Source of the DNA: Aureobasidium sp. EXF-3400
Taxonomy: Eukaryota > Ascomycota > Dothideomycetes > Dothideales > Saccotheciaceae
Assembly (NCBI GenBank): GCA_024195585.1
Contig: SWBL01000242.1
Location: 1-64,000 of the forward strand
Direction of reading: 5' to 3'
Length of the DNA: 64,000 nucleotides
Translations under genes and position numbers: made by a program
In this document: positions 1-64,000 of the stretch, one piece after another
How positions within the stretch are numbered: the first letter of the stretch is position 1
Layout: each line of letters begins with the position of its first letter
The notes under the pieces: generated by a model
The model's database searches: none
What the model saw: only the letters and a program-made list of their open reading frames with translations
What the model was told of the DNA's origin: nothing

Positions 1-117
1 CAGGCAGTGTGAGCAGGCAGTGTGAGCAGGCAGTGTGAGCAGGCAGTGTGAGCAGGCAGTGTGAGCAGGCAGTGTGAGCAGGCAGTGTGGGCAGGCAGTG
101 TGAGCAGGCAGTGTGGA
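1..117. repeat. 13-bp minisatellite, about 9 copies, open at the window edge
   Basis: Nine head-to-tail copies of the 13-mer CAGGCAGTGTGAG. Copies 7 and 9 each carry one substitution near the 3' end (ggg and gga). The array begins at base 1, so its true length is unknown. The unit is not a multiple of three, so the open frame that starts inside it is not evidence of a gene. Confidence 0.95.
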
Positions 118-3100
118 CAGTCTGAGCTGTTCGCCTGGCTTGATGTGGTCGGTCACGAAGTTTTCGTTTTGGAGTACAAGGAAATGATGATAACGATGTC
201 GTCAAGGTCGAATGAGGATCTGAAATATTCGAGTGAAACACTAAAGTACCAGTCTTGTTCGAGTAGCATGGAAGCAAAGTCCAAGGCTCTTTAGCAACAT
301 GCCTCGTCTTGACAATGTGCTCTGTATATGATGAAGCGAAAGCGGGCAGGTTGATGACACGCTTCATCTCAATGTTCCCAACCCAACAAGCTAGAAGAAG
401 GTCGTCCTTTTCTTGCTTAAACTCCTCGTTAGGACCGGTTGAAGAGTCGCCATGACTTCTGGTATTGGTCTCGTGCAGATTTTACCGAGTCTCCTACTTG
501 CAGCCGCTCGCCACAAAGTGGACTGTAACGCTATCGTCTGACCGGTCACAGAAGCGATGATCGTGGAGCGTCTTCCTGGTCTAGTTGTTACGTATGGCAC
601 GGACAAGGTGTATCGCGCAATAGCGAACCTGGTCTATATAAGGAGGCAGCGAAAGAGAACTCGCTGCAGAGGAACGTCATGTTGCTTAGCAGTGGGCCGT
701 AGAGTCACAGATATTGCTAGCAACCCGGCGGAGAAAGTATGCTAAAGCAAGGATGCTATATCCGTAGATCACCAAAAGGGCCGCGTGCAATCAGCAGATC
801 AATTGGATATATATATGTTGTTGCAGGTCGATGATTGTGGTTAGAGAGAAAAGAGGACCAGTCATGGCAGAGCTGCTAGAGCGGCCAGAGGTGTAAGAGA
901 ATGTTCGCCGTGTCGAAGTGGTTTAAGGCCCAACGAGTCGATATGCATAGACAAGGTTCACGCTGTGCGAATCTCGACTTGTTACTGAGTGGAAATCCGG
1001 ACATAGGCAAGTATATATTGCTTGCAAGTGAGGTGAGTATGGCTGGCAATCAAGCTCAAGAGACTTCAGTCGATGGAACATAAGCCTGAGAAGTCCTTGC
1101 TGCCATACGCACGGATCGCGGTATCGGACCAGGAGGTGCTCCAGCGATGAAGAGAACAAGGCATCCATGATGAATTTGTATACATCGGCAGCCATTGGTG
1201 AACGCTTCTGGGATATAGCGGTAGAGTGGTAAAAAGGATAAACAAAAAATAGGGCAAGCTGTGTCAGCAGAAAGCTACAGGCTGCGGTAGAGCAAGTTGA
1301 GCAACCGATGCAAGTGTCTTGCTGCTTTCGCACATTTTGATCAAGAAGATCAAACCCATCTGACATATAAGGAAGGAGATCATCTGGAGCGATACGCTTA
1401 AGCACCTCTTATTCGATCCTATGCAAAAAGTTTGTATAAGCCTGACAACCAGGATCGACAGTGTGACTGGATCGTTGTTGTATACCGGCAAGATCCTAGT
1501 GACTCTGCTTCCAAACGTTCTGATGATGAATTCGAGTGGCTCCTCATCCTGAGATTCTGACAGGAAGTGATGAGTTGGCGCTGGCTCGAATATCAAGGTA
1601 ACCAGTTTGAAAGGTTGGATGTCGATAGCTTCGACATTATATACTGTCGAGGACCTGGGTAGGCAGAGTTTTGCTATGCCAAGCCGTCGGGTGACTATAT
1701 AAATGACAAGCCATAGAGGGAAGCTTGTCCAAGAGAGTTTGAAGGTGAAGCCTGCACCCAAAACAGGTTATATAGAAGGAGAGTGCTGATAAAACAGAGT
1801 TGTGGCTCAGTTTCAAGTGCGGTCAAGGGTTGGCCAATCCATACTGCTGAGCAACCAGGGCCCACGCAGATCCGTGAAGTATCTCTGGGCAGATTCTTTT
1901 GTGGCAGTGGTATGAAGCTCCTTGCAAGTGAGTCGGATGGCACCAGATCATCAGTAAATTGTTGTCGGCGCAGATCATGGTCGGAATTCAACCTGACAGG
2001 AAGAGCAAGCGCAGGCCTCTGACTTTCCTCGTATATAGGATTAAGCTCGATGCTTGCAGATCTCGACCAGTGCCTGCAGACTCTTTGTCGACATCATCAC
2101 AAACAGTTCCTGAAAGTGATGGAGTATATAGTGGATGCGCATATTCGGCGCTACAAGAGTGCATGCTTATCGGCCCCTCGGTTTCTTGCTCTTTCTCGGT
2201 GTGGTGGAGCGCGGGCCCCTTGAAGCTCTTGTGATCTTGGTGTAAGGTTGAGCTTTTGGTCCTCTCTTGATGGGTAGTTGATTGACGAGCGAGCGAAATC
2301 TGTGTGTACGGCTATAACTGAGGTTGCCATTAAGAAAGCAATGCTGAGAAACGATAGGTGTTAGCGTGTGGTATTGGACGGCTGGAGCTGACGAACCTAT
2401 TTCTTGTAGAAATGAGACTGTGAGGTGCAAAGAAGCCGAAAAGTATAAGAGACGACGAGTGTGAAAGAAGGTGATAGAACCATCTTCCCCAAGCTCTGAC
2501 CAGAGATGTTAGAGTTTGACATCACTCAAGAGCAACTGTATATAGACGGTTCAGATCAGGACAGAAGCCCGCGTTCCATGAAGAGGATGAGGCCTGACCT
2601 TACGCTCTTGAAGCGTTTGAAGCGCTAAGCTTGCACAAAGAGATGATGTCGCCTGGTGTTGTATCCATTTCCCATCTCATGCAGGGGCCCGGTGCCCCTC
2701 ATTTCGCCTTGAGCATCGCTCTCGGAAACACTCCGTTCTTTCTCATTGCCAGAGGTCATCAAAATAATCATCTTTACTCTGTATCCAGCTCGTGAATCAA
2801 GGGTCAGTAATTCTGATCGCACTCGATGATATGTAATGCTAACCGCGGAATCACGCTCTTGGCGGGCTTTCTATTGACCGTAACCTTCCATTAGTCTTCG
2901 ATAGCATGAAGTAGGGACCGGTATTGGAAAAGAGATAGAGAGTCAGTCATGAATATCCTGCACGAAGGAAGCGCTGACTTGAACCCATGAATTCACAGGC
3001 TCTGGCACCATATGCAAGTCGCACTCAACAGGGACCTGTACACCGCTTGATATCCAAACCCGCCACGCTCTGCAGGATCTCTCTGTAGGCAATTCAATGA

Positions 3101-3467
3101 CTCATACTTGTTTTCGCATTTTAAGATATGACAACGAGAATAATCCCACGACAGGCATCGTCTAGGTCAATTTTGTACTTCATTGGGGCCTGCGCCGACC
3201 CATCTCATTCTGCTCCCGAACGAAGTCGGTGAGCTTTTTGGAGTGATTCTTTGCCGGCATGTCTTATATGTCGGTCGCTCGGTCGCAAGCAAGAGTGAGA
3301 CATGCTGAATTCGTGTAAGCCTGGCCAGGTCGCTATAATGGGGACTGGCGTACCTGTAGACCTTAACATATAAGCACAGGGCTGGCACAATCTGATTTCT
3401 ACTCCTCAGTCCCACTGCTCATATCTCGCTCTTGATCTTTCATAAAACCCTGCTCTTACAAAACGCC
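118..3467. other. Gene-poor stretch, no supported gene
   Basis: I find no recognisable protein, RNA gene or intact mobile element here. The longest frames (about 160 codons, minus strand, near 923-1761) have no family features and overlap one another. TATATA-type hexamers recur at about 637, 806, 1010, 1692, 1766, 2031, 2124 and 2539, some followed by purine-rich runs. The 12-mer CTTGCAAGTGAG occurs at 1021 and 1921. It may be decayed repeat DNA. The last 200 bases probably serve as the promoter of the gene starting at 3468. Confidence 0.5.
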
Positions 3468-4190
3468 ATGGTCGATGCAACCTCAGCTCGTCTTCTATCC
3501 ATCATTCGCATCGAAGCCGGTAATATGCTTGTGTTTGAGGACGTCACCGGAACATTCGCAGGCAGAGCCAAAGCTATACTCGGGCACTGCACAGTAGTCG
3601 CCGTTCGCTCTCAGTCAGGAAGCCAGACAGTCCTAAGCAATCCTCTAAGATCGGTGCAATACCTTGGCAGGGACCATACCGCTCTCATCGGTTCGATGGT
3701 CGCCCCTGGTAGTGCCGGAGCACATGCTTTCCACCGCATCATTTGTTTGGGCCGTCCTGATCTCTCGGACAGACTCTCTCTGGTCGAATCACTTAAGGGG
3801 TGGGAGAAATACCTTGCTCCAGGAGGAAGGGTTGTTGTAGAGATGTTTCGCACCGATGATTATGAGCACTGGAGAACCACGGAAGCAGCCTACAGGCAAG
3901 CAATAAAGGCCACTGGTTTTGAGCTCGAACAGATCAATGGGGTCGAGCGCGATGAAGTATTCCTTACGGGAGCCGTCGAAGTCTATGCCTACGCGCTATC
4001 AATCAAGCACACTGCACGGCTGATCAGACCCCTGGATGAAGGCTGCGCACAGAAGTTAATCAGGACCTCGAAAGCCTTGCAGCACGAACTCAAAGAATCC
4101 AAACACCCTCGAAATGCCGAAGAGATGCTGGAAGATATCATCGGGTGCGGCTACAGACATCGTTTGTACGCCACCCTGCGATTAGGATGA
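3468..4190 (+). CDS. SAM-dependent methyltransferase-like protein, diverged
   Basis: This intronless 240-residue protein looks like a diverged class I methyltransferase fold. The stretch FHRIICLGRPDL followed by LKGWEKYLAPGGRVVVEMF matches the region after motif I, where these enzymes have a D-x-I-V-like strand and then the conserved LKPGG turn. The usual glycine-rich SAM loop is poorly kept: the corresponding segment reads FEDVTGTFAGRAKAILG, so catalytic competence is doubtful. I chose the ATG at 3468 because its context, cgccATGg, is far better than that of the in-frame ATG at 3432. The C-terminal 60 residues are helical and charged. No neighbour suggests a substrate, and it could be a non-catalytic relative. 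Confidence 0.7.
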   Translation: MVDATSARLLSIIRIEAGNMLVFEDVTGTFAGRAKAILGHCTVVAVRSQSGSQTVLSNPLRSVQYLGRDHTALIGSMVAPGSAGAHAFHRIICLGRPDLSDRLSLVESLKGWEKYLAPGGRVVVEMFRTDDYEHWRTTEAAYRQAIKATGFELEQINGVERDEVFLTGAVEVYAYALSIKHTARLIRPLDEGCAQKLIRTSKALQHELKESKHPRNAEEMLEDIIGCGYRHRLYATLRLG

Positions 4191-4626
4191 TTAGGGTATT
4201 CTTCCGTCTGGCACACAAGCTCCCTCTATATGCACATGATCTGTTCTCGAGTGGCGCACAGATCTCAGATTTGAGGACACATCTTGCTTTGCTATACGGA
4301 TGACGAAAAGCCGCGGTGGCAGAAACCTCGGGTCACGATTCGACCACTATTTGGAGAAGGAAGAGAACGGCGTAGATGGAGGCGATTGGAATCAAGGGAC
4401 CGGGAGGGAGAGGGAGAAAGCGGAGAGAGAGGCGTACGGGTTACGAGCACACAAAGTCCGAGGGCCGTCGGCTTCACTTTAATGTTACAAGGTCTAGGTT
4501 GTTTGTTCAAAGGCTGAACCTCAGATACAAATCCAGCAAAGGGTCTGCAAAAAGACTCTGCAAGGATTGGGCAAAAGGTAGGTATAAAAATGAGATCGAG
4601 TCCCTTTGTCCTCACAGGTGCAAAAC
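4191..4626. other. Intergenic, nothing recognised
   Basis: Purine-rich DNA (GGGAGGGAGAGGGAGAAAG-like runs near 4405) lies between the methyltransferase-like gene and the tRNA-Pro gene. Overlapping frames on both strands lack any family feature. It presumably holds the 3' UTR of the upstream gene. Confidence 0.5.
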
Positions 4627-4631
4627 AAAAA
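4627..4631 (-). terminator. Pol III T5 terminator of tRNA-Pro
   Basis: A run of five T on the minus strand begins a few bases after the tRNA discriminator base, the expected RNA polymerase III stop. A T4 run follows at 4622-4625. Confidence 0.8.
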
Positions 4632-4634
4632 GAT

Positions 4635-4790
4635 GGGCCCAACCGGGATTTGAACCCGGGACCTGTCACATTGGCGCTTGCTGAGCAAGCAGGTTTACCC
4701 GAAGCAACAATCATACTGCCAATTTGGGTTAGTCTGAACAGTCGATCGACCGAATTGAAAATAACAACTTACCGACTAGACCATTGGGCC
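4635..4790 (-). tRNA. tRNA-Pro(CGG) with a canonical intron and an extra insert in the D-loop
   Basis: Read on the minus strand, the acceptor GGCCCAA (4790-4784) pairs perfectly with TTGGGCC (4642-4636), followed by C73 at 4635. The T-arm CCGGG-TTCAAAT-CCCGG is perfect. The anticodon arm is GTTGC-TTCGGGT-GTGAC with anticodon CGG at 4701-4699. A 27-nt intron (4697-4671) sits at the standard place, one base after the anticodon. The D-arm begins GGTCTAGTCG but is then interrupted by 57 nt (4772-4716) before TATGATTG resumes. Without that insert the D-arm is GGTCTAGTCG-TATGATTG, identical to the second copy near 14.85 kb. The A box stays intact across the junction because the insert starts with G, and the B box GGTTCAAATCC is perfect. 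Confidence 0.85.
4716..4772 (-). other. Spliceosomal-type intron inside the D-loop of tRNA-Pro
   Basis: This 57-nt insert starts GTAAGTTG, carries GACTAAC (branch A about 12 nt before the 3' end) and ends TTGGCAG. Donor, branch site, acceptor and length are all those of a typical ascomycete pre-mRNA intron. Eukaryotic nuclear tRNA introns are normally confined to the position after nucleotide 37, where tRNA endonuclease removes them, so one here would need the spliceosome or another enzyme. That it is spliced is inference from the motifs and from the exact restoration of the paralogue's D-arm. Confidence 0.75.
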
Positions 4791-5183
4791 GTGTTAGCAA
4801 AACTCGTGCACTTTTTTGTATATTATTACTATGACATTGCTGTTGGTAGACGGTTTGTCCAGATCTCGCTTCGGAGCAGACGTTCCTTCTCACACAAGCG
4901 CACATCTCATGCCCTCAGATTTGTCTGTCGAGGACGGGGACAGAGAAAACAACAAAAAAAAAAATCGCATGTCCAATCAAGATTTCAGCTCGATAAACAC
5001 TGCCACTGGTAGCTACCCCTACCCCGCACTCACTTTTCGTGAACGCGGGGTGAGCAGACGGAAGTCGAATGTTCTGACCACGTATCTATAACAAATACCA
5101 TAAGACCTTGTGCAGATTACACGTCAGATCCAAGCTGCACGCCTCGTCTACTTAAATTTTTGAAACTCGATGATCGCGTTGCA
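4791..5183. other. Intergenic, promoter of tRNA-Pro and of the JmjC-like gene
   Basis: No gene is seen. There is an A11 tract near 4955-4965 and a short AT-rich segment just before the ATG at 5184. The block is flanked by the 5' ends of two divergent transcription units (tRNA-Pro to the left, JmjC-like gene to the right). Confidence 0.5.
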
Positions 5184-7748
5184 ATGGACACAATCCATAT
5201 CTCTATCGCGACCGTCTGCCCTCTGCTTCGGTTAGCAGTAAACGACCTCGACCTACAGCAGGTGTCAAGTATATACCGTCAGATCGTCTTACACACGAAC
5301 AATCTGCTACTAGAAGCAGAAGACACAACTGCTACATGGAATATCATCATCGAGAACCTCATCCCATCTGACATGCGTCAACTGGTCGAAGCCCAGCTTC
5401 AAGAAAGCAAAATCAACGAGGCGTTTGCAAGATACCAGGAGATTGCGTACAAGCAAAGGTCTATGGACAACAGACGAGCCAGTCGACAAGGCAGCGTACT
5501 CCGTCAATGGAAACATAGCAACTTCTTCGATTTTGCTATAGATCGTGGCTGGTTCGATCGCAAGCCTAATGAATTCTGGCGATGGCTTAGAACGCTCTCC
5601 ATCAGATTCGAGAAATGGGAAAATGTAGCCCAGCTTCTACGATGTATGTTCTTTAATGTTAACCTGGACGGTTGCGCTTGGGAACGGATAGCCAACTGTG
5701 ATAAAATTGATCACATTCCAAATAAGTTTTTGGAGCGACTTGCAAGTGACCGCTCGAGTGCTTGGAACCGGGAATGGCTAGACCCGCTCGAACACGACTT
5801 TCTTATCAGAAGATATTCATTGGAGTTCGACGAATTTGGCTTCGTAGACCCGTCGAGATGCGCCCACGCAATTGTCGAAGCCACCCGCCGTGAGAGAGGC
5901 CGACTGGAAACAAGCACTACACGAATAGGTTGGACATTGTCAGAAGCTGCCGTCGCCGAGTACAAGATGGGTCAGAAACACAACTCAGCAAGATTTGACG
6001 ACAATATCAGTGCAATGCCCAATCCAAATCAGGCCAGCTCAGACTGTCCTACAGAAGGGCGCATGCGGCCTGGGCTAGCTACTGCCCGACTGGAGCCAGT
6101 ACACGGGAAAAGATCTGCAGCCGTAGCTCATGAGGGTGCATTACGAAAAAGGAAGCGGCACAGTGGCTTCAGGGGCAGTGACAACTCAGACTCACCAGAC
6201 ATGACTTCTCGGGGCCAAAAAGAGGGACGTCAAGAAGCGGGTAACGCGAGGGAGACATATACAACCAACACAGAGCAAGACACAGAAAGCAGCACGGAGA
6301 GTAACACAAGCGAGCATATTCGGTACGATTTAGAGGCTCCCGTTAGCCAATGCGGTAGCGATGAATCAGATCCACGACCACTCAACGATCGGAGATCTCG
6401 AAAGACACATCAACTGCTAAAATCATCGCTAGACTTCGTAGAGAAATGGATTCAAGAGGCAACTGGAAGAGAAGAGTGCAAGCAGCATGTTGATCGACTC
6501 AATTCAGCTGTTCCTCTGCTATCCCCTGATGGATATAAAATAGCTAGGGAGTGGCATTTTCGCGGTTCATTGACAAGAGATGTCCTACAATGTAATGACG
6601 ACCTTCGCGACCATGCGGACGTTTGGTGCCTCAGCATGTCGCAAGCGAGCGATCTTATGGCACTGAAGATGCCCTTACCAAAACCGCTTGTTATACGTCC
6701 AACGGAACACACCTTCAGCCTGGACAACTTTTTGGCCAACATGCAACACACGTATACACTAGAGGGACAGGTTAGTGTACAAGGCGGTACAGATCAGGCT
6801 CCGCAAGAACTGAACTCCCGAATGACACTTTGTGAAGTGCTCAAGCGTCTTAAGTCAAACATGGACATACAAGATCCTCTGTCCTTGAAGCCATTGAACT
6901 GCTTAGACCTCTCGACGTTGCCACAGTATGTTGGCATACCAGCGTTCATACAAGATCCACGATTTAGCGTAGTAACAACGATGCAAAGTTGGGAAGAGCG
7001 TAAGGCTGGCAGGATCATGACACCTGGAAAACAGACCTTTCCAACAGAGGCTAACATGACAGGCATACTACCAACGCCTGTTGATATACAGCACTGTGGC
7101 ACTTTCACACTACTTGCATCAGCTCTAGCGTTCTCGTGGTGGCATGAGGACCTGCTAAACAATACATGGATTCAATGTCTGTCCGGCACTAAGGCTTGGT
7201 ACGTGCGTGTCAACGATAGTAAAGGTGTTCCTCCAATGCTGCTTCTAGAGCCAGGCACGTATCTATTCATGCCGGCTGGCTTGAAGGTTGAGCATGCCGT
7301 GTTCACGCTGGAAGGACCATCAGTTGCTGTAGGTGGGCAGCATATCGACGGCTGCGCGCTTATGCAACAACTAGAGATCATGCGACAACTCATTGACGAC
7401 CCAGACCGTACTAATGAGTCTGTACCACCTTTGCAGCTGCCGCCACTGCTAGATGCCATTATAGTTTACCTTGAGGGACATTCTCAAATCGACGGAATAT
7501 TTGGTCCGATGTTCGACAATCGATCTCTTGCTCAGCGCGTTAGGTCATTCAAAACAAAAGCTAGGCGAGATTTTGGATGCAACTGCGCTAATCGTGGGCA
7601 AGAATGTATCAAAGATCGATGCCCATGCATGACCAAGAAAGTCGGCAATGTAATGAGGAGGCGTTGCACATCGTGGTGCAGCGGCAAAGTCCATCGATAC
7701 ACCCGTGAAGTGGCGGATAGCTCATGCTTTGCCGAAGTCTCGGACTGA
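5184..7748 (+). CDS. JmjC-like protein with a C-terminal CXC cysteine cluster
   Basis: This single-exon gene encodes 854 residues. Residues 1-270 are helical and unrecognised, and 270-430 are low-complexity and charged. From about 500 a JmjC-like (cupin) domain can be traced: WWHEDLLNNTW gives a candidate H-x-D iron pair (H654, D656), then LSGTKAWYVR, then PGTYLFMPAGLKVEHAV with the distal His at 704. From residue 799 a cysteine-rich motif follows (CNCANRGQEC, then CPC, then a further C-x3-C and H), resembling the CXC modules of chromatin proteins. JmjC enzymes are Fe(II)/2-oxoglutarate hydroxylases that often demethylate histones, but this substrate is unknown and the 2-oxoglutarate-binding residues are not obvious. 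I chose the first real ATG, because the frame extends upstream only through a TTG. Confidence 0.75.
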   Translation: MDTIHISIATVCPLLRLAVNDLDLQQVSSIYRQIVLHTNNLLLEAEDTTATWNIIIENLIPSDMRQLVEAQLQESKINEAFARYQEIAYKQRSMDNRRASRQGSVLRQWKHSNFFDFAIDRGWFDRKPNEFWRWLRTLSIRFEKWENVAQLLRCMFFNVNLDGCAWERIANCDKIDHIPNKFLERLASDRSSAWNREWLDPLEHDFLIRRYSLEFDEFGFVDPSRCAHAIVEATRRERGRLETSTTRIGWTLSEAAVAEYKMGQKHNSARFDDNISAMPNPNQASSDCPTEGRMRPGLATARLEPVHGKRSAAVAHEGALRKRKRHSGFRGSDNSDSPDMTSRGQKEGRQEAGNARETYTTNTEQDTESSTESNTSEHIRYDLEAPVSQCGSDESDPRPLNDRRSRKTHQLLKSSLDFVEKWIQEATGREECKQHVDRLNSAVPLLSPDGYKIAREWHFRGSLTRDVLQCNDDLRDHADVWCLSMSQASDLMALKMPLPKPLVIRPTEHTFSLDNFLANMQHTYTLEGQVSVQGGTDQAPQELNSRMTLCEVLKRLKSNMDIQDPLSLKPLNCLDLSTLPQYVGIPAFIQDPRFSVVTTMQSWEERKAGRIMTPGKQTFPTEANMTGILPTPVDIQHCGTFTLLASALAFSWWHEDLLNNTWIQCLSGTKAWYVRVNDSKGVPPMLLLEPGTYLFMPAGLKVEHAVFTLEGPSVAVGGQHIDGCALMQQLEIMRQLIDDPDRTNESVPPLQLPPLLDAIIVYLEGHSQIDGIFGPMFDNRSLAQRVRSFKTKARRDFGCNCANRGQECIKDRCPCMTKKVGNVMRRRCTSWCSGKVHRYTREVADSSCFAEVSD

Positions 7749-8216
7749 CTCTATTATGGGCATCACACTTTCACACCTCAAGGTAGCCAGGCAGCTTACT
7801 TGCTCAAATTCACACAGCGCCGGCGAAGATGCTTGCACTACCTCGGCAGTTCCCCTATCTGTTTTCATACCACAGTCGTCAGCGAGAAGCCTTTCACTTG
7901 GCATGAGTATCACCGAAAAATAATGCCAATAGGATGCCATTTGCAATTCGTAAGGTCCAGGTCATCCGTGTTTAGGCAGGGATCCAAGCATGACGTTGTG
8001 TATGTAGTGGGCGAACATGTGACACACGCGAGTTATGCAAGCTGATGGTAGCTGTTCTGAGTGGTTGTCAAGTGCGGAGGCTTCATTTATCAATCTGCAT
8101 GTCCTCCCCAACCAAATGCGTCCAGCTCACCAGCAAGCCCTTCAGAAGATAGACATATACTGCTTTTCCTGCTTCGCTCTTACCTATCACCCACATTTTT
8201 CCAAGATCACGCCGGA
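7749..8216. other. Intergenic between two same-strand genes
   Basis: Nothing recognised. Short overlapping frames on both strands lack family features. It should hold the 3' UTR of the JmjC-like gene and the promoter of the next gene. Confidence 0.5.
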
Positions 8217-10566
8217 ATGATTAGCAACAGCGAGCAACTTCGACGTAGATTTGCCGAGGAGGCACGCCCACATTTCAAAACTCACTTATGGCATACCGTC
8301 TTTGCTTATCTATGCGAATGCGAAGTGTTCGAGAGTCTGACCAAGGCGGGTATACCTTTTGTAAGATGTTCGTGCATGTTCTCCTCGACACAGAATCTGG
8401 TGCAAGTACTGACAATGACTTAGCCTACGAGGGAGCTCCTATCGACGGAGCTCTGATCTGCCCAGGCTCAGTCCCTCCTCCTGCGCATTCTTCGACAAAC
8501 CTGGCGGTCTGGGAATGGGCACTCGAGCAGAGAGATGTTGAGTTCATCCCCATAGACGTCAAGAGCGTTGCTCTACATCCTGGTCTTGGGTCGAACAAAA
8601 ATCTGGACTATACCTATTCACATCCACAGGGCTCAAAAAAAGGCAATGCTGAAGTCTTCTTCTTCAAATTCGAAGAATTTGATGACTATACTGCGATCAT
8701 ACCTAGAGCTGTGTTTGAACATTCGTCAGGCGCCTCGTATGGCATTAATGGTCTTATCTCAGGCGTACCTTGCCAGTGGCATCCGTACATGGTTCACGAC
8801 TCGCAACTAGGTGCTGCAATCTCTAGTCTGATGAACAGAGATGCCTACTACACGAATCCTACCACAGGCGTCGTTTTTACTGGCTTTAGGCCTTTGAGAA
8901 CAAAAAGCCCTGCTCTTTCACCTACTGCAACAGGGCCAAAGGTATCAATGAACGTTCTTAGGGACTTTCTTTGGGAAATCAGACATTCTGGACAGCAGGT
9001 GACAGCTGATCTGAACCCTATTGCTCCACTAGTCGGCGATATGGTAATGAAGATCCCTGAAGTTTCTGAGCTGCTTTGCATAGAGCATAAACACGTGACC
9101 TGGACTGGATACAACCCACCACGTAGCCTTCTAGACATAGAAAAGAATGACGCGACGAGGGTCAGAAAAAGCCCGTTTGCCAAGAATCGCATGTGGCATT
9201 TCCTGGTCTTCCAATCAAATACGGCACCTTCGAAGTACGTCTGCTTTTCTCGCCACGAAGTGGACGAGGCCTGGATAGAGAACCCACCGAAGTTTCCTGA
9301 TCTGTTGGAGAGCAAGAAATATGTCTTTCGAGGCGACGATGCTGTAGACAGAGTACTGCAGAAAATCAGAGAGCAAAGTGCGGTGGCAATCAGCACTGTC
9401 AACAAGATCATCCAGGATATGAGACCACACGATAGCGACATCGAGTCGTTAGTTACTGGAAACAATATTGAGAGCGCTGTCGAGTTCTCAAGACAAGTTG
9501 CTAGAGAATTGCAATCGCAGGTCGAAGAAGAACAATCTCGTATCGCAGCAGAATTTTCAGAAGAAGAAGGCGAAGACGGAGGAATAGAAGGTATTGACAA
9601 AACCACTCGGGATTCCTCTACAAGCCAGAAAAGACCAGTGCATACGACAAAGAGTGGTGTCAAGTTCCACAAAGTCGGCGGACTTCTAATGAACTCCGTC
9701 GGACTGCACTGGATGTGTGACGAGTTGAACCAGCAATGTTGTGACCATGGAAGGATGATATGCTTTCCCCTTGATCATGGTCATTGCCTTGGTGATCATG
9801 TTCTTGTAGATCATCATTGGACTAAGGCGGAACAAGCGGCATTCGAGGACTACCGAACACTTCCAAGATACGTCTTCTCACCTGGCATGAAGGACGTAAC
9901 TGGCATTGTACTACGTTTCGTAGACCTCTCTTGGACAAACCCTCACGCGTTAAGCTACCCGCTTTGGATGAGAGGAAGGTACTGGAAGAGACCAGCAATG
10001 ATCCAGCATTTCATGTTCCTAGCGAGCATAGTACATGGTACAACAAAGCAGCAGGCAGGTTCTCATTACTTGCTATACCCGTCAGAATTCACGACTATCT
10101 TCGAACAAGGCTGTCGGGAACCACCCTCGTCAGAAGGCCATCGGGGTGAGAAATATTTTCGTATGATCCTCAAAGAAACAGAACGACTGCCGGATCCTGC
10201 ATGGGAACCTATATACAAGCGTCGATTTGAAAAGCCGAGCGTTTTCGTCAGAGAAGAAGCGCCAGCTCCCCTGCGCTGTATCCTAGATCTGGATGACCAC
10301 TCGATCTACAATCACTTACTGGAACTTATGGAAGGCGAGCGGTCAGATATGCACATCAGGAACCCACAAAGCAAGAAAACAGATGAAGGTTTCAGCACTA
10401 GCATGCCTAAAATCAAAGTCGGTCTACTATGGCAATCAGCTTGGAATTTTGGACGTAAGTTCTCATCGTCGTCTAGCTCAAGTTGTGACTTACCATGTTT
10501 CTTTTTTCTTCAGTGAGCAGGCGCACACCTCGCATTAGCAAAAAGGAAGAGGCATGTATACAATGA
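8217..10566 (+). CDS. Unknown protein, 738 residues, three exons
   Basis: Exons are 8217-8349, 8424-10454 and 10514-10566. Intron 1 (74 nt) runs from GTATAC to TACTGAC...CTTAG, and intron 2 (59 nt) runs from GTAAGT to a pyrimidine-rich TTCTTCAG. Both keep the frame, and intron 2 brings a clean TGA after a basic tail. I do not recognise the family. The protein has a globular N-terminal half, an acidic coiled segment around 370-430 (EEEQSRIAAEFSEEEGE), and a C-terminal region rich in Trp, His and Cys (HWMCDELNQQCCDHG, then DHGHCLGDH), which might bind metal. It lies 468 bp downstream of the JmjC-like gene on the same strand. The exact exon 1 donor is the least certain point. Confidence 0.65.
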
Positions 10567-10866
10567 GCATCGTGCGAGAAGCTAGACGTACTGACAATGG
10601 CTGAAGGCAGAAACAAAGCGCAAAGATGCCGCAACTCGGGTTCCTGCCGGTATGGAGCCACTTCCCGACATCGAATAGAAAACCAATATTGGAAAGTTTG
10701 GAGTAGCTTAGAATGCTTTGGATTTCTTTGTATCTGATAATGTGTGCAGTGTAATTCCTCCAACTCCTCATGACCACAACCGTGATGAGTGACTCAGATT
10801 AGAAGCGTTGGTGATTGCCGTTAGCTAACGCGAGAATCTTGACGGACAAAAAGCTAAGATAGTCAA
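10567..10866. other. Convergent intergenic spacer
   Basis: The spacer lies between the 3' ends of two convergent genes. No further feature was seen. Confidence 0.5.
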
Positions 10867-11727
10867 TCAGGCCTCGGTCTCAGAGTCCTCGGCTGCGCCC
10901 TCAGAAGTAGGAACCGATCGCGAGACAGGCTGGCGTCTGGCCCTGCGCGTGGTGCGGCTAGAGGGAGCCAGCCTACGTGCCAGTCGAGCCAAGGTGTAGT
11001 ACATATCAACGTTATCGATTCCAAGCGCAGCGGCGATCTCCCCAATGATCGATTGCTAAGGTCACCAGTCAGTCGTGCCCAGAATAGATTATTGCTAGCA
11101 AAGGCTTACGTGGTTAGCGCTGTGTATGAAGCCGATCAAGAAGACTCCAATGAAGTCCCTGTCCTCACGACTGATGGAGGGCGAGCTTCTGCTGCTGACA
11201 GTCGCTCTTTGAGGGGCGCGGCGAGAGGGAACGCCAGAGGACGAGTTTAGAGTTGAGCGTCGAGTAGTCATCCGAGCTGGGCGGTTCGAAGTAGGAAGGG
11301 CTGGGATGGGGGAGGCCGAAGGGTTGATGCGGCGGTTGGTGGGACGACCTCCAGCTTGCTCGACAGTCTGACTGAATGGAGGACGCACGCTGAGGCCGTG
11401 CAGAGTGTTGGCGATGAAGACATGCGCTGGAGAGGTGACCGGTGGATTGTGCATGGTCCCGGCTGTAGAATGGTCCATCTGGTCGTCATCGTAATCCTCA
11501 TTCTGGTCCTCGCCATCGTAGTTGGAGGTATCGGTAAGGTCGGTTTGGTCTTCATCCTCGGCGTCGACAGGGCCGTGGGAGCGACGTTGGTGAGCGGGAG
11601 CCGTCAAGGTGTCGGCAAGATCCATCTGACCCTCGTCATCGTCTTCAACAAGGTCTAGAGAGACACGTTGGTTGGTAGGCTGCCAGCGGCTTGCCGATCC
11701 TGGTGAAATGGGTCGTCTTCTAGCCAT
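10867..11727 (-). CDS. Unknown protein, disordered N-terminus and helical C-terminus
   Basis: Exons are 11727-11110 and 11055-10867, joined across a 54-nt intron (GTAAGC to CTTAG) in phase 0, giving 268 residues. Residues 1-180 are polar, acidic and probably disordered (EDEDQTDLTD, DGEDQNEDYDDDQ). The segment spanning the splice junction, DFIGVFLIGFIHSANH followed by QSIIGEIAAALGIDNVDMY, is predicted helical and is probably the functional core. The tail is Arg-rich and ends in an acidic patch. No family recognised. The continuity of the helical segment across the intron supports the model. Confidence 0.65.
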
Positions 11728-11983
11728 GATTGCTTGTCTCGTTGGTATGTTGGATATGAGAGACGACGGAGGTGGAAGGCTTGATATACGGCGTCCGCAG
11801 CGTGTTGTCTGTGTTTCAAGCGCGACCGATGTGAAAGAAGGTGGAAACCCGTCGATGGTTGGAGAATCAGTGTTGCACCTGTGAGAAGCTTCTCACATAA
11901 TGCAATCGGATCTGAAAGGGAGTCTTCGCACATATGTACTGATGCGATGCGCTGCTACCCACCTAAGCACACCGTCTGCGATA

Positions 11984-12702
11984 ATGGCGCTTCCCAGCAG
12001 ACGAGACATTGCAAAGGCAATCGACAAACTCCGGCAAGAACTTCTTCAAAAAGACGATGAGAACGTCAAGCTGCTTTGCCGCGCCGCAGAGTCTGCAGAG
12101 CTTTGTACCTTCGTATGTTTGCAAAACTCTCAAGTATGTCTTGCTTGCTGATTGTCGAGATCGAGGACCTGTGCCCAGATTTCCGGTCCGAATACCACAT
12201 GCAGTTGACACACGAAAATCCTGGAGTTGAAGCTGTCCGGGAAGTCCTGTGGAAGCCAGAGAGGGTCCCGGAATGGAAGCTTGGATGTAAGACGAAGGAC
12301 AAAGGGCTCCGCTTTGGCCTTGGCCAAATAAGCTGGAGGAGACAAGCAGGATATCTCACAACATGCGACGAATTCTCGGCACAGGCTGACAAAGCGGTCT
12401 CCAAAGCATTTGGAATGCTAGATAGTAAGTGCGAGCGTTCTGAAGGGCTTGTATACAAGAGAAATTGACCCGGGACAGATGTCGCCGATCCCAGAACAGG
12501 CATTCTTGTGCTGCCAGAGCGTAAACCGTCAAGGTTGAACCCGGAATATAACGGTCTGATCAAAGGCATTATGATGTTTACAACAAATGTCCAGATCTGT
12601 AAACTTCAGGCTTTCAGAGACGCGCAGTCCGACGACACGAGAAAAGAGATCATTCAGTATCCTATCAATGCACTGGAAGAGTTCTGCGGCAGGTACAACT
12701 GA
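11984..12702 (+). CDS. Unknown protein, 205 residues, three exons
   Basis: Exons are 11984-12112, 12160-12424 and 12479-12702. The introns (47 and 54 nt) have GTATGT and GTAAGT donors, CTGAT and TTGAC branch sites and AG acceptors, and both keep the frame. The N-terminus (RDIAKAIDKLRQELLQKDDENVKLL) is a likely coiled coil. The rest is a compact mixed domain with several Trp (VLWKPERVPEWKLG, ISWRRQAGY). No family recognised. Its ATG lies 256 bp from the divergent gene ending at 11727, so the two may share a promoter. Confidence 0.6.
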
Positions 12703-13202
12703 TCCTAGTTGAAGGAGTTGCCGGCTGACGGGTCAAACAGATTGTTTCCGGGGATTGGCCATACCGGCAGCAGTCCAAGATTTCCTTCCCGCTAAAGACA
12801 ATGTCTCTCAGTCTCGGAAGCGAAGGCGTGATCGCGAAAGTAGTTTGGGCCGATATGACAAGCACCTTCGAATCGATATGGGCCAACGTGACGACATGGC
12901 TAGCGGTTCTAGGGACTGTTGAGTCGGGCATCACGAGGGTGACGATGAGTACGATATGATTGATGTTTTCGATGAGGATGCGAATCGGTATTCAATGAGC
13001 TGTCGGCTCATCTCCGGCATCTCGCTCGTGCCTTCATGTCTCTTGCTTTCCAGCGCCGTAGTTGAGACAATGGCGCTTCGTTAGACAAAGCTGAATACAA
13101 AAGACCTTCTGCCTCTTCTTATCATGGTATCCCACGCAGTAAAGCGGCATTCGTCTGCCCAGACTCAATTCAATTCTCTCTCGTACCTTTCCTGCCATCA
13201 GT
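12703..13202. other. Intergenic, nothing recognised
   Basis: No supported gene. It should contain the 3' UTR of the upstream gene and the promoter of the coiled-coil gene at 13203. Confidence 0.5.
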
Positions 13203-14615
13203 ATGACCGACCGCCGCATCGAGTCCTCTGAGACTATCCGAGCACGCATTCGCCAGAGACTAGACCGCAACCGTCGTCACAACCAAACGCAATGGTTTGA
13301 AGATCCGCCAGGACCGTTGCCTGGCATTCCACCTCTTGCACCCGCCCAAATTACTCAACTCGAGCAAGTCTTCCAGGCCTCGGTTCAGCCAATCGTTACG
13401 GAGCTGGGAGCTGTTCAAGAGCAGGTCACCAACGGTTTGGTTCCATTGATCAGGCTGCCACAGGACGCCGCTTCTACGCTACAGACGCTACAGACGCTAC
13501 GAGATGATATTCGAGCTGCCAACGAGATGACCTTGCAGCGTGCCGAAACCCATCGAGACGCACAACAGCAGCAACTCAACGCGATCAACGAGAGCATCAA
13601 CACTCTGGACTTTCCTGCCCTCCAAAGCATACCAACCATCGCAGCGAGTGTCACTCAGTGTCACCAAGCTACTACCGACACAGTCGAAAGAGTTAGAGGC
13701 ATGCAAGACTATGTGCAATACATTTATAATCAACAGGCCGGCTCGCTTTCAAACGTCATCGACGCTGTCGGCAGGGTCGACAGAAGATTCTTGACACTCC
13801 GCGACAGTATCTCGGCCATCGATGCTCAAACACAAACTACTCGGACGTCGTTCTCTGAGCGTTTTGATACCATGGATCAGAACATTATCAACAACACTCG
13901 ATCGATTGACGCAGTCGAAAGACGTGTCTCGTCCCTGCGCGACGATATCGCGCCCGATGCCATATCCGCTCTCCAAACGGAGATGTCAAGCATGCGTGAG
14001 GATGTGTCAAGCATGCGTATCGAAGTGTCGGAACTCAGAGCTCAAGTCAGTTCTTCAGAGAGTTCCATCTTGCAGAGAATTGACGGCACAAATTCGCTTG
14101 TCGAGAAAACGGACGCAATCATTGAGAGCATATCTTCAAACATCACTTCAAAGAACGACGCCCAGAGCGAAGCCACCGAAAAACTCCAAGCAGACTTGCT
14201 ATCTCAGGGCAAAGTTCTCGAAGTCATTGAGGCAGCTGTCCGAGCTACATCAGGTTCAAGTTCGCAGGAAGTGGAGGTCCTAGAAGAGGTCTCTCAAAGG
14301 CTAGACATCCTGAAGGACCTAGCCCCTGGGGTAGCTGCTCTTGTGAAGCTACTGTCGAAATCTGCTTCTAGCACCAATGTGACCATTGCGGCCTCTAGAC
14401 TCAACTCTAATGCCAGTTTGCAGGACGAACTAGACCGGGTCGAGGGGAAAAGTCCAGAAGAAAGCAGAATGGCTGACCAGGAAGTCGATGCTTCAACCCT
14501 TGGAGAAAAGACCGCTCATCAGGATAGACCAGAGGGGTATGATTATCGTCGTGCTACTGCCAAATTGAACCAGCGGAAGGACGCTCTTGGCCCTTACAGT
14601 GGTGCTATGATGTAA
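13203..14615 (+). CDS. Long coiled-coil protein, unknown role
   Basis: This intronless gene encodes 470 residues. After a basic N-terminus (RARIRQRLDRNRRHNQ) and a Pro-rich turn, residues 50-380 are almost entirely heptad-like, with SLRDDI, ALQTEMSSMREDVSSMRIEV and similar repeats and many Gln, Ser and Thr. The pattern indicates a long parallel coiled coil, possibly a fibrous or scaffold protein. A small internal duplication (TLQTLQTL) is visible near residue 98. The C-terminal 80 residues are polar. Coiled coils match many unrelated proteins, so I assign no function. Confidence 0.75.
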   Translation: MTDRRIESSETIRARIRQRLDRNRRHNQTQWFEDPPGPLPGIPPLAPAQITQLEQVFQASVQPIVTELGAVQEQVTNGLVPLIRLPQDAASTLQTLQTLRDDIRAANEMTLQRAETHRDAQQQQLNAINESINTLDFPALQSIPTIAASVTQCHQATTDTVERVRGMQDYVQYIYNQQAGSLSNVIDAVGRVDRRFLTLRDSISAIDAQTQTTRTSFSERFDTMDQNIINNTRSIDAVERRVSSLRDDIAPDAISALQTEMSSMREDVSSMRIEVSELRAQVSSSESSILQRIDGTNSLVEKTDAIIESISSNITSKNDAQSEATEKLQADLLSQGKVLEVIEAAVRATSGSSSQEVEVLEEVSQRLDILKDLAPGVAALVKLLSKSASSTNVTIAASRLNSNASLQDELDRVEGKSPEESRMADQEVDASTLGEKTAHQDRPEGYDYRRATAKLNQRKDALGPYSGAMM

Positions 14616-14845
14616 TCGAAATACGGCAACTCAACAATCGTGCCCAAGGTAAAGCACATCTGCATGATTTTTGGTGGCACAAGGACAAACCTGAAGCTTT
14701 ATAGTTTGTTGATATGAAATCTATCGAATCTGCTTTTATCTCTATTAGACTTGGTTACTGACGATTTTGGGACGAAGCCGGCCCACCAGAATGTAGAAAA
14801 AGGAGGAAAAAATAAAAATGCAAACCCTTCAACCCATCAAAGTAG

Positions 14846-14939
14846 GGTCTAGTCGTATGATTGTTGCTTCGGGTGAAACCTGCTTGCTTAAGCAAGTGCC
14901 AAATGTGACAGGTCCCGGGTTCAAATCCCGGTTGGGCCC
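14846..14939 (+). tRNA. tRNA-Pro(CGG), second copy, 5' acceptor strand missing or displaced
   Basis: From GGTCTAGTCGTATGATTG onward this is a good tRNA-Pro(CGG). The anticodon CGG is at 14870-14872, a 30-nt canonical intron at 14874-14903, the T-arm is perfect, and TTGGGCC plus C73 end at 14939. The D-arm is uninterrupted. However, the bases just upstream (CAAAGTAG) do not pair with TTGGGCC, so a mature acceptor stem cannot form from contiguous sequence. Either this is a 5'-truncated pseudogene, or the first eight bases lie upstream beyond an intron ending in TAG at 14845. A candidate 5' piece, TGCCCAAG followed by GTAAAG, lies at 14641-14648. Confidence 0.7.
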
Positions 14940-14943
14940 TTTC

Positions 14944-14948
14944 TTTTT
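14944..14948 (+). terminator. Pol III T5 terminator
   Basis: Five T begin five bases after the discriminator of the second tRNA-Pro copy, so the Pol III stop is retained even though the 5' end is damaged. Confidence 0.75.
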
Positions 14949-16046
14949 GCACTTTTTGCGTTATCTGCATATATGGTTCATGTTCAAGGACGTATGGGAT
15001 GTGATGTCTCTTTTATAGCTGTGAATGTTCATGTTCATGTTATCTGCCGCATCGAGCGATAGCGCATGAGTCTCACGTCATATGAACAAAGAAACAAACC
15101 CTTTTTTGTTCTTGTAGAGAGTATAAAAGACTAACCTTTCCGCCAAAGGACTATATGAATGCCATGTTGTCAACCCACTCTCAGCCAACTCCACAAACCA
15201 TCTGGTTGTTGTACTAGGCGCAGAAGTTCGCTGTCATATACTGATAGCCCTGAGTGAATACAGCCACATCGATGGCAGCAATCTTATGAATTTCCAGTGT
15301 AACCCAGAACTCTTTGGGTAGTTGTCAAGAAAGTCAACTGCAGTATGCAGGAGATGGGATGCATAGAGGACCCTCACCATCGATACATCTTTAGCGGAAT
15401 CTTCCAGTGCTTGCCCCTCAATTGCTGTGCACAATCAGCTCTTCCCTCTCATCGTCTTGGGCTCTTTCAATATATGTTGTTGACTCATTTCTTCGTCCCA
15501 CATTCTCTACCACTCGTTCTCGGTACCAACAACCACAAATCACGACTTTTGAGACTGCAAAGTAGAGCGATCCTGCCGTCTGAATCTTCCAGAGGGGACA
15601 TCACTTGGCAAAAAATTTTCAAAAGTGTGATTGACTCTATATTCGTGCAGCACTCGAAAGATTGTCAGCACGAATACCTCTCGCATACAATGGAAGTGAT
15701 GATGGACAGCTTCCGAGATCTCAATTTGGGGAACAACACGATGTGTAAGATGCTATCGAGTTCGCAAAGGTACAAAGGTGTAGACACACTTCGCCATCGA
15801 TCGACGATCCAATGCTTCAAGCTGAGCCAGCTGGTTCAAAGCCGACAGCATGAAACTTGCTACCATGAGCCGACAAACTGCATACGCAGAGGAAGCCCGG
15901 AGATAGCCAATGCTTATATTGGTCAAGCAAAACAATTTACACAATCACTTAGTGCACCACAAAATAGAAGAGGTTCAAAAGACAGAAAGGAAAAGAACTT
16001 TTTGATCATGGCTAGGGTTATTGATTGTACCTACAGGGTAATAGCC
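14949..16046. other. Intergenic, 1.1 kb without a supported gene
   Basis: A 253-codon plus-strand frame (15345-16106) overlaps the 3' end of the bestrophin gene on the other strand and shows no family features, so I do not count it. The right part should be the 3' UTR of the bestrophin gene. Confidence 0.5.
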
Positions 16047-17489
16047 TCAGACTGTAGCAACCTTGGGCTCAGCCAAAGGTGTTTCAGACCTTTCAGCGTG
16101 GATTGACTTGACGGAGGTGGTAGCCTTTGCTCTAAGAGCCTCACGGATCTCCTCAAGACTTCTGTGTTCCCAACCTGCGAAACCAGTAGCACTAAGAGGA
16201 TGCAGCACGCGGTTGTTCGGAGCATATGCCCAATCTTCGATACGGGGAGCGGGAGTGCTGGTCATGACATCGATATCGGCAGCCAGTTCGCGGCAGTACT
16301 CGTCGAGGGGAAGATCGTTGACGTCGTTGCCAAAGGGATTCTCAATCTCGGTGCCGCTAAGGGAGAGTCAGCTCGAAGAGATGTGAAGAAACATGGAAAG
16401 GTGGAAGACGTACATCTTAGAGAGACCGAGGATAATGTAGGCGGCGAGCATGGTGCCAGGAATGGTAACCCAGTCCAGGTAATGGTACAACTGGAATGGC
16501 AAGACTAGGACGTATGCCCAGGTGATCTGAGAGATGGAAATGGTGTATGCAATCGGCAACGGTGTGTTCAGCACACGTTCGCAGCCAGTGAGGACGTCCG
16601 CCAGCGATCCAACCCCTTGAAATCCCCAAGTTTGGTGTATCGGAACGGTCATAGTCTTCTCTTGAATGACATGTTCCATATATGAAGAGAGGTATGTCAA
16701 GATTTCCGCTGGAGGGTTGCCCAGATTATCGTTGGCGCGCTTGATCAGCTTACGAGGATTGGATTCCGCGAATGAGACGCCTAGGTACTCGCCAGCAGAC
16801 TTCCATGGTGTCTGCTTTTTCTTGCGTAGGGCGACTTGATCGGCCGTGCCAGCCATCAAATCGAGGTGAGCGACCAATGGCTCGAGATCCGGGTACTCGA
16901 TGGCGGGTTCGAAGCGCAGACGATGCTTGAGAGCGACGGCGAAAGCATTGAGTAGATTGAGAGCACTCAGCTTTGCCAGCAGGTCGCGCTTTCCCAGCTC
17001 CTCAGACTCACTATGTCGTTCTTCGACGTGTACCCAAATCAGACGTGCCAAGTTGCGTGAAGTTAGCGTCAGCTGCGACCAATATTTGCGTCCGTCGTTG
17101 TAGCGTTCATAGGCGGTTGACGAGCGGAAGGATAAAGCGAGACCGACGACGAAACCAAGTACTGTCAGCAGGAGTGAGTTGATGCCCAGGTCGGCGCGAG
17201 TATATTTTGAGATCAAAGTGATTGCAGTTGCCCAGCCACCGATGAAGAGGAGCGGAAGCAGCATCTTGGGCAGGACACTGCCGTGCAGGCGCATGAAGAA
17301 GGGCAATTTTGAGTGTCGAGCCATGTCTCTAGGACCAGCGAAATAGTCCTCCATCTCTAGGTGGTGAGGTTGTGGTTTGCGAGCGTGATAACCGTGTGCC
17401 TTCCATGTTGCTTCGCGAGAAATGTTAACTGACGGAGCTCCGGTAGACATGGTGGCCGTGGTGCTTGTTGCGAAATCAGACGAAGCCAT
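16047..17489 (-). CDS. Bestrophin-like (UPF0187) anion channel
   Basis: Exons are 17489-16414 and 16356-16047, with a 57-nt intron (GTACGT to CTTAG), encoding 461 residues. Bestrophins are pentameric membrane anion channels. The fungal branch is usually placed in the mitochondrial or plasma membrane, and that location is inference here. Visible family marks are the first membrane pair (LPLLFIGGWATAITLI and LLLTVLGFVVGLALSF), the basic segment RSSTAYERYNDGRKYW, a later hydrophobic pair around residues 325-370, and the C-terminal signature GTEIENPFGNDVNDLPLD. That signature is split exactly by the intron, which supports the splice. The start at 17489 has an ideal gccATGG context. The frame extends 40 codons upstream to a poorer ATG. 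Confidence 0.92.
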
Positions 17490-18678
17490 GGCGATTGATT
17501 GTCGAGTCGGCTGCACTGGAGTGACTCGGGCGAACGAGTGTGGTTTCGAGTGCGAGGAGCAGAAAGTATGAAGCAGATGAACAAAGAAGCAGACAAGAAA
17601 GGAATGCAAGTCAGAGCGAGCGAGTGAAGCCAGTCCCAGTCAATTGATGAAAGAGCAAAATGCGTGGGCGTGGGCGACGACAAAGAAAACGGACGTGTTT
17701 CATCATGTATCGGCATGCAGCAATCACGGCGCTATCGGGTCAGGGCACTCATGGAATACGAACAGCTGCGCAAACATTGGACAATCAATCGGAGGCAGCA
17801 TGATACGGTGCATTAATGTCGTTTGAGGCTGTGCAATGCGAGAAAAGAAAAGCTCATCAAAAAAGTGCCTCCCCTGAAGAGTGACAGCGCAGATCTCTCT
17901 CTTTCTCCACTCGTTCAAATCTGGGGATTTTGACACGCGACATTGCGGCTGCGTCCGCTCGACCACGAACCCAATGTTACTTATGCCTAAGCAACCAGCC
18001 CAGCACAGTGACACTTCACTCTGACCGTCCTTTGTGTCCAGATCAATTGCCCTAGAGCCTGCGCACAAAACCAATCTATGTAGTGCTATAATGCCTATCG
18101 GAGCGTGTCGGACCATGCTGACCGCTAATTTACGAAACCGAATCTCCGCTCCTTCTTCTCAGCCTCAACGAGCCCCCTGACTCGCCCAAGATGCTTCTCT
18201 TGGCCATCGTTTCGTCTTCGTCACCGCTTACCAAAACATGTCGTGGCCTCTGTCACCTTGCGCTTGCTTCCCTCTGCCCACGGCGAACCCTCTCGATCGT
18301 GGCAGCTAGCAGACGACTAATCCGATATGGCACTGCCGAACTGTTCAACCATGCCCACAGTCGACTCGGCATCTGCCCATCTCCAACGATCCCACGTCCT
18401 ACCATGACACGCTGCTATCCTCTTTGACAGCATCCAATGCCTGACCACCCTAGGACCCCTCGCCAAGAACGTGACAAGCTTGCAAGAGAAGGATACAAGA
18501 GCATGAATACATACGAAGGCGACGCATGTTTGTCTCGTCGTGCGCCTCGATATAACAGTATTTTTTTTTATTAGCGGCTTCCAACAGCTACCTTCAGACG
18601 AAGGATCGCTAAGTACACACATGCAAGAGCCTCAGTGACTAGCACCACCTATGTTGCAGAAGCTTCTGCTCTCTGTAA
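17490..18678. other. Intergenic, 1.2 kb without a supported gene
   Basis: Contains the presumed promoter of the bestrophin gene at its left end. Short frames on both strands have no family features. A T9 run lies near 18551-18559. Confidence 0.5.
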
Positions 18679-18741
18679 GGTCTGCGTATGCAACTCTAAG
18701 CCAATTGCGAGTAGTCCCGGGTTCGATTCCCGGCGAGACCC
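18679..18741 (+). pseudogene. tRNA-like remnant with intact T-arm, isotype unresolved
   Basis: The 3' part is a textbook tRNA end: CCGGG-TTCGATT-CCCGG, then CGAGACC, a C and a T4 run (18745-18748). Upstream, GGTCT (18679-18683) can pair with five bases of the acceptor, but only about 40 nt separate it from the T-arm, too few for both D and anticodon arms. TGCAA and TTGCG can form a stem around an 11-nt loop. Either the gene lost its D-arm or its 5' part is elsewhere. I cannot assign an anticodon. Confidence 0.55.
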
Positions 18742-19669
18742 ATCTTTTGCATCCTATGCTATTGCTTTTGCCTATAAGGAGAAAAAGAATAGAAAGAGGA
18801 GAAAGGGTTGCCAAAATGTAAATATAGCTGTTTTGGTAAGTTTTCAAGTAGGTTGTTCGGAAAGTCAGCGGTGTAGAAACGCTCGAGGCTCTTCCGAGCT
18901 GGAGTACGTTGGCGAAGCGGCCTCTTCCTAAAGTGCAACAACGACAGCATTCTGACTATATAAGACCAATCTATTGAGAAAGCCTCTACAGGTTTGCTTT
19001 CGTACCCGCGGCTGAAATGAAATTCGTACCCTCTAATTTGACGAGTATAAATAGACTCCCTATTTCAAAGTTCGCCGCTTCGGATGCAGTCACAAATGCC
19101 TACATTGCCCTCGTGGGTCAATGCTCATCCACTACTGGTCTCAACAAAGCGCTCGAATATGGCTCTAGCAAGTTTTTACTCTGGATCCAAGGATGAGCGA
19201 ACGGTCCGGAGTTCGCAGTGTCATGTTTTCTCCAAAAACCCTCAAAGAGGACCCTGATTGGGCAAATCTTGGCGACTTCCGGCAAAAGCTTCCCGAACAT
19301 CCGCTCCCTTTTTCCCCAGTCCCAGCGAATCCACCATTGAGGTCTCGACCAAACTTTTTAACTCCTATTGCCAGTGCACTCGCGTCAAGCATTGGTTTGA
19401 TTAGATCTGGAAATCATGGAATATTCTATCTTGTCCTTCCTTCTTCTCCCGCATTGGTACCTTTCTCTTATATTTGCGTGGCTGACATCCAGCCGTTGAG
19501 CTTGTAATTCTTGCTTTGACTTGTGTGTAACCTATAATCGTTCATCCTGCTTTGGCCTCTACACGCCTATCAGTTGTGAGTGATGGCGTATTCCCTATAA
19601 CTTCCGCTCTGACATTGAGATTCATTCCTGACCAAATCTCAATGGCAGAATCCAAAAGCACATCGCATC
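18742..19669. other. Intergenic upstream of the GT2 gene
   Basis: No supported gene. The frame at 19193-19507 (104 codons) overlaps equal-length frames on the other strand and lacks features. An out-of-frame ATG at 19642 in good context starts a short upstream ORF that overlaps the GT2 start. Confidence 0.5.
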
Positions 19670-21794
19670 ATGTTGCTCGAAGACAAATCAAGACCTCTCT
19701 CCCAAGACCCGCGAGAAGTTTATGATATCGTTGAGCTCTCCGATACCGAGGACCACACCCCTATATGGGATTGGTGCACAACGACGTTACCCCATCTGAT
19801 CGGTACACCACTTTCCATCTTGTCATGGGCTTTCTCCCTTCGCTTCTTGCTGTTACTTTGGCGATCTCTCTGGGATGGTAACGGCAAGCCGGGAATTGTT
19901 GCTGCATGCTATTTCGGCATTCAACTATCATTACTGAGTATGGCTGAGCACCAGTCCTCTTTACCTAGCCATTACTGACAGACAGGCAGTTGCACGAGTG
20001 GCTGATGACGGATGGCGGTTTCTTTGCACCAACCCTCGCTTGCGACCCAGACTCCGACTTGTTGGTTCACAAGTGCCACATGCCGACGTTATCATCACAA
20101 CATGCGGCGAAGAGACCGACGTTGTCATGGATACTGTCCGAGCAGCGTGCGATCTTGACTATCCCGCAGACAGATACAGAATTCTGGTTGCCGACGATGC
20201 TGCGAATCCAGATTTGGAGATGCAAATAGCAGCCATGGCAACCAGAACGCCAGTCACACTCTTGTACTATGCAAGACCGACCAAAGGTGGAATGAAGGCT
20301 GGCAACATGAATTCCGCGCTCAATTATCTGCACAGTCTTGGTGGAGCCGAGTATTGCACCTTCTGTGATGTTGACATGATATTCGAACCGGAGTTCCTTC
20401 GCGCTACGCTTGCCCTTCTCGTCAACGATGACCAAGTTGGAGTGGCTGTCGTCCCGCAGGTGAGAAGAAGCAGATATCCTGATAATCTTTGACCGAAGCT
20501 GACATCTTCTTTTCTGCAGAGGTTCTACAACGTACCGACCAACGACCCACTGTACCAAAGTCTGAACGTGGATGGCAAATTCGATGAGATCCAACGTGAC
20601 AGCATGAACTGTGCCTGGGTCACCGGCCCTGGCGTCGTGTTCCGCTGCAGGGCGATCAGGGACATTGGAGGCTTCCCCGAAAACGCCCTGGCCGAAGACA
20701 TCTTGACTGGCTTCACACTTCAGGGTCGAGGTTGGAAGGTCGTGTATTGCCGCGAAGAGCTACAATTTGGTCTCGTCCCAGATACCTTCAAGGCCCATGT
20801 CACGCAACGAATGAAATGGGTAAGCGACCTTACCGTACTTGCATGTATGAACAACACTGACAGTTTCCAGTTTGTCGGACGACTACGTAACTCCCGCAGG
20901 CTCGACTGCGCTATATTCTCGCCGAAGGTGAAAGGCATGACCTGGAAGCAGCAAATCAGCGCGATATGTCATTGTGCTTCACCTATCGCATCCATGATGA
21001 ACAGACCGCTTTGTTCTTGGATCATTCTTCTGCTTGTTGCTTCCGGACAACCACTCGTTACTGCAAAATCTGGTGAATTGCAAAACATACTGTTCGTATA
21101 CCTTTTGGCCAGAATCACTGCTTTCGTCGAAGAATTGCTTGCAAGCACAGGCTGTGGTTATCGGGCACTTCGCCGGAGAATCGAAGGCATGCACTGGTTA
21201 CACACCCATCTCTTCTTTGCCCTTGCCAAAGATCTGTGCCCTAAGTCACTGGCCGGAAAGCGAATTGGGTTTATCCCGACCGCTCTGGCAGAGTCCAAGA
21301 TTCAGGAACGTCACCCTGATCGCCGGCCTGGACTTTGCCAACGTTTGCGGGTGATGTTCCTCTACCAACACCTGTGGTACCATGTCGCTCTATTTGCAGT
21401 CGCAGCAACAGTCTTCGCAGTGGGTCTCGTGAAAGCAGGCAACCACGGCACCTTGCATTACCTCCTAACACATGTACTGGTTCCTGGTGCGGCATGGAGC
21501 AGTCATTTCGCCTCACTCAGACCAATCGCATATGCTGTTTCGCCTCCGACCATGCCAGAGCGACGGGAGCTGATGGATCGGGACTTCGCTCGCCCAAGAC
21601 CAGAAGTGAAGGAGAACGAGGACTATCTTCAATTGCATTTGGAGGACGAATCTCAAGGTCAGACATTCGAAGTCTGGCGACCAAAGCCAGAGCAGAAGCT
21701 CGAGAAATGGGATGCTTGGGCGATCCTGCCAGAAATCCCACGCAGCATGGGTCTCATTTTCTGGCTTGTCGTTGGTTCGGGTATGTGCCAGTGA
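19670..21794 (+). CDS. Family 2 glycosyltransferase, cellulose-synthase-like
   Basis: Exons are 19670-19937, 19990-20459, 20520-20819 and 20871-21794, giving 653 residues. The introns (52, 60 and 51 nt) have GTATGG, GTGAGA and GTAAGC donors and CTGAC branch sites. It is a processive GT2 enzyme using a nucleotide sugar at the plasma membrane. Visible marks are two N-terminal membrane segments, VIITTCGEE, the DxD site in FCDVDMIF (about residue 214), the acidic pair in LAEDILTGF (about 303) and the QRMKW motif (about 341), then further membrane helices. The product (glucan, chitin-like or mixed-linkage) cannot be told from sequence. The third intron is a multiple of three with no stop, so retention would also be readable. 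A GTATGT at 21781 could add a last exon, changing only the C-terminus. Confidence 0.85.
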
Positions 21795-22105
21795 TTGTTG
21801 CCATAATGACAGACATAAATAGACGGTAGACTAGGCTGCTCGGAAATATGGATCGCTTTGCCGCTGCAAACTCAGCTAAAATTAGACAAGGCAGATTGTG
21901 ATGATATATGATTGTCAACTGTTGCGGTCCAAAGGCTCAAACGTGCTGTGATACTGACGGCTTCTTGTTCGGACCGTTCACCAGTGAACATTCAGCATCA
22001 GCAAAAGCAACAACACCCCCCAGTTCGCCTTGGAGATGTCTAGCCATTGCTCAAAAATGACCATAACCAGGCAAAAGGACGAAAACACCGATGATACAAA
22101 ACAAT
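21795..22105. other. Intergenic between GT2 and tRNA-Gly
   Basis: No further gene. The Pol III terminator of tRNA-Gly is the T4 run (minus strand) at 22098-22101. Confidence 0.5.
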
Positions 22106-22176
22106 TGTCGCAGCCGTGAATCGAACACGGGGCTCGTGCATGGCAAGCACGAATTTTACCACTAAACCACTGCGAC
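22106..22176 (-). tRNA. tRNA-Gly(GCC)
   Basis: A 71-nt intronless tRNA. The acceptor GTCGCAG pairs with CTGCGAC (plus A73). The D-arm region is TGGTTTAGTGGTAAAATTC. The anticodon arm CGTGC-TTGCCAT-GCACG reads GCC. The T-arm CCGTG-TTCGATT-CACGG is perfect. A and B boxes are canonical and a T4 terminator follows. It serves as a local control showing that an ordinary tRNA gene is intact here. Confidence 0.95.
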
Positions 22177-23289
22177 TTTGATGAAGCCTACTGGATCTTG
22201 GTGAGTTAAGTATCAAAGAATGGCCAAGAATATTCGTCATGGGCATCTCGACGCATCTGTCGTTTTTCTGTAATCATGAGTGGCATGTTCTTGCAGCGAA
22301 AGAATCGGTGAGCCGCGATGGTTCGAAACATACATCATGGGTTCAGGCTCGTGCCTTGTATGCGAAAAATCACATGCCTGGCCGGAAGCCTCTTGGACCG
22401 AGGTGTCGGGCGTCCCGGGAGCTGAACAATAATAGAGCTGAGAGCAGCGGGAAACGGTACGCGCGGGAGCCGAAAAGCATAGCGAATATTGCCGTTGACC
22501 CCGCATGAATGTGGCAGGCGCGCGTTCTGGACCAAGGGCTTTGCGAGTCATCCGAGTATCGAGACAGCAATAGATGGTTTCGAATGTGCAGTGAACGAGG
22601 ACAGGAACCCGATGTAATGGCTTGAAAAGACAGGTCTGGAGTGGGTGCACTGGTTGCAAGCAGTTGGTCAGCAAATTTTGAGGTGGCAGACGATTGGAGG
22701 GTCAGGCGTGCATGGTCAAAGTGACGTTGAGCTGAGAAGATGGAAGCAGAGCAGAGCGCGGGCCTCTGTTCGCGTGCTTTGACGACGGTTGGAATCCACT
22801 TTCCACAGGCAGTCAGCTCATGACCTGCCTCTTCTCTCGTATATAAATTTGCAGCACTCGACGACTACAAAAGTCCTGCAGACGCACGCCATTCGAAGAG
22901 CGAGTGTCCTCATCACTTGCCAATCGCGAGATCGCTCAGCACAACCCCGTCGACGAGCTCGTACCCCGCACTCGCGCCATCCAGCGGCCAGCATCGACGG
23001 CTCCGATAGGGCAATTATCGCGCAAGAGAGACTCGTCGAGCACGCCATCCTTCGACCTGCCATTATCAGCCATTATCTACCTCCACCACGGCCAACTCGC
23101 CCGCATCGGGAACCACCGTCGCCATGAATTATATACTCGTCTACTCGCTGTCTCTGCTGCTGTACCAAGGCCTCTGCACCGCCGAACAGCACCGCCTACG
23201 ACACTACCTTGACCTGCTCTCCAAGCCTATCAATCGTCTTGATCTTTCTCAAAACACTGCCCGTCGCGCCCGCAACCCGACCCCACACC
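22177..23289. other. Promoter and 5' leader of the dioxygenase gene
   Basis: No supported gene of its own. The right 450 bp are CT- and CG-rich leader-like DNA and include an upstream ORF. A TATA-like TATATAAA at about 22841 could be the promoter element. Confidence 0.5.
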
Positions 23290-23321
23290 ATGGCTCCGAC
23301 CGCCGTCCAATCCCCGCTTGA
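23124..23321 (+). promoter_or_regulatory. Upstream ORF overlapping the dioxygenase start
   Basis: A 65-codon ORF begins with cgccATGaa, a good initiation context, 166 bp before the main ATG and runs past it in another frame. If it lies in the mRNA it would reduce translation of the dioxygenase. Its first 20 residues are hydrophobic (YILVYSLSLLLYQGLC). A leader intron could remove it. Confidence 0.4.
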
Positions 23322-24495
23322 AGCCTCTCAGTTCACCTCTTACACATACCACAACCCTTCGTCCAAGGTCTTCCCCGACGGTGTCAAGACTGCCGGCCAG
23401 TTCGATCCTATCTACAACCAGCTTGCCCCATACTCGGCCTTCCCCAAGGAGATTACTGGCCCTACAGTATGGCACGCTGAGGAATACAAGAACAATCCAG
23501 AGCGCTGGACACACCCTTTCAGCGACGATGAGATTGCCGAAATCAGCAAGGCTGCCGATGACTTCATCGCCTCGGCCACTCCGCTGACTGGCATCACCAA
23601 GGAGAAGTTCCCCTTGCCCTCTGCCACTGGCCGCCTGCTGCACTCGCTGCGTCACGAGCTGCTCAACGGCAAAGGCTTCATCCTCTTCAAGGGCTTCCCT
23701 GTCGAGAAATGGGGTCTGCACAAGTCCGCTGTTGCTTACATGGGCCTGGGCACATACCTTGGCTACTTTGTCAGCCAGAACAGCCGTGGTCACGTCTTGG
23801 GACACGTCAAGGACGTTGGTGAGGACAGCAGCCAGATCGACAAGGTCCGCATCTACCGCACCAACGCCCGTCAATTCTTCCATGCCGATGACAGCGACAT
23901 TGTCGGTCTTCTCTGCATAGCTCGTGCCCTCGAGGGCGGTGAGTCTGACCTCGTGTCCAGCCACGCAGTGTGGAACGCACTGCAGAAGGAGAACCCTGAC
24001 GTCGCCGAGCTACTCACCCAGCCCATCTGGTACTTTGACCGCAAGGGTGAGAAGTCAGTTGGCCAGCAAGACTGGATTCGCACATCCGTCTTCTACCTCG
24101 AGCCCAAGCCCAATGGTCGTGTCTACTCCAAGTGGGACCCTTACTACGTCAAGTCCCTTACTCGTTTCAGCGATGCGGGTGTCATCCCAGCCCTCTCGGC
24201 CGAACAACTTCGTGCTGCTCAGATCCTCGAAGACACATGCGTGCGTCTCTCTCTGCACATGATCCTCGAGATTGGTGACATCCAGTTCTTGAGCAACGAA
24301 CACGTCCTGCATGCTCGCACAGCCTACAAGGACCACGCCCCTCCACTCCCAAGACGTCATCTTATGAGACTCTGGCTCGCTACTCCAGATACTGAAGGTG
24401 GTTGGACCTTGCCTTTTGAGGACAGCTCCCACAGAAAGCGTGGTGGCATTCAAGTCAACGACAACCCTCCTGTCGCTCCCCTCGATGCCGAATAA
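23290..24495 (+). CDS. TauD/TfdA-family Fe(II)/2-oxoglutarate dioxygenase
   Basis: This intronless gene encodes 401 residues. The family oxidises small acids (taurine, alkyl sulfonates, aryloxyacetates and others) using Fe(II), O2 and 2-oxoglutarate in the cytosol. The iron facial triad is visible as FFHADDSD (H198, D200) with the distal His in NEHVLHAR (H341), and an Arg-rich PRRHLMRLWL follows where the 2-oxoglutarate-binding Arg is expected. LLNGKGFILFKGFP is the typical early strand. Length and order fit fungal TauD-like proteins. The substrate cannot be inferred, and no sulfur- or nitrogen-metabolism neighbours are present. The start at 23290 has a caccATGG context. The upstream extension begins only at a TTG. 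Confidence 0.9.
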   Translation: MAPTAVQSPLEASQFTSYTYHNPSSKVFPDGVKTAGQFDPIYNQLAPYSAFPKEITGPTVWHAEEYKNNPERWTHPFSDDEIAEISKAADDFIASATPLTGITKEKFPLPSATGRLLHSLRHELLNGKGFILFKGFPVEKWGLHKSAVAYMGLGTYLGYFVSQNSRGHVLGHVKDVGEDSSQIDKVRIYRTNARQFFHADDSDIVGLLCIARALEGGESDLVSSHAVWNALQKENPDVAELLTQPIWYFDRKGEKSVGQQDWIRTSVFYLEPKPNGRVYSKWDPYYVKSLTRFSDAGVIPALSAEQLRAAQILEDTCVRLSLHMILEIGDIQFLSNEHVLHARTAYKDHAPPLPRRHLMRLWLATPDTEGGWTLPFEDSSHRKRGGIQVNDNPPVAPLDAE

Positions 24496-24948
24496 TGACC
24501 TTTACGAACCCATGTCACTAAATGTGTAAACCATCTATCATATACCAAAATCAATTCGATCGAATAATTAAAATCTAACTTTGCTGTCAACACATTCGTC
24601 ACCGTGCACCGCACCTGCCACCTCTGCTCGCAACAAGGGGAAATCACATTGCTATGCGTCGGCTGACTCTTCAGCCATTCATCCGTTTTGTTCTTGAGAC
24701 ATTGCCATCACTCATGTCATCTTCAGGTGTTTCAATGTTTGCATTCTTCGCTAACGACGAGACCAGCCAATCGTGTGAGACATGAGGAATGCAATGCGAG
24801 TTCATTCCAAATTCATTCCCCCATACCCCATGTTTTGATGGCACTTCAACACAGGAATGCCATCATGGCCCGTGAGAAAAGACAAGATGTGGCTTGCTGC
24901 ATCCTTCAGACGGCTCGTCGTCCTTTGACCACACTCCTTTTCGCCACC
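24496..24948. other. Intergenic between the dioxygenase and the secreted protein
   Basis: No gene. The frame of the next gene is open upstream to 24688, but those codons have no signal peptide and poor start contexts, so I treat them as leader. Confidence 0.5.
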
Positions 24949-26196
24949 ATGTTCGGACGCTCATTCGCATGTTGCTTTTTACCGCTATCGGCCATCCTAG
25001 GTGATGCAGCCGCAGCCCTACATCCCTTCAGGCACGAAGCTATCGAGTTTCGCCGCAGGCAAGCTGCTGCCAGTAGCGATGCTCAACTTCAATCTAGCAC
25101 CGCAGGCTCGGTGTTGACATACATTACACCTTCTCCGGGTGCTTCTCCTATTCCTGTCACAGAGCAAAGCCAGCTGGTGTCATCAGATGTGCCCCTGTTC
25201 ACGCTTTGTGCACTGCCGCCAGAAGCTTTCTCCCCCGTCACGGCTACACCTACTCAAACTACAGCACCCTATCAAAACTACTCTATATCAATACCCCCTG
25301 GGCCTGGAACGTGCACTACAATCTACAGCCCAACAGTCACAATGGTATGCGCTACTACCTTGACTGGCATCGACCGTGTGTATCCCGTGACTGCTTGCAA
25401 TCAAGATATCACCTTTTCGAGCGACTTCGGATATGTGCTGGAAACACCTAGTGCAACCTTGAGCAATGCGACGGATGCCAATGGTACAGCTGCAATGATC
25501 ACTCCGCCTCCTACTGTACAGCCTCTCACCACGTACTATGTTGCTCCATGGAACGAACTTACGAGTGCCGGCCCTCCTACAGATGTAGACAAGAAGGTCT
25601 GTGCAACATTCCCCAACGGAACAGAGGAGTGTGTCGTAGAGTACTACGTCTGGGAGACCAGTCTCGTGACCATTCCAACAACCACAATCACATCAATCAA
25701 TTTGACTACGACTGTGGCTGGACCTTCACAAATCATTGTGGAAACTTTCGTGGCCAATGTGACAGAGATGCTCACTACCTTCTCGATGTCCACAACTATG
25801 GAGTTGACTTACTCGGTCGAAACGGAAACGACGAACATCGCTACAAGGCCAACTGTCTCCACTGGACCTACTGTCACACAGACGTACACTCTGAGCCAGA
25901 ACTCGCTCCCTACAGTGTAAGATGATATGCATATCTGGAATGGCGAGTTAATCTGACATGTATAGCAGTCGCACGACAAGCACGTCTACCCGTCTCATTA
26001 CGAGAACCGTTTACATCTCAGGCGGAACCATAACGTCAACCGTGCCTAACACTCAAGTTCCGACTGACACAACTGCTGAGTAAGTCATCCACCTGTAGAG
26101 TTTGCAGCATGTATTGACACGTGTCATAGGCCTTCATTATCTGCAGCCCCCTCTGCCTCGCTCGATGTGGCCAGTATTCTGGGCATTGGCAATTGA
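24949..26196 (+). CDS. Secreted Ser/Thr-rich protein, unknown role
   Basis: Exons are 24949-25916, 25969-26079 and 26130-26196, giving 381 residues. Introns of 52 and 50 nt have GTAAGA and GTAAGT donors. The start has an ideal cgccaccATG context and opens a signal peptide (MFGRSFACCFLPLSAILGDA), followed by a basic site (EFRRRQ) that could be cut by a Kex2-type protease. The mature part is Ser/Thr/Pro-rich with N-glycosylation sequons (NYS, NAT, NGT) and paired cysteines, as in cell-surface glycoproteins. There is no C-terminal hydrophobic tail, so GPI anchoring is unlikely. The first acceptor is a TAGCAG tandem: either AG keeps the frame, differing by one residue. Confidence 0.75.
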
Positions 26197-26926
26197 GTCT
26201 CGCACGACCAAATCTGTCAATTGGTGTGGTGCTTGATTGTCTAGATGGCCGCAATTCCCAACTTCTGTTTCATGCTCCTGTATTCCCATTGTCCAGCTCC
26301 GAGAGTCGAATGGCTCATGCTCCTGTGTAAGCTCTGATGCCATATCGTTTCGCGGTTCTTTTTATGCTTGATAGCTGCCCATGATCGAAGAGAATATATT
26401 CGACCGTTTGCTAGATGCCATGCAATTTTGTTTGGAACTTTGAACGAGTTTCGTTTGATTTAGTTGCAAGGGAAAGCAGAAGACTCAGTTACAGTCCCGA
26501 TGCTCGCAGCTATAGCGAGTCGTCACCGTCCAGAGAACGTAGCTTAAACTTGTCAGGAAACAGGATGCACGGGGATCTATCGATACCAGCTAGGTGACAC
26601 CGCGGCGACGCGTAGCCGCTCCCCGACTCAGACACACAATGCATTGTCTCAGAAAAAGTGCATCCGGATAGACTCAGTAGAGATTCAAAGGACTCCTGGA
26701 ACAATTATCTGGCACCTTCTTTGTTCCAATAGCGAATTTTAACCAGATACAAAGGAGACTCAGAGACAAGTCTTTGCTTGTCCTTTCACTCTTTGTCTAT
26801 AATAAAGGCCGCTTGTTCACGAGAACAATAAGGATATAAGTTTCCCTGCTCCAATAAGTGCTTGCCCATTCCAAAGGCCTTCGAAACTCGACTGTTATTT
26901 GAATACCTCAGAACAAAAGCAAGAAG
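26197..26926. other. Intergenic, nothing recognised
   Basis: Roughly 730 bp between two same-strand genes. A short AT-rich stretch (CTATAATAAAGG near 26798) precedes the next gene and may be its core promoter. Confidence 0.5.
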
Positions 26927-27691
26927 ATGTCAGCACAATCTAATCCCACTGGCGGGCAGGGACCGTCAGAGAACTCGAACTATGGAACCTTCACCAAGTA
27001 TTCTGCAGGACAGACTCGATCAAGCGTCGCTGGCAGACGTCGCGCACCTCGTCTTCGTCGATTGGACCTCGATTTCCAGGCTACTCCTAGCGTCAGGATT
27101 GAAGAGCTGTCATACAGGTACCTCCGTGATACAATGCGCAGCCAGCCGGATATCAACAAACCTCTTCCTCCTCTACCCGACCGGAAACCTTCTTCTCGCC
27201 CTGCAAGCCCTATTGATAGAGCTGCTCATTGGGTCAACAAGAAGGTCGTCACGCCTGTCAAGGAATTTTTCAGGACGCCCGAAGTTGAAGAGATGATCGA
27301 ACAAAAGTCGTATGATCCTGTCAATGTTCCACACGCCTCCCTCGCCGAGTCGAGAACTCAGCCTGATACGAGCAAACACTCAAGAAGCAGATCAAGTGTT
27401 GACCGCTGTGAAGCTTCTTCAAGACGATCTGCAAGCATCTCCTCGCGTGAGACTTTCCAGAGTCCTCCTTCCACCCCCAGATCCCGTATGTCGGATGTCT
27501 CGATGACGAGCAGTGTTCGACACGCACTTGATAGTGCTCAGCAGGTGGGTAGTCGACTCGGACTGAACCATGAAGCTGGAAGACTGGTCTTTGCTGACGC
27601 AGCACCAGCTGGAATGATGGATCCTTGCAGCGTCTGCCATAAGGAACCTAGGGGTGTACTGTATCATGGTCGTTGCCGTGATTGTAGGTAA
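26927..27691 (+). CDS. Unknown basic, Ser-rich protein ending in a CxxC...CxxC motif
   Basis: An intronless gene of 254 residues. Most of it is polar and Ser/Arg/Pro-rich (KPLPPLPDRKPSSRPASP). A helical island lies at IDRAAHWVNKKVVTPVKEFF. The last 21 residues hold CSVCHKEPRG and HGRCRDC, a compact four-Cys zinc-binding pattern at the very C-terminus. No named family recognised. The intact C-terminal motif directly before the stop argues that the frame and end are right. Confidence 0.7.
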   Translation: MSAQSNPTGGQGPSENSNYGTFTKYSAGQTRSSVAGRRRAPRLRRLDLDFQATPSVRIEELSYRYLRDTMRSQPDINKPLPPLPDRKPSSRPASPIDRAAHWVNKKVVTPVKEFFRTPEVEEMIEQKSYDPVNVPHASLAESRTQPDTSKHSRSRSSVDRCEASSRRSASISSRETFQSPPSTPRSRMSDVSMTSSVRHALDSAQQVGSRLGLNHEAGRLVFADAAPAGMMDPCSVCHKEPRGVLYHGRCRDCR

Positions 27692-28487
27692 ATGATTATG
27701 CTGTTTGTTCCCGGAATCAATAAAATATGTTTGATACACTTTGACTTTTCCCATGTCTCTTCTTTCTTACCACAAACAATGCATGACACTTTCGATTGTT
27801 AATCGTGTTGTCCTTAGTAGAAAAACAAGTTGCCCATGAAGATTCTAAGCATAGTCAGCAGTTCTCAGTGGCAAATCAATTGGGACTCAACGTTTCCTCG
27901 GTTCTGCTTTGTCACATTCTAACATTCTGTTCGCAAAACAAGTGAATTCTTCGATCACGAACCTGACGAATGATGGGTATGCCTGTCCAGTGCGGCGATA
28001 GATAAACCATAAACCACATGTCTTTGTGTCTAATTCATGCAGACTAGGTTCTTCTATTAAAGACAAGTTTGTTCTCACGATGTTGTCTCTGGCTACAGGG
28101 TTGCTCCGCCAACATGATAGAGTGGTCCGTGCGGAGGCGTCTCGCCTTGGCAGACAAGGACGCGTCTCAGCGACGACTCCTTTGACGCACGACTTCGCGG
28201 GTCCGCTCGTGCTTGCTTCTTCATTTTCGAGAGACCTGCACACGGCGCACGAGCTTCCTGCTTTTCAGATGAGTCAAGAATCTGCAACAGAAAGCGCAGG
28301 CATCTGTAAGAATTGGTCGGGCGTTCGGGGTCGGCGCGGTGTGAAGTGAGATCGCGCGTCGAAAAAGTTGATCAAGTTGAAGGCATGTACAGAAGACAGG
28401 TCTAGAATTACTCGTTTCGCGATTGAGTCGTGGGTTCCTTGTGGCAGGTGGGAATCTGTTTAGATTGTTGCCTGTCGTGCCTTCTTC
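27692..28487. other. Intergenic, promoter side of KMT6
   Basis: No supported gene. A minus-strand frame at 27887-28243 ends with a segment (GLWFIYRRTGQAYPSFVRF) that weakly recalls the end of bacterial LysR regulators. No upstream domain accompanies it. Confidence 0.45.
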
Positions 28488-31400
28488 ATGCCCAAACCGT
28501 TGTCCTATCCGCTTCGCTCTAGCGAGCTGATTAGCTCACATTGGAGCATATTCGACGAAGACATTGGCAATGGACGCCCAGGACGTGGAAGGAATGTGCT
28601 TGCAGAGCGCTTACGCGACGAAGTCTTGGAGACGATCCAGGAAAATATGCTAAGCGACCTCGACGAGCAAGACATTGATACAAATATTCATGTGTTTCGA
28701 TTGTCAAGCAGCACTCCTAGCAAACCGCCATCGACTCGTGGAATGTCGGCATCGGCAACCGGCGGCCACATCCCATCGTCTCCTCCAGTGACATCTGACG
28801 CCCGCGTCGAGGAGCCAATTAGAGGTAGGTTTTCACACGACAAGACAATTGCCGACTTTGAAATAACAAGCCCCGGCAGAAACCATCGAGTTCACGCCAG
28901 AGACGTCACAGTCGCCAGACGTGTCGCCCACTTTCCGCTTCTCTAAGCTTGTCCCTTCTAGGCACCCACTCCGTGCACCCAGTCATGCCGAGCCCGCTGA
29001 AGAAGAGTCTGACAACGACGAACTCATCATAGAAGATTCAGTCGACGAAGACTCCAGTAACGTCGATTCTAGTGACAGCGAGGAACATTCTAGCGAAGAC
29101 GAGTCTAGTGAAGAAGCATCCAGTGAAAGTGAAGGAGATCTTGTCGCAGGCGACGGTAAGCAATCTTGGGCTATGAATCTACCTAGTTAGATACTAACCA
29201 CACGTGACAGAACTGCCATCTTGGATCAACCGATCGCCTTCCATCGAGCTATCCTTGTCATCTAAAGCCAAGCAATCTGCACCACACGAGCCATCTCTCT
29301 CTCCCAAGACAGAACCATCCTCTTCCCCGGAGCCACCTTCATCCATAGAGAATTCTTCCGATCCTGCTGCTATGGTCCCGCCTTCTGATGCTTCTTCCGT
29401 GGAGCCATCCTCTCCGGCTCCTTTCAACTACGCAGAACATGAAGTGCTTGGGGACGAAGACGATGTCAAGATTTACTCGATGTGTCTGGAAAAGTACCTT
29501 GACGAAATGGACGACGATCACGAGGCATTAACAGAGGTATGGCTCGCGAAAGCCAGAATATACCAGCGCCCGACCCTTTTCCCACGTGCCCAAAACAAGT
29601 TTCCAACAAGGAATCGAGCAGCAAACAAGCCAAGGACAGATCCATTCGCGAACATCAAACATTCGAAAAATGCCCGAACGATCACTCTTACCGGGAAGGC
29701 CTTCTCTCAACTCAAACCTAGAGGCGAAACAATCACAAGCTCAGGTCGCATCTCATCGACAAACGCAGTCTCGACTGAAGTTCCAAACTACACGCATTAC
29801 ACGAGAATCAGTGGCAACGTTCTAGGAACAAACACTCGACAATTGCAAGTCTGGCCATACTTCGGAGAGGACGTTGACGATGACGGAACCATACGTGAGA
29901 GATTTGATGTTATTGTAGAGGATCGTCCCCGTAAGGTCCTCATCTCGCAGCAAGTCAGTACTTACGGCCCTTACTTCGAGGCCTTTCTCGAAGAGATTGA
30001 TTGCCCTATGGATACGATCCTGAAATATCTACTCGAGGCATCAGAAGGACCCGATGGCTTGTTGTCCAGATTAACAAGCTTTGCATATGATACCAAATTC
30101 GCACGAACTATCATACGCGCAAAAGACAAATACTGTAAAGACGACTTTGATCGAACAAGCCAAAGATGGGTTTCGGTAGCATCAAGTCTGCCAGAGATCG
30201 ATGATGAGACTTTATGGAAAGCTGCTGTAGTCTGCCACACATTCTGGATCCGCACAAACTTCAGCCCCTGGCAGATTGCACGGAAATACGCAAGATTCCC
30301 GGACAACAACAAAGTCGAAGGTCTTGTCACCTTCGACACAGCAAAGAACTACGCCAGTGTGGCCTGTAGCATCTGTCAGCTCCACGATTGTCCTTTTCAT
30401 GGCACCATCCTCGAAAGGCCGGATGCTAAAGATATGAGTGATGAGGAAGACGATGCCAACTCTGTTGATGCCTTGGATGTTGACTATCCACCTAGAGTCA
30501 ACTTCAAAGAACTTGCTACAGCTCCCCTAGAGAGGGAACCACCAGGAACCTCTACTGCGCAACCTAAGAAATCTCTTAATTGGTGGATGAATGAGGCCAA
30601 CAGCGTGACATGGGACCACAGTCAACGTGGTCCCTTCTTCCCTTGCAGCCATCCTGGATCATCGTGCGAGGATGCGCGTTGTACGTGCTTCGAAGCAAGA
30701 GTCTGTTGCGAGAAGACTTGCGGGTGCTCTAGGAACTGTAGCCGACGCTTCCAAGGATGCTCTTGCGCTAGACGCACAAGATGCTGTGCCCAGGATGAAT
30801 CCTGCGAATGTTTCAGGATGAATCGAGAGTGCGATCCAGATCTCTGCGATTCATGCGAGGCTCATGTCATCTTAAATCCAGTTAACAGGTCCAACGACGA
30901 GTACCTTGATCGAAGATGCCGCAATGTCGCTATCCAACGCGGCGTGCCAAAGCGAACACTTCTAGGCCGCAGTCTCGTTCATGGTTTCGGTCTGTACGCT
31001 GGAGAGCCCATTGCAAAAGGCGAATTCATTGGCGAGTATCAAGGAGAAATCATCACCAGAGACGAGACCGAGCGACGGGGTGCTATTTACGACTTCCAGA
31101 AGTTGAGTTACATCTTCGATCTGAACAGAGGTAAGAAGGCTGCAGTTTCCCTACAGTGCTTGGCTAACAGCAGACATCCGAACAGATCAGACAATCGACT
31201 CTCAACGTATGGGCAACAAGATCCGCTTCATCAACCATGCTGCAAAGTCCAACCTCCGGAACATTTATCCCAAGATTATGCTTTGCAACTTGGCTCACCG
31301 GATTGGCATGTTTGCCCACAGAGATATCAAAGTTGGCGAAGAGTTATTCTTCGATTATGGTGGAAGCTACCATGAGAAACTGTACGGCGAGGAAGAGCAA

Positions 31401-31931
31401 GCTCGTAAGGACAAGAACAAAGGGAAGGGCAAAGCTGCGGTGACACATATTCGACCATCGAGAAAGAGTTACCAGCCACAGTCAGAGGTTGTAGTAGCTT
31501 TGCCACGAAAAGAGCCAAAAGACATCTTTGAAGTCGAGTCAGATGATGGCAGCGATGAAAGCGAGGACGAACGTCCTACCAAGCGCAGGAGACGGTCGAG
31601 AATACCATCGCCGAGGAGATCAAGACCTTCACCACCCAAGAAGCAGACAACTGAGTCGAGCGCGAAATCCTCTGCTAGAAAGACTGAGGATCGATCGCGT
31701 GTGCGTAGAAGCGACACAGCTTCCACAGTCGGAAGCAAGGCGCCAAGCTTGAAGGCCGCCATCAAATCTGCTCCCCGGTCCAGAACACTAAGCCGTAGAC
31801 CCCGGGTTGTGGTAGATGAATCTGAGGACGACTCGGAAGATGATTCAGATGGAGAATCGGATGATGAGATGGAAGTGCCGAGACGCAGCAGTCGACCGCG
31901 CATGGTATCTAGAAAGCTCAGAGATGAGTGA
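28488..31931 (+). CDS. KMT6: E(z)-type histone H3K27 methyltransferase, PRC2 catalytic subunit
   Basis: Exons are 28488-28824, 28880-29155, 29211-31130 and 31174-31931. Introns of 55, 55 and 43 nt have GTAGGT, GTAAGC and GTAAGA donors. The protein has 1096 residues. PRC2 deposits H3K27me3 to silence facultative heterochromatin. An acidic, Ser-rich N-terminus (to about 200) leads into the conserved middle, then the CXC domain at about 680-770 (CSHPGSSCEDARCTC, CGCSRNCSRRFQGCSC), then SET at about 784-911. SET shows GRSLVHGFGLYAGEPI, GEFIGEYQGE, RMGNKIRFINHAAKSN and GEELFFDYGG. Intron 3 falls inside SET and splicing it restores DIRTDQTIDSQRMGNK. A basic 185-residue tail with KRRRRS blocks follows SET, longer than in animal EZH2. 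Presence of KMT6 implies a PRC2 system in this fungus. Confidence 0.95.
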
Positions 31932-32029
31932 GCACTTCACGGCGCGCTCTGGGAAGCGGCAAGTCGTGCGGTTCCAATGTAGCAATATTAGTTATATATT
32001 CGTTCGTTCCTCGCAATTTTGAACCTTAA

Positions 32030-32840
32030 CATACTGTGGGTATGCATCGGCTTGATAGTTGAGAATCGCGTTGAAGAGCAAGACAGCATCCATTGGGAAG
32101 AAAGACGATTCTATCATAGGAACGATCCAGTAAATGGATTCTCTACTTGTCTAACCAAACATGAACATACATATAGGTATGAACAGTGATCCCACAATTG
32201 CTGGAGGCAAGCGATTCGTGGGTGCGATATCTCCTTGGCCATTGAATTTCTTCTCCTGGACAAGGTGCATCTAGATACATTAAGGAACCATAATGGTCAG
32301 TGCCCAATCATGATATAAAGGTATACGAGGCCATGTTCTCCGAAGTTGAGATGGTATATGCTCCTGAAGACAATAGGGAAGGCTTCAAACCATGTGAAGA
32401 GAAGCACATAGAACAGACCAAGGTACGCATTTGTGAATAGAAGAATAGGCTCAGTAAATCACAGCTGAAAAGGCCTATAGAAGCTGGCTGAAGCCACATC
32501 TCGGAAACGGATGCTCTCGGCCATCAAATCTGCTTCGCTTTCCAGACGTGTGTTACTAGTCAACTTTCGGAGGCGTTTCGCCCGCCTGAAGAGTATCGTG
32601 TTTGCACTTGTCTCGGGCAAAGTAAAGATGAGGACAACGAGGCAGAATCCAGAAAGCCATATCAGTTCCTAGATGGTCCATGTCCAGGTCTCATGTTGTG
32701 CTGCGAAATCACCGACTAACGGTTCAAGTACAGGGCTGCAGACGGCGGAAACACCCCAGCCACCGATGGCATATGCCACCTTCCTCCTCGACCAAAGATC
32801 TGCTAGCGACGTCCAAGCTTTGCATGTTGACATCTAGTGC
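32030..32840 (-). pseudogene. MFS drug/polyamine transporter remnant
   Basis: The minus strand encodes the middle and end of a DHA1-type major facilitator: DLWSRRKVAYAIGGWGVS, SGFCLVVLIFTLPETSAN, NAYLGLFYVLLFTWFEAFP, NRLPPAIVGSLFIPICMFG and SRESIYWIVPMI. The first membrane helices are missing, and the frame ends early at the other side. Stops interrupt it at 32672-32670 (TAG), 32461-32459 (TGA) and 32153-32151 (TAG). At the first and third the family normally has Trp, so TGG to TAG fits; all three are G-to-A changes as expected of RIP-like mutation on the other strand. Frame changes may also be present between the pieces. Its neighbour is a Zn2Cys6 factor relic, so an efflux or metabolite locus may have decayed here. 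Confidence 0.75.
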
Positions 32841-33088
32841 TGTGCGATTGAATGGATCAGAAAACTGGCCAACCGTAGCATTGCTCTGATTGACGTTCAG
32901 ATCAGAAGAGGAGACTGCATCTGTGCCAAGAGCGCAATTGAGTGGGTAAGCTCAGAGTGGGAAGTATGCAAGCTATATGTAGATGTCAATGTAGAGTTGC
33001 TGCTTGTTGTGAATTTAAAAGAAGCATTCTGAGCAGTCAGGCTGACAGTGTCTGTACATGTGTCATCAAGAGTTCAGAGGATGGTAGA

Positions 33089-36000
33089 TCAGAAGCGAGC
33101 ATTTGGTCTGTACTCGTCAGTGGGAGTTGTGGCTTGTTGCAACTTGGAGTTCGAGCTTACCAGCATAAGTCTGGTAGATGTGACGGTCATCCAATCGAAT
33201 GGCCGAGAGACGTCTGCATATTGCAAGTATCGTGACTGCAATCGGGCGCGGAAGTCGTTAACCATCTTGATCTTTTTAGCGACAACCATGTCTAACTCGG
33301 GGTCATCTTCTTCGCCCGAGGTGTTGACTTTTGCAACCAAGCACATAATCTCAAAATCAACGAGGGGTAAAGTCATGTCAGTGAATCCTGGCCGAGAGGG
33401 CGGAGCCTCTGTAGCTTCGGGGTCGAGATCAATATCGTTGACGTTTAGCGGCAGTGTGTCTTTATTCAACCTGTTAGGGAAAGATGGCCTGAAGCATTGG
33501 TATACGAATAGCTATCTGAAGCGTGGAAGAGGAGGGAGACGACGCGCGAGATGGGTAGCTGATCTCGGCCGAGAACCGACGATGACTGCGAACTCATCAA
33601 AAAGTAGCTCCTCCGTATACCATCGAAGCAACACGATAAACATGGGGACTTGTATTACATGATTTCTTCTTTCCATAGCCCCACGCAAGCCAGATCACCA
33701 TGCATGCAGTCTTCAATCGCCTCCTCACATGTCGTTTACCATTTAGGAGTAGGTCTCCACAGGATACGCTTGTCTCCAGGACGTCTTTTCGGCAGAACAA
33801 AACTTGGGTGTCTCTGCAGGGACGACTCTGGCTCAGATGGATTCTCCTAGGCCTTTCCTTCTCTTATCTGCTTCCCCGCAGGCGCTAAGACAGCAGAATC
33901 GTCTCCTGATTTAGGCGCTCGATCGCCTTGTCTTTCTGCTGACACTCCCTCTCCGATTCTTTAATTCTACGTTGAAGCTCTTCATTTTTCTTCTCCAATC
34001 TGAGTTACTCGTTGGCGAAATCGATACTGGGTTTACGAACTTGAATATTCATCTCTTTCTTGTCATACTTCTGCTTTCTGGTCTGTTCAACGTTAGTGGT
34101 TTTGCTATGATGAGCACAGGAAAGATTAACCTACCAGCTGCTTAACTTGTGCTTAGAGAATTTGGACAGTTGGGCCGCTCTCGCTTGGACCACTCTTATG
34201 CATTTGGCCCTGTTCGAGTCTTGCAAGTTTGTGGCGGACGTCTCCCATGTCTGTAAAGAGTATTTCCAGCGGAGTTTTTGCAACAATCTGGCCGTCATAT
34301 GGAGACCATTCAATCGGGTCATCATATCGAGGCCTTTTAGCCTGTCTGAAACTATGGTCGCCGGAGTCATAGTGATCGTTGGCTCCGTCAATTTGTGGAA
34401 ACGACTGCTCTAGGAAACGATTCAAGTCAACATTCTGGACGCTCGACAGGTCGACCACGGCATGGCCTGCCCGGCTGTCAGAAGACAGGTTGAAATGATC
34501 TTTACGCCGAGGAGGTGGGTCCTCAATGGAGTTGCGACGGCTTGGGTTTCTGTTGATCGAGTTAACGACGTCATCATCGTCGTTGCCGAGTTCATCGGCA
34601 TCCTTGGAAATGGGATTGAATAGCATACTCGCGCTGGCGATGGGGGCCTTATGGACAGCAGTCGTCTGAGGCTGGGTCCTGCCCAAGGTATGGGCTCCGG
34701 AGTTCTGAGTGTTGAGACCAGTCATGGCGGTGAGGAGGCTGGCGTTGTCGCGCAGTATACACAAGCGAAACTGAATTGAAGAGGTACTGAGCCTCGATAG
34801 TGGATCGGAGTCCATACTCTTCTGCGCTACGCGAGTCCATCACAAACGCTTTCAGAGCTGTATCTCGAGTGGCGAGAGATTGGATCGTCGCGATTCTACA
34901 GCAATATTCAGGAGCTGTGCAATGCGCACAACAAGTCCAGTCAGCGTTCACAACGTGTCATGGTTAGCATGGCGCCGAAGGCAGAGCTACTAGAATTGAG
35001 ATCAGCGATGGCAAATTTACTGGAGGGCTAGCAAGCCATATTACAAGGTACATAACAAGAGGTTGAAGCGTTTGCAGATCTCGACAAGCCATGACATCCG
35101 CTTTCGCCAAGGCATGCAACACGCCTGTCTCAAACCTCTTGAGGAGATCGTCTTTAGACGAGGCAAATATAAGCTGCACGGCTCATGAACCCATCGAATT
35201 GATAGCAGCAAAGTAGATGCTAAGCATCAGGGCTTCCATACCGGGAGAGACACAATCGAGATCTCCAATGCCAGCCAGAAATCTTGGCGAGAATGATGGG
35301 GGTGTAAGAGGCGAGTCACGGGCTACACTCGGACGGTATAGATGTGCCAATAGTTGAGTATGTCCGCCTGGGAAGGATGCAGTTCTTTCAAATGTGCCGT
35401 CCAGAGCGAGCATCCTAGTAGAACAGAGTGGCGAGCACCCGACTAATCGAGTGCAGATGGAGAAGTGGTAGGCGCGACTGATGCCTTATGAACTGCTGAT
35501 GCGGATTCGTCTACCGCTTCATTGACTTCGATGGACTGCTCAAATGTCAATGACGCGCCCTTGGAACCTATGTGCGATCTACATACGTCTTTTGAGAATG
35601 ATGACCGAATCGGTCACCCAGAAGAGCAGCCCCAGCCTTGTGAGCCCTGTTACCTAGAGATGGCTCCAAATTCGGCATGCTTTCACGACTGCCTGATCAA
35701 GAAGGGCCGGCAGGATTGCTATGCTGCGAAGAATCATGACATCTGCTATTGCTTGATGCGATGGATGCGGACGCATGTGTCTCTGCACAGCTGCTCGGGT
35801 CCAGCTGCTAGTCCTGTTGCGAGATATGGATCCGAGCGCTCTGAGTACTCTCTCGCCGCTGGACACGAGTCTCCATCTTGGCATACCCTTTCTACCCTTT
35901 CCTGATGATGCGACGGAATTGATACAAGGAATTTGACCTTTGGCGCAACTGCTACAGCCGTTGTTATCACGATCGCACTTGAGCTTTCGGCGCCGGCAGG

Positions 36001-36094
36001 AGTTGCAGGATCCGGTCGCTCTGTCGGTTGCAGATAGCGCCTGCGATGGAGCTGTCGATGTTCCCGACGACATGTCCACCGGGATCTGTTGCAA
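33089..36094 (-). pseudogene. Zn2Cys6 transcription factor pseudogene, split by an insert
   Basis: A perfect fungal zinc cluster (CNSCRRRKLKC...CSSCAKGQIPC, pattern C-x2-C-x6-C-x6-C-x2-C-x6-C) lies near 36005-35925. The linker KMETRVQRRESTQ follows only after a frame change. Pieces of the fungal-specific transcription factor domain follow in order: GMEALMLSIYFAAINS (about 35200), ARYR-like LLKRFETGVLHALAKAD (about 35120), LQPLVMYLVIWL (about 35050) and DSRSAEEYGLRSTIEAQ (about 34820), then after a gap LPLNVNDIDLDPEATEAP and GFTDMTLPLVDFEIM (33460-33380). The 1.3-kb gap at about 33480-34770 carries an unrelated coiled-coil gene relic. Multiple frame changes make this a dead gene. Its regulatory target may have been the neighbouring transporter relic. 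Confidence 0.75.
33885..34770 (-). pseudogene. Coiled-coil gene relic inserted in the Zn2Cys6 pseudogene
   Basis: A frame on the minus strand encodes an acidic, polar region (DADELGNDDDDVVNSINR) and a coiled coil (EKKNEELQRRIKESERE). It keeps a clean 52-nt intron (34134-34083, GTAGGT to TTGAACAG). Two in-frame stops, TAA at 34155-34153 and TAA at 34007-34005, interrupt otherwise continuous sequence, ending at a TAG at 33887-33885. Both TAA can derive from CAA by one C-to-T change. The intact intron means it arrived as DNA, not as a retrocopy. The protein family is not recognised and the left border is approximate. Confidence 0.55.
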
Positions 36095-36574
36095 GGACTG
36101 AATGTTGCCGTCGCCATGTGGTGGAAGACATAGATTTGTTTACGAGAGCGATAGAGTCTATGTGTACTTACCGACCGGTGAGCATGGCATTTACTTCCGC
36201 AGCGATTGGATGCAGTGCCAGTCATGCGTGCGATATGAGTAGATGCTGTCAAGCCCTTGGCAAAAGGACCACACGGAGGGGAGTTCGTTTTTGGTCAGTT
36301 CGCTTCCCCAGCCAGACCCTCACCAAACGTCAACATCTTTTCCAACGTTCGGTTGCGCGGCAATCATACGGTCAATTGGTACGTACAAGACATCAAATTG
36401 ACGAGAAAACATTGCTGATTTGTCCACTGATGTTGTTATCCTCATGTACGCGCATTGTATCGCGATAAATCTGTGGAACTAGCTCGATCCGTATCGTGCC
36501 CAATGCCTCGTGATCCTTCTGGTTCATGCCCTCACCCACTTTCCCATAACTCATACACAAGACGTCCTCTAAAG
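36095..36574. other. Divergent spacer
   Basis: Lies between the start of the Zn2Cys6 relic (minus) and the next plus-strand gene. No feature beyond possible promoters. Confidence 0.45.
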
Positions 36575-37111
36575 ATGTATCAACCACTTGCGCCTCCGAT
36601 CGAGCAGTACCTCGAACGTGGTCAAAACTCCTATCTCGAGGATAGTCTGATTCGCATCTACTTCCTCCAACCTGTCACTTCGGTCGAGGCTGTATCGACA
36701 TGCCAGCGCGCACACGACACTTGCGCCCGAGACATTCTTGGCTGTCCCGGCTCTGAGATCGAACCTCCAGATTTGTTTAAAATCTATGACGCAGAACGCA
36801 ACACTTTCCACAGCTTGGAAGAGTGTTGGAAAGATTTCCTGATCTTCTTACAGTCCACTTATTCAGATCAGAACTACCCAGAAAGCCCAATCGAGTTTCC
36901 GTTAGGCTTTATTGTGCTTACGGCTGCTGACAGCCAGAGAGCCACGCTAGTGTGCTGTTTTGAGGAAAACGAACGATGGAATGTTGGCTCTTGCTTAATA
37001 CCAATTGATGCAGAATTAGGGATGCAAGCTCAAGCTTTAAAATATTCGGAGGACGACTTTGCGAATTTCGCACGGCATTACGAGAACGATCTACCTCGTG
37101 AAAGCCCGTAG
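36575..37111 (+). CDS. Unknown protein, 178 residues
   Basis: An intronless frame with globular composition: SYLEDSLIRIYFLQPV, EECWKDFLIFLQSTYSD, FPLGFIVLTAADSQRATLVC and a C-terminal KYSEDDFANFARHYEND. I do not recognise a named family. The ATG at 36575 (aaagATGt) precedes the first globular segment, whereas the frame upstream to 36455 looks like leader. It ends 10 bp from the convergent Rav2 fusion gene, so their 3' UTRs must overlap. Confidence 0.6.
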   Translation: MYQPLAPPIEQYLERGQNSYLEDSLIRIYFLQPVTSVEAVSTCQRAHDTCARDILGCPGSEIEPPDLFKIYDAERNTFHSLEECWKDFLIFLQSTYSDQNYPESPIEFPLGFIVLTAADSQRATLVCCFEENERWNVGSCLIPIDAELGMQAQALKYSEDDFANFARHYENDLPRESP

Positions 37112-37121
37112 TTACTGTAAA

Positions 37122-39581
37122 TCATACTTCACTGCTGTCAGAGTTGTACAAGACGGGCAACACTGCCACCTGCCACCCCATCAAAACCTGCAAACTTTCC
37201 GGTAGCTTGGCATTCTCCTGCTGTAACACCGAATAGAACAATTCCTCCAAAGATGGTGACAAGGTTAGCGTCTCTATCAATAGATTGCCTGCTCGAAGCG
37301 TCTCGACATCTTGTCCGCCTTCTCTTGCCTTAAACAGGACCTTCATGGCTTGCTTCGGTGCTGGGGACTCTAAAGATGAGTATGCCAGGTTGGTCGAGAA
37401 CACCCAGATCTCGTGAGGGAGGGTTGGAAAGACAAATTTACGCACGCCTTGGGTGTCTATTGCCTGATGGAGGTAGCAGGAGAACCAATGAGCTGCGTCA
37501 TAAGAACATATGGTGCTGTCCCGCTGGGATGATAGGGCAAGATATGGTTTCTGCAGGCGGATGCCTTCGGTCTGAGGGTCGCGATAACCCAGAACCGTAT
37601 CACACTTCTTGCAATTGACCTGGTGGATGTTGTCGTTCTCGAATGACCGGCACTGTAAGACTCGTTAGTTTCAGTCAAGCTAAACACGTAATGACAGCTG
37701 GAATGTGCCAATCTGATGTATCTAATCATGGCCAACGACTCTGAGCTAAGACTTCGATACGGAGGGGCAAGTCGACGTCAACACAATGAGCGACCCATCT
37801 AGCTAAGCCGAGGGTCTGCTCACCAGTTGAATGTCGGTCTTGATCTTGGGTTTTTGTATCGGAGCGGTATCCCATTGAAATGACACAAAGTTCACAGAAC
37901 ACTCCTTCTTGAAACCCGATGAAAGAAGGGGTGAATTGGACGGCGACAGGGAGAAGAGAAATGCGTAACTTACCTCAACCATGCAATCGCCTTCGGACAG
38001 AAGGAAGCTCATCACGTCGACAAGACCAACCCCAGCCTGGGCTCTTAGCTTGTTACCAGCAGCATAACCTTTTGTAGCTGGTGCATCGTCGTGGTCATGA
38101 TCATGATCAGGCTCGTCTGGTTTGTGGCAATGCCATAGATCCATCATCTCGGCCCAAGCTTCAGACGGCAGATTCTTCCAGTCGCGGATCTTGTCGCTTG
38201 ATACGAGCGCATTGCATTGTTTGCAATGCAGCCTCGTTTGCGAGTCGAGATAAGTTGCGGACCAGAGAGCAACGGGTTCTTCTTCGCCAAAGGAAGGCTC
38301 CGCTGGTATGCGATTTGCGCATTGCAACTCGCCCGTGTTTGGAAGCTGCAGATTTTGATGTCCATGACCAGACACTCTTGCCGGCAGTGTGATGCGATTG
38401 GTGCGACTATTGTGCTCGAGAACAAGTTCTGTGCGGTCGCTCGACAGTGATAGCGCAGTTGTGTCATTCCTAGGGGTGTCCAGTACCGTAGTGACGGTCA
38501 AGGTTTTGATGTTAGGAAGAAACTCGGCATAAAGGTTGGCCATGGTGGATGTGATGGACTTAATGTCGTCTCCTTGGTGTGTCCTGGTCATAACAACGTC
38601 CAGAGCCCTTCTTCCCAGCTCGACGGTATGCTCCAAGGCGGCCAACTTTGCCATGGCACTAATCAAGCTTGGATCCTGGCTTTCGACTCTGACCTTCTCT
38701 TTGACTCTGACTTGGGTGCCGCGATATGTAAAGACGTCTTCGGCTTCGTCGTGGGCAGGAGGTCGTGGACCAGCACCTAGGGCATGAGCAAGTCTGTCGC
38801 GAAGGCCGAAGCCAGTGAACGAGGGACCACTTCCACCCGAGGGTGTTGAGGGTCCAGTGCTAGAAGCGGGCTCGAGGGTGCGGACGTGGAGAAGCAGAGC
38901 AGCGTCTGAAATGCTGAGGTGGAAGGAGAGGTTCGGCGGGGGTGGAGGGTCAAAGATCTGAGAATCGTATTAGCTCAAGCGACGTGTAGAGTCAGAGATG
39001 TCAATGACCTTGTCGTCGAGGGGCTCGGATGCCCACGTCTTGTCGGCGTCTTGTGCAGCAGGATCAGCTTTGAGGACAGCTTTGGCGTCGCGGATATTCT
39101 CGTGCAGCAAAGTCAATTGGCCCGAGATGAAATTTGCGTCGCGCTTGTCGCCAGTCCATGTAGTGGCATCAACAACGTCCAAGCTCGAGTTGATCAAAGT
39201 TCTGACTTCGGCGATTTGTTTTAATCTCAGAGCAGGGGCCGAGGGCGAAGTGGAGATGGAGAGCTTGTAGCTCGTCTGGCCGCGCGGAGGTGCTAAGGAA
39301 GCGAGACGTAGCTGGACGTCGCCTTTGGTGATGTTGGAGCCATTGCGAGTGATGAAGCCCTTGACGGCCTCGCTCCGGTGCGAAGAAACAACCAAGGTGC
39401 TGCCTTGGTCTCGTGGTGCCAACAGGGCGCTACAGTCTTCGAGGCCGGATTTCAAGCTCGACAGGGTTTCTTGGAAAGCGTCAAGCAGCCATGACAGCTC
39501 ACGTTGTCGCGTTTCGTCTGCTCGACGAGCGAGGCTTCGCGTCGAGGTGTCTGCCAACGGTGGCCATAGTATTGTTGACAT
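37122..39581 (-). CDS. Fusion of Rav2/Rogdi (RAVE subunit) with a UBE3D/Ipa1-type E2-binding protein
   Basis: Exons are 39581-39009, 38957-37974, 37907-37824 and 37652-37122, about 723 residues. Residues 1-330 match Rav2/Rogdi, the RAVE subunit that helps reassemble the V-ATPase: RELSWLLDAFQETLSSL, STLVVSSHRSEAVKGFITRNG, FDPPPPPNLSFHLSISDAALL and MAKLAALEHTVELGRRALD. After about 15 linker residues, without a stop, comes a HECT_2 / E2-binding protein (UBE3D; yeast Ipa1): MANLYAEFLPNIKTLTV, LHCKQCNALV, WAEMMDLWHCHKPDE, VNCKKCDTVLGYRD and FPTLPHEIWVF. The first donor is atypical (GTCATT) but has a CTAAT branch site. The 66-nt intron at 37973-37908 is in frame and may be retained. The 171-nt intron at 37823-37653 is unusually long. 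Alternatively, a second protein starts at the ATG at 38543 (caccATGG). Confidence 0.8.
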
Positions 39582-39848
39582 GATGGCTCTCACAATATCG
39601 TCGCCCTCATCGCTGGTCGAGCTTCGGCATGCGCCCCAGAATCACGTGCGATCGAGCTTCCAAGCAAGCCCCGACTCATCAAGGTGCTCCAGCACGAACC
39701 GACCAACTTTGACTTTAGACTTTTATCTACTTCGTGGCCATCTGTCTTGCCGCAAGTGATAAGCTCTGAGCAACAAACTTTTTCAACATATTGAATTCTA
39801 TGCCTTGTCTTAACTGGGAATGGGAACATCTCAATCATCAAAACATGC

Positions 39849-41135
39849 CTATTGTTGCTGAGCAAACTCCTCCAACCACTTTGCGAGCTTCTCGACCTTT
39901 TCCACGCTGACGGCGTTGTAATTGCTGATTCTGCAACCACCCACACTGCGATGACCCTTGCATCCAAGCAGCAGCCTGTCATTAGCTCCAGCCAGGAACT
40001 TCTTTTCCTTGTCATCTCTGTCCTCGTCGCTGCCGATTCGGAAGCAAATGTTCATCTTGCTGCGAACCGTCTTGTCCGGCACTACGTGATACACTGGGTA
40101 TTTGTCAAGAATGCCGTAAAGTAATGAAGCCTTGTGCTCTGACTCGGTTTGCTGTGTAGCGATCTTTGGTCCACAGGTTGAAGCCTTGGAGATCAGGGAC
40201 TGCATCACCTGGCCGGCGATCCAGACGTCGAAGATGGGGAGTGTGTTGTACAGGGAGTTGTTCTTTGCGATGGTGGGCCAGTCAAGAACCACGGGGCCAA
40301 CAGGCAAGTTTAGTTTGCGGAGAAGATCGGGCTTAGCGAGCTGAGTGAGGAGAGAGTTCTTGATGATGGCAATGGTGATTCCTGTTGTGCCGACGTTCTT
40401 CTGTGCACCACCGAAGATGGCAGAGTATCTCTTGACGTCAACCTTGCGGCTGAGGAAGTTGGATGACATGTCGGCAATGACTTGGTACTTGTCAGAGTCG
40501 ATGTTGGGGAAAGCAGGGAACTCAACACCGTCGACCGTCTCGTTGTCGCAGAAGTAGACCATGCCGCTGTGGGCGGGATTGGGAGTCAATGACCAAGAAG
40601 ACTCGCTGGGGATGGTGCCAAATTTGCCATTGTTGGCCTTGCGGCTGTCAACAGCGACATTGACGTGGTTTGCGCCGACGAGTCTAGCAGCTTCTTGACT
40701 GGCCTTCAGGGACCAGCTACCAGTCACCAGGTAGTCCAGCTTGAACTCATCATCTACAGCCTTTCTTAAAGCCTCAAAGACCTTTGTCTCATCTTCCTCT
40801 CCAAGCTCTTTTACGATCTGCTGTCTTCTCTTCTCGACCCAGAGAGCAGTCATGTGGTATACAGAGGCACTGAATTCTCCAGAGCCGCCGCCCTGCAGGA
40901 AAATGATCTGGTAGCCATCGGGGCCTTCTTGGGTGGGGATGTCGAGCAATTGGGCCAATGCGGACTTTGTGTCTTCGAGGATCTTTGCTGCGTCGCCAGA
41001 ACGGTGTGAGATTTCTGTGATGCCGATGCCGGAGTCGTTGTAGTTGAGGAGGACTTGGGAAGCCTTTTCCAATACCGCTGTGGGCAGAGGGGCGGGACCG
41101 GCGCCGAAGTAAGCTGTCTCTTCGCGGAAAGGCAT
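39849..41135 (-). CDS. SER1: Phosphoserine aminotransferase
   Basis: An intronless gene of 428 residues. It converts 3-phosphohydroxypyruvate and glutamate to phosphoserine and 2-oxoglutarate, step two of serine synthesis, in the cytosol. The class V aminotransferase fold is seen throughout: YFGAGPAPLPTAVLEKA, GITEISHRSGDA, IIFLQGGGSGEFSA, VIADMSSNFLSR and the PLP site IFGGAQKNVGTTG, with the Schiff-base Lys at 246. The C-terminus keeps GCKGHRSVGGCRIS. The start at 41135 (aacATGCC) gives the usual fungal N-terminus. The frame runs 15 codons further upstream. It is on the same strand as the Rav2 fusion with a 267-bp spacer. Confidence 0.96.
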   Translation of the reverse strand: MPFREETAYFGAGPAPLPTAVLEKASQVLLNYNDSGIGITEISHRSGDAAKILEDTKSALAQLLDIPTQEGPDGYQIIFLQGGGSGEFSASVYHMTALWVEKRRQQIVKELGEEDETKVFEALRKAVDDEFKLDYLVTGSWSLKASQEAARLVGANHVNVAVDSRKANNGKFGTIPSESSWSLTPNPAHSGMVYFCDNETVDGVEFPAFPNIDSDKYQVIADMSSNFLSRKVDVKRYSAIFGGAQKNVGTTGITIAIIKNSLLTQLAKPDLLRKLNLPVGPVVLDWPTIAKNNSLYNTLPIFDVWIAGQVMQSLISKASTCGPKIATQQTESEHKASLLYGILDKYPVYHVVPDKTVRSKMNICFRIGSDEDRDDKEKKFLAGANDRLLLGCKGHRSVGGCRISNYNAVSVEKVEKLAKWLEEFAQQQ

Positions 41136-41922
41136 GTTGTGTATACCGGAACGGATGAAGGTATGCAAGGATAGAATCAAGAGCTAGAGCTGTTTCAATT
41201 GACTCATTCGGCGGCTTGAGCATGGACAAATTTCTGGAGCGCGATGACGAACTGACGCCAAGAGATAAGATCAATCAGTCGCATTATCAAACCTTTCGGC
41301 TTCGCCGTCCGGCCGTCTTCATACACCATGCACGTCAGGGGCGGAACTTTCATCGAAAGCACAGTTACAAATGAGTGAGCTTGTCATCAAGGATCAATAG
41401 GAATGGATGAGTCTTTGTCATGACACGCGAAGCGGCAGCACCTGGCAGACAGCCCATGTAGATCGTGAACTATAGAAAGCAGCATAGCACCACCAGAGCA
41501 ATGGCACGTGTTCTTGCAATTAGGTTTCTTCTCCAGTGCCCGGCCGAAAACAGCCAGCAAACACCGATGAAGAACAACAAGTTTTGGCTAAGATATGAGG
41601 GCGGAGGTACCGCTGCCCATCTCGCATCTTATAGCTTTAGCATCTCGTCCCACGACGTGATCTACCGAAGATCTGACAAGTCCACCGACCTGTAAACGAA
41701 TGACATCAGGTATGACATGAGCGATGCACGAGACAGCAAACAGCGAGGAGCTTTACTTGCTAGGCATTGCCCCGGGTCGCCGCATGAAACCAGGCACGAG
41801 AGATGCATTGTGTATGATTTGCTTGAACGGGCAGGGACCGGATCGAACAGTTCAGGGGAGAGGTTGAGCGAGCAGAGTCATGGCAGGATAGAGCGCTGCA
41901 GTCTGGTCACTTTTGTAAAAGT
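41136..41922. other. Intergenic, nothing recognised
   Basis: Left end is the promoter of the aminotransferase gene, right end the 3' side of RPR2. Short frames (for example 41465-41695) lack features. Confidence 0.5.
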
Positions 41923-42399
41923 TCAGCCATTGACCATTTCGACCTCAGCGTTCTGTTTCTCCGCAAGTGCAGCTTTGCGTTCTGCATTTCTCTTCTGACG
42001 TCTAGCGCCAACCGGGAACCTCTTTTTGGTATTACAGTTTTGGCACTGAATAACGAGGACGTCGGCGCAAGGCTTCTTTCCAGCCCTGCTCTTGTTTTCG
42101 ATGCGCGTCTTCAAGGTCGTATCTGGCATAAGAGGAGTGCTGCAGACTTTGCAAATGGAGCGCTTCATGTCATGAGACAGGCGGATCTGAGCCTTCTGAG
42201 AAACGGCCTGGAGTTGGGCGGCGAGCAGAAGAGGCAGACCGTGCTGTTGCAATTGCGAGTCGGCGCCTGACGGGACGGTCTTCGTCACGGGCTGTTGTCT
42301 CAGGGCGAGGTGGGTTGCAGCTTGGTGCAAGTATGCGATGCGTGCGTGCAAGTGCTTGTTGGGCACGCTCTTGGTCTGATTGGCGGAGCCCTTGGCCAT
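41923..42399 (-). CDS. RPR2: RNase P (and possibly MRP) protein subunit Rpr2/Rpp21
   Basis: An intronless gene of 158 residues. Rpr2/Rpp21 is a zinc-binding subunit of nuclear RNase P, which removes 5' leaders from pre-tRNAs. Family marks are the helical start KHLHARIAYLHQAATHLAL, then KAQIRLSHDMKRSICKVCSTPL, the RIENKSRAGKKPCADVLV stretch, and QCQNCNTKKRFPVG. The four metal-binding cysteines are the C-x2-C in CKVC and the C-x2-C in CQNC. The tail is basic then helical. Length is typical. Its start faces THG1 across a 478-bp divergent promoter. Confidence 0.93.
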   Translation of the reverse strand: MAKGSANQTKSVPNKHLHARIAYLHQAATHLALRQQPVTKTVPSGADSQLQQHGLPLLLAAQLQAVSQKAQIRLSHDMKRSICKVCSTPLMPDTTLKTRIENKSRAGKKPCADVLVIQCQNCNTKKRFPVGARRQKRNAERKAALAEKQNAEVEMVNG

Positions 42400-42877
42400 T
42401 GTGGTTGAGAGGGTATTGTGGTGGTCAAATGACTCTTGCTGACGCTGCTCGGCGAAAAAGCGGGAAGACAGATGGTATATGTGAATGGTAGCGCAAGGCT
42501 ACGAGGTGCGAGAAGGTGGAGAGTCGAGGGGCGAGGCTCGAGGACGGCAAGGCGAACGAGGGTGGTTTGGAGAGACGGTGAAGCTTGTCAGTGCTGTATT
42601 CGGCGGATGGGATGCGAGTTGTGATCAGGGAAGGCTCTGTTGAGTCACAGATTCTGCGCGGCTGACAGCAGCTGTGGAAGTAGATTCTCGCTGAATGGCG
42701 CTCGTCGCTGGCAGGTCGCACGATATAATCAATGACATTCAATGCTCGATTGAACCGTCTACTGGCTCACAATATCGATCCGACTGACTCTGTCGCAAGA
42801 TTTGGAAGGTCACGTGCCTGCAAGCCGAGTTTCTGACGCGGAGAAATTTCAGCCCCGATCATCCAGCAATCGCCAAC
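42400..42877. promoter_or_regulatory. Shared divergent promoter of RPR2 and THG1
   Basis: This 478-bp region lies between two divergently transcribed tRNA 5'-end processing genes. I see no certain binding site. Co-regulation is inferred only from the arrangement. Confidence 0.5.
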
Positions 42878-44312
42878 ATGGCCAACAGCGAGTAAGTTTC
42901 AACTCTGCTGAGCGCGGCATGTCTATGCCTTTTGTAATGAGCAAGACTGAAAAGGCAGGTTTGAATATGTGCGCAGGTTCGAAGAATGGGATGCCCTTGC
43001 CCCTAGTAATTGGATTGTCGTGAGAATCGACGGAAGAGGTTTCAGCAAGTAAGTCTCGTTTTGTTCTTTAGTTCTTCTTCGGTTGCTTTGACGTTGGGAA
43101 AGAATCGGGTTTGTTCGACACTGGGGGTCTGAAGATGACGACGAAGGCACAATACCACAGAGTAAGAAGAAGTTATGTGTGGACGGGATGAACCCAGTAG
43201 GGCGTCGGCATGAGGGCATTGCCTGCACTTGACGGCCCAAAGCAAAACAGGGACGCACTGGATGAGAAAAGCAACGCTGCTTCAGTCTTCTTCTGCTACC
43301 ATCCAAACTGTGCACTGCCCACTTCTATGAATCAAAGACAACTTCTTGCTTACCGTTGCTTGCTATCACCGGAACAAATCATTGATGTCTTTTGCCAGAT
43401 TCTCAAAAAGACAAAATTTCGCCAAGCCCAATGACCGTCGCGCCATAGACCTAATGAATGCCGCCGCTGTCGAAGTCGTGAAGCAATTCACCGATATTGT
43501 CATTGCCTATGGTCAATCTGACGAATATAGCTTTGTGCTTCACGAGGATTGCCAGCTATTCGAACGGCGAGCAGCAAAACTCGCTACGAGTATTTCAACA
43601 GCATTCTCTGTCGAGTATTGTATGCAGTGGGATAAGTACTTTCTGGGCCAGGCTCTGGAAAGGCCATTCCCAACCTTCGACGGAAGATGCGTGTTATATC
43701 CCAAAAAGAAGATTCTGAGAGATTATTTGAGTTGGCGGCAAGCTGATTGTGAGTTGTACTTTCTCAAGCAGTCGGTAAAGATGGTGTCGTGCTGATCAAG
43801 GGCAACAGGTCATGTCAACAACCTCTACAACACGACATTTTGGAATATGGTCAAAGGAAATCCAGCTACAGAAACACCACCCATGACCCCTACAGAAGCC
43901 GAGCTGGCGTTGAAGGTAATCCTGCTTGTACTGTCTGGTCCCTCTCCTGCTTATACGTAACAAACAGGGTACTTTCTCAGCAGACAAGAATGAGATTCTC
44001 TTCAAGAAATTCAACATCAACTACAATGCAGAAGATGAGATCTGGAAGAAGGGCAGTGTCGTGTACAGAAAAGTATGGCTCTCCCCCCTCCGTTCGGGTA
44101 TGTGCTGACAAGAGTTATAGTTTGAGGACAAGCAAACAAATGAAGCAGCAACACCGGGAAACCAAACACCCAGATCCACAGAGAAGAAGCCAAAATCCAA
44201 AACACATCTAGAAAAGGAAAGGAAGAGGAAGCAAAAGGCTAGGGTTGTGGTTGAGCACGTTGATATCATCAAGGACAATTTCTGGCAGGAGAACCCATGG
44301 ATTCTGGATTAG
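42878..44312 (+). CDS. THG1: tRNA(His) guanylyltransferase Thg1
   Basis: Six exons: 42878-42891, 42959-43048, 43399-43748, 43809-43915, 43968-44072 and 44121-44312, giving 285 residues. Thg1 adds the essential G-1 to tRNA-His by reverse (3'-5') polymerisation. The N-terminus assembled over three exons reads MANSEFEYVRRFEEWDAL then IVVRIDGRGFSKFSKRQNF. The metal-binding acidic residues are the Asp in RIDGRGF and the DE pair in YGQSDEYSF. NFAKPNDRRAIDLMN and CHVNNLYNTTFWN are also family motifs, the latter split by an intron. All donors are GTRWGN-like. Exon 1 is only 14 nt, and intron 2 is 350 nt, several times the local norm. The C-terminus ends NFWQENPWILD. Confidence 0.95.
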
Positions 44313-45144
44313 TAAGAGCCCTCCAATCGAAGAGAAGAACCAGGAAGGGTGAAAAAGCGTCACATTCCAGCAAAATCCCTATGGCGCAGTGACTACCGTC
44401 CGTGCGTTCTGCTGCGATTTGACTGGGTGGTCAATCTATTTTTCAGCTTCGCGAGACCTGCACGATCGTTCTTGCGACATCGTCGACAGCAGATAACGCT
44501 CTGAAGTATGAAGTTGGCTACATGGGCTGGCTTCGTTGACTGCAAGCACGGCGACATGGACAAAGCAAATCGTGGGCCGAAAGGGAACTACTCAGAGACA
44601 AGCCAGGCTGGAGAATAATACTAAGCTGCAGCCAACTCACCACCTGAAACTGTAGAATCCGCCCGATGGCTGCATGTCGCAACATCCAACTCGGACACAC
44701 GGGATACTCCTCTGGTTGGGTTTTAATGATGTATTCTGTTCTGACTTGCCATAGCCACCGCCGCTTCGAGCCAACCTCTGGTCTAAATGGGAGACAACCT
44801 GTCTAGGTTGGTCCTCACCACTCTCTCTTTCTGCATTTGTCACCGTTTCTTTGTATTGTTCTTCTCCCATGCTCTTTTCCCCTGTTCCTGATTCTTCTCC
44901 CTATCACCTCCTCTGACTATTGTTCGGGAACAATCATATGCTAGCATATTCTCGGAATTTCGCTGCTATTCTCTCTCATATTCTTTCTCGTTGGAGTGTT
45001 GCTTCTTGACCGTACGGACCGATAGTCAATCGTCTTGGGCCAGAGCAAGACTCTCATACATCTCCCTCCTCGATTCTCTGCTCGTACAAGTCATCCACTC
45101 TCTCCATCCAGACTTCTCCATTCAAGTCACCAACCCCGTCACCA
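44313..45144. other. Long promoter/leader of the pheromone receptor
   Basis: No gene seen. The right 300 bp are CT-rich (TTCTCTCTCATATTC-like) as in ascomycete leaders. I could not identify a sure mating-regulator site. Confidence 0.5.
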
Positions 45145-46376
45145 ATGGATCCCTCTTCGCCAGAGCAGTTCTCCAACAAGTCCGCCGTCTACAACCAGCT
45201 CATCTCTGTCACAGATCGACATGGCCAACAGAGTCAGTTCCCATTGTGGTACGTCGACACTCTGATCGTGGATGCTGTCATTCATGGAATCATTCCAGGA
45301 GTCCAATTTGGTGCCAGCTTGATCCTCGTTCTCGTACTGGTCCTCCTCTCCAAGCACGACAAGCGACGCTCGCCAGTCTTCATCTTCAACACTGCCGCCT
45401 TGTTTTTCAACATCATCTATGCTGTTTTGCAATGTTGCATTGTGACCAGCAGTTGGTGGGACATCTATCCTATCTTGGTGGGTGACTACGGTGTGGTGAC
45501 TCCAGCAGCTCAACGTTTGACGGTGGCCGTCGCGGTCTTCGTCACGCTCGTCGCCCTGTGCATCGAGGTTTCGCTGGTCCTCCAGGTTCATGTGGTCAGC
45601 GTCACGCTACACACATGGCAGAAAACGTCTATTCTGGCCATTTCCTCATTCGTGGCAATCATAGCCATGGGATTTCGTATCGCGCAGTCAGTCGTGTCAG
45701 TGAGATGCAACAACAAAGCGGATGCTTTTTGCAGCGACACGACCTGGCTTGCCAAAGCAAAAGACATCAGCTTGACAGTGAGCATCTGCTTCTTCAGCGC
45801 AATCTTCAGTGCCAAATTGGGTTGGTCGCTTCGCGAACGTCGCAAGCTGGGCATGAAGCAGTTTGGCAGTATGCAAATCATCTTCATCGGTGGGTTCCAA
45901 ACCATGTTCATTCCAGGTACGTTTGTTCTTGATACTTCGATATTTGCATCACGACTGACATTTTGCAAGCAATCTTCTCGCTCATCCAGTTCATCAAGGC
46001 TGAGAACATTCCTAACATTGGCACAAACATCCTGACGGCAACTTGCATCTCTCTGCCATTGACATCGATCTGGGCTGCTGCGCACGCTTCTTCGCCGACC
46101 AAGGCCGCGCGTGGGCACGACTTCCATCGCAAAATCCTCGTCGACTCGAGCACCGCCGGCTCTACCCTTCGAAAGCCCAGCGAGACGGCACAATGGTCGC
46201 CATCTCAGACGACATCACAGCCGACTGCAAGAGAAAGGCTGGGCGTACTGAACAGTGTTGACAGCAAGTCTGATGTTAGCAGCTGGACCAAGTTCAGCCC
46301 AGGCATCAGACAAAGCATTGGGGTCAGAGATGTGGAGCGTGATCTGGAGATGCAGGAACTGAAGGAGAGGGACTGA
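45145..46376 (+). CDS. STE2: STE2-type peptide pheromone receptor (class D GPCR)
   Basis: Exons are 45145-45916 and 45970-46376 with a 53-nt intron (GTACGT, CTGAC, GCAAG), giving 392 residues. It is the alpha-factor-type receptor (PreB/Pre-2) at the plasma membrane that signals through a heterotrimeric G protein to the mating MAP kinase path. Seven membrane helices are evident. Family marks are GVQFGASLILVLVLVLL, KRRSPVFIFNTAALFFN, CIEVSLVLQVHVVSVTL and the strongly conserved KLGMKQFGSMQIIFIGG..QTMFIPAIFS, which the intron splits and splicing restores. SLPLTSIWA ends helix 7. The Ser/Thr-rich cytoplasmic tail (about 100 residues) can take desensitising phosphates. It implies a sexual or fusion capability. 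Confidence 0.95.
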
Positions 46377-46810
46377 GATTGGTAGCAAGCGACGTATGGG
46401 GACAACAGCCAATCGTCAATGACACAGAGCAATCGATTGTCCGCACGTTTCAAGCAAGAATTTTTCCTGAGGAAAGAGAATTCTTTGCCGTAGATCAACT
46501 TATATCAATATTGTATCGTGAAAAAATCAATCTATTTCTTTGTCGCCTGGAATGTGCGCACCTTCGGCCCAAGCGCTGATATGGAGAGGGCTGACCACGA
46601 GACCGTGCATAATAAGCATAAAGATATGTTGAGTGTGCATTGGGATCTGGTGGGGAAAAAAGCAATTGTGACGTCAAGCTCGTGGGGTTGGCAGGGAACG
46701 GCGGCAGGGATCGTAATTGCCTTTTCGTCATGCTGGCGCGTCCTCGATATTAATCAGAGCCTCTCCGCAATCTGGACTTGTGTTGATTCCCAGCAGTCCT
46801 CGCAAGCACC
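46377..46810. other. Intergenic, promoter of the DUF3292 gene
   Basis: No gene. The 5' part should be the receptor's 3' UTR. Confidence 0.5.
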
Positions 46811-48990
46811 ATGTCAGAATCGACGACAGGTACCGGGGTCGTCTACCGGGACCTGCATCCCATCAACCACCCTGCAGTGCAACAAGAGATCCGTGAGACG
46901 CCCGCGACAACAGCGTCCACGACAACAACTTCCACGACCCCAGCGTCCGATGCCACACTCACAGATGCCGCTCAGAACTTGACTGAGGAGCCCACGGCCA
47001 GCCACGCCCTTGCCCAAGCTGATGTCGACGTGAAGGGTGTTGCACAGGTCGCCAGCCATGGCGCCGATGTCAAGGACCTGGGTTGGAACGAGCCTCCCTC
47101 CAGGATTCCTGCCCCTTTGGTCGGCGGCATGGACAACGAAGAGCTCTGGGTCTTGGTCCGTCGTTTTAACAAGGTGAGTACACAGCAACTCCTGTCATGC
47201 TGCAGTATCCCATCTGACCTGGACAGCAAATGTACCACGTCAAGGAGTATCCCTATCCTGTACCTGGCAACCTCGACCTGAACATCGCCGACGAAGATGA
47301 ATTCTCGCCTGACAAGCTACGTGCCACCATTGAGCGCCTGTACATGACGGTCGGTCTGGGTATGATGGGCTTCATTAAGCAGATCGGCCGTCTCAGATCA
47401 TGGCGTGAACGCAACCGCACTGCCTACTTCTGCGCCGCATACTTTGTCGCCTGGCTGTTCGACATGCTCGTCCCGCTATTTACCATCACCCTCGTCGTTC
47501 TGATCGTCTACCCGCCCTCACGCGACGTCATGTTTCCTCCTGCCCCTCTCGCTCTGGTAGACGCAAGTACTGGTGGAGTTCAGAAGCCAAAGGCCGGCGT
47601 GCTAGGCAGCACAGATACAGCAACAGGAGCCCCAGAACACTACAAAGGAGAGGCCGCTGAAGCAGAGGCCAGCAATTTCGTCAACAGCATCGCTTCGGTC
47701 GCTCTTGCGAGTGCCAGCGGAAAACACCCACAGACAGAACCACCACCAGAACAAGCAGGCGTCGCCGACAGCATCCCTGATCCCACTTCGATCGCCATCG
47801 GTGCCAGTTCTGCAAAGACGGCGGCCGAAGGAAAAGCAGTTGCGTCAACACACGACAAGACAAAGGTGCCTATGGAGACCGCCATGTGGAGCAAGATGAG
47901 GCCCGTCATGCACGGTCTTGCCGATGTGGCCGACACGTGGGAGCGATTTGCCAATGCTCTTTCTCCTACGCCACCATTTCCCCGAGATCTCTACCGCCTG
48001 CGCCTGGCTGCCGTTGTCGTTCCACTCATCGCCGTCTCCCTATTCACATCTGCTTACATGTTCACCAAGGGCATGACTTTCGGTATTGGCTTTGGCTTCT
48101 TTGGCGACCCCGTTATCCAGCCTGGTCTGCGCTGGCTCAACCGCACCTTCCCTCACTGGCAGAGGTTGCTCGAGATTCGCAACACTTTGCTAAAGGGTGT
48201 TCCCACCAATGCTCAGCTGACCATCACTCTTCTCCGCATTGGCGAAGCGAACAAAGCTCCTCTCCCACCTCCACCTCACAACAAGGATCCTACGCCCGAC
48301 GTGCCGACTGAAATCACTGATGAGCACTTGCGCGCGGCTGGTTCCGACTGGCCCTTGAATGCGACCCAGGAAGAACTGGATGAAGCCATGGCCCACGACC
48401 CTACCACTGCTCACGAGACCTCCGGTGCCGATATTGATCACAGCAAGGATAGCAAGCATGGCAAAAAGGGCCACAAACTCCTATCGTTCTTCAAGGGCAC
48501 TGTCAAAGGTACTATCGAGACCGCACTTGGTGCTGACAAGCTCAAGGCAAAGGCAGGAAGCGAGCCTTCCAAGCAACGTCTCGGTGCCGTGCAAAAAACG
48601 AAGGACTACAGTGTTGATGGCCCGGTTGATTTTGCTTGCCGTTACCACGGAAAGAAGGGTCATACCGTCATCTCTACTAGAACGACCATTCCAACTGTAT
48701 CTTTTACGCTGGACAAGAAGGTCGCCGAGATGGGATCGCTTGGGCGCGAAGAAGAATTGCATCCCGTCTGGACCATTCCTATCGCTGACATCAAAGAGTT
48801 GAAGAAGGTGGGCGGACTCGGATGGAAAGCAAAGTTGGTTGTAGGCTGGGCACTCGACCGTGAGATTGCTGATGGCATGGAAATTGTGAGCAAGACTGGT
48901 GAAGCTTTCACTGTCACTGCCATGTTCCTAAGGGACGAGTTGTTCAACCGACTTGTCGCCATGGGCGGTCAAAAATGGGAAGCTTGGTGA
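46811..48990 (+). CDS. DUF3292-family fungal membrane protein
   Basis: Exons are 46811-47173 and 47227-48990 with a 53-nt intron (GTGAGT to GACAG), giving 708 residues. DUF3292 proteins are a fungus-specific family of uncharacterised membrane proteins. The conserved block GWNEPPSRIPAPLVGGMD then ELWVLVRRFNKQMYHVKE is restored by splicing. Hydrophobic segments lie around VAWLFDMLVPLFTITLVVLIV and LRLAAVVVPLIAVSLFTSAY, then GMTFGIGFGFFGDPVIQPG. The C-terminal 170 residues resemble a lipid- or membrane-associated beta domain (ACRYHGKKGHTVISTRT, VGWALDREIADGMEI). Low-complexity Thr-rich N-terminus. Function is unknown and a role at organelle membranes is only a guess from topology. Confidence 0.88.
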
Positions 48991-49365
48991 GAACGATATA
49001 CAACGAACATATACCCGTTAGAACGAAATTGCACGACATCGATGACATAAATCCGATATTGATTTTGCCCGAGAACAGTTTGTGTGCGAAATGTGTGATG
49101 TTCTGGCTTGTGCTGAACCATGAGTCTGCATTGAGCGAATAGGATGACCTTCATCTCACCTGAAGATCCTTGGTCTAGTGGAAACCGTATATGAGACTGA
49201 CCAGCAGAATTGCCCTTCACATCGAATGTCAGAACACGCACAAGGACATGCGATGTAAGTCCTGGGCCAAGCATCTGATGTATTAGTCAGCCGTCATGCC
49301 ACTCATCATGATCTTCTCCATCTGATAAATTTTCATATCTCCTTCTTGTTCTTGATTGGATCGGC
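48991..49365. other. Intergenic, nothing recognised
   Basis: Spacer between two same-strand genes, no feature identified. Confidence 0.45.
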
Positions 49366-50773
49366 ATGGCAGAATGGCGTATCACGGAAGAGCGACCTGT
49401 AAGAGAGCTTGACACTCTTGATTACGAACGCTGTGCAGCGCTACACAATCTGATTGTCGAGCTTGGTTGGACACAACGAGGCCTTAAATGGAAGACCTCG
49501 ACAAATGAACATAGTGGCAATGTTACGAGGGTGATGCAGCTCTCGCGAGCATATCTTCTCGTTTGCACCCTGCTGTCGTCTCGTCCCTAAAGGCGGCCCA
49601 GCATGGGTTCGCGTTGGACTATTCGGAGCCTACTCACGACTTCCATCCATACGTTGTTGGTCTGGCTTCACCAGAACAGCTTTGGCAGAACGTCAACTAT
49701 GCCGAAGACGAAGATGATTCAAACAAGCAACGCTATCTGACCCTCTACATGACAAATTGGGCTCTGGGTTTCAGCCATCCTCTCGGACTCATACTGGATC
49801 AGGAGAATGGTATAGCCATGCAGCACATGTCGATCCATGATTTAGGTGTCACCATGAACGGCCGTCAGTCTTGGCTTCCGCCTGAAGTCATTCTCGACGG
49901 CCTCATCGATATGATAGAACAAGGCAAGGTTGTTGCGGTCGACGAAGACTACGATGGCGAACAAGAGCGTACAGAACCATGGATAGTGCCTTCCTATACA
50001 CAACGAGATCTTGATGACACCATCCAAGCTTTCCAGTCCCTGGTCGATGCAATATGTGTTAGGATGCCAAATCGGATCGAGCACACGGAAACAAGTCTGA
50101 TTGACCTTGTGATTGGTGGTGATGTGGAACGTCTGCCCTCTAACAGTTTGCATACCGTTTGCTATCTAAAGCGAAAGTCCCTCCATACATCCACATTGCA
50201 CCAGGTCTGCGTATTGCAACCCATCAGCCCTTCGCAGAAGTGCCGCTGACCTCGGCTGAACCGTTTCCACTGTTACTCTTCACAAGCACTGAACCTGCCT
50301 GCCGAGAAACTCGCCATGCGCCCTGGGGCGAAGACATATTCGATTCGCCATTTCCCTACGAGTTCCACTCCGTCTCGGCCTGTCCAGCTGGACTATACTT
50401 GACCGAAACTGAACCCCAGGGCACGCATTCTTTCGAAGATAGTTGCAGACTGGTTCTACCTTTCGCTCTTGGCAACAACATGTGTGCGCGAACCAGCGAT
50501 GGCGCATGGATAGGGGAGAAAGTACATTCTCATGAGGACATCAGTGCAGATGACATCGAGCCGAAGAGTACAGAGCTGTATCAGCTTGGGTATGATCGTT
50601 TTATTGAATTGCATGATGTCCAACTCAAACATGTGCTTCGGAGGTGGGTACAAATGGTAGAAGAGGGAAAGTGGGAAGTTGATGCGGAAGGAGTCGTGGG
50701 AGGTATGGAGAAATGGAAAGAGGCGGATACAGAAGATGCATGGCAGGAGTATCAACTGCCATTGAGTTGGTAA
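49366..50773 (+). CDS. Unknown protein, reading frame changes twice (unusual introns or frameshifts)
   Basis: Three good frames follow one another. From 49366 (gcATGGCAG) there is RITEERPVRELDTLDYERCAALHNLIVEL. From about 49540 to 50108 there is HPAVVSSLKAAQHGFALDY through TETSLIDL. From 50147 to 50773 there is YRLLSKAKVPPYIHIAPGLR through the stop. The second change can be explained by a 38-nt GTGATT...CTAACAG intron in the right phase, shorter than usual. The first could be a 74-nt GTTGGA...TGCAG intron with a poor donor. Otherwise both are frameshifts and this is a young pseudogene. The coding texture of all three parts is good, and no family was recognised. Confidence 0.5.
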
Positions 50774-50915
50774 ATGCGCCCTCGCTGGCCACGTTCGAAA
50801 GTGACAGGGCCACAAGCTAAGCACAACCAAATGCCCTCCCTGCTCCAGGCATCGAATGAAAGGCATTTGTTGGCAAAGGTTGATCAAAACGATATGTGGC
50901 CATCCTGAGTCACTT

Positions 50916-51548
50916 CTAGAAGATACCCATGCGCTGGCCCCAGCCGTCATTCTTAGGGTTGACAAGGATATAGTATGGGAAAGTGTTTGTGTCCTGGGTG
51001 GTAATGGGTGGGACGTGGTCTTTGTTTTGTTGTACGATATCGGTTATTTTCAGGACGGCGTTGCTGAGGGATCTTTCTATGGCTCTTCGGGAGGTGGTCG
51101 CTTCTGCACAAAGATGTCAGCTGTGGATAGAGAGGTTCGGACAAGGCGATCAACCTTGGTGTGTGCGCGGCGAGGCAAGGGCAATGTTCAGCGTCCACGT
51201 CTCCCAGACCAGGTCCTCATCTTTTGCCCCGAACCAACCCTTCCTCCGTTTGCGCTCTCGTTCGCTGAACTGGACGACAATCTGGCCGCGGGTGTTCTGG
51301 TTTTGATCGTTGGAGTCGGCGTCGACCTGACGCACGAAGTGGTCGACGCGCTGTTCGACAAGAGTTTGGAGGTCGACGTCTTGGATCCAAGGTATGGGGA
51401 TGTCCAGCACATCGTGCGACGAGGGCTCGAGGTTGGCGAAGATGCGATACCAGAAGATGGTGTGAAGAATGGCAGTGACGACGTCTTTGGCGTTGGCCTT
51501 GTCGGCAAAGACGTCGATGCTGAAGGAAGCGACTCGTCGTTCTTCCAT
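50916..51548 (-). CDS. ATG101: Autophagy protein Atg101
   Basis: Exons are 51548-51155 and 51103-50916, joined over a 51-nt intron (GTTGAT donor, GCTGAC branch, GTGCAG), giving 193 residues. Atg101 is a HORMA-fold partner of Atg13 in the Atg1/ULK initiation complex in most fungi, replacing the Atg29-Atg31 pair of budding yeast. Marks are MEERRVASFSIDVFA, DVVTAILHTIFWYRIF, DVLDIPIPWIQDVD and, after splicing, RRAIERSLSNAVLKITDI and KDHVPPITTQDTNTFPY. KGWFGAKDED may be the WF finger used to recruit downstream factors. The unspliced frame would stop just after THQG, lacking the conserved C-terminus, so the intron is well supported. Confidence 0.93.
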
Positions 51549-52193
51549 GCTGCTGCTGAAGGTATCGAATAGTGCCTAGTTCATGTCGCGAAGAAGTCTG
51601 CTGAGTGGAACTTGTCCATGTCTTTATCGCAAAGACGCAGTCCTGCTGTTGACGATGACTGGTTGCTGCGAGTCCAAGGAAGCTCCTGCTGATAACACAC
51701 GCAATCTGGTGCAGACTGTGGGGGAAGATCGGACCGAGCTTCGAACGCACGTTCCAAGCATCCAATGCGACCAGAAACGCCCGTCACGTGTCCGTCGTCT
51801 CCCGAGTCTGCCAACATGACCAATACTGATCCTCTCCAACCAGGATATCAGTCCCTTTCGCATGTAATGGTGCAGCCTAGTCATACAAAGCAGTCCTCGG
51901 TAGACATACGGAGGCCTCTTAGGAAAGGGCACCAGGTTGCTTAAACCAGATTTCATGATAAGAATGGATTTGACATTGCTATTGGCAAATGGATGTATCC
52001 AAGCGCACCATCAACAGCGATTACCAAACGTAAATTTGTGGAAGCGGCCATATCGTATCCTGATTGCCATCAAAAAGCGTGAGGCATTGTGTGGCAGATG
52101 TTTGTGGGCAAAGGTTGTTTGACTAGAAAGTGTCGCCCTCGAGCGCTTCTTGATGCAAAAGCTTCTTCCAGACAAGAGTTAGATGTGCGACCA
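51549..52193. other. Intergenic, nothing recognised
   Basis: Left end is the Atg101 promoter. Overlapping frames on both strands (for example 51583-51823) have no family features. Confidence 0.5.
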
Positions 52194-52967
52194 TCAGTGC
52201 CACGGGTACCCGATCACAGCTGGTGGTCGTCGGTAGCTGATAGTATACCCATTGAGGTCCTGGAACACCATGTAGTACTCCGTCATGACACTAGGAAGTG
52301 GACATTTGACCCAACCAACATTGTGTTCCGCAACACCGTCAATCTCCTCATACACATTAGGATCCGGCTTTCGCCCTGCGAATCTGGGATCCTCGTCGCG
52401 AGGCAGCCATTTTTTGTCAATCACCTTGACCCAACCCTGATTGTCCTTGTCGAAATCGGGCGGCGGAGGGGCGTCTTGAACGGCAGATTTGAGTGCTTCT
52501 GCATCAACTTGCACACAGTATCTGTAACGTGGAGAGCGACCCATGCCGACTGGGGTACCATCGACTTGCCTAGGTTGCTGCTGTTCACGCTGCACTGCAG
52601 TTTCTGCCCAGTTTCTAAAATGGTGTCGAATCGTTGCGACGTTCGCACCATCGAAGCTTTCCTTATCATCGAAGACAGTCCAGGTCATCTTGTTGAGCAC
52701 GTCTTGGCCTTTGAAAAATTCCATACTATCAGCTGCCCAGAAAAGTAAACGACGCATGAACTCGGTCCATGCAGCCTCGTCCTCGTAGGTCGTGCGATAG
52801 ATCACATAGCCCCAAGTCTTGTGTCCGTCGGCTTGATATTGTGCCTCGATCCTGTCGGCGTGACTGGACTGTGTGCTGACACGAGGATTCCGAGGTGAAG
52901 GATCTTCTGCCACGAAGTTCTTCATGCGCTCCAGAAACGCATCATGGCTCGTTGTATCTTCGGCCAT
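52194..52967 (-). CDS. Unknown fungal protein, 257 residues
   Basis: An intronless gene with well-formed globular sequence: KTWGYVIYRTTYEDEAAW, WTVFDDKESFDGANVATIRHHF, SPRYRYCVQVDAEALKS and VKVIDKKWLPRD. It resembles a widespread fungal family of uncharacterised proteins in which a TWGYVIYRTTY-like strand is followed by a RYRYC-VDE block. I know no function for it. The ATG at 52967 (ccaATGGCC) is preferred over the one five codons upstream (52982). Confidence 0.75.
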   Translation of the reverse strand: MAEDTTSHDAFLERMKNFVAEDPSPRNPRVSTQSSHADRIEAQYQADGHKTWGYVIYRTTYEDEAAWTEFMRRLLFWAADSMEFFKGQDVLNKMTWTVFDDKESFDGANVATIRHHFRNWAETAVQREQQQPRQVDGTPVGMGRSPRYRYCVQVDAEALKSAVQDAPPPPDFDKDNQGWVKVIDKKWLPRDEDPRFAGRKPDPNVYEEIDGVAEHNVGWVKCPLPSVMTEYYMVFQDLNGYTISYRRPPAVIGYPWH

Positions 52968-54289
52968 TGGAGTTGCATACACAACGGAAGACTCGTGCTA
53001 CAAAACAGCGGTGTGCGTTCTTACGCGGCACTGGTGGCTGCACTGTTAGACACGATCGACTGGCGAAGAGTCTGTGAATGCTGAAGCTCTGATACTCCGG
53101 TCAATCAATGAACTGACCAAGGGTCAATAGCGATTGAAAGTTGTGGAGGGAGTTGTTGTGGGTCGAAGTCATTCACCGGGTTCATGAGCAATTTGGGAAA
53201 TACCGTGTTCCACGCCAAGCTCTCTGCAACACACAGTTCTGATCATGTGCAACAACATTCGGTCAATCACCACCAGATTTTTCCACCAAACCATTGCGCA
53301 TCTGCTGAATTTCCCTCAGTCTCGTAGTCGAACCATCAGATGCTTCAGGAAGGATGAACATCGGTCCTCCAAGAACTTCCGAGCAAGCCAGATGATCAGT
53401 AATCATGGATGACCCGTCGTCTACGCGATGTTTCTCCTAATTTCACCCTCACTTGTCTGTTCGGTTCACTCCTTTCACTGATGACAACATTTCAGGTAGG
53501 GCCAGCTTCTGGCATATGGAGTATTGATGCAGATAACAACTCTCTGCTGTTTCGGCCTAGCAGCGCACCAAATTCCTTGATCACTATTCCTTGGAAGCAT
53601 GTCTGTCGAAGTTATTCTGCTCTGAGTTTTACAAGCTCATTACTCGTAGGCAGCAGCCCACAAACTGTGCCGATGTGACTGGTCTCGGGGCAAAATGAGA
53701 TCGAAGGGACTCAGCTGAACATCATGAACTTGATCGTACTTTGGAGAACTTCCTGCTGTCCTTCATGCTCAGCATTTCCGTGGACCAAACCATCCGGAGA
53801 GATCATCGGTTTGATGTTCACTCAACGAACCAACAGATCAGCCGAGAGATTTCTAGTTTGAGGAAGCGTTTCGTGAAGCTATGATCAGTGTATCCGTAGT
53901 TCTGGTGATGACATTCTCGTCCGCTGCTTCACACGTCCATTGTCCCAACGATATGTTTCACTCGATTCGAAACGCCATTGGCGTGCCTTCGGACACGCTG
54001 CGTTGCTGGACCGCCAACACAATAGCCTACGCCTCACGTCAACATTTAGTTTCGAGGACACGCAAGCCATGGCGTAAAAAGAGTAAGTTGACCGACATTG
54101 CACAGCCGCAAGCAACAGCTAGTATGTCATAGGAAAAATTCCGTAAGACATCAAGGTCTTCCCTGGAACAATGAGTGCACGCGTGTATACGCCTTCTCTG
54201 GCGGCGCACGAGACCCTCTACTAATAGAAAGATCGGCCAGTCGAGTAATGGAGCACTCTCAGGTACTCAGCTTCGACTAGCCCACCAGA
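52968..54289. other. Intergenic, 1.3 kb without a supported gene
   Basis: Contains short frames (53409-53678, 53881-54132) with no family features. Possibly decayed genic DNA upstream of the pseudogene at 54290. Confidence 0.4.
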
Positions 54290-55249
54290 ATTGCCCAGAA
54301 TGGAACACGCCACCGTTCGTTCTGTGGGTGCGCGACTTCGAAGTCGAACAAAAACTTTTCGAGCTTGGCCCGCTGCCCTCTGACCTTCCACTAAACGGCG
54401 ATGAAGGCTTGGAAGTCGTCCGCTTCTTTACCAAGTACGCCGTCTCCTGTGCTTGCGAGGCAGAGTTAGCCGGCGTCTTGAAAGCGCGAAGCTGTGGCAC
54501 GGTCACCAACCAGCTAAACGCGATGTGAGCAGCGAGGACACCTTTCTCTTCCGCGATAATGTCATCTCCCCTTCGCCTTTCGACCTTCTTCGCGAGGTCT
54601 ACCATAATGGCCACAAAGTCCTGAAGATCTGCCAGTAGCCCGTCCTCGCCGTTTCTCGACACACACGCAGTGCTCTTCTGGATGACTGGTACCTGCGCAA
54701 CCACTTCGTTGTCGATTTCGAGATTGCGCTCAGTGCTCGCAACCGAAGTCAGCTCGAGAAGGCAATGAGACTTGTCAGCCCACGTGTCAGAGCCTTGCTG
54801 TTGACACCAGTTCTTGTGACTATCTCGCCTCACCTGCAGATCCGCATTTGTATGTCCGAAACCTGTATGACCTTCGCCTCGCTGCTCCAATGGTTCCGTC
54901 TCTTTTACGATGGCCTGCTGTCGAAAGCCGAGTTAGAGAAGACTGGTGATGCAGGACTTGGAACGGGTCCACCTATGCCTACTAACTGGCAAATCGATCG
55001 GGACCGCAGCTCTATACTTGTACTCGACGAGATGTGTGTAGGGCATGTCATATACGGCTTGCGCTGGCTAGCGACTGAGTTTGCAGACAATGATGCTAAG
55101 GCCATCGTCGCCGTACAGAAGAGGAGACAGGGGCAGCTATTTACAACTGGATGGTCTCAGAGTAGGAGCAATCACGTACTGAGGATAGGATGCATGTCTG
55201 TAAGCTGGTCGGCTCGTGATTCAAGGAGCTGGGAATCGAAAGTGCTCTA
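54290..55249 (+). pseudogene. Decayed gene of unknown family
   Basis: Plus-strand frames have protein-like texture: NTPPFVLWVRDFEVEQKLFE, then after a frame change near 54525 EDTFLFRDNVISPSPFDLL, LLDDWYLRNHFVVDFEIALS, FASLLQWFRLFYDGLLSKAE and VGHVIYGLRWLATEFADND. An in-frame TAG at 54636-54638 separates KICQ from PVLAVS and could derive from CAG. The frame then runs to a stop at 55248. The family is not recognised. The minus-strand frame of 207 codons over the same stretch looks like a shadow. Confidence 0.4.
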
Positions 55250-55259
55250 GAATGGAGTC

Positions 55260-56041
55260 CAAAAGAGGCACTAATGATGGATAGATTCAAGTTAAGAGGC
55301 TATGAAAGGCGGATTTGGGCACTTCCTGTGGCATTGCGCTTTTCCGATGATTGAATCCTTTGCCTTGTGTATGTTTCTTGTTCCGTTCCTGCTTTTTTTG
55401 TATAAATGTTTAGGGACCTTATCCTCCGTATGTATGTTTGCTCCTGCCCTAATAGTGATGCATCACTCTTCTGCCTTTACATATGTAACTTAAAGCACTG
55501 GACAAGAGGTTTTGCTTTTATCTGTAGCAAACAAGAAGCAGTAGCTGCCTACTAATAAGACTACTTATCAGCAAGGCCTATGAAAGTAAGTTATAGCTTT
55601 GCTGCTTCACTACAAGTTTAAGCATGCTGCTAATGGTATTTAGTTAAAAAGAGTGCAGTCCTAGCACACTTACAAATGTTCCAACTTTGTTGTAATAGGG
55701 TAAGGTTCTGTTCTAGATATGTCTGCAACAGTTGTAGATAGGACTTAGCAAAACAACCTTAGTAGTGCAAGCTATTTAGTTAAGATTGTACCTATAGATA
55801 CTTTTTCTTCGATTAACTAACTACTACGCCGTATACTGTCGGCAGGCTTTCGTTAGTAAAGGTTGCATCTCTACCTCCGGTTGATTGTACATAGTTCTAG
55901 GATTACTTTCCTTACTAGTAAGAGATCCCTGTTATAAGAGAACACATATTTTAAGTGATTAGAGCAATGTGTTTTAGGTTAGAATATAGTGGAAAAACAA
56001 TAGATATAAGACTAATAGCAGGACCGGGTATAGAGGTCGTC
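55260..56041. repeat. AT-rich tract, left part
   Basis: From about 55480 the sequence becomes AT-rich and TpA-rich with no coding frame, as in RIP-mutated repeats of ascomycetes. No element family is recognisable. It is continuous in style with 57326-58297 across the GC-rich island. Confidence 0.6.
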
Positions 56042-57325
56042 GTGCCCCTGTCGCCGCGCAGAGGTCGAAATGCTCAAGGTGAGAAATGAGGTTTTTGAAA
56101 AACCGTATGACAGGGTCGCACTCCGGATGGCCACCCACCCTTCACCCATATCCCACTCCATGGCTGCAAGCACTAGACCACAGAGCCTTCCACCGTGTCC
56201 GCCGATCCGTTGCACACCTCCTGGAAACGCTTGCACTGCCGTAACCACCACGCCGTCGCCGCCGCCGTCGACCTAACAACCCGCCGGCGGCCGTCCACCT
56301 TTCCGCCGCTAGGACAACAGACCCCTCCAGAGTCCCTAGAGCAGCCCAGCGGGTGCCTGTCGTCTCTGCCTAGCGTTCAGAAGGTGGTGGGACCAAGAGG
56401 TGGCCCTGAAAACAATGGGCGACCCTGGTAGAGACCCGCCGGCCGGCCAACCTGGGGTGACCCTGACCTTCGCCCGCCGCCGGTCGTGGCCAGTGGCCTC
56501 GGGGGTCATCCATGGCCACTGCAACCCTGTCCTACGCCCGCCAGAACGCCAGTGGGCAACCCTGTCCTCCACCAGCCGGCCGTCCAGCCAGGGGTGACCC
56601 TGTCCGCCGCCGCCGCCAGCGTCTTGCCGGTATTCTCTCTACTCACAAGAAGCCTGTAGCTGCAAGAAGTGAAAAAGAAGACGAAAAACGACACTCCACC
56701 ACACCGCCGCCGCCGCCGGCCAAAGCTGCTGCGGGTGACCCTGTCCCCGGCCGCCGGCCAACACATCCAGCGGCCACCTGCCTCTGGGAGGGACTCAACC
56801 CTGCACCAGAGACCTGGGACCGTCTTCCTTAGACCCCACTATTACCAGGAGGTCCGCCTGACCACCGTGGCCCAAAGATCCCGCTGGTGGAATCTATTAG
56901 ACAGCCGCCGGTTGGACTGGCACGGCTTGGGGGGACACGGTTAGGGAGCGTTTTGCAACAGCCTCCCTCGTCCTGTCCACCCCAGTGACGATCAGACCGC
57001 CGGTGGACTGGTTAGATGGTTGGCAGGTGTCAGCGCTCATGGTCGCTACCCCTCCAGGTGCCATCAACCGTAGTCCGCCGGACGCTGCAGGTGAACTTTG
57101 CGGGTCGGTGCGCACGTAAACGCTGCCCGTCGAGCAAAAGTTCAACCGCCACGGTCAAAACGTCGCCGTCAGAAGATAAAACCCTCAGACCCCACGGGAA
57201 CAGGGGGTTGACGGCGAGGTTTGACAGGGTACATCGCTTAGATGCGACCTTCAAACCGACTGGCACGCCAACCATCCCTCTCCATAGACCCTCCGAACTT
57301 GCGTGTGCCCCTGTCGCCGCGTAGA
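56042..57325. repeat. GC-rich island of 1.28 kb bounded by 21-bp near-identical direct repeats
   Basis: A sharp shift to very high GC inside AT-rich DNA. It begins (56042-56062) and ends (57305-57325) with a 21-bp direct repeat starting GTGCCCCTGTCGCCGCG, with one mismatch. Inside, the motif (G)ACCCTG, usually as TGACCCTGTCC or CAACCCTGTCC, recurs at about 56425, 56459, 56526, 56559, 56594, 56735 and 56800, often followed by CCGCCGCCGG runs. GACAGGGT, the reverse complement of the motif core, occurs near both ends (about 56110 and 57222). No coding frame is convincing. It could be a mobile element with short terminal repeats or an amplified minisatellite. Confidence 0.6.
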
Positions 57326-58297
57326 TATGCTTCTTTCTTAATTTATGTCTATTAGTTGTATGAATACTATAAATTGTCTGCTCGTATATGTCGCATTCTG
57401 TTTAAATCTATCTCTTATACTTAGCTCATACTAGACAAAGAGTATATTTATCTCATAACCTTAATACAATCTAGAATCGCTTATAAGTAAGAGTAATTTA
57501 ATCCTACATAGACTCGAACGATAGTCCTTTACTAGTAGTATAGAGAATTGCTATACAAGTATAATACTAAGTTGCATTTTAGGCTCTATTCTTCGCTACT
57601 TATTAGTTAGTCTATGAACTAAACAACGTATTCAAAGCTGATTGTAAGTAGTTTTTAAGTACTATAAGGTCTTATTATAGCTCTTAAGTTGTAGCTTCAT
57701 AGAATCAATTTACTTCCTAGATGTCCATCGTAGAAACTCATAGCATGATAGTTAGCCGCTTGCTTTTGCAAAAGACGATATTACTTAGTTAGTTCTCTAT
57801 AAGAGATAAAGGGGTTAGTTTAGGCTATCATAATAACAGTAGAGAAGATACCTATATATAGACTTTTCTCTTGCTAATCTAATACGTCTGTTTTCTCTTA
57901 AGGAGTCTAGCAAGAAGGCTTTATATAAAGAAGTGATCATGATAGTATATAGACTTTTCATATAGAGATTTGGTAGGATCTAACTTTCCTAATATATTGT
58001 ACATTATATATATAGTTTTATAGGATCTTAGTAAGTCTATATACTATAAGAATACAGGCAAGAACCTTTTATCTAATAGTTCTTTATAGTTTTATAGAAA
58101 AGTAGAGGTATATTACAAAAAAGTAGAATTGAGAGGCTGTTCAAGTACTGGAAAGCTAAAGTTACTTGATAATATACAAAGAAAAAGAATGCTAGAACGA
58201 TCCTAATACTTCTTTTGCTTTCTAGTCGAGATAGTGAACCGAGAAATATCCTTAAATTCCCTTCTGTTCCAAGTAGAACTGTAGTCATGATCTTACA
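57326..58297. repeat. AT-rich tract, right part
   Basis: Very TpA-rich (CTATATA, TATAGAC, TTATATATATAG and similar words), noncoding, ending abruptly at the stop codon of the amidoligase-like gene. Likely RIP-mutated repeat DNA; the original element cannot be recognised. Confidence 0.6.
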
Positions 58298-59811
58298 TCA
58301 GTTTTGCATATCAGATATGACCTTGTCTGTCCATTTTTCATAATCGCAAGTGTCCATGTTTAAGAAGACATCTGTGCAACTCTGGATGCTAGCGGGTAGA
58401 GTTTTGAAGACGGCATCTGTGATCTGACCGTAGTAACCACCCTGCAATTTTTGTAAGATTTTGGAGTCGACGGCTTCACGACGGTAGTCAGCTAGACGAT
58501 TGTCCTCGACAGTGCGTAAGAAGGACTTGAAAGGGTCGTCTGTTTTGATAGTCGATGTCAGTTGCGTATGACGACGGACAGCCCAATCAATAGACAGACG
58601 GTCAGTATAGTAATTGATAGTGGTTTGTGAGGCGCCGATTTCCTTTAGGAGGTCGACAATAGTGCTAGCAGGATTAGCCCAAATCTTGGTGATGATAGCA
58701 TTGTGATCAATATCAGGAGTTGAGAGCCACAACATCAGCTTACCCATGAATTGAGACCAAGCCCAAACCTCAGAGAATTCTAGTGATCCAGGAGCAGCTC
58801 TAACCTCGACTGTGCTTTTGCCTATATTCGAGGTCAAGTTCTGCAAGTTGACAGCCACAGAACGACGGCTAAGGAGCTCACCGGTACTGTCATGAAGCGG
58901 CCAAATGTTCAAGAAGTCCTCGACCTCCTCATCAAACTTGAAGATTGTGTCAAGCCAGAACGGCGGGCTGCAAGTCTGCAGCTCCTCAGTAATGGTGAAG
59001 CGATTGATTTCAGGGTCTCCTTTTATAGCTCTTTTGACATTCCAACGCATCATTTCGAGAAATGCCCTGGAACCAGCCCCAACCCATTCGCTGACTTGGC
59101 CGTACTTATACTCAGGAACCGAACCACGGATTCCGGGTGTGGGACCTTCAGAAGCCATACTAGAGATTCTCGAGAATGGAGAGATTTGATCAAACTGACG
59201 TTCGAGGGCTGCAAATACACCAAACATACCAAGTGAAGTCCTTACAGAAGGCTGGCACTTGCCATTTCCAAAGTGGATATGAAGCCCAGTGCTCTTGTTG
59301 GTAGAAGCACAGTAACCAGTGCCTGAGAAAGCCTCGTGAATCTTTTGAATAAAAGTGCTGATCTCGGTTTCAGAGTCCCACTCGAGTAGCTCACCGGTAC
59401 ATGGATATCTCTGGCTCATTGGGTCAGGCGTAGGCTTGGAAAAGTTCATAACTCTAGACACAAGTTCCATGCTGTAAAAGTTCGAGCCTTGCGGAACGTG
59501 GACCTCCTCTTCATCGCTAGCCTTGACTGTATTATCACGATGCATAGTCCAAGTAGAGAAGGGAGGAACAAATCCATCGAGAGTACCCTTGACAGGCAAA
59601 GTCCAAGTGTGGCTGTGAGTACAACGAGTGCAGGGGAGAACCACAGGCTCTTTGAGAACCTTTGAGAACCTTTGAGAACCTTTGAGAGGTGGCTTTTGGG
59701 GCTTACATCACGCGGTGTGTAGCACAAAAATTCAAACTCGATGCCAAACGTCATGTTCTCCATGATTGAAGGCTGACCAGCAGCATAGTCGGTATCAATG
59801 AAAGAACACAT
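58298..59811 (-). CDS. Amidoligase-like (COOH-NH2 ligase) protein
   Basis: Exons are 59811-59707 and 59647-58298 with a 59-nt intron (GTAAGC to AAGAG), giving 484 residues. Putative amidoligases share the glutamine-synthetase/gamma-glutamylcysteine-ligase fold and form amide bonds. Many fungi carry several of unknown substrate. Visible marks are TFGIEFEFL at the start, SMELVSRVMNF where the family has an E-x-V-S-P strand, STNKSTGLHIHFGNG, and VEVRAAPGSLEFSEVWAW late in the protein. The intron joins FLCYTPRD to PVVLPCTRC. It contains a 10-bp tandem repeat running into the acceptor, so the exact 3' splice site is uncertain. A second in-frame ATG lies at 59763. The AT-rich tract starts directly after the stop. 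Confidence 0.82.
59651..59687. repeat. 10-bp tandem repeat inside the amidoligase intron
   Basis: About 3.7 copies of TTTGAGAACC (plus strand). On the transcript this reads as repeated GGTTCTCAAA, making several near-identical AAAG acceptor-like sites just before exon 2. Confidence 0.9.
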
Positions 59812-60473
59812 TGTATTGAGTTCTGATTTTGTAACAATGTCTGTGAAAGGCGTGAAGGCTGTAGAACGCGACCTATGCTGATATGCACCAATTTGAAGCA
59901 AACAACTGATCTGTGGTCGGTGGGAGTTGAATATAATGAACAATGGCCGTCGACGGTGTAGACAAAGGCATTGAAGAAACGACAAAGGACAATCAAGGAA
60001 CCGAACAGACGTCGAAGAAGGCATGAAAGAAGTACGAGCTGAGGTCAAAGAAGCACCATAATGCTTCCTCTTTCGGCGAACAAAAAAGAAGCGGCGATCC
60101 GGCAATGGCCTACCGGTAGCATGATCATGGTACATCAGAGTAGCAATCTCCTATACGCCTTGCCCGAGGCGTGTGCAGAAGCTCTTCGATTCTTACTGAA
60201 CTGAGGGTTGTGAAAGACTGTCACGACCATGACACAAAGCATGATTTTTCTGTTCTTTCAAATGCAAAACTTTTTCTGTCTGTGCGAACCACAATTGACA
60301 ATACCTTTGTTTTGCCCATGGCTTGAACTCCCCACCGCTTCTTGACTTCTTTGCTACTGCAATTATATAACGAGCCATTGCTCCTGGAATGGCACGATGC
60401 GAAGAGCACAACTTGCCGGTACACTCAAAGACAACAATCATAGAGCCACTTCAAGATCGATTCAAAGCATCCA
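59812..60473. other. Divergent spacer upstream of the amidoligase and RING/IBR genes
   Basis: The frame of the amidoligase gene is open upstream to 60135 but looks like leader. Otherwise nothing recognised. It contains promoters of both flanking genes. Confidence 0.5.
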
Positions 60474-61031
60474 ATGCTCGGACTATCTACTCTTCCGCTC
60501 TGTGAGCGCATTGTTGGTTTTTTGATTGTCTTGATCGATGTCTTGATTATTGTCTACATCTTCGTTCTGCCACGCCTTGGGCGCCTTCCTCGCCTTCCGC
60601 CTCTTCCGCGCCTTCCCGCCTGCCGCCGCTGCAATCGAGAGACTCGCCGGACCTTCAAGCTTCCCTGTGGTCAATGCCGCTTCTGTTACAGTTGCCTGAA
60701 CACATGGGTTACACGTTGCTGCCACAATCAAGCTCTATGGCCCATTCATTGCTGCAATCTCGATCGAGTCTCGCTCCGTTCTGTGAAACACGCGTTGACA
60801 GAAGATACCATCAAATTGGTCAGAAGATGTGTTGCTGAATGGGGATGCACAGGTGAGATCTTGTATTGTGCAAATAGTGAATGCCCGATGCCTCTTACTG
60901 GACCTCAGGTTGGAGTTGGACCTGGTGGTCGCTTCATCACCTGTCATCAGTGTTGTGGGATGACTTGCATCAGATGTAGAAACTTCGGCCATGATGCCTT
61001 ATGTACATCTACCTTGGGACCGTTAACTTGA
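60474..61031 (+). CDS. Small membrane-anchored RING/IBR-type zinc-finger protein
   Basis: An intronless gene of 185 residues. Residues 13-33 form one membrane helix (IVGFLIVLIDVLIIVYIFVL). A Pro/Leu/Arg repeat linker (RLPRLPPLPRLP) follows, then a RING-like segment (CRRCNRETRR, LPCGQCRFCYSCLNTWV) and an IBR-like half (LYCANSECPMPL, CHQCCGMTCIRCRNFGHDALC). RBR ubiquitin ligases have RING1-IBR-RING2, with a catalytic Cys in RING2. No RING2 is present, so it may be a truncated or accessory form. The start at 60474 is immediately before the membrane helix. Confidence 0.7.
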   Translation: MLGLSTLPLCERIVGFLIVLIDVLIIVYIFVLPRLGRLPRLPPLPRLPACRRCNRETRRTFKLPCGQCRFCYSCLNTWVTRCCHNQALWPIHCCNLDRVSLRSVKHALTEDTIKLVRRCVAEWGCTGEILYCANSECPMPLTGPQVGVGPGGRFITCHQCCGMTCIRCRNFGHDALCTSTLGPLT

Positions 61032-62009
61032 TCACTCGAAACACTTCATCCGATTCGCAATGTTTTATCGTCCTGCGAAGTAGAGAAACCCGGCATGTTC
61101 TGTTTTATTCCCAGCTCGAATTGTTCTGTTTCTGCCTTGCGATGTAGTCTCCAATCAACAATAATTTACCATCTTTGCATCTTTGTCAAATCCTCTTGCC
61201 GTCTGTGATCCGACCAGCCATGTTTCTTGCTTCCTTAAGTGCAGAACCCCAATCCTGTAGAGAAAGAGACGAGTTCGTCTACGGCTATGAGCTCCATCCG
61301 TGTGCAAACCCCTGAACCAAACTCTCCACCCAAATTTATAATCATGTCATGGACACCTTAGATAATCTGATGACAACTTTGAACCGAGCATCTAAACATT
61401 GAATCCTCATGCGTGGATTCACTTGGTCTGTTTACACGTTGTTCTGCAAGAGGGAATGGCTTGATCTTATGTCTGCTACATCCCGCACTTGACACTGGCG
61501 TGCCGTGATCATCTTTCGAGGCCTCGGAACAGCGAGGAGTTGGCGGCATAAAACGGACACGCGGTTTTCGAGCTTGCTGTCACTCGATTTACTAGAGCAT
61601 GAAGACATTCTCATGTTCGCCGTCTACTCGAACTAGTTTGTACAAGGAATCTGCGCCCTTTCAATGCGTCATAGCAAGGAGTCATGGTGCGTTTGCTTAA
61701 GAAAATAAGCATCAAGCCCAAAATGTAGTCAAAAATATGCCCTATCATGGGCTTTGCTTGGGCTTCATGATCAACTACGAGGAGCGCTAAAAGTAGTCGA
61801 AGTGCGCTCGATCTCGTTAGATGCTTGGACAGTCAGAACGTCTGTCTTCCTCAAAGACGATAATCAGCAAGCTAGTGAACCGTCTGATTCTGATTCTGAT
61901 TCTGATTCTGATTCTGATTCTGATTCGAATCGACCGACCTTTGAGTGAGCATCTGTTCGGGCATGCGCGAAGCCACACCCGATTGCACAAACCACAATCA
62001 TAGCCAGTC
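61032..62009. other. Convergent spacer, no supported gene
   Basis: Contains the 3' sides of two convergent genes and a hexanucleotide repeat. Short frames only. Confidence 0.5.
61883..61924. repeat. Hexanucleotide repeat (TCTGAT)7
   Basis: Seven perfect copies of TCTGAT. In the plus frame it would encode Ser-Asp repeats and on the minus strand Ile-Arg repeats, but neither lies in a convincing gene. Confidence 0.95.
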
Positions 62010-63438
62010 TCAGACAGCAATCCGAAGTTCAGTGCTGAGAAGCAACAGCATGAAAGCCGACTTCTTCTCATGCTCGGCGAGGACCTCATACTTCAGACGA
62101 GCAGGGTTGAAGCCAAACTGGCCGGGGTCAACAACGTGACGCCAGATGTTCTTTTCTGCGCGATCCGTGACTTGGCGAAGGGCAGGGCTGGTGCTCGCAA
62201 GCTGGTACAGAATTGTGGGCACTCTACTATCGTGGGCCGCGAAGCAACTGGAGTACATGGTCAGTGGTGTGGGACAATTTTGTTTACGGGTGGAAAGGAT
62301 ATACTTACAGCTTCTCCCAGTCAGCTCCGAGGGACATGGCGAAGATACCGTCTCCAAACTTCTGCTGCAGCTAGTACAGAACTTGGCCGACTTTCAAGGC
62401 GCGGTCCACGGTAGGGCGAGTTTTGTCGGCGAATCTGTTTTTCTCCTCGGCACTGCTGCGAGTGCCTCTTTCCTGCTCCTTATAGACCATAGGAACCGAC
62501 TTGTCGATGTTGAAGGATCTATAGGAGTTGACGGTGTGCTCCTTGCCATATGGGTGCTTGTCGGCGGCGATTGCCTTGCTGTAGGCGTTATAGAGAGGGC
62601 CAGCCTAGGTAGAGAGCTCGGCAATGTACATTTCTAGGATTTCGGCTACACTTGCGTGCATGACGATGGCGCTGACGTGCAAAAGCGCCATGCTTGCGCG
62701 AGTCTGGATAATCTAAGTGATGGCCGCGGCCATGCGAGTAAAGTCCGAAGAAGTGTGTTGCTAGGTGACCGGGTTGAGTGCCATGGCCGACTGGATGGTG
62801 CCTGCATCAGCGCGTGTGTTGTGTGCCAAAGAAGCTGCACTCTCGAGACCATCTCTAGACCGGATAAGAATGAGTAGATCCTGCAGAGCCTTTAAGGCCG
62901 TGCTGTTGAAGTTGACGGCAGTTGCTCTTATGTACTTTGCGAGATTATCGGCCCATTCCTTTCTAGAAGCGGCAGTGGGAGGCCAGATCTCTGCCTTCTC
63001 TAGAGGACATGCGGCTTGGTTGCGAGCCGGCTTCATCTTTTCCTTAGGAGGAGCGTCCACGTCTTTCTCCTTCTCCTTTCCACCGTCACCAACTCCAACA
63101 TCTTGACCTCTATCACCCTCTGGCTTGTACTCGCCTTCAGGATCCTACTCATCGTCGCTATCAACGACGATGACCTTGTCCACAAGACCGTCCTTTCCTT
63201 CCTTAGGCTTTGCTGTGGCCTTCTTGCGACCCTTCTTTTCTGCCTCTTAGATAGCAGTCTTAACCTCGCTCGCAGTTCTAGGCAGGCCGAGCTCGATGGT
63301 GAAGTCTTCGTAGGCCTGCTCGACCGAAGTCAAGGCTCTACGCAGATACTCCACACTGGGAGCATCGATCAAGTTTCTCTAGACGAGCGCTTCGCTCACC
63401 GACACAATACGGTTCCTTTGTTGAAGAAAGTCATCCAT
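62010..63438 (-). pseudogene. 455-codon spliced frame interrupted only by seven stop codons
   Basis: From ATG at 63438 one frame runs to 62309, then a perfect 61-nt intron (62308-62248, GTAAGT, CACTGAC, CTCCAG), then exon 2 to TGA at 62012-62010. No frameshift occurs over 455 codons. Stops are TAG at 63381, 63147, 62763, 62715, 62607 and 62373 and TAA at 63249 (5' base of each). Protein texture is good: EYLRRALTSVEQAYEDFTI, REWADN-like KEWADNLAKYIRATAV, NAYSKAIAADKHPYG, LRQVTDRAEKNIWRHVVD, and a basic/acidic linker (VIVVDSDDE, GGKEKEKDVD). No family recognised. Each stop is one C-to-T step from CAG or CAA. Pseudogenisation by RIP-like mutation is the simplest reading; recoding or RNA editing is a remote alternative. 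Confidence 0.65.
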
Positions 63439-64000
63439 AATGTTTTGTTTGCTGGGTGCTGAGCCGTCGAGCGCAAGACTCGAAGATGCGTACAAGGCCC
63501 TCGACTATTTTTGAGTTGCGTTCCATCCATCCAAGTAAAGAGTAGAGCTTACTGAACCGTCCATCTTGTTCTGGACCGATGATCTTTGGGGAGTGGTGCC
63601 GAAGAAGTGGTTTGGTGGATCAATGCGCGCAGTGAAACAAGTTCAAGCCGTGCCTATTATGGATTCTCACCATGATAAATGACACACAACAGCCAAGTAG
63701 GCACAGTGAGTGTGCGAAAAGACGGAAAGAGTAACTTGCAGGCCATGGGCCGTTGTTCCATATGATTTGCTCTCTATATACATGCCGCCATGGACGTGGA
63801 AGAGCTTTTTCCCTGCCCAAACAGGCACCGTGGTATCCATTATGATGACTTTCGAATTACTTGATGTCTCGTGTGAGACAATATTGTATGGCTGAGCTGC
63901 TGTCTCGAGGGTCACAGACAGCTGTTGTCTGCCAGAACGAATCTGACTTAGCGCTTTGAACGATTAGGCAAGTATTGGACCAAGGATCATGTCATCTAAT
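63439..64000. other. Window end, nothing recognised
   Basis: Upstream of the stop-interrupted gene. A minus-strand frame near 63841 (VPVWAGKKLFHVHGGMYI) is short and has no family features. Confidence 0.4.

Follow-up and report, generated by a model that had tools for sequence, protein, structure and literature searches.

Spliceosomal-type introns in tRNA-Pro(CGG) genes of the fungus Aureobasidium sp. EXF-3400

The D-loop of a tRNA-Pro(CGG) gene of Aureobasidium sp. EXF-3400 (gene A) is interrupted by a 57-nt insert, which is most probably a genuine spliceosomal intron of the U2 type, residing in a tRNA gene that works or was working until recently. Judging from the nucleotide sequences, it appears to belong to a limited group of such introns, which occur in each of the three complete tRNA-Pro(CGG) genes identified in this genome, in one tRNA-Val(UAC) gene and probably in one tRNA-Ala(CGC) gene.

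Results

Gene A and its two inserts

Gene A resides in the 64,000-nt stretch of DNA analysed here, referred to as the window. The initial annotation of this region described a minus-strand tRNA-Pro(CGG) gene with a 27-nt intron at position 37/38 and a 57-nt insert in the D-loop, and direct reading of the sequence confirms this structure (Table 1). The motifs GTAAGT, GACTAAC and GGCAG, pointed out in the same annotation, were read directly in the insert. Its description of the stems as perfect holds for the acceptor and T stems, but the anticodon stem contains two wobble pairs. The Rfam model recognized gene A despite the 84 nt of inserts. ARAGORN run on the window without introns missed the gene; with introns allowed it named it tRNA-Trp, and when both inserts were removed it called a tRNA-Pro(cgg).

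The A box of gene A was assigned by its consensus, and the T5 run downstream of the gene is likely a Pol III terminator. In the excerpt of PMC3978253, the A box is placed in the D-arm. When the unspliced gene A RNA was folded, the D-stem paired with the insert in a helix (z of -2.24 for the whole molecule), a result on which we do not build.

With respect to the surroundings of gene A, the window starts at the first base of the contig, and positions 1-120 open inside a short tandem repeat with a CAGGCAGTGTGAG unit. A bestrophin-like protein with 91% identity to an Aureobasidium pullulans protein is encoded nearby, and a scan of viral contigs with a protein from the neighbourhood of gene A revealed no relative.

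Table 1. Location and main characteristics of the tRNA and U6 genes and their parts
Feature	Position	Strand	Characteristics
tRNA-Pro(CGG) gene A, 3 exons and 2 introns	4635..4790	-	Rfam RF00005, 31.5 bits; joined exons form a cloverleaf
Gene A, spliceosomal-type intron, 57 nt, D-loop nt 19/20	4716..4772	-	GTAAGT / ACTAAC / CAG; same site as the L072 D-loop intron
Gene A, canonical tRNA intron, 27 nt, 37/38	4671..4697	-	equivalents in copy B, L072 and L075
Gene A, A box TGGTCTAGTCGG	4772..4783	-	final base coincides with the start of the insert
Gene A, B box GGTTCAAATCC	4646..4656	-	sequence reading
Gene A, T5 run	4627..4631	-	sequence reading
tRNA-Pro(CGG) copy B, lacking the D-loop insert, likely pseudogene	14845..14938	+	7 nt missing near the 5' end
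Copy B, canonical-type intron, 30 nt	14874..14903	+	diverged from the 27-nt intron of gene A
Copy B, upstream element GCAAACCCTTCAACCCAT	14820..14837	+	common to Val(UAC) L087 and Ala(CGC) L094
tRNA-Pro(CGG) gene C (L072)	1352-1573		51-nt D-loop intron GTATGT / GCTAAC / CAG at the exact site of gene A; 68-nt 26/27 intron GTAAGT / TCTAAC / CAG; canonical 37/38 intron
tRNA-Pro(CGG) gene D (L075)	1389-1569		82-nt 26/27 intron GTGAGT / ACTAAC / CAG; canonical intron
tRNA-Val(UAC) (L087)			52-nt D-loop insert GTAAGT / ACTAAC / AAG; identity by sequence reading; ARAGORN calls nothing
tRNA-Ala(cgc) by ARAGORN (L094)			D-loop insert GTAAGC / GCTAAC / GAG; one acceptor mismatch
U6 (L011)	1501-1660	+	one intron after GGATG
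U6 (L012)	about 1656-1447	-	introns after GGATG and after CATTAG

A second copy lacking the insert

The window also contains copy B, at 14.85 kb, which had been presented as a second tRNA-Pro whose D-arm equals that of gene A once the insert is deleted. The D-arm is indeed identical and free of the insert, but the copy is not intact, as its 5' end lacks 7 nt that correspond to positions 2-8 (or to an equivalent placement). The exon letters common to copy B and gene A are identical. The upstream element abuts the G-GGTCTAG of copy B directly; since this element, known from in front of two other tRNA genes, runs into G-GGTCTAG, copy B is best described as truncated at its 5' end. Copy B provides the empty site for the D-loop insert, yet one within a probable pseudogene. 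Its origin as a retrocopy of a spliced RNA is possible, if unsupported.

A 53-nt GT..AG stretch upstream of copy B (14793-14845) was considered as an additional intron and rejected, as it has no branch site and the shared upstream element abuts the truncated tRNA. The element GCAAACCCTTNNANCCAT occurs directly upstream of copy B, L087 and L094, i.e. at three distinct places among 110 loci; it may be an upstream element of Pol III genes that the three have in common, or the trace of a common origin.

Further interrupted tRNA-Pro(CGG) genes

The genome (53.4 Mb in 717 contigs; one assembly) was searched by pattern, with reading of the best candidates. A pattern joining the TTCGGG anticodon loop to a B box, which would miss genes with a longer 37/38 intron or a different B box, gave 10 matches genome-wide vs 4 in the reversed control. 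Four of the ten are tRNA-Pro(CGG), namely gene A, the truncated copy B, gene C (L072) and gene D (L075); the six others were read as not tRNA-Pro. The complete genes are thus three in number and are located on three contigs (C242, C1 and C92). A DNA query with the whole gene, in a search that skips common words, retrieved only A and B and no near-identical copies of the window insert; a narrow pattern likewise led only to A and B.

L072 and L075 were found by their anticodon and B box, and splice signals played no part in the search. Both of these complete genes contain spliceosomal-type introns, inserted at nt 26/27 and, in L072, also at nt 19/20 as in gene A, and every tRNA-Pro(CGG) gene has a separate intron at 37/38. 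All four inserts of A, C and D run from GT to AG with a donor near GTRWGT. A branch site of the form RCTRAY, 6-36 nt before the acceptor, is present in each of them with the exception of the 26/27 intron of gene C, where T precedes CTAAC; the distance from CTAAC to the 3' end is 12 nt in A, 9 and 11 nt in C, and 9 nt in D. T-runs are present 3' of all three genes, whose A and B boxes lie outside the introns or just at their edge. A run of more than four T occurs in none of the four introns, which, given how few letters they comprise, is simply compatible with read-through by Pol III. In donor, branch site and acceptor, these introns agree with the consensus that PMC5832005 gives for the U3 introns of fungi.

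Several expectations of the initial annotation can be related to these genes. Its proposal of a spliceosomal-type intron in a Pol III-transcribed tRNA gene gains support from the sequences of L072 and L075 and from the U6 introns described below; the conservation of the site with a changed intron sequence, which it looked for among related fungi, is found within this genome in L072; and the count of other tRNA-Pro(CGG) genes that it called for gave two complete genes, both interrupted, with no intact uninterrupted gene found, i.e. no instance of what it had named as grounds for refutation.

The Rfam tRNA model gave no match to L072 and L075 up to E = 1, and standard annotation may report tRNA-Pro(CGG) as absent from such genomes. 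Within the 26/27 intron of L075, a stretch that by eye resembles part of the 5' exon and D-arm of L075 itself can be made out, and at a distance of about 150 bp the gene is partially repeated in inverted orientation (1782-1713, minus strand; 70 bp with 97% identity). The L075 duplicates hint at local duplication as a process creating introns.

Other tRNA species

Our survey of other tRNAs covered CTAAC and CTGAC branch sites within a limited distance of the B box. Among 13 matches for tRNA-Pro(AGG) there are 11 complete genes, in which canonical introns are the only type present. Two more Pro(AGG) pieces, met with in the CTAAC search described below, are cut off by contig ends. A typed tRNA-Pro(AGG) consensus used as a DNA query gave no match, presumably because common words are skipped. 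Three of the six matches for tRNA-Pro(UGG) are genes of this type, and none contains a D-loop insert. The GGTCTAGT..B box pattern yielded 74 matches (1 in the reversed control), among which copy B is the sole proline tRNA, since Pro(AGG) and Pro(UGG) genes have other D-arms and gene A is too long for the permitted gap.

CTAAC located 35-95 nt before a B box is not enriched genome-wide (23 matches vs 31 in the reversed control), but beyond A, C and D this search revealed two tRNAs with a D-loop insert, L087 and L094. Since the query itself contained CTAAC, their independent support is confined to the donor, the acceptor and the boundary. Their acceptors (AAG and GAG, not YAG) fit the U2-type consensus less well, and the insert of L094 is the weakest candidate for a spliceosomal-type intron in a tRNA gene. 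A second Val(UAC) gene (L108) has a contiguous D-arm, as has a third Val(UAC)-like gene (L109); the search for this species gave 8 matches, three of which were read as Val(UAC), the others being judged mostly on letters. Another Ala(CGC) gene, L077, was read as lacking the insert. The introns of L087 and L094, which reside in different tRNAs, resemble each other in their 3' terminal letters, CTAACATCYTCTGA(A)G.

The analogous CTGAC..B-box search gave 32 matches vs 25 in the reversed control; no D-loop intron was recognized among the 32, which were judged on their letters, three of them in full. The intron signature was absent from all 41 control tRNA genes, a set in which most genes have a canonical intron (L054 has none) and which includes the 11 Pro(AGG) genes and 30 genes from a pattern limiting the B-box distance to 86 nt, which disfavours doubly interrupted genes. 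Three tRNA-like repeats of the form GACCAGCGG..AGATGGTGTAG (L111, L112 and G000:C455:13940-14047) have an unusual layout before the T-arm.

Interrupted U6 genes

Among the 47 best of 3461 candidates scored, at least two U6 matches exceeded the cut-off, the third candidate reaching 19.1 bits; an uninterrupted U6 would be expected to score above the two interrupted matches. Both genes match U6 until GGATG, where GTGAGT...CTAAC...CAG follows, and then continue with ACACATGC. L012 has a second intron (GTACGT...CTAAC...TAG) at a point where L011 is contiguous (CATTAG-TC). The U6 introns are 54-56 nt long, with 10-11 nt after CTAAC, and the genes are accompanied by TATA-like boxes and a T7 run. U6 is required for all splicing. 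Because this RNA is itself interrupted in both genes found, the spliceosome of this fungus very probably processes Pol III transcripts, as far as the sequences tell and unless an uninterrupted U6 gene was missed.

Spliced products and the nature of the inserts

After removal of the introns, A, C and D have 60 of 63 cloverleaf cells paired (95.2%), the non-pairing cells being position 13-22 in all three genes. The acceptor, anticodon and T stems are 100% paired, and decay of the kind expected of a pseudogene, visible in copy B, is not seen in them. Four pairs are changed on both sides (3 in the acceptor stem and 1 in the anticodon stem), in comparison with 40-52% pairing and zero both-side changes in slid controls. 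In this test of three sequences, whose shuffles ignore relatedness, 8 of 500 shuffles did as well as the real sequences (22 when further pair types are counted). Exon identities among A, C and D are 61, 57 and 60 of 71. Since cloverleaf pairing and both-side changes persist in these diverged spliced sequences, the exons appear to evolve as tRNA. The interiors of the D-loop introns of A and L072 show no similarity to one another; among 36 intron pairs compared, four exceeded z 2, with the two U6 introns at one site at the top (4.9).

These data bear on the view that the inserts are introns, or intron-like DNA, in redundant tRNA-Pro(CGG) genes that are now pseudogenes, CCG being read by other proline tRNAs. 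The truncation of copy B and the intact appearance of the 11 Pro(AGG) and 3 Pro(UGG) genes fit such a scenario. G18 is near-universal in tRNAs, and spliced gene A, like copy B, has C at this position, so that gene A may be weak or decaying. However, A, C and D keep fully paired stems, compensatory changes, 3' T-runs and splice signals at exact boundaries, and decay would not preserve GT, CTAAC and CAG across four inserts of differing sequence. We therefore regard this explanation as improbable and favour introns of working, or recently working, genes.

The inserts might also be of the ectopic kind that Cyanidioschyzon and nucleomorphs possess, with the tRNA splicing endonuclease as the cutting enzyme, and D-loop or D-arm introns are indeed described for the red alga and for nucleomorphs in the excerpts of PMC3978253 and PMC4090602. 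The four inserts form no consistent bulge-helix-bulge, with 1, 0, 2 and 3 of 4 central pairs (3 in gene A if the motif is slid by one base), which is a weak test, as the canonical introns of the same genes score 0-2; the endonuclease has no need of GT, CTAAC and CAG. We consider a role of the endonuclease in excising the inserts very unlikely. Self-splicing introns do not fit either: at Rfam gathering scores the window shows only tRNA matches and no group I or group II intron core, and 51-82 nt is too short for an intron of either group.

It could further be argued that the intron belongs to a Pol II transcript, i.e. a host mRNA or long RNA in which the tRNA is a passenger. This is hardly probable, as in each of the three genes, all on different contigs, the intron boundaries delimit precisely the exons of a tRNA, the A box, B box and T-run have been preserved, and the U6 genes are arranged comparably.

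The strict pattern GTAAGT-N20..50-CTAAC-N3..20-YAG has a single match in the 64-kb window, the insert of gene A; shuffled windows contain 0.19 matches on average. The loose signature (GTRNGT, CTRAY and YAG within 45-80 nt) at given ends occurs in 22 of 4,603,500 start/length combinations on both strands. A chance occurrence of motif-like letters within a random insertion can be dismissed as practically negligible: although 13 of 100 shuffled windows contain the strict pattern at one place or another, here the tRNA structure fixes the boundaries, and a frequency of about 5 per million for one insert would have to recur in four inserts of three genes.

Discussion

Taking the U2-type intron as the preferred interpretation, we consider it reasonably probable that tRNA genes of this fungal lineage have been colonized by spliceosomal introns, preferentially at 19/20 in the D-loop and at 26/27, that production of the entire isoacceptor class tRNA-Pro(CGG) requires the spliceosome and, after it, the tRNA endonuclease (L072 having three introns of two kinds), that CCG decoding is tied in this way to the spliceosome, and that intron gain reaches Pol III genes beyond the spliceosome's own RNA. 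In the proposed pathway, Pol III would transcribe tRNA-Pro(CGG) from intact A and B boxes flanking the introns, and the nuclear spliceosome would release the introns of the D-loop and of site 26/27 in lariat form. Only after this step would the D-arm and anticodon arm fold, and the endonuclease and ligase would then take out the 37/38 intron. The yeast tRNA splicing endonuclease measures its cut site from the folded tRNA. The spliced tRNA-Pro(CGG) would finally decode CCG. This codon can probably also be read by tRNA-Pro(UGG) via wobble, and therefore the tRNA-Pro(CGG) genes need not be essential.

Tani and Ohshima in 1989 and Canzler et al. in 2016 reportedly described spliceosomal introns in fungal U6 snRNA genes. 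These resemble the tRNA introns in being short, of the GT-AG type, with CTAAC branch sites and located in a Pol III gene, and they are present in both U6 genes found here. The host differs: U6 is a component of the spliceosome, whereas tRNA is not, and tRNA genes have their promoters inside the gene. According to PMC5832005, U3 and U6 are the sole small structured RNAs in which introns are known to be frequent. The U3 snoRNA introns of fungi have the same consensus, and intron-containing and intron-free copies coexist in one genome, but they are found almost exclusively in the 5' stem-loop of U3 and their host is not a tRNA (PMC5832005). The combination of intron type and polymerase class is thus known from U6, and the host RNA class, tRNA, is new as far as we have found: among the matches listed from the open-licence literature, none describes a tRNA gene with a spliceosomal intron.

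The ectopic introns of Cyanidioschyzon merolae and of nucleomorphs are similar in that an additional intron interrupts the D-arm of a nuclear-type tRNA (excerpts of PMC3978253 and PMC4090602). Cutting of the D-loop introns of C. merolae is attributed to the tRNA endonuclease acting at BHB motifs (excerpt of PMC3978253); the tRNA inserts of the Guillardia nucleomorph are 3-24 nt long, many without a clear BHB, and the excerpted text of PMC4090602 holds no word starting with "spliceosom". In contrast to both, the Aureobasidium inserts are 51-82 nt long and have spliceosomal signals. The canonical eukaryotic intron at 37/38, also present in A, B, C and D, differs from the inserts in position, signals and enzyme. 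Introner elements represent a recent spread of short introns with many near-identical copies; the whole-gene query, which is not an exhaustive one, retrieved no near-identical copies of the insert of gene A.

The tRNAscan-SE 2.0 paper (PMC8450103) allows a eukaryotic tRNA gene no more than a single intron, whereas L072 would carry three. Genes of this type may well be overlooked, the Rfam model being blind to both L072 and L075. The occurrence of intron-containing and intron-free pairs within one genome (L087/L108, and the two U6 genes) makes the gain and loss of introns in Pol III genes testable.

The introns of U6 have been proposed to arise when the spliceosome reverse-splices an intron into its own RNA component. 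If the interpretation presented here is true, intron gain in Pol III genes would not be explicable only in this manner. The spliceosome of this fungus would handle tRNA transcripts, and two splicing systems would act on one RNA.
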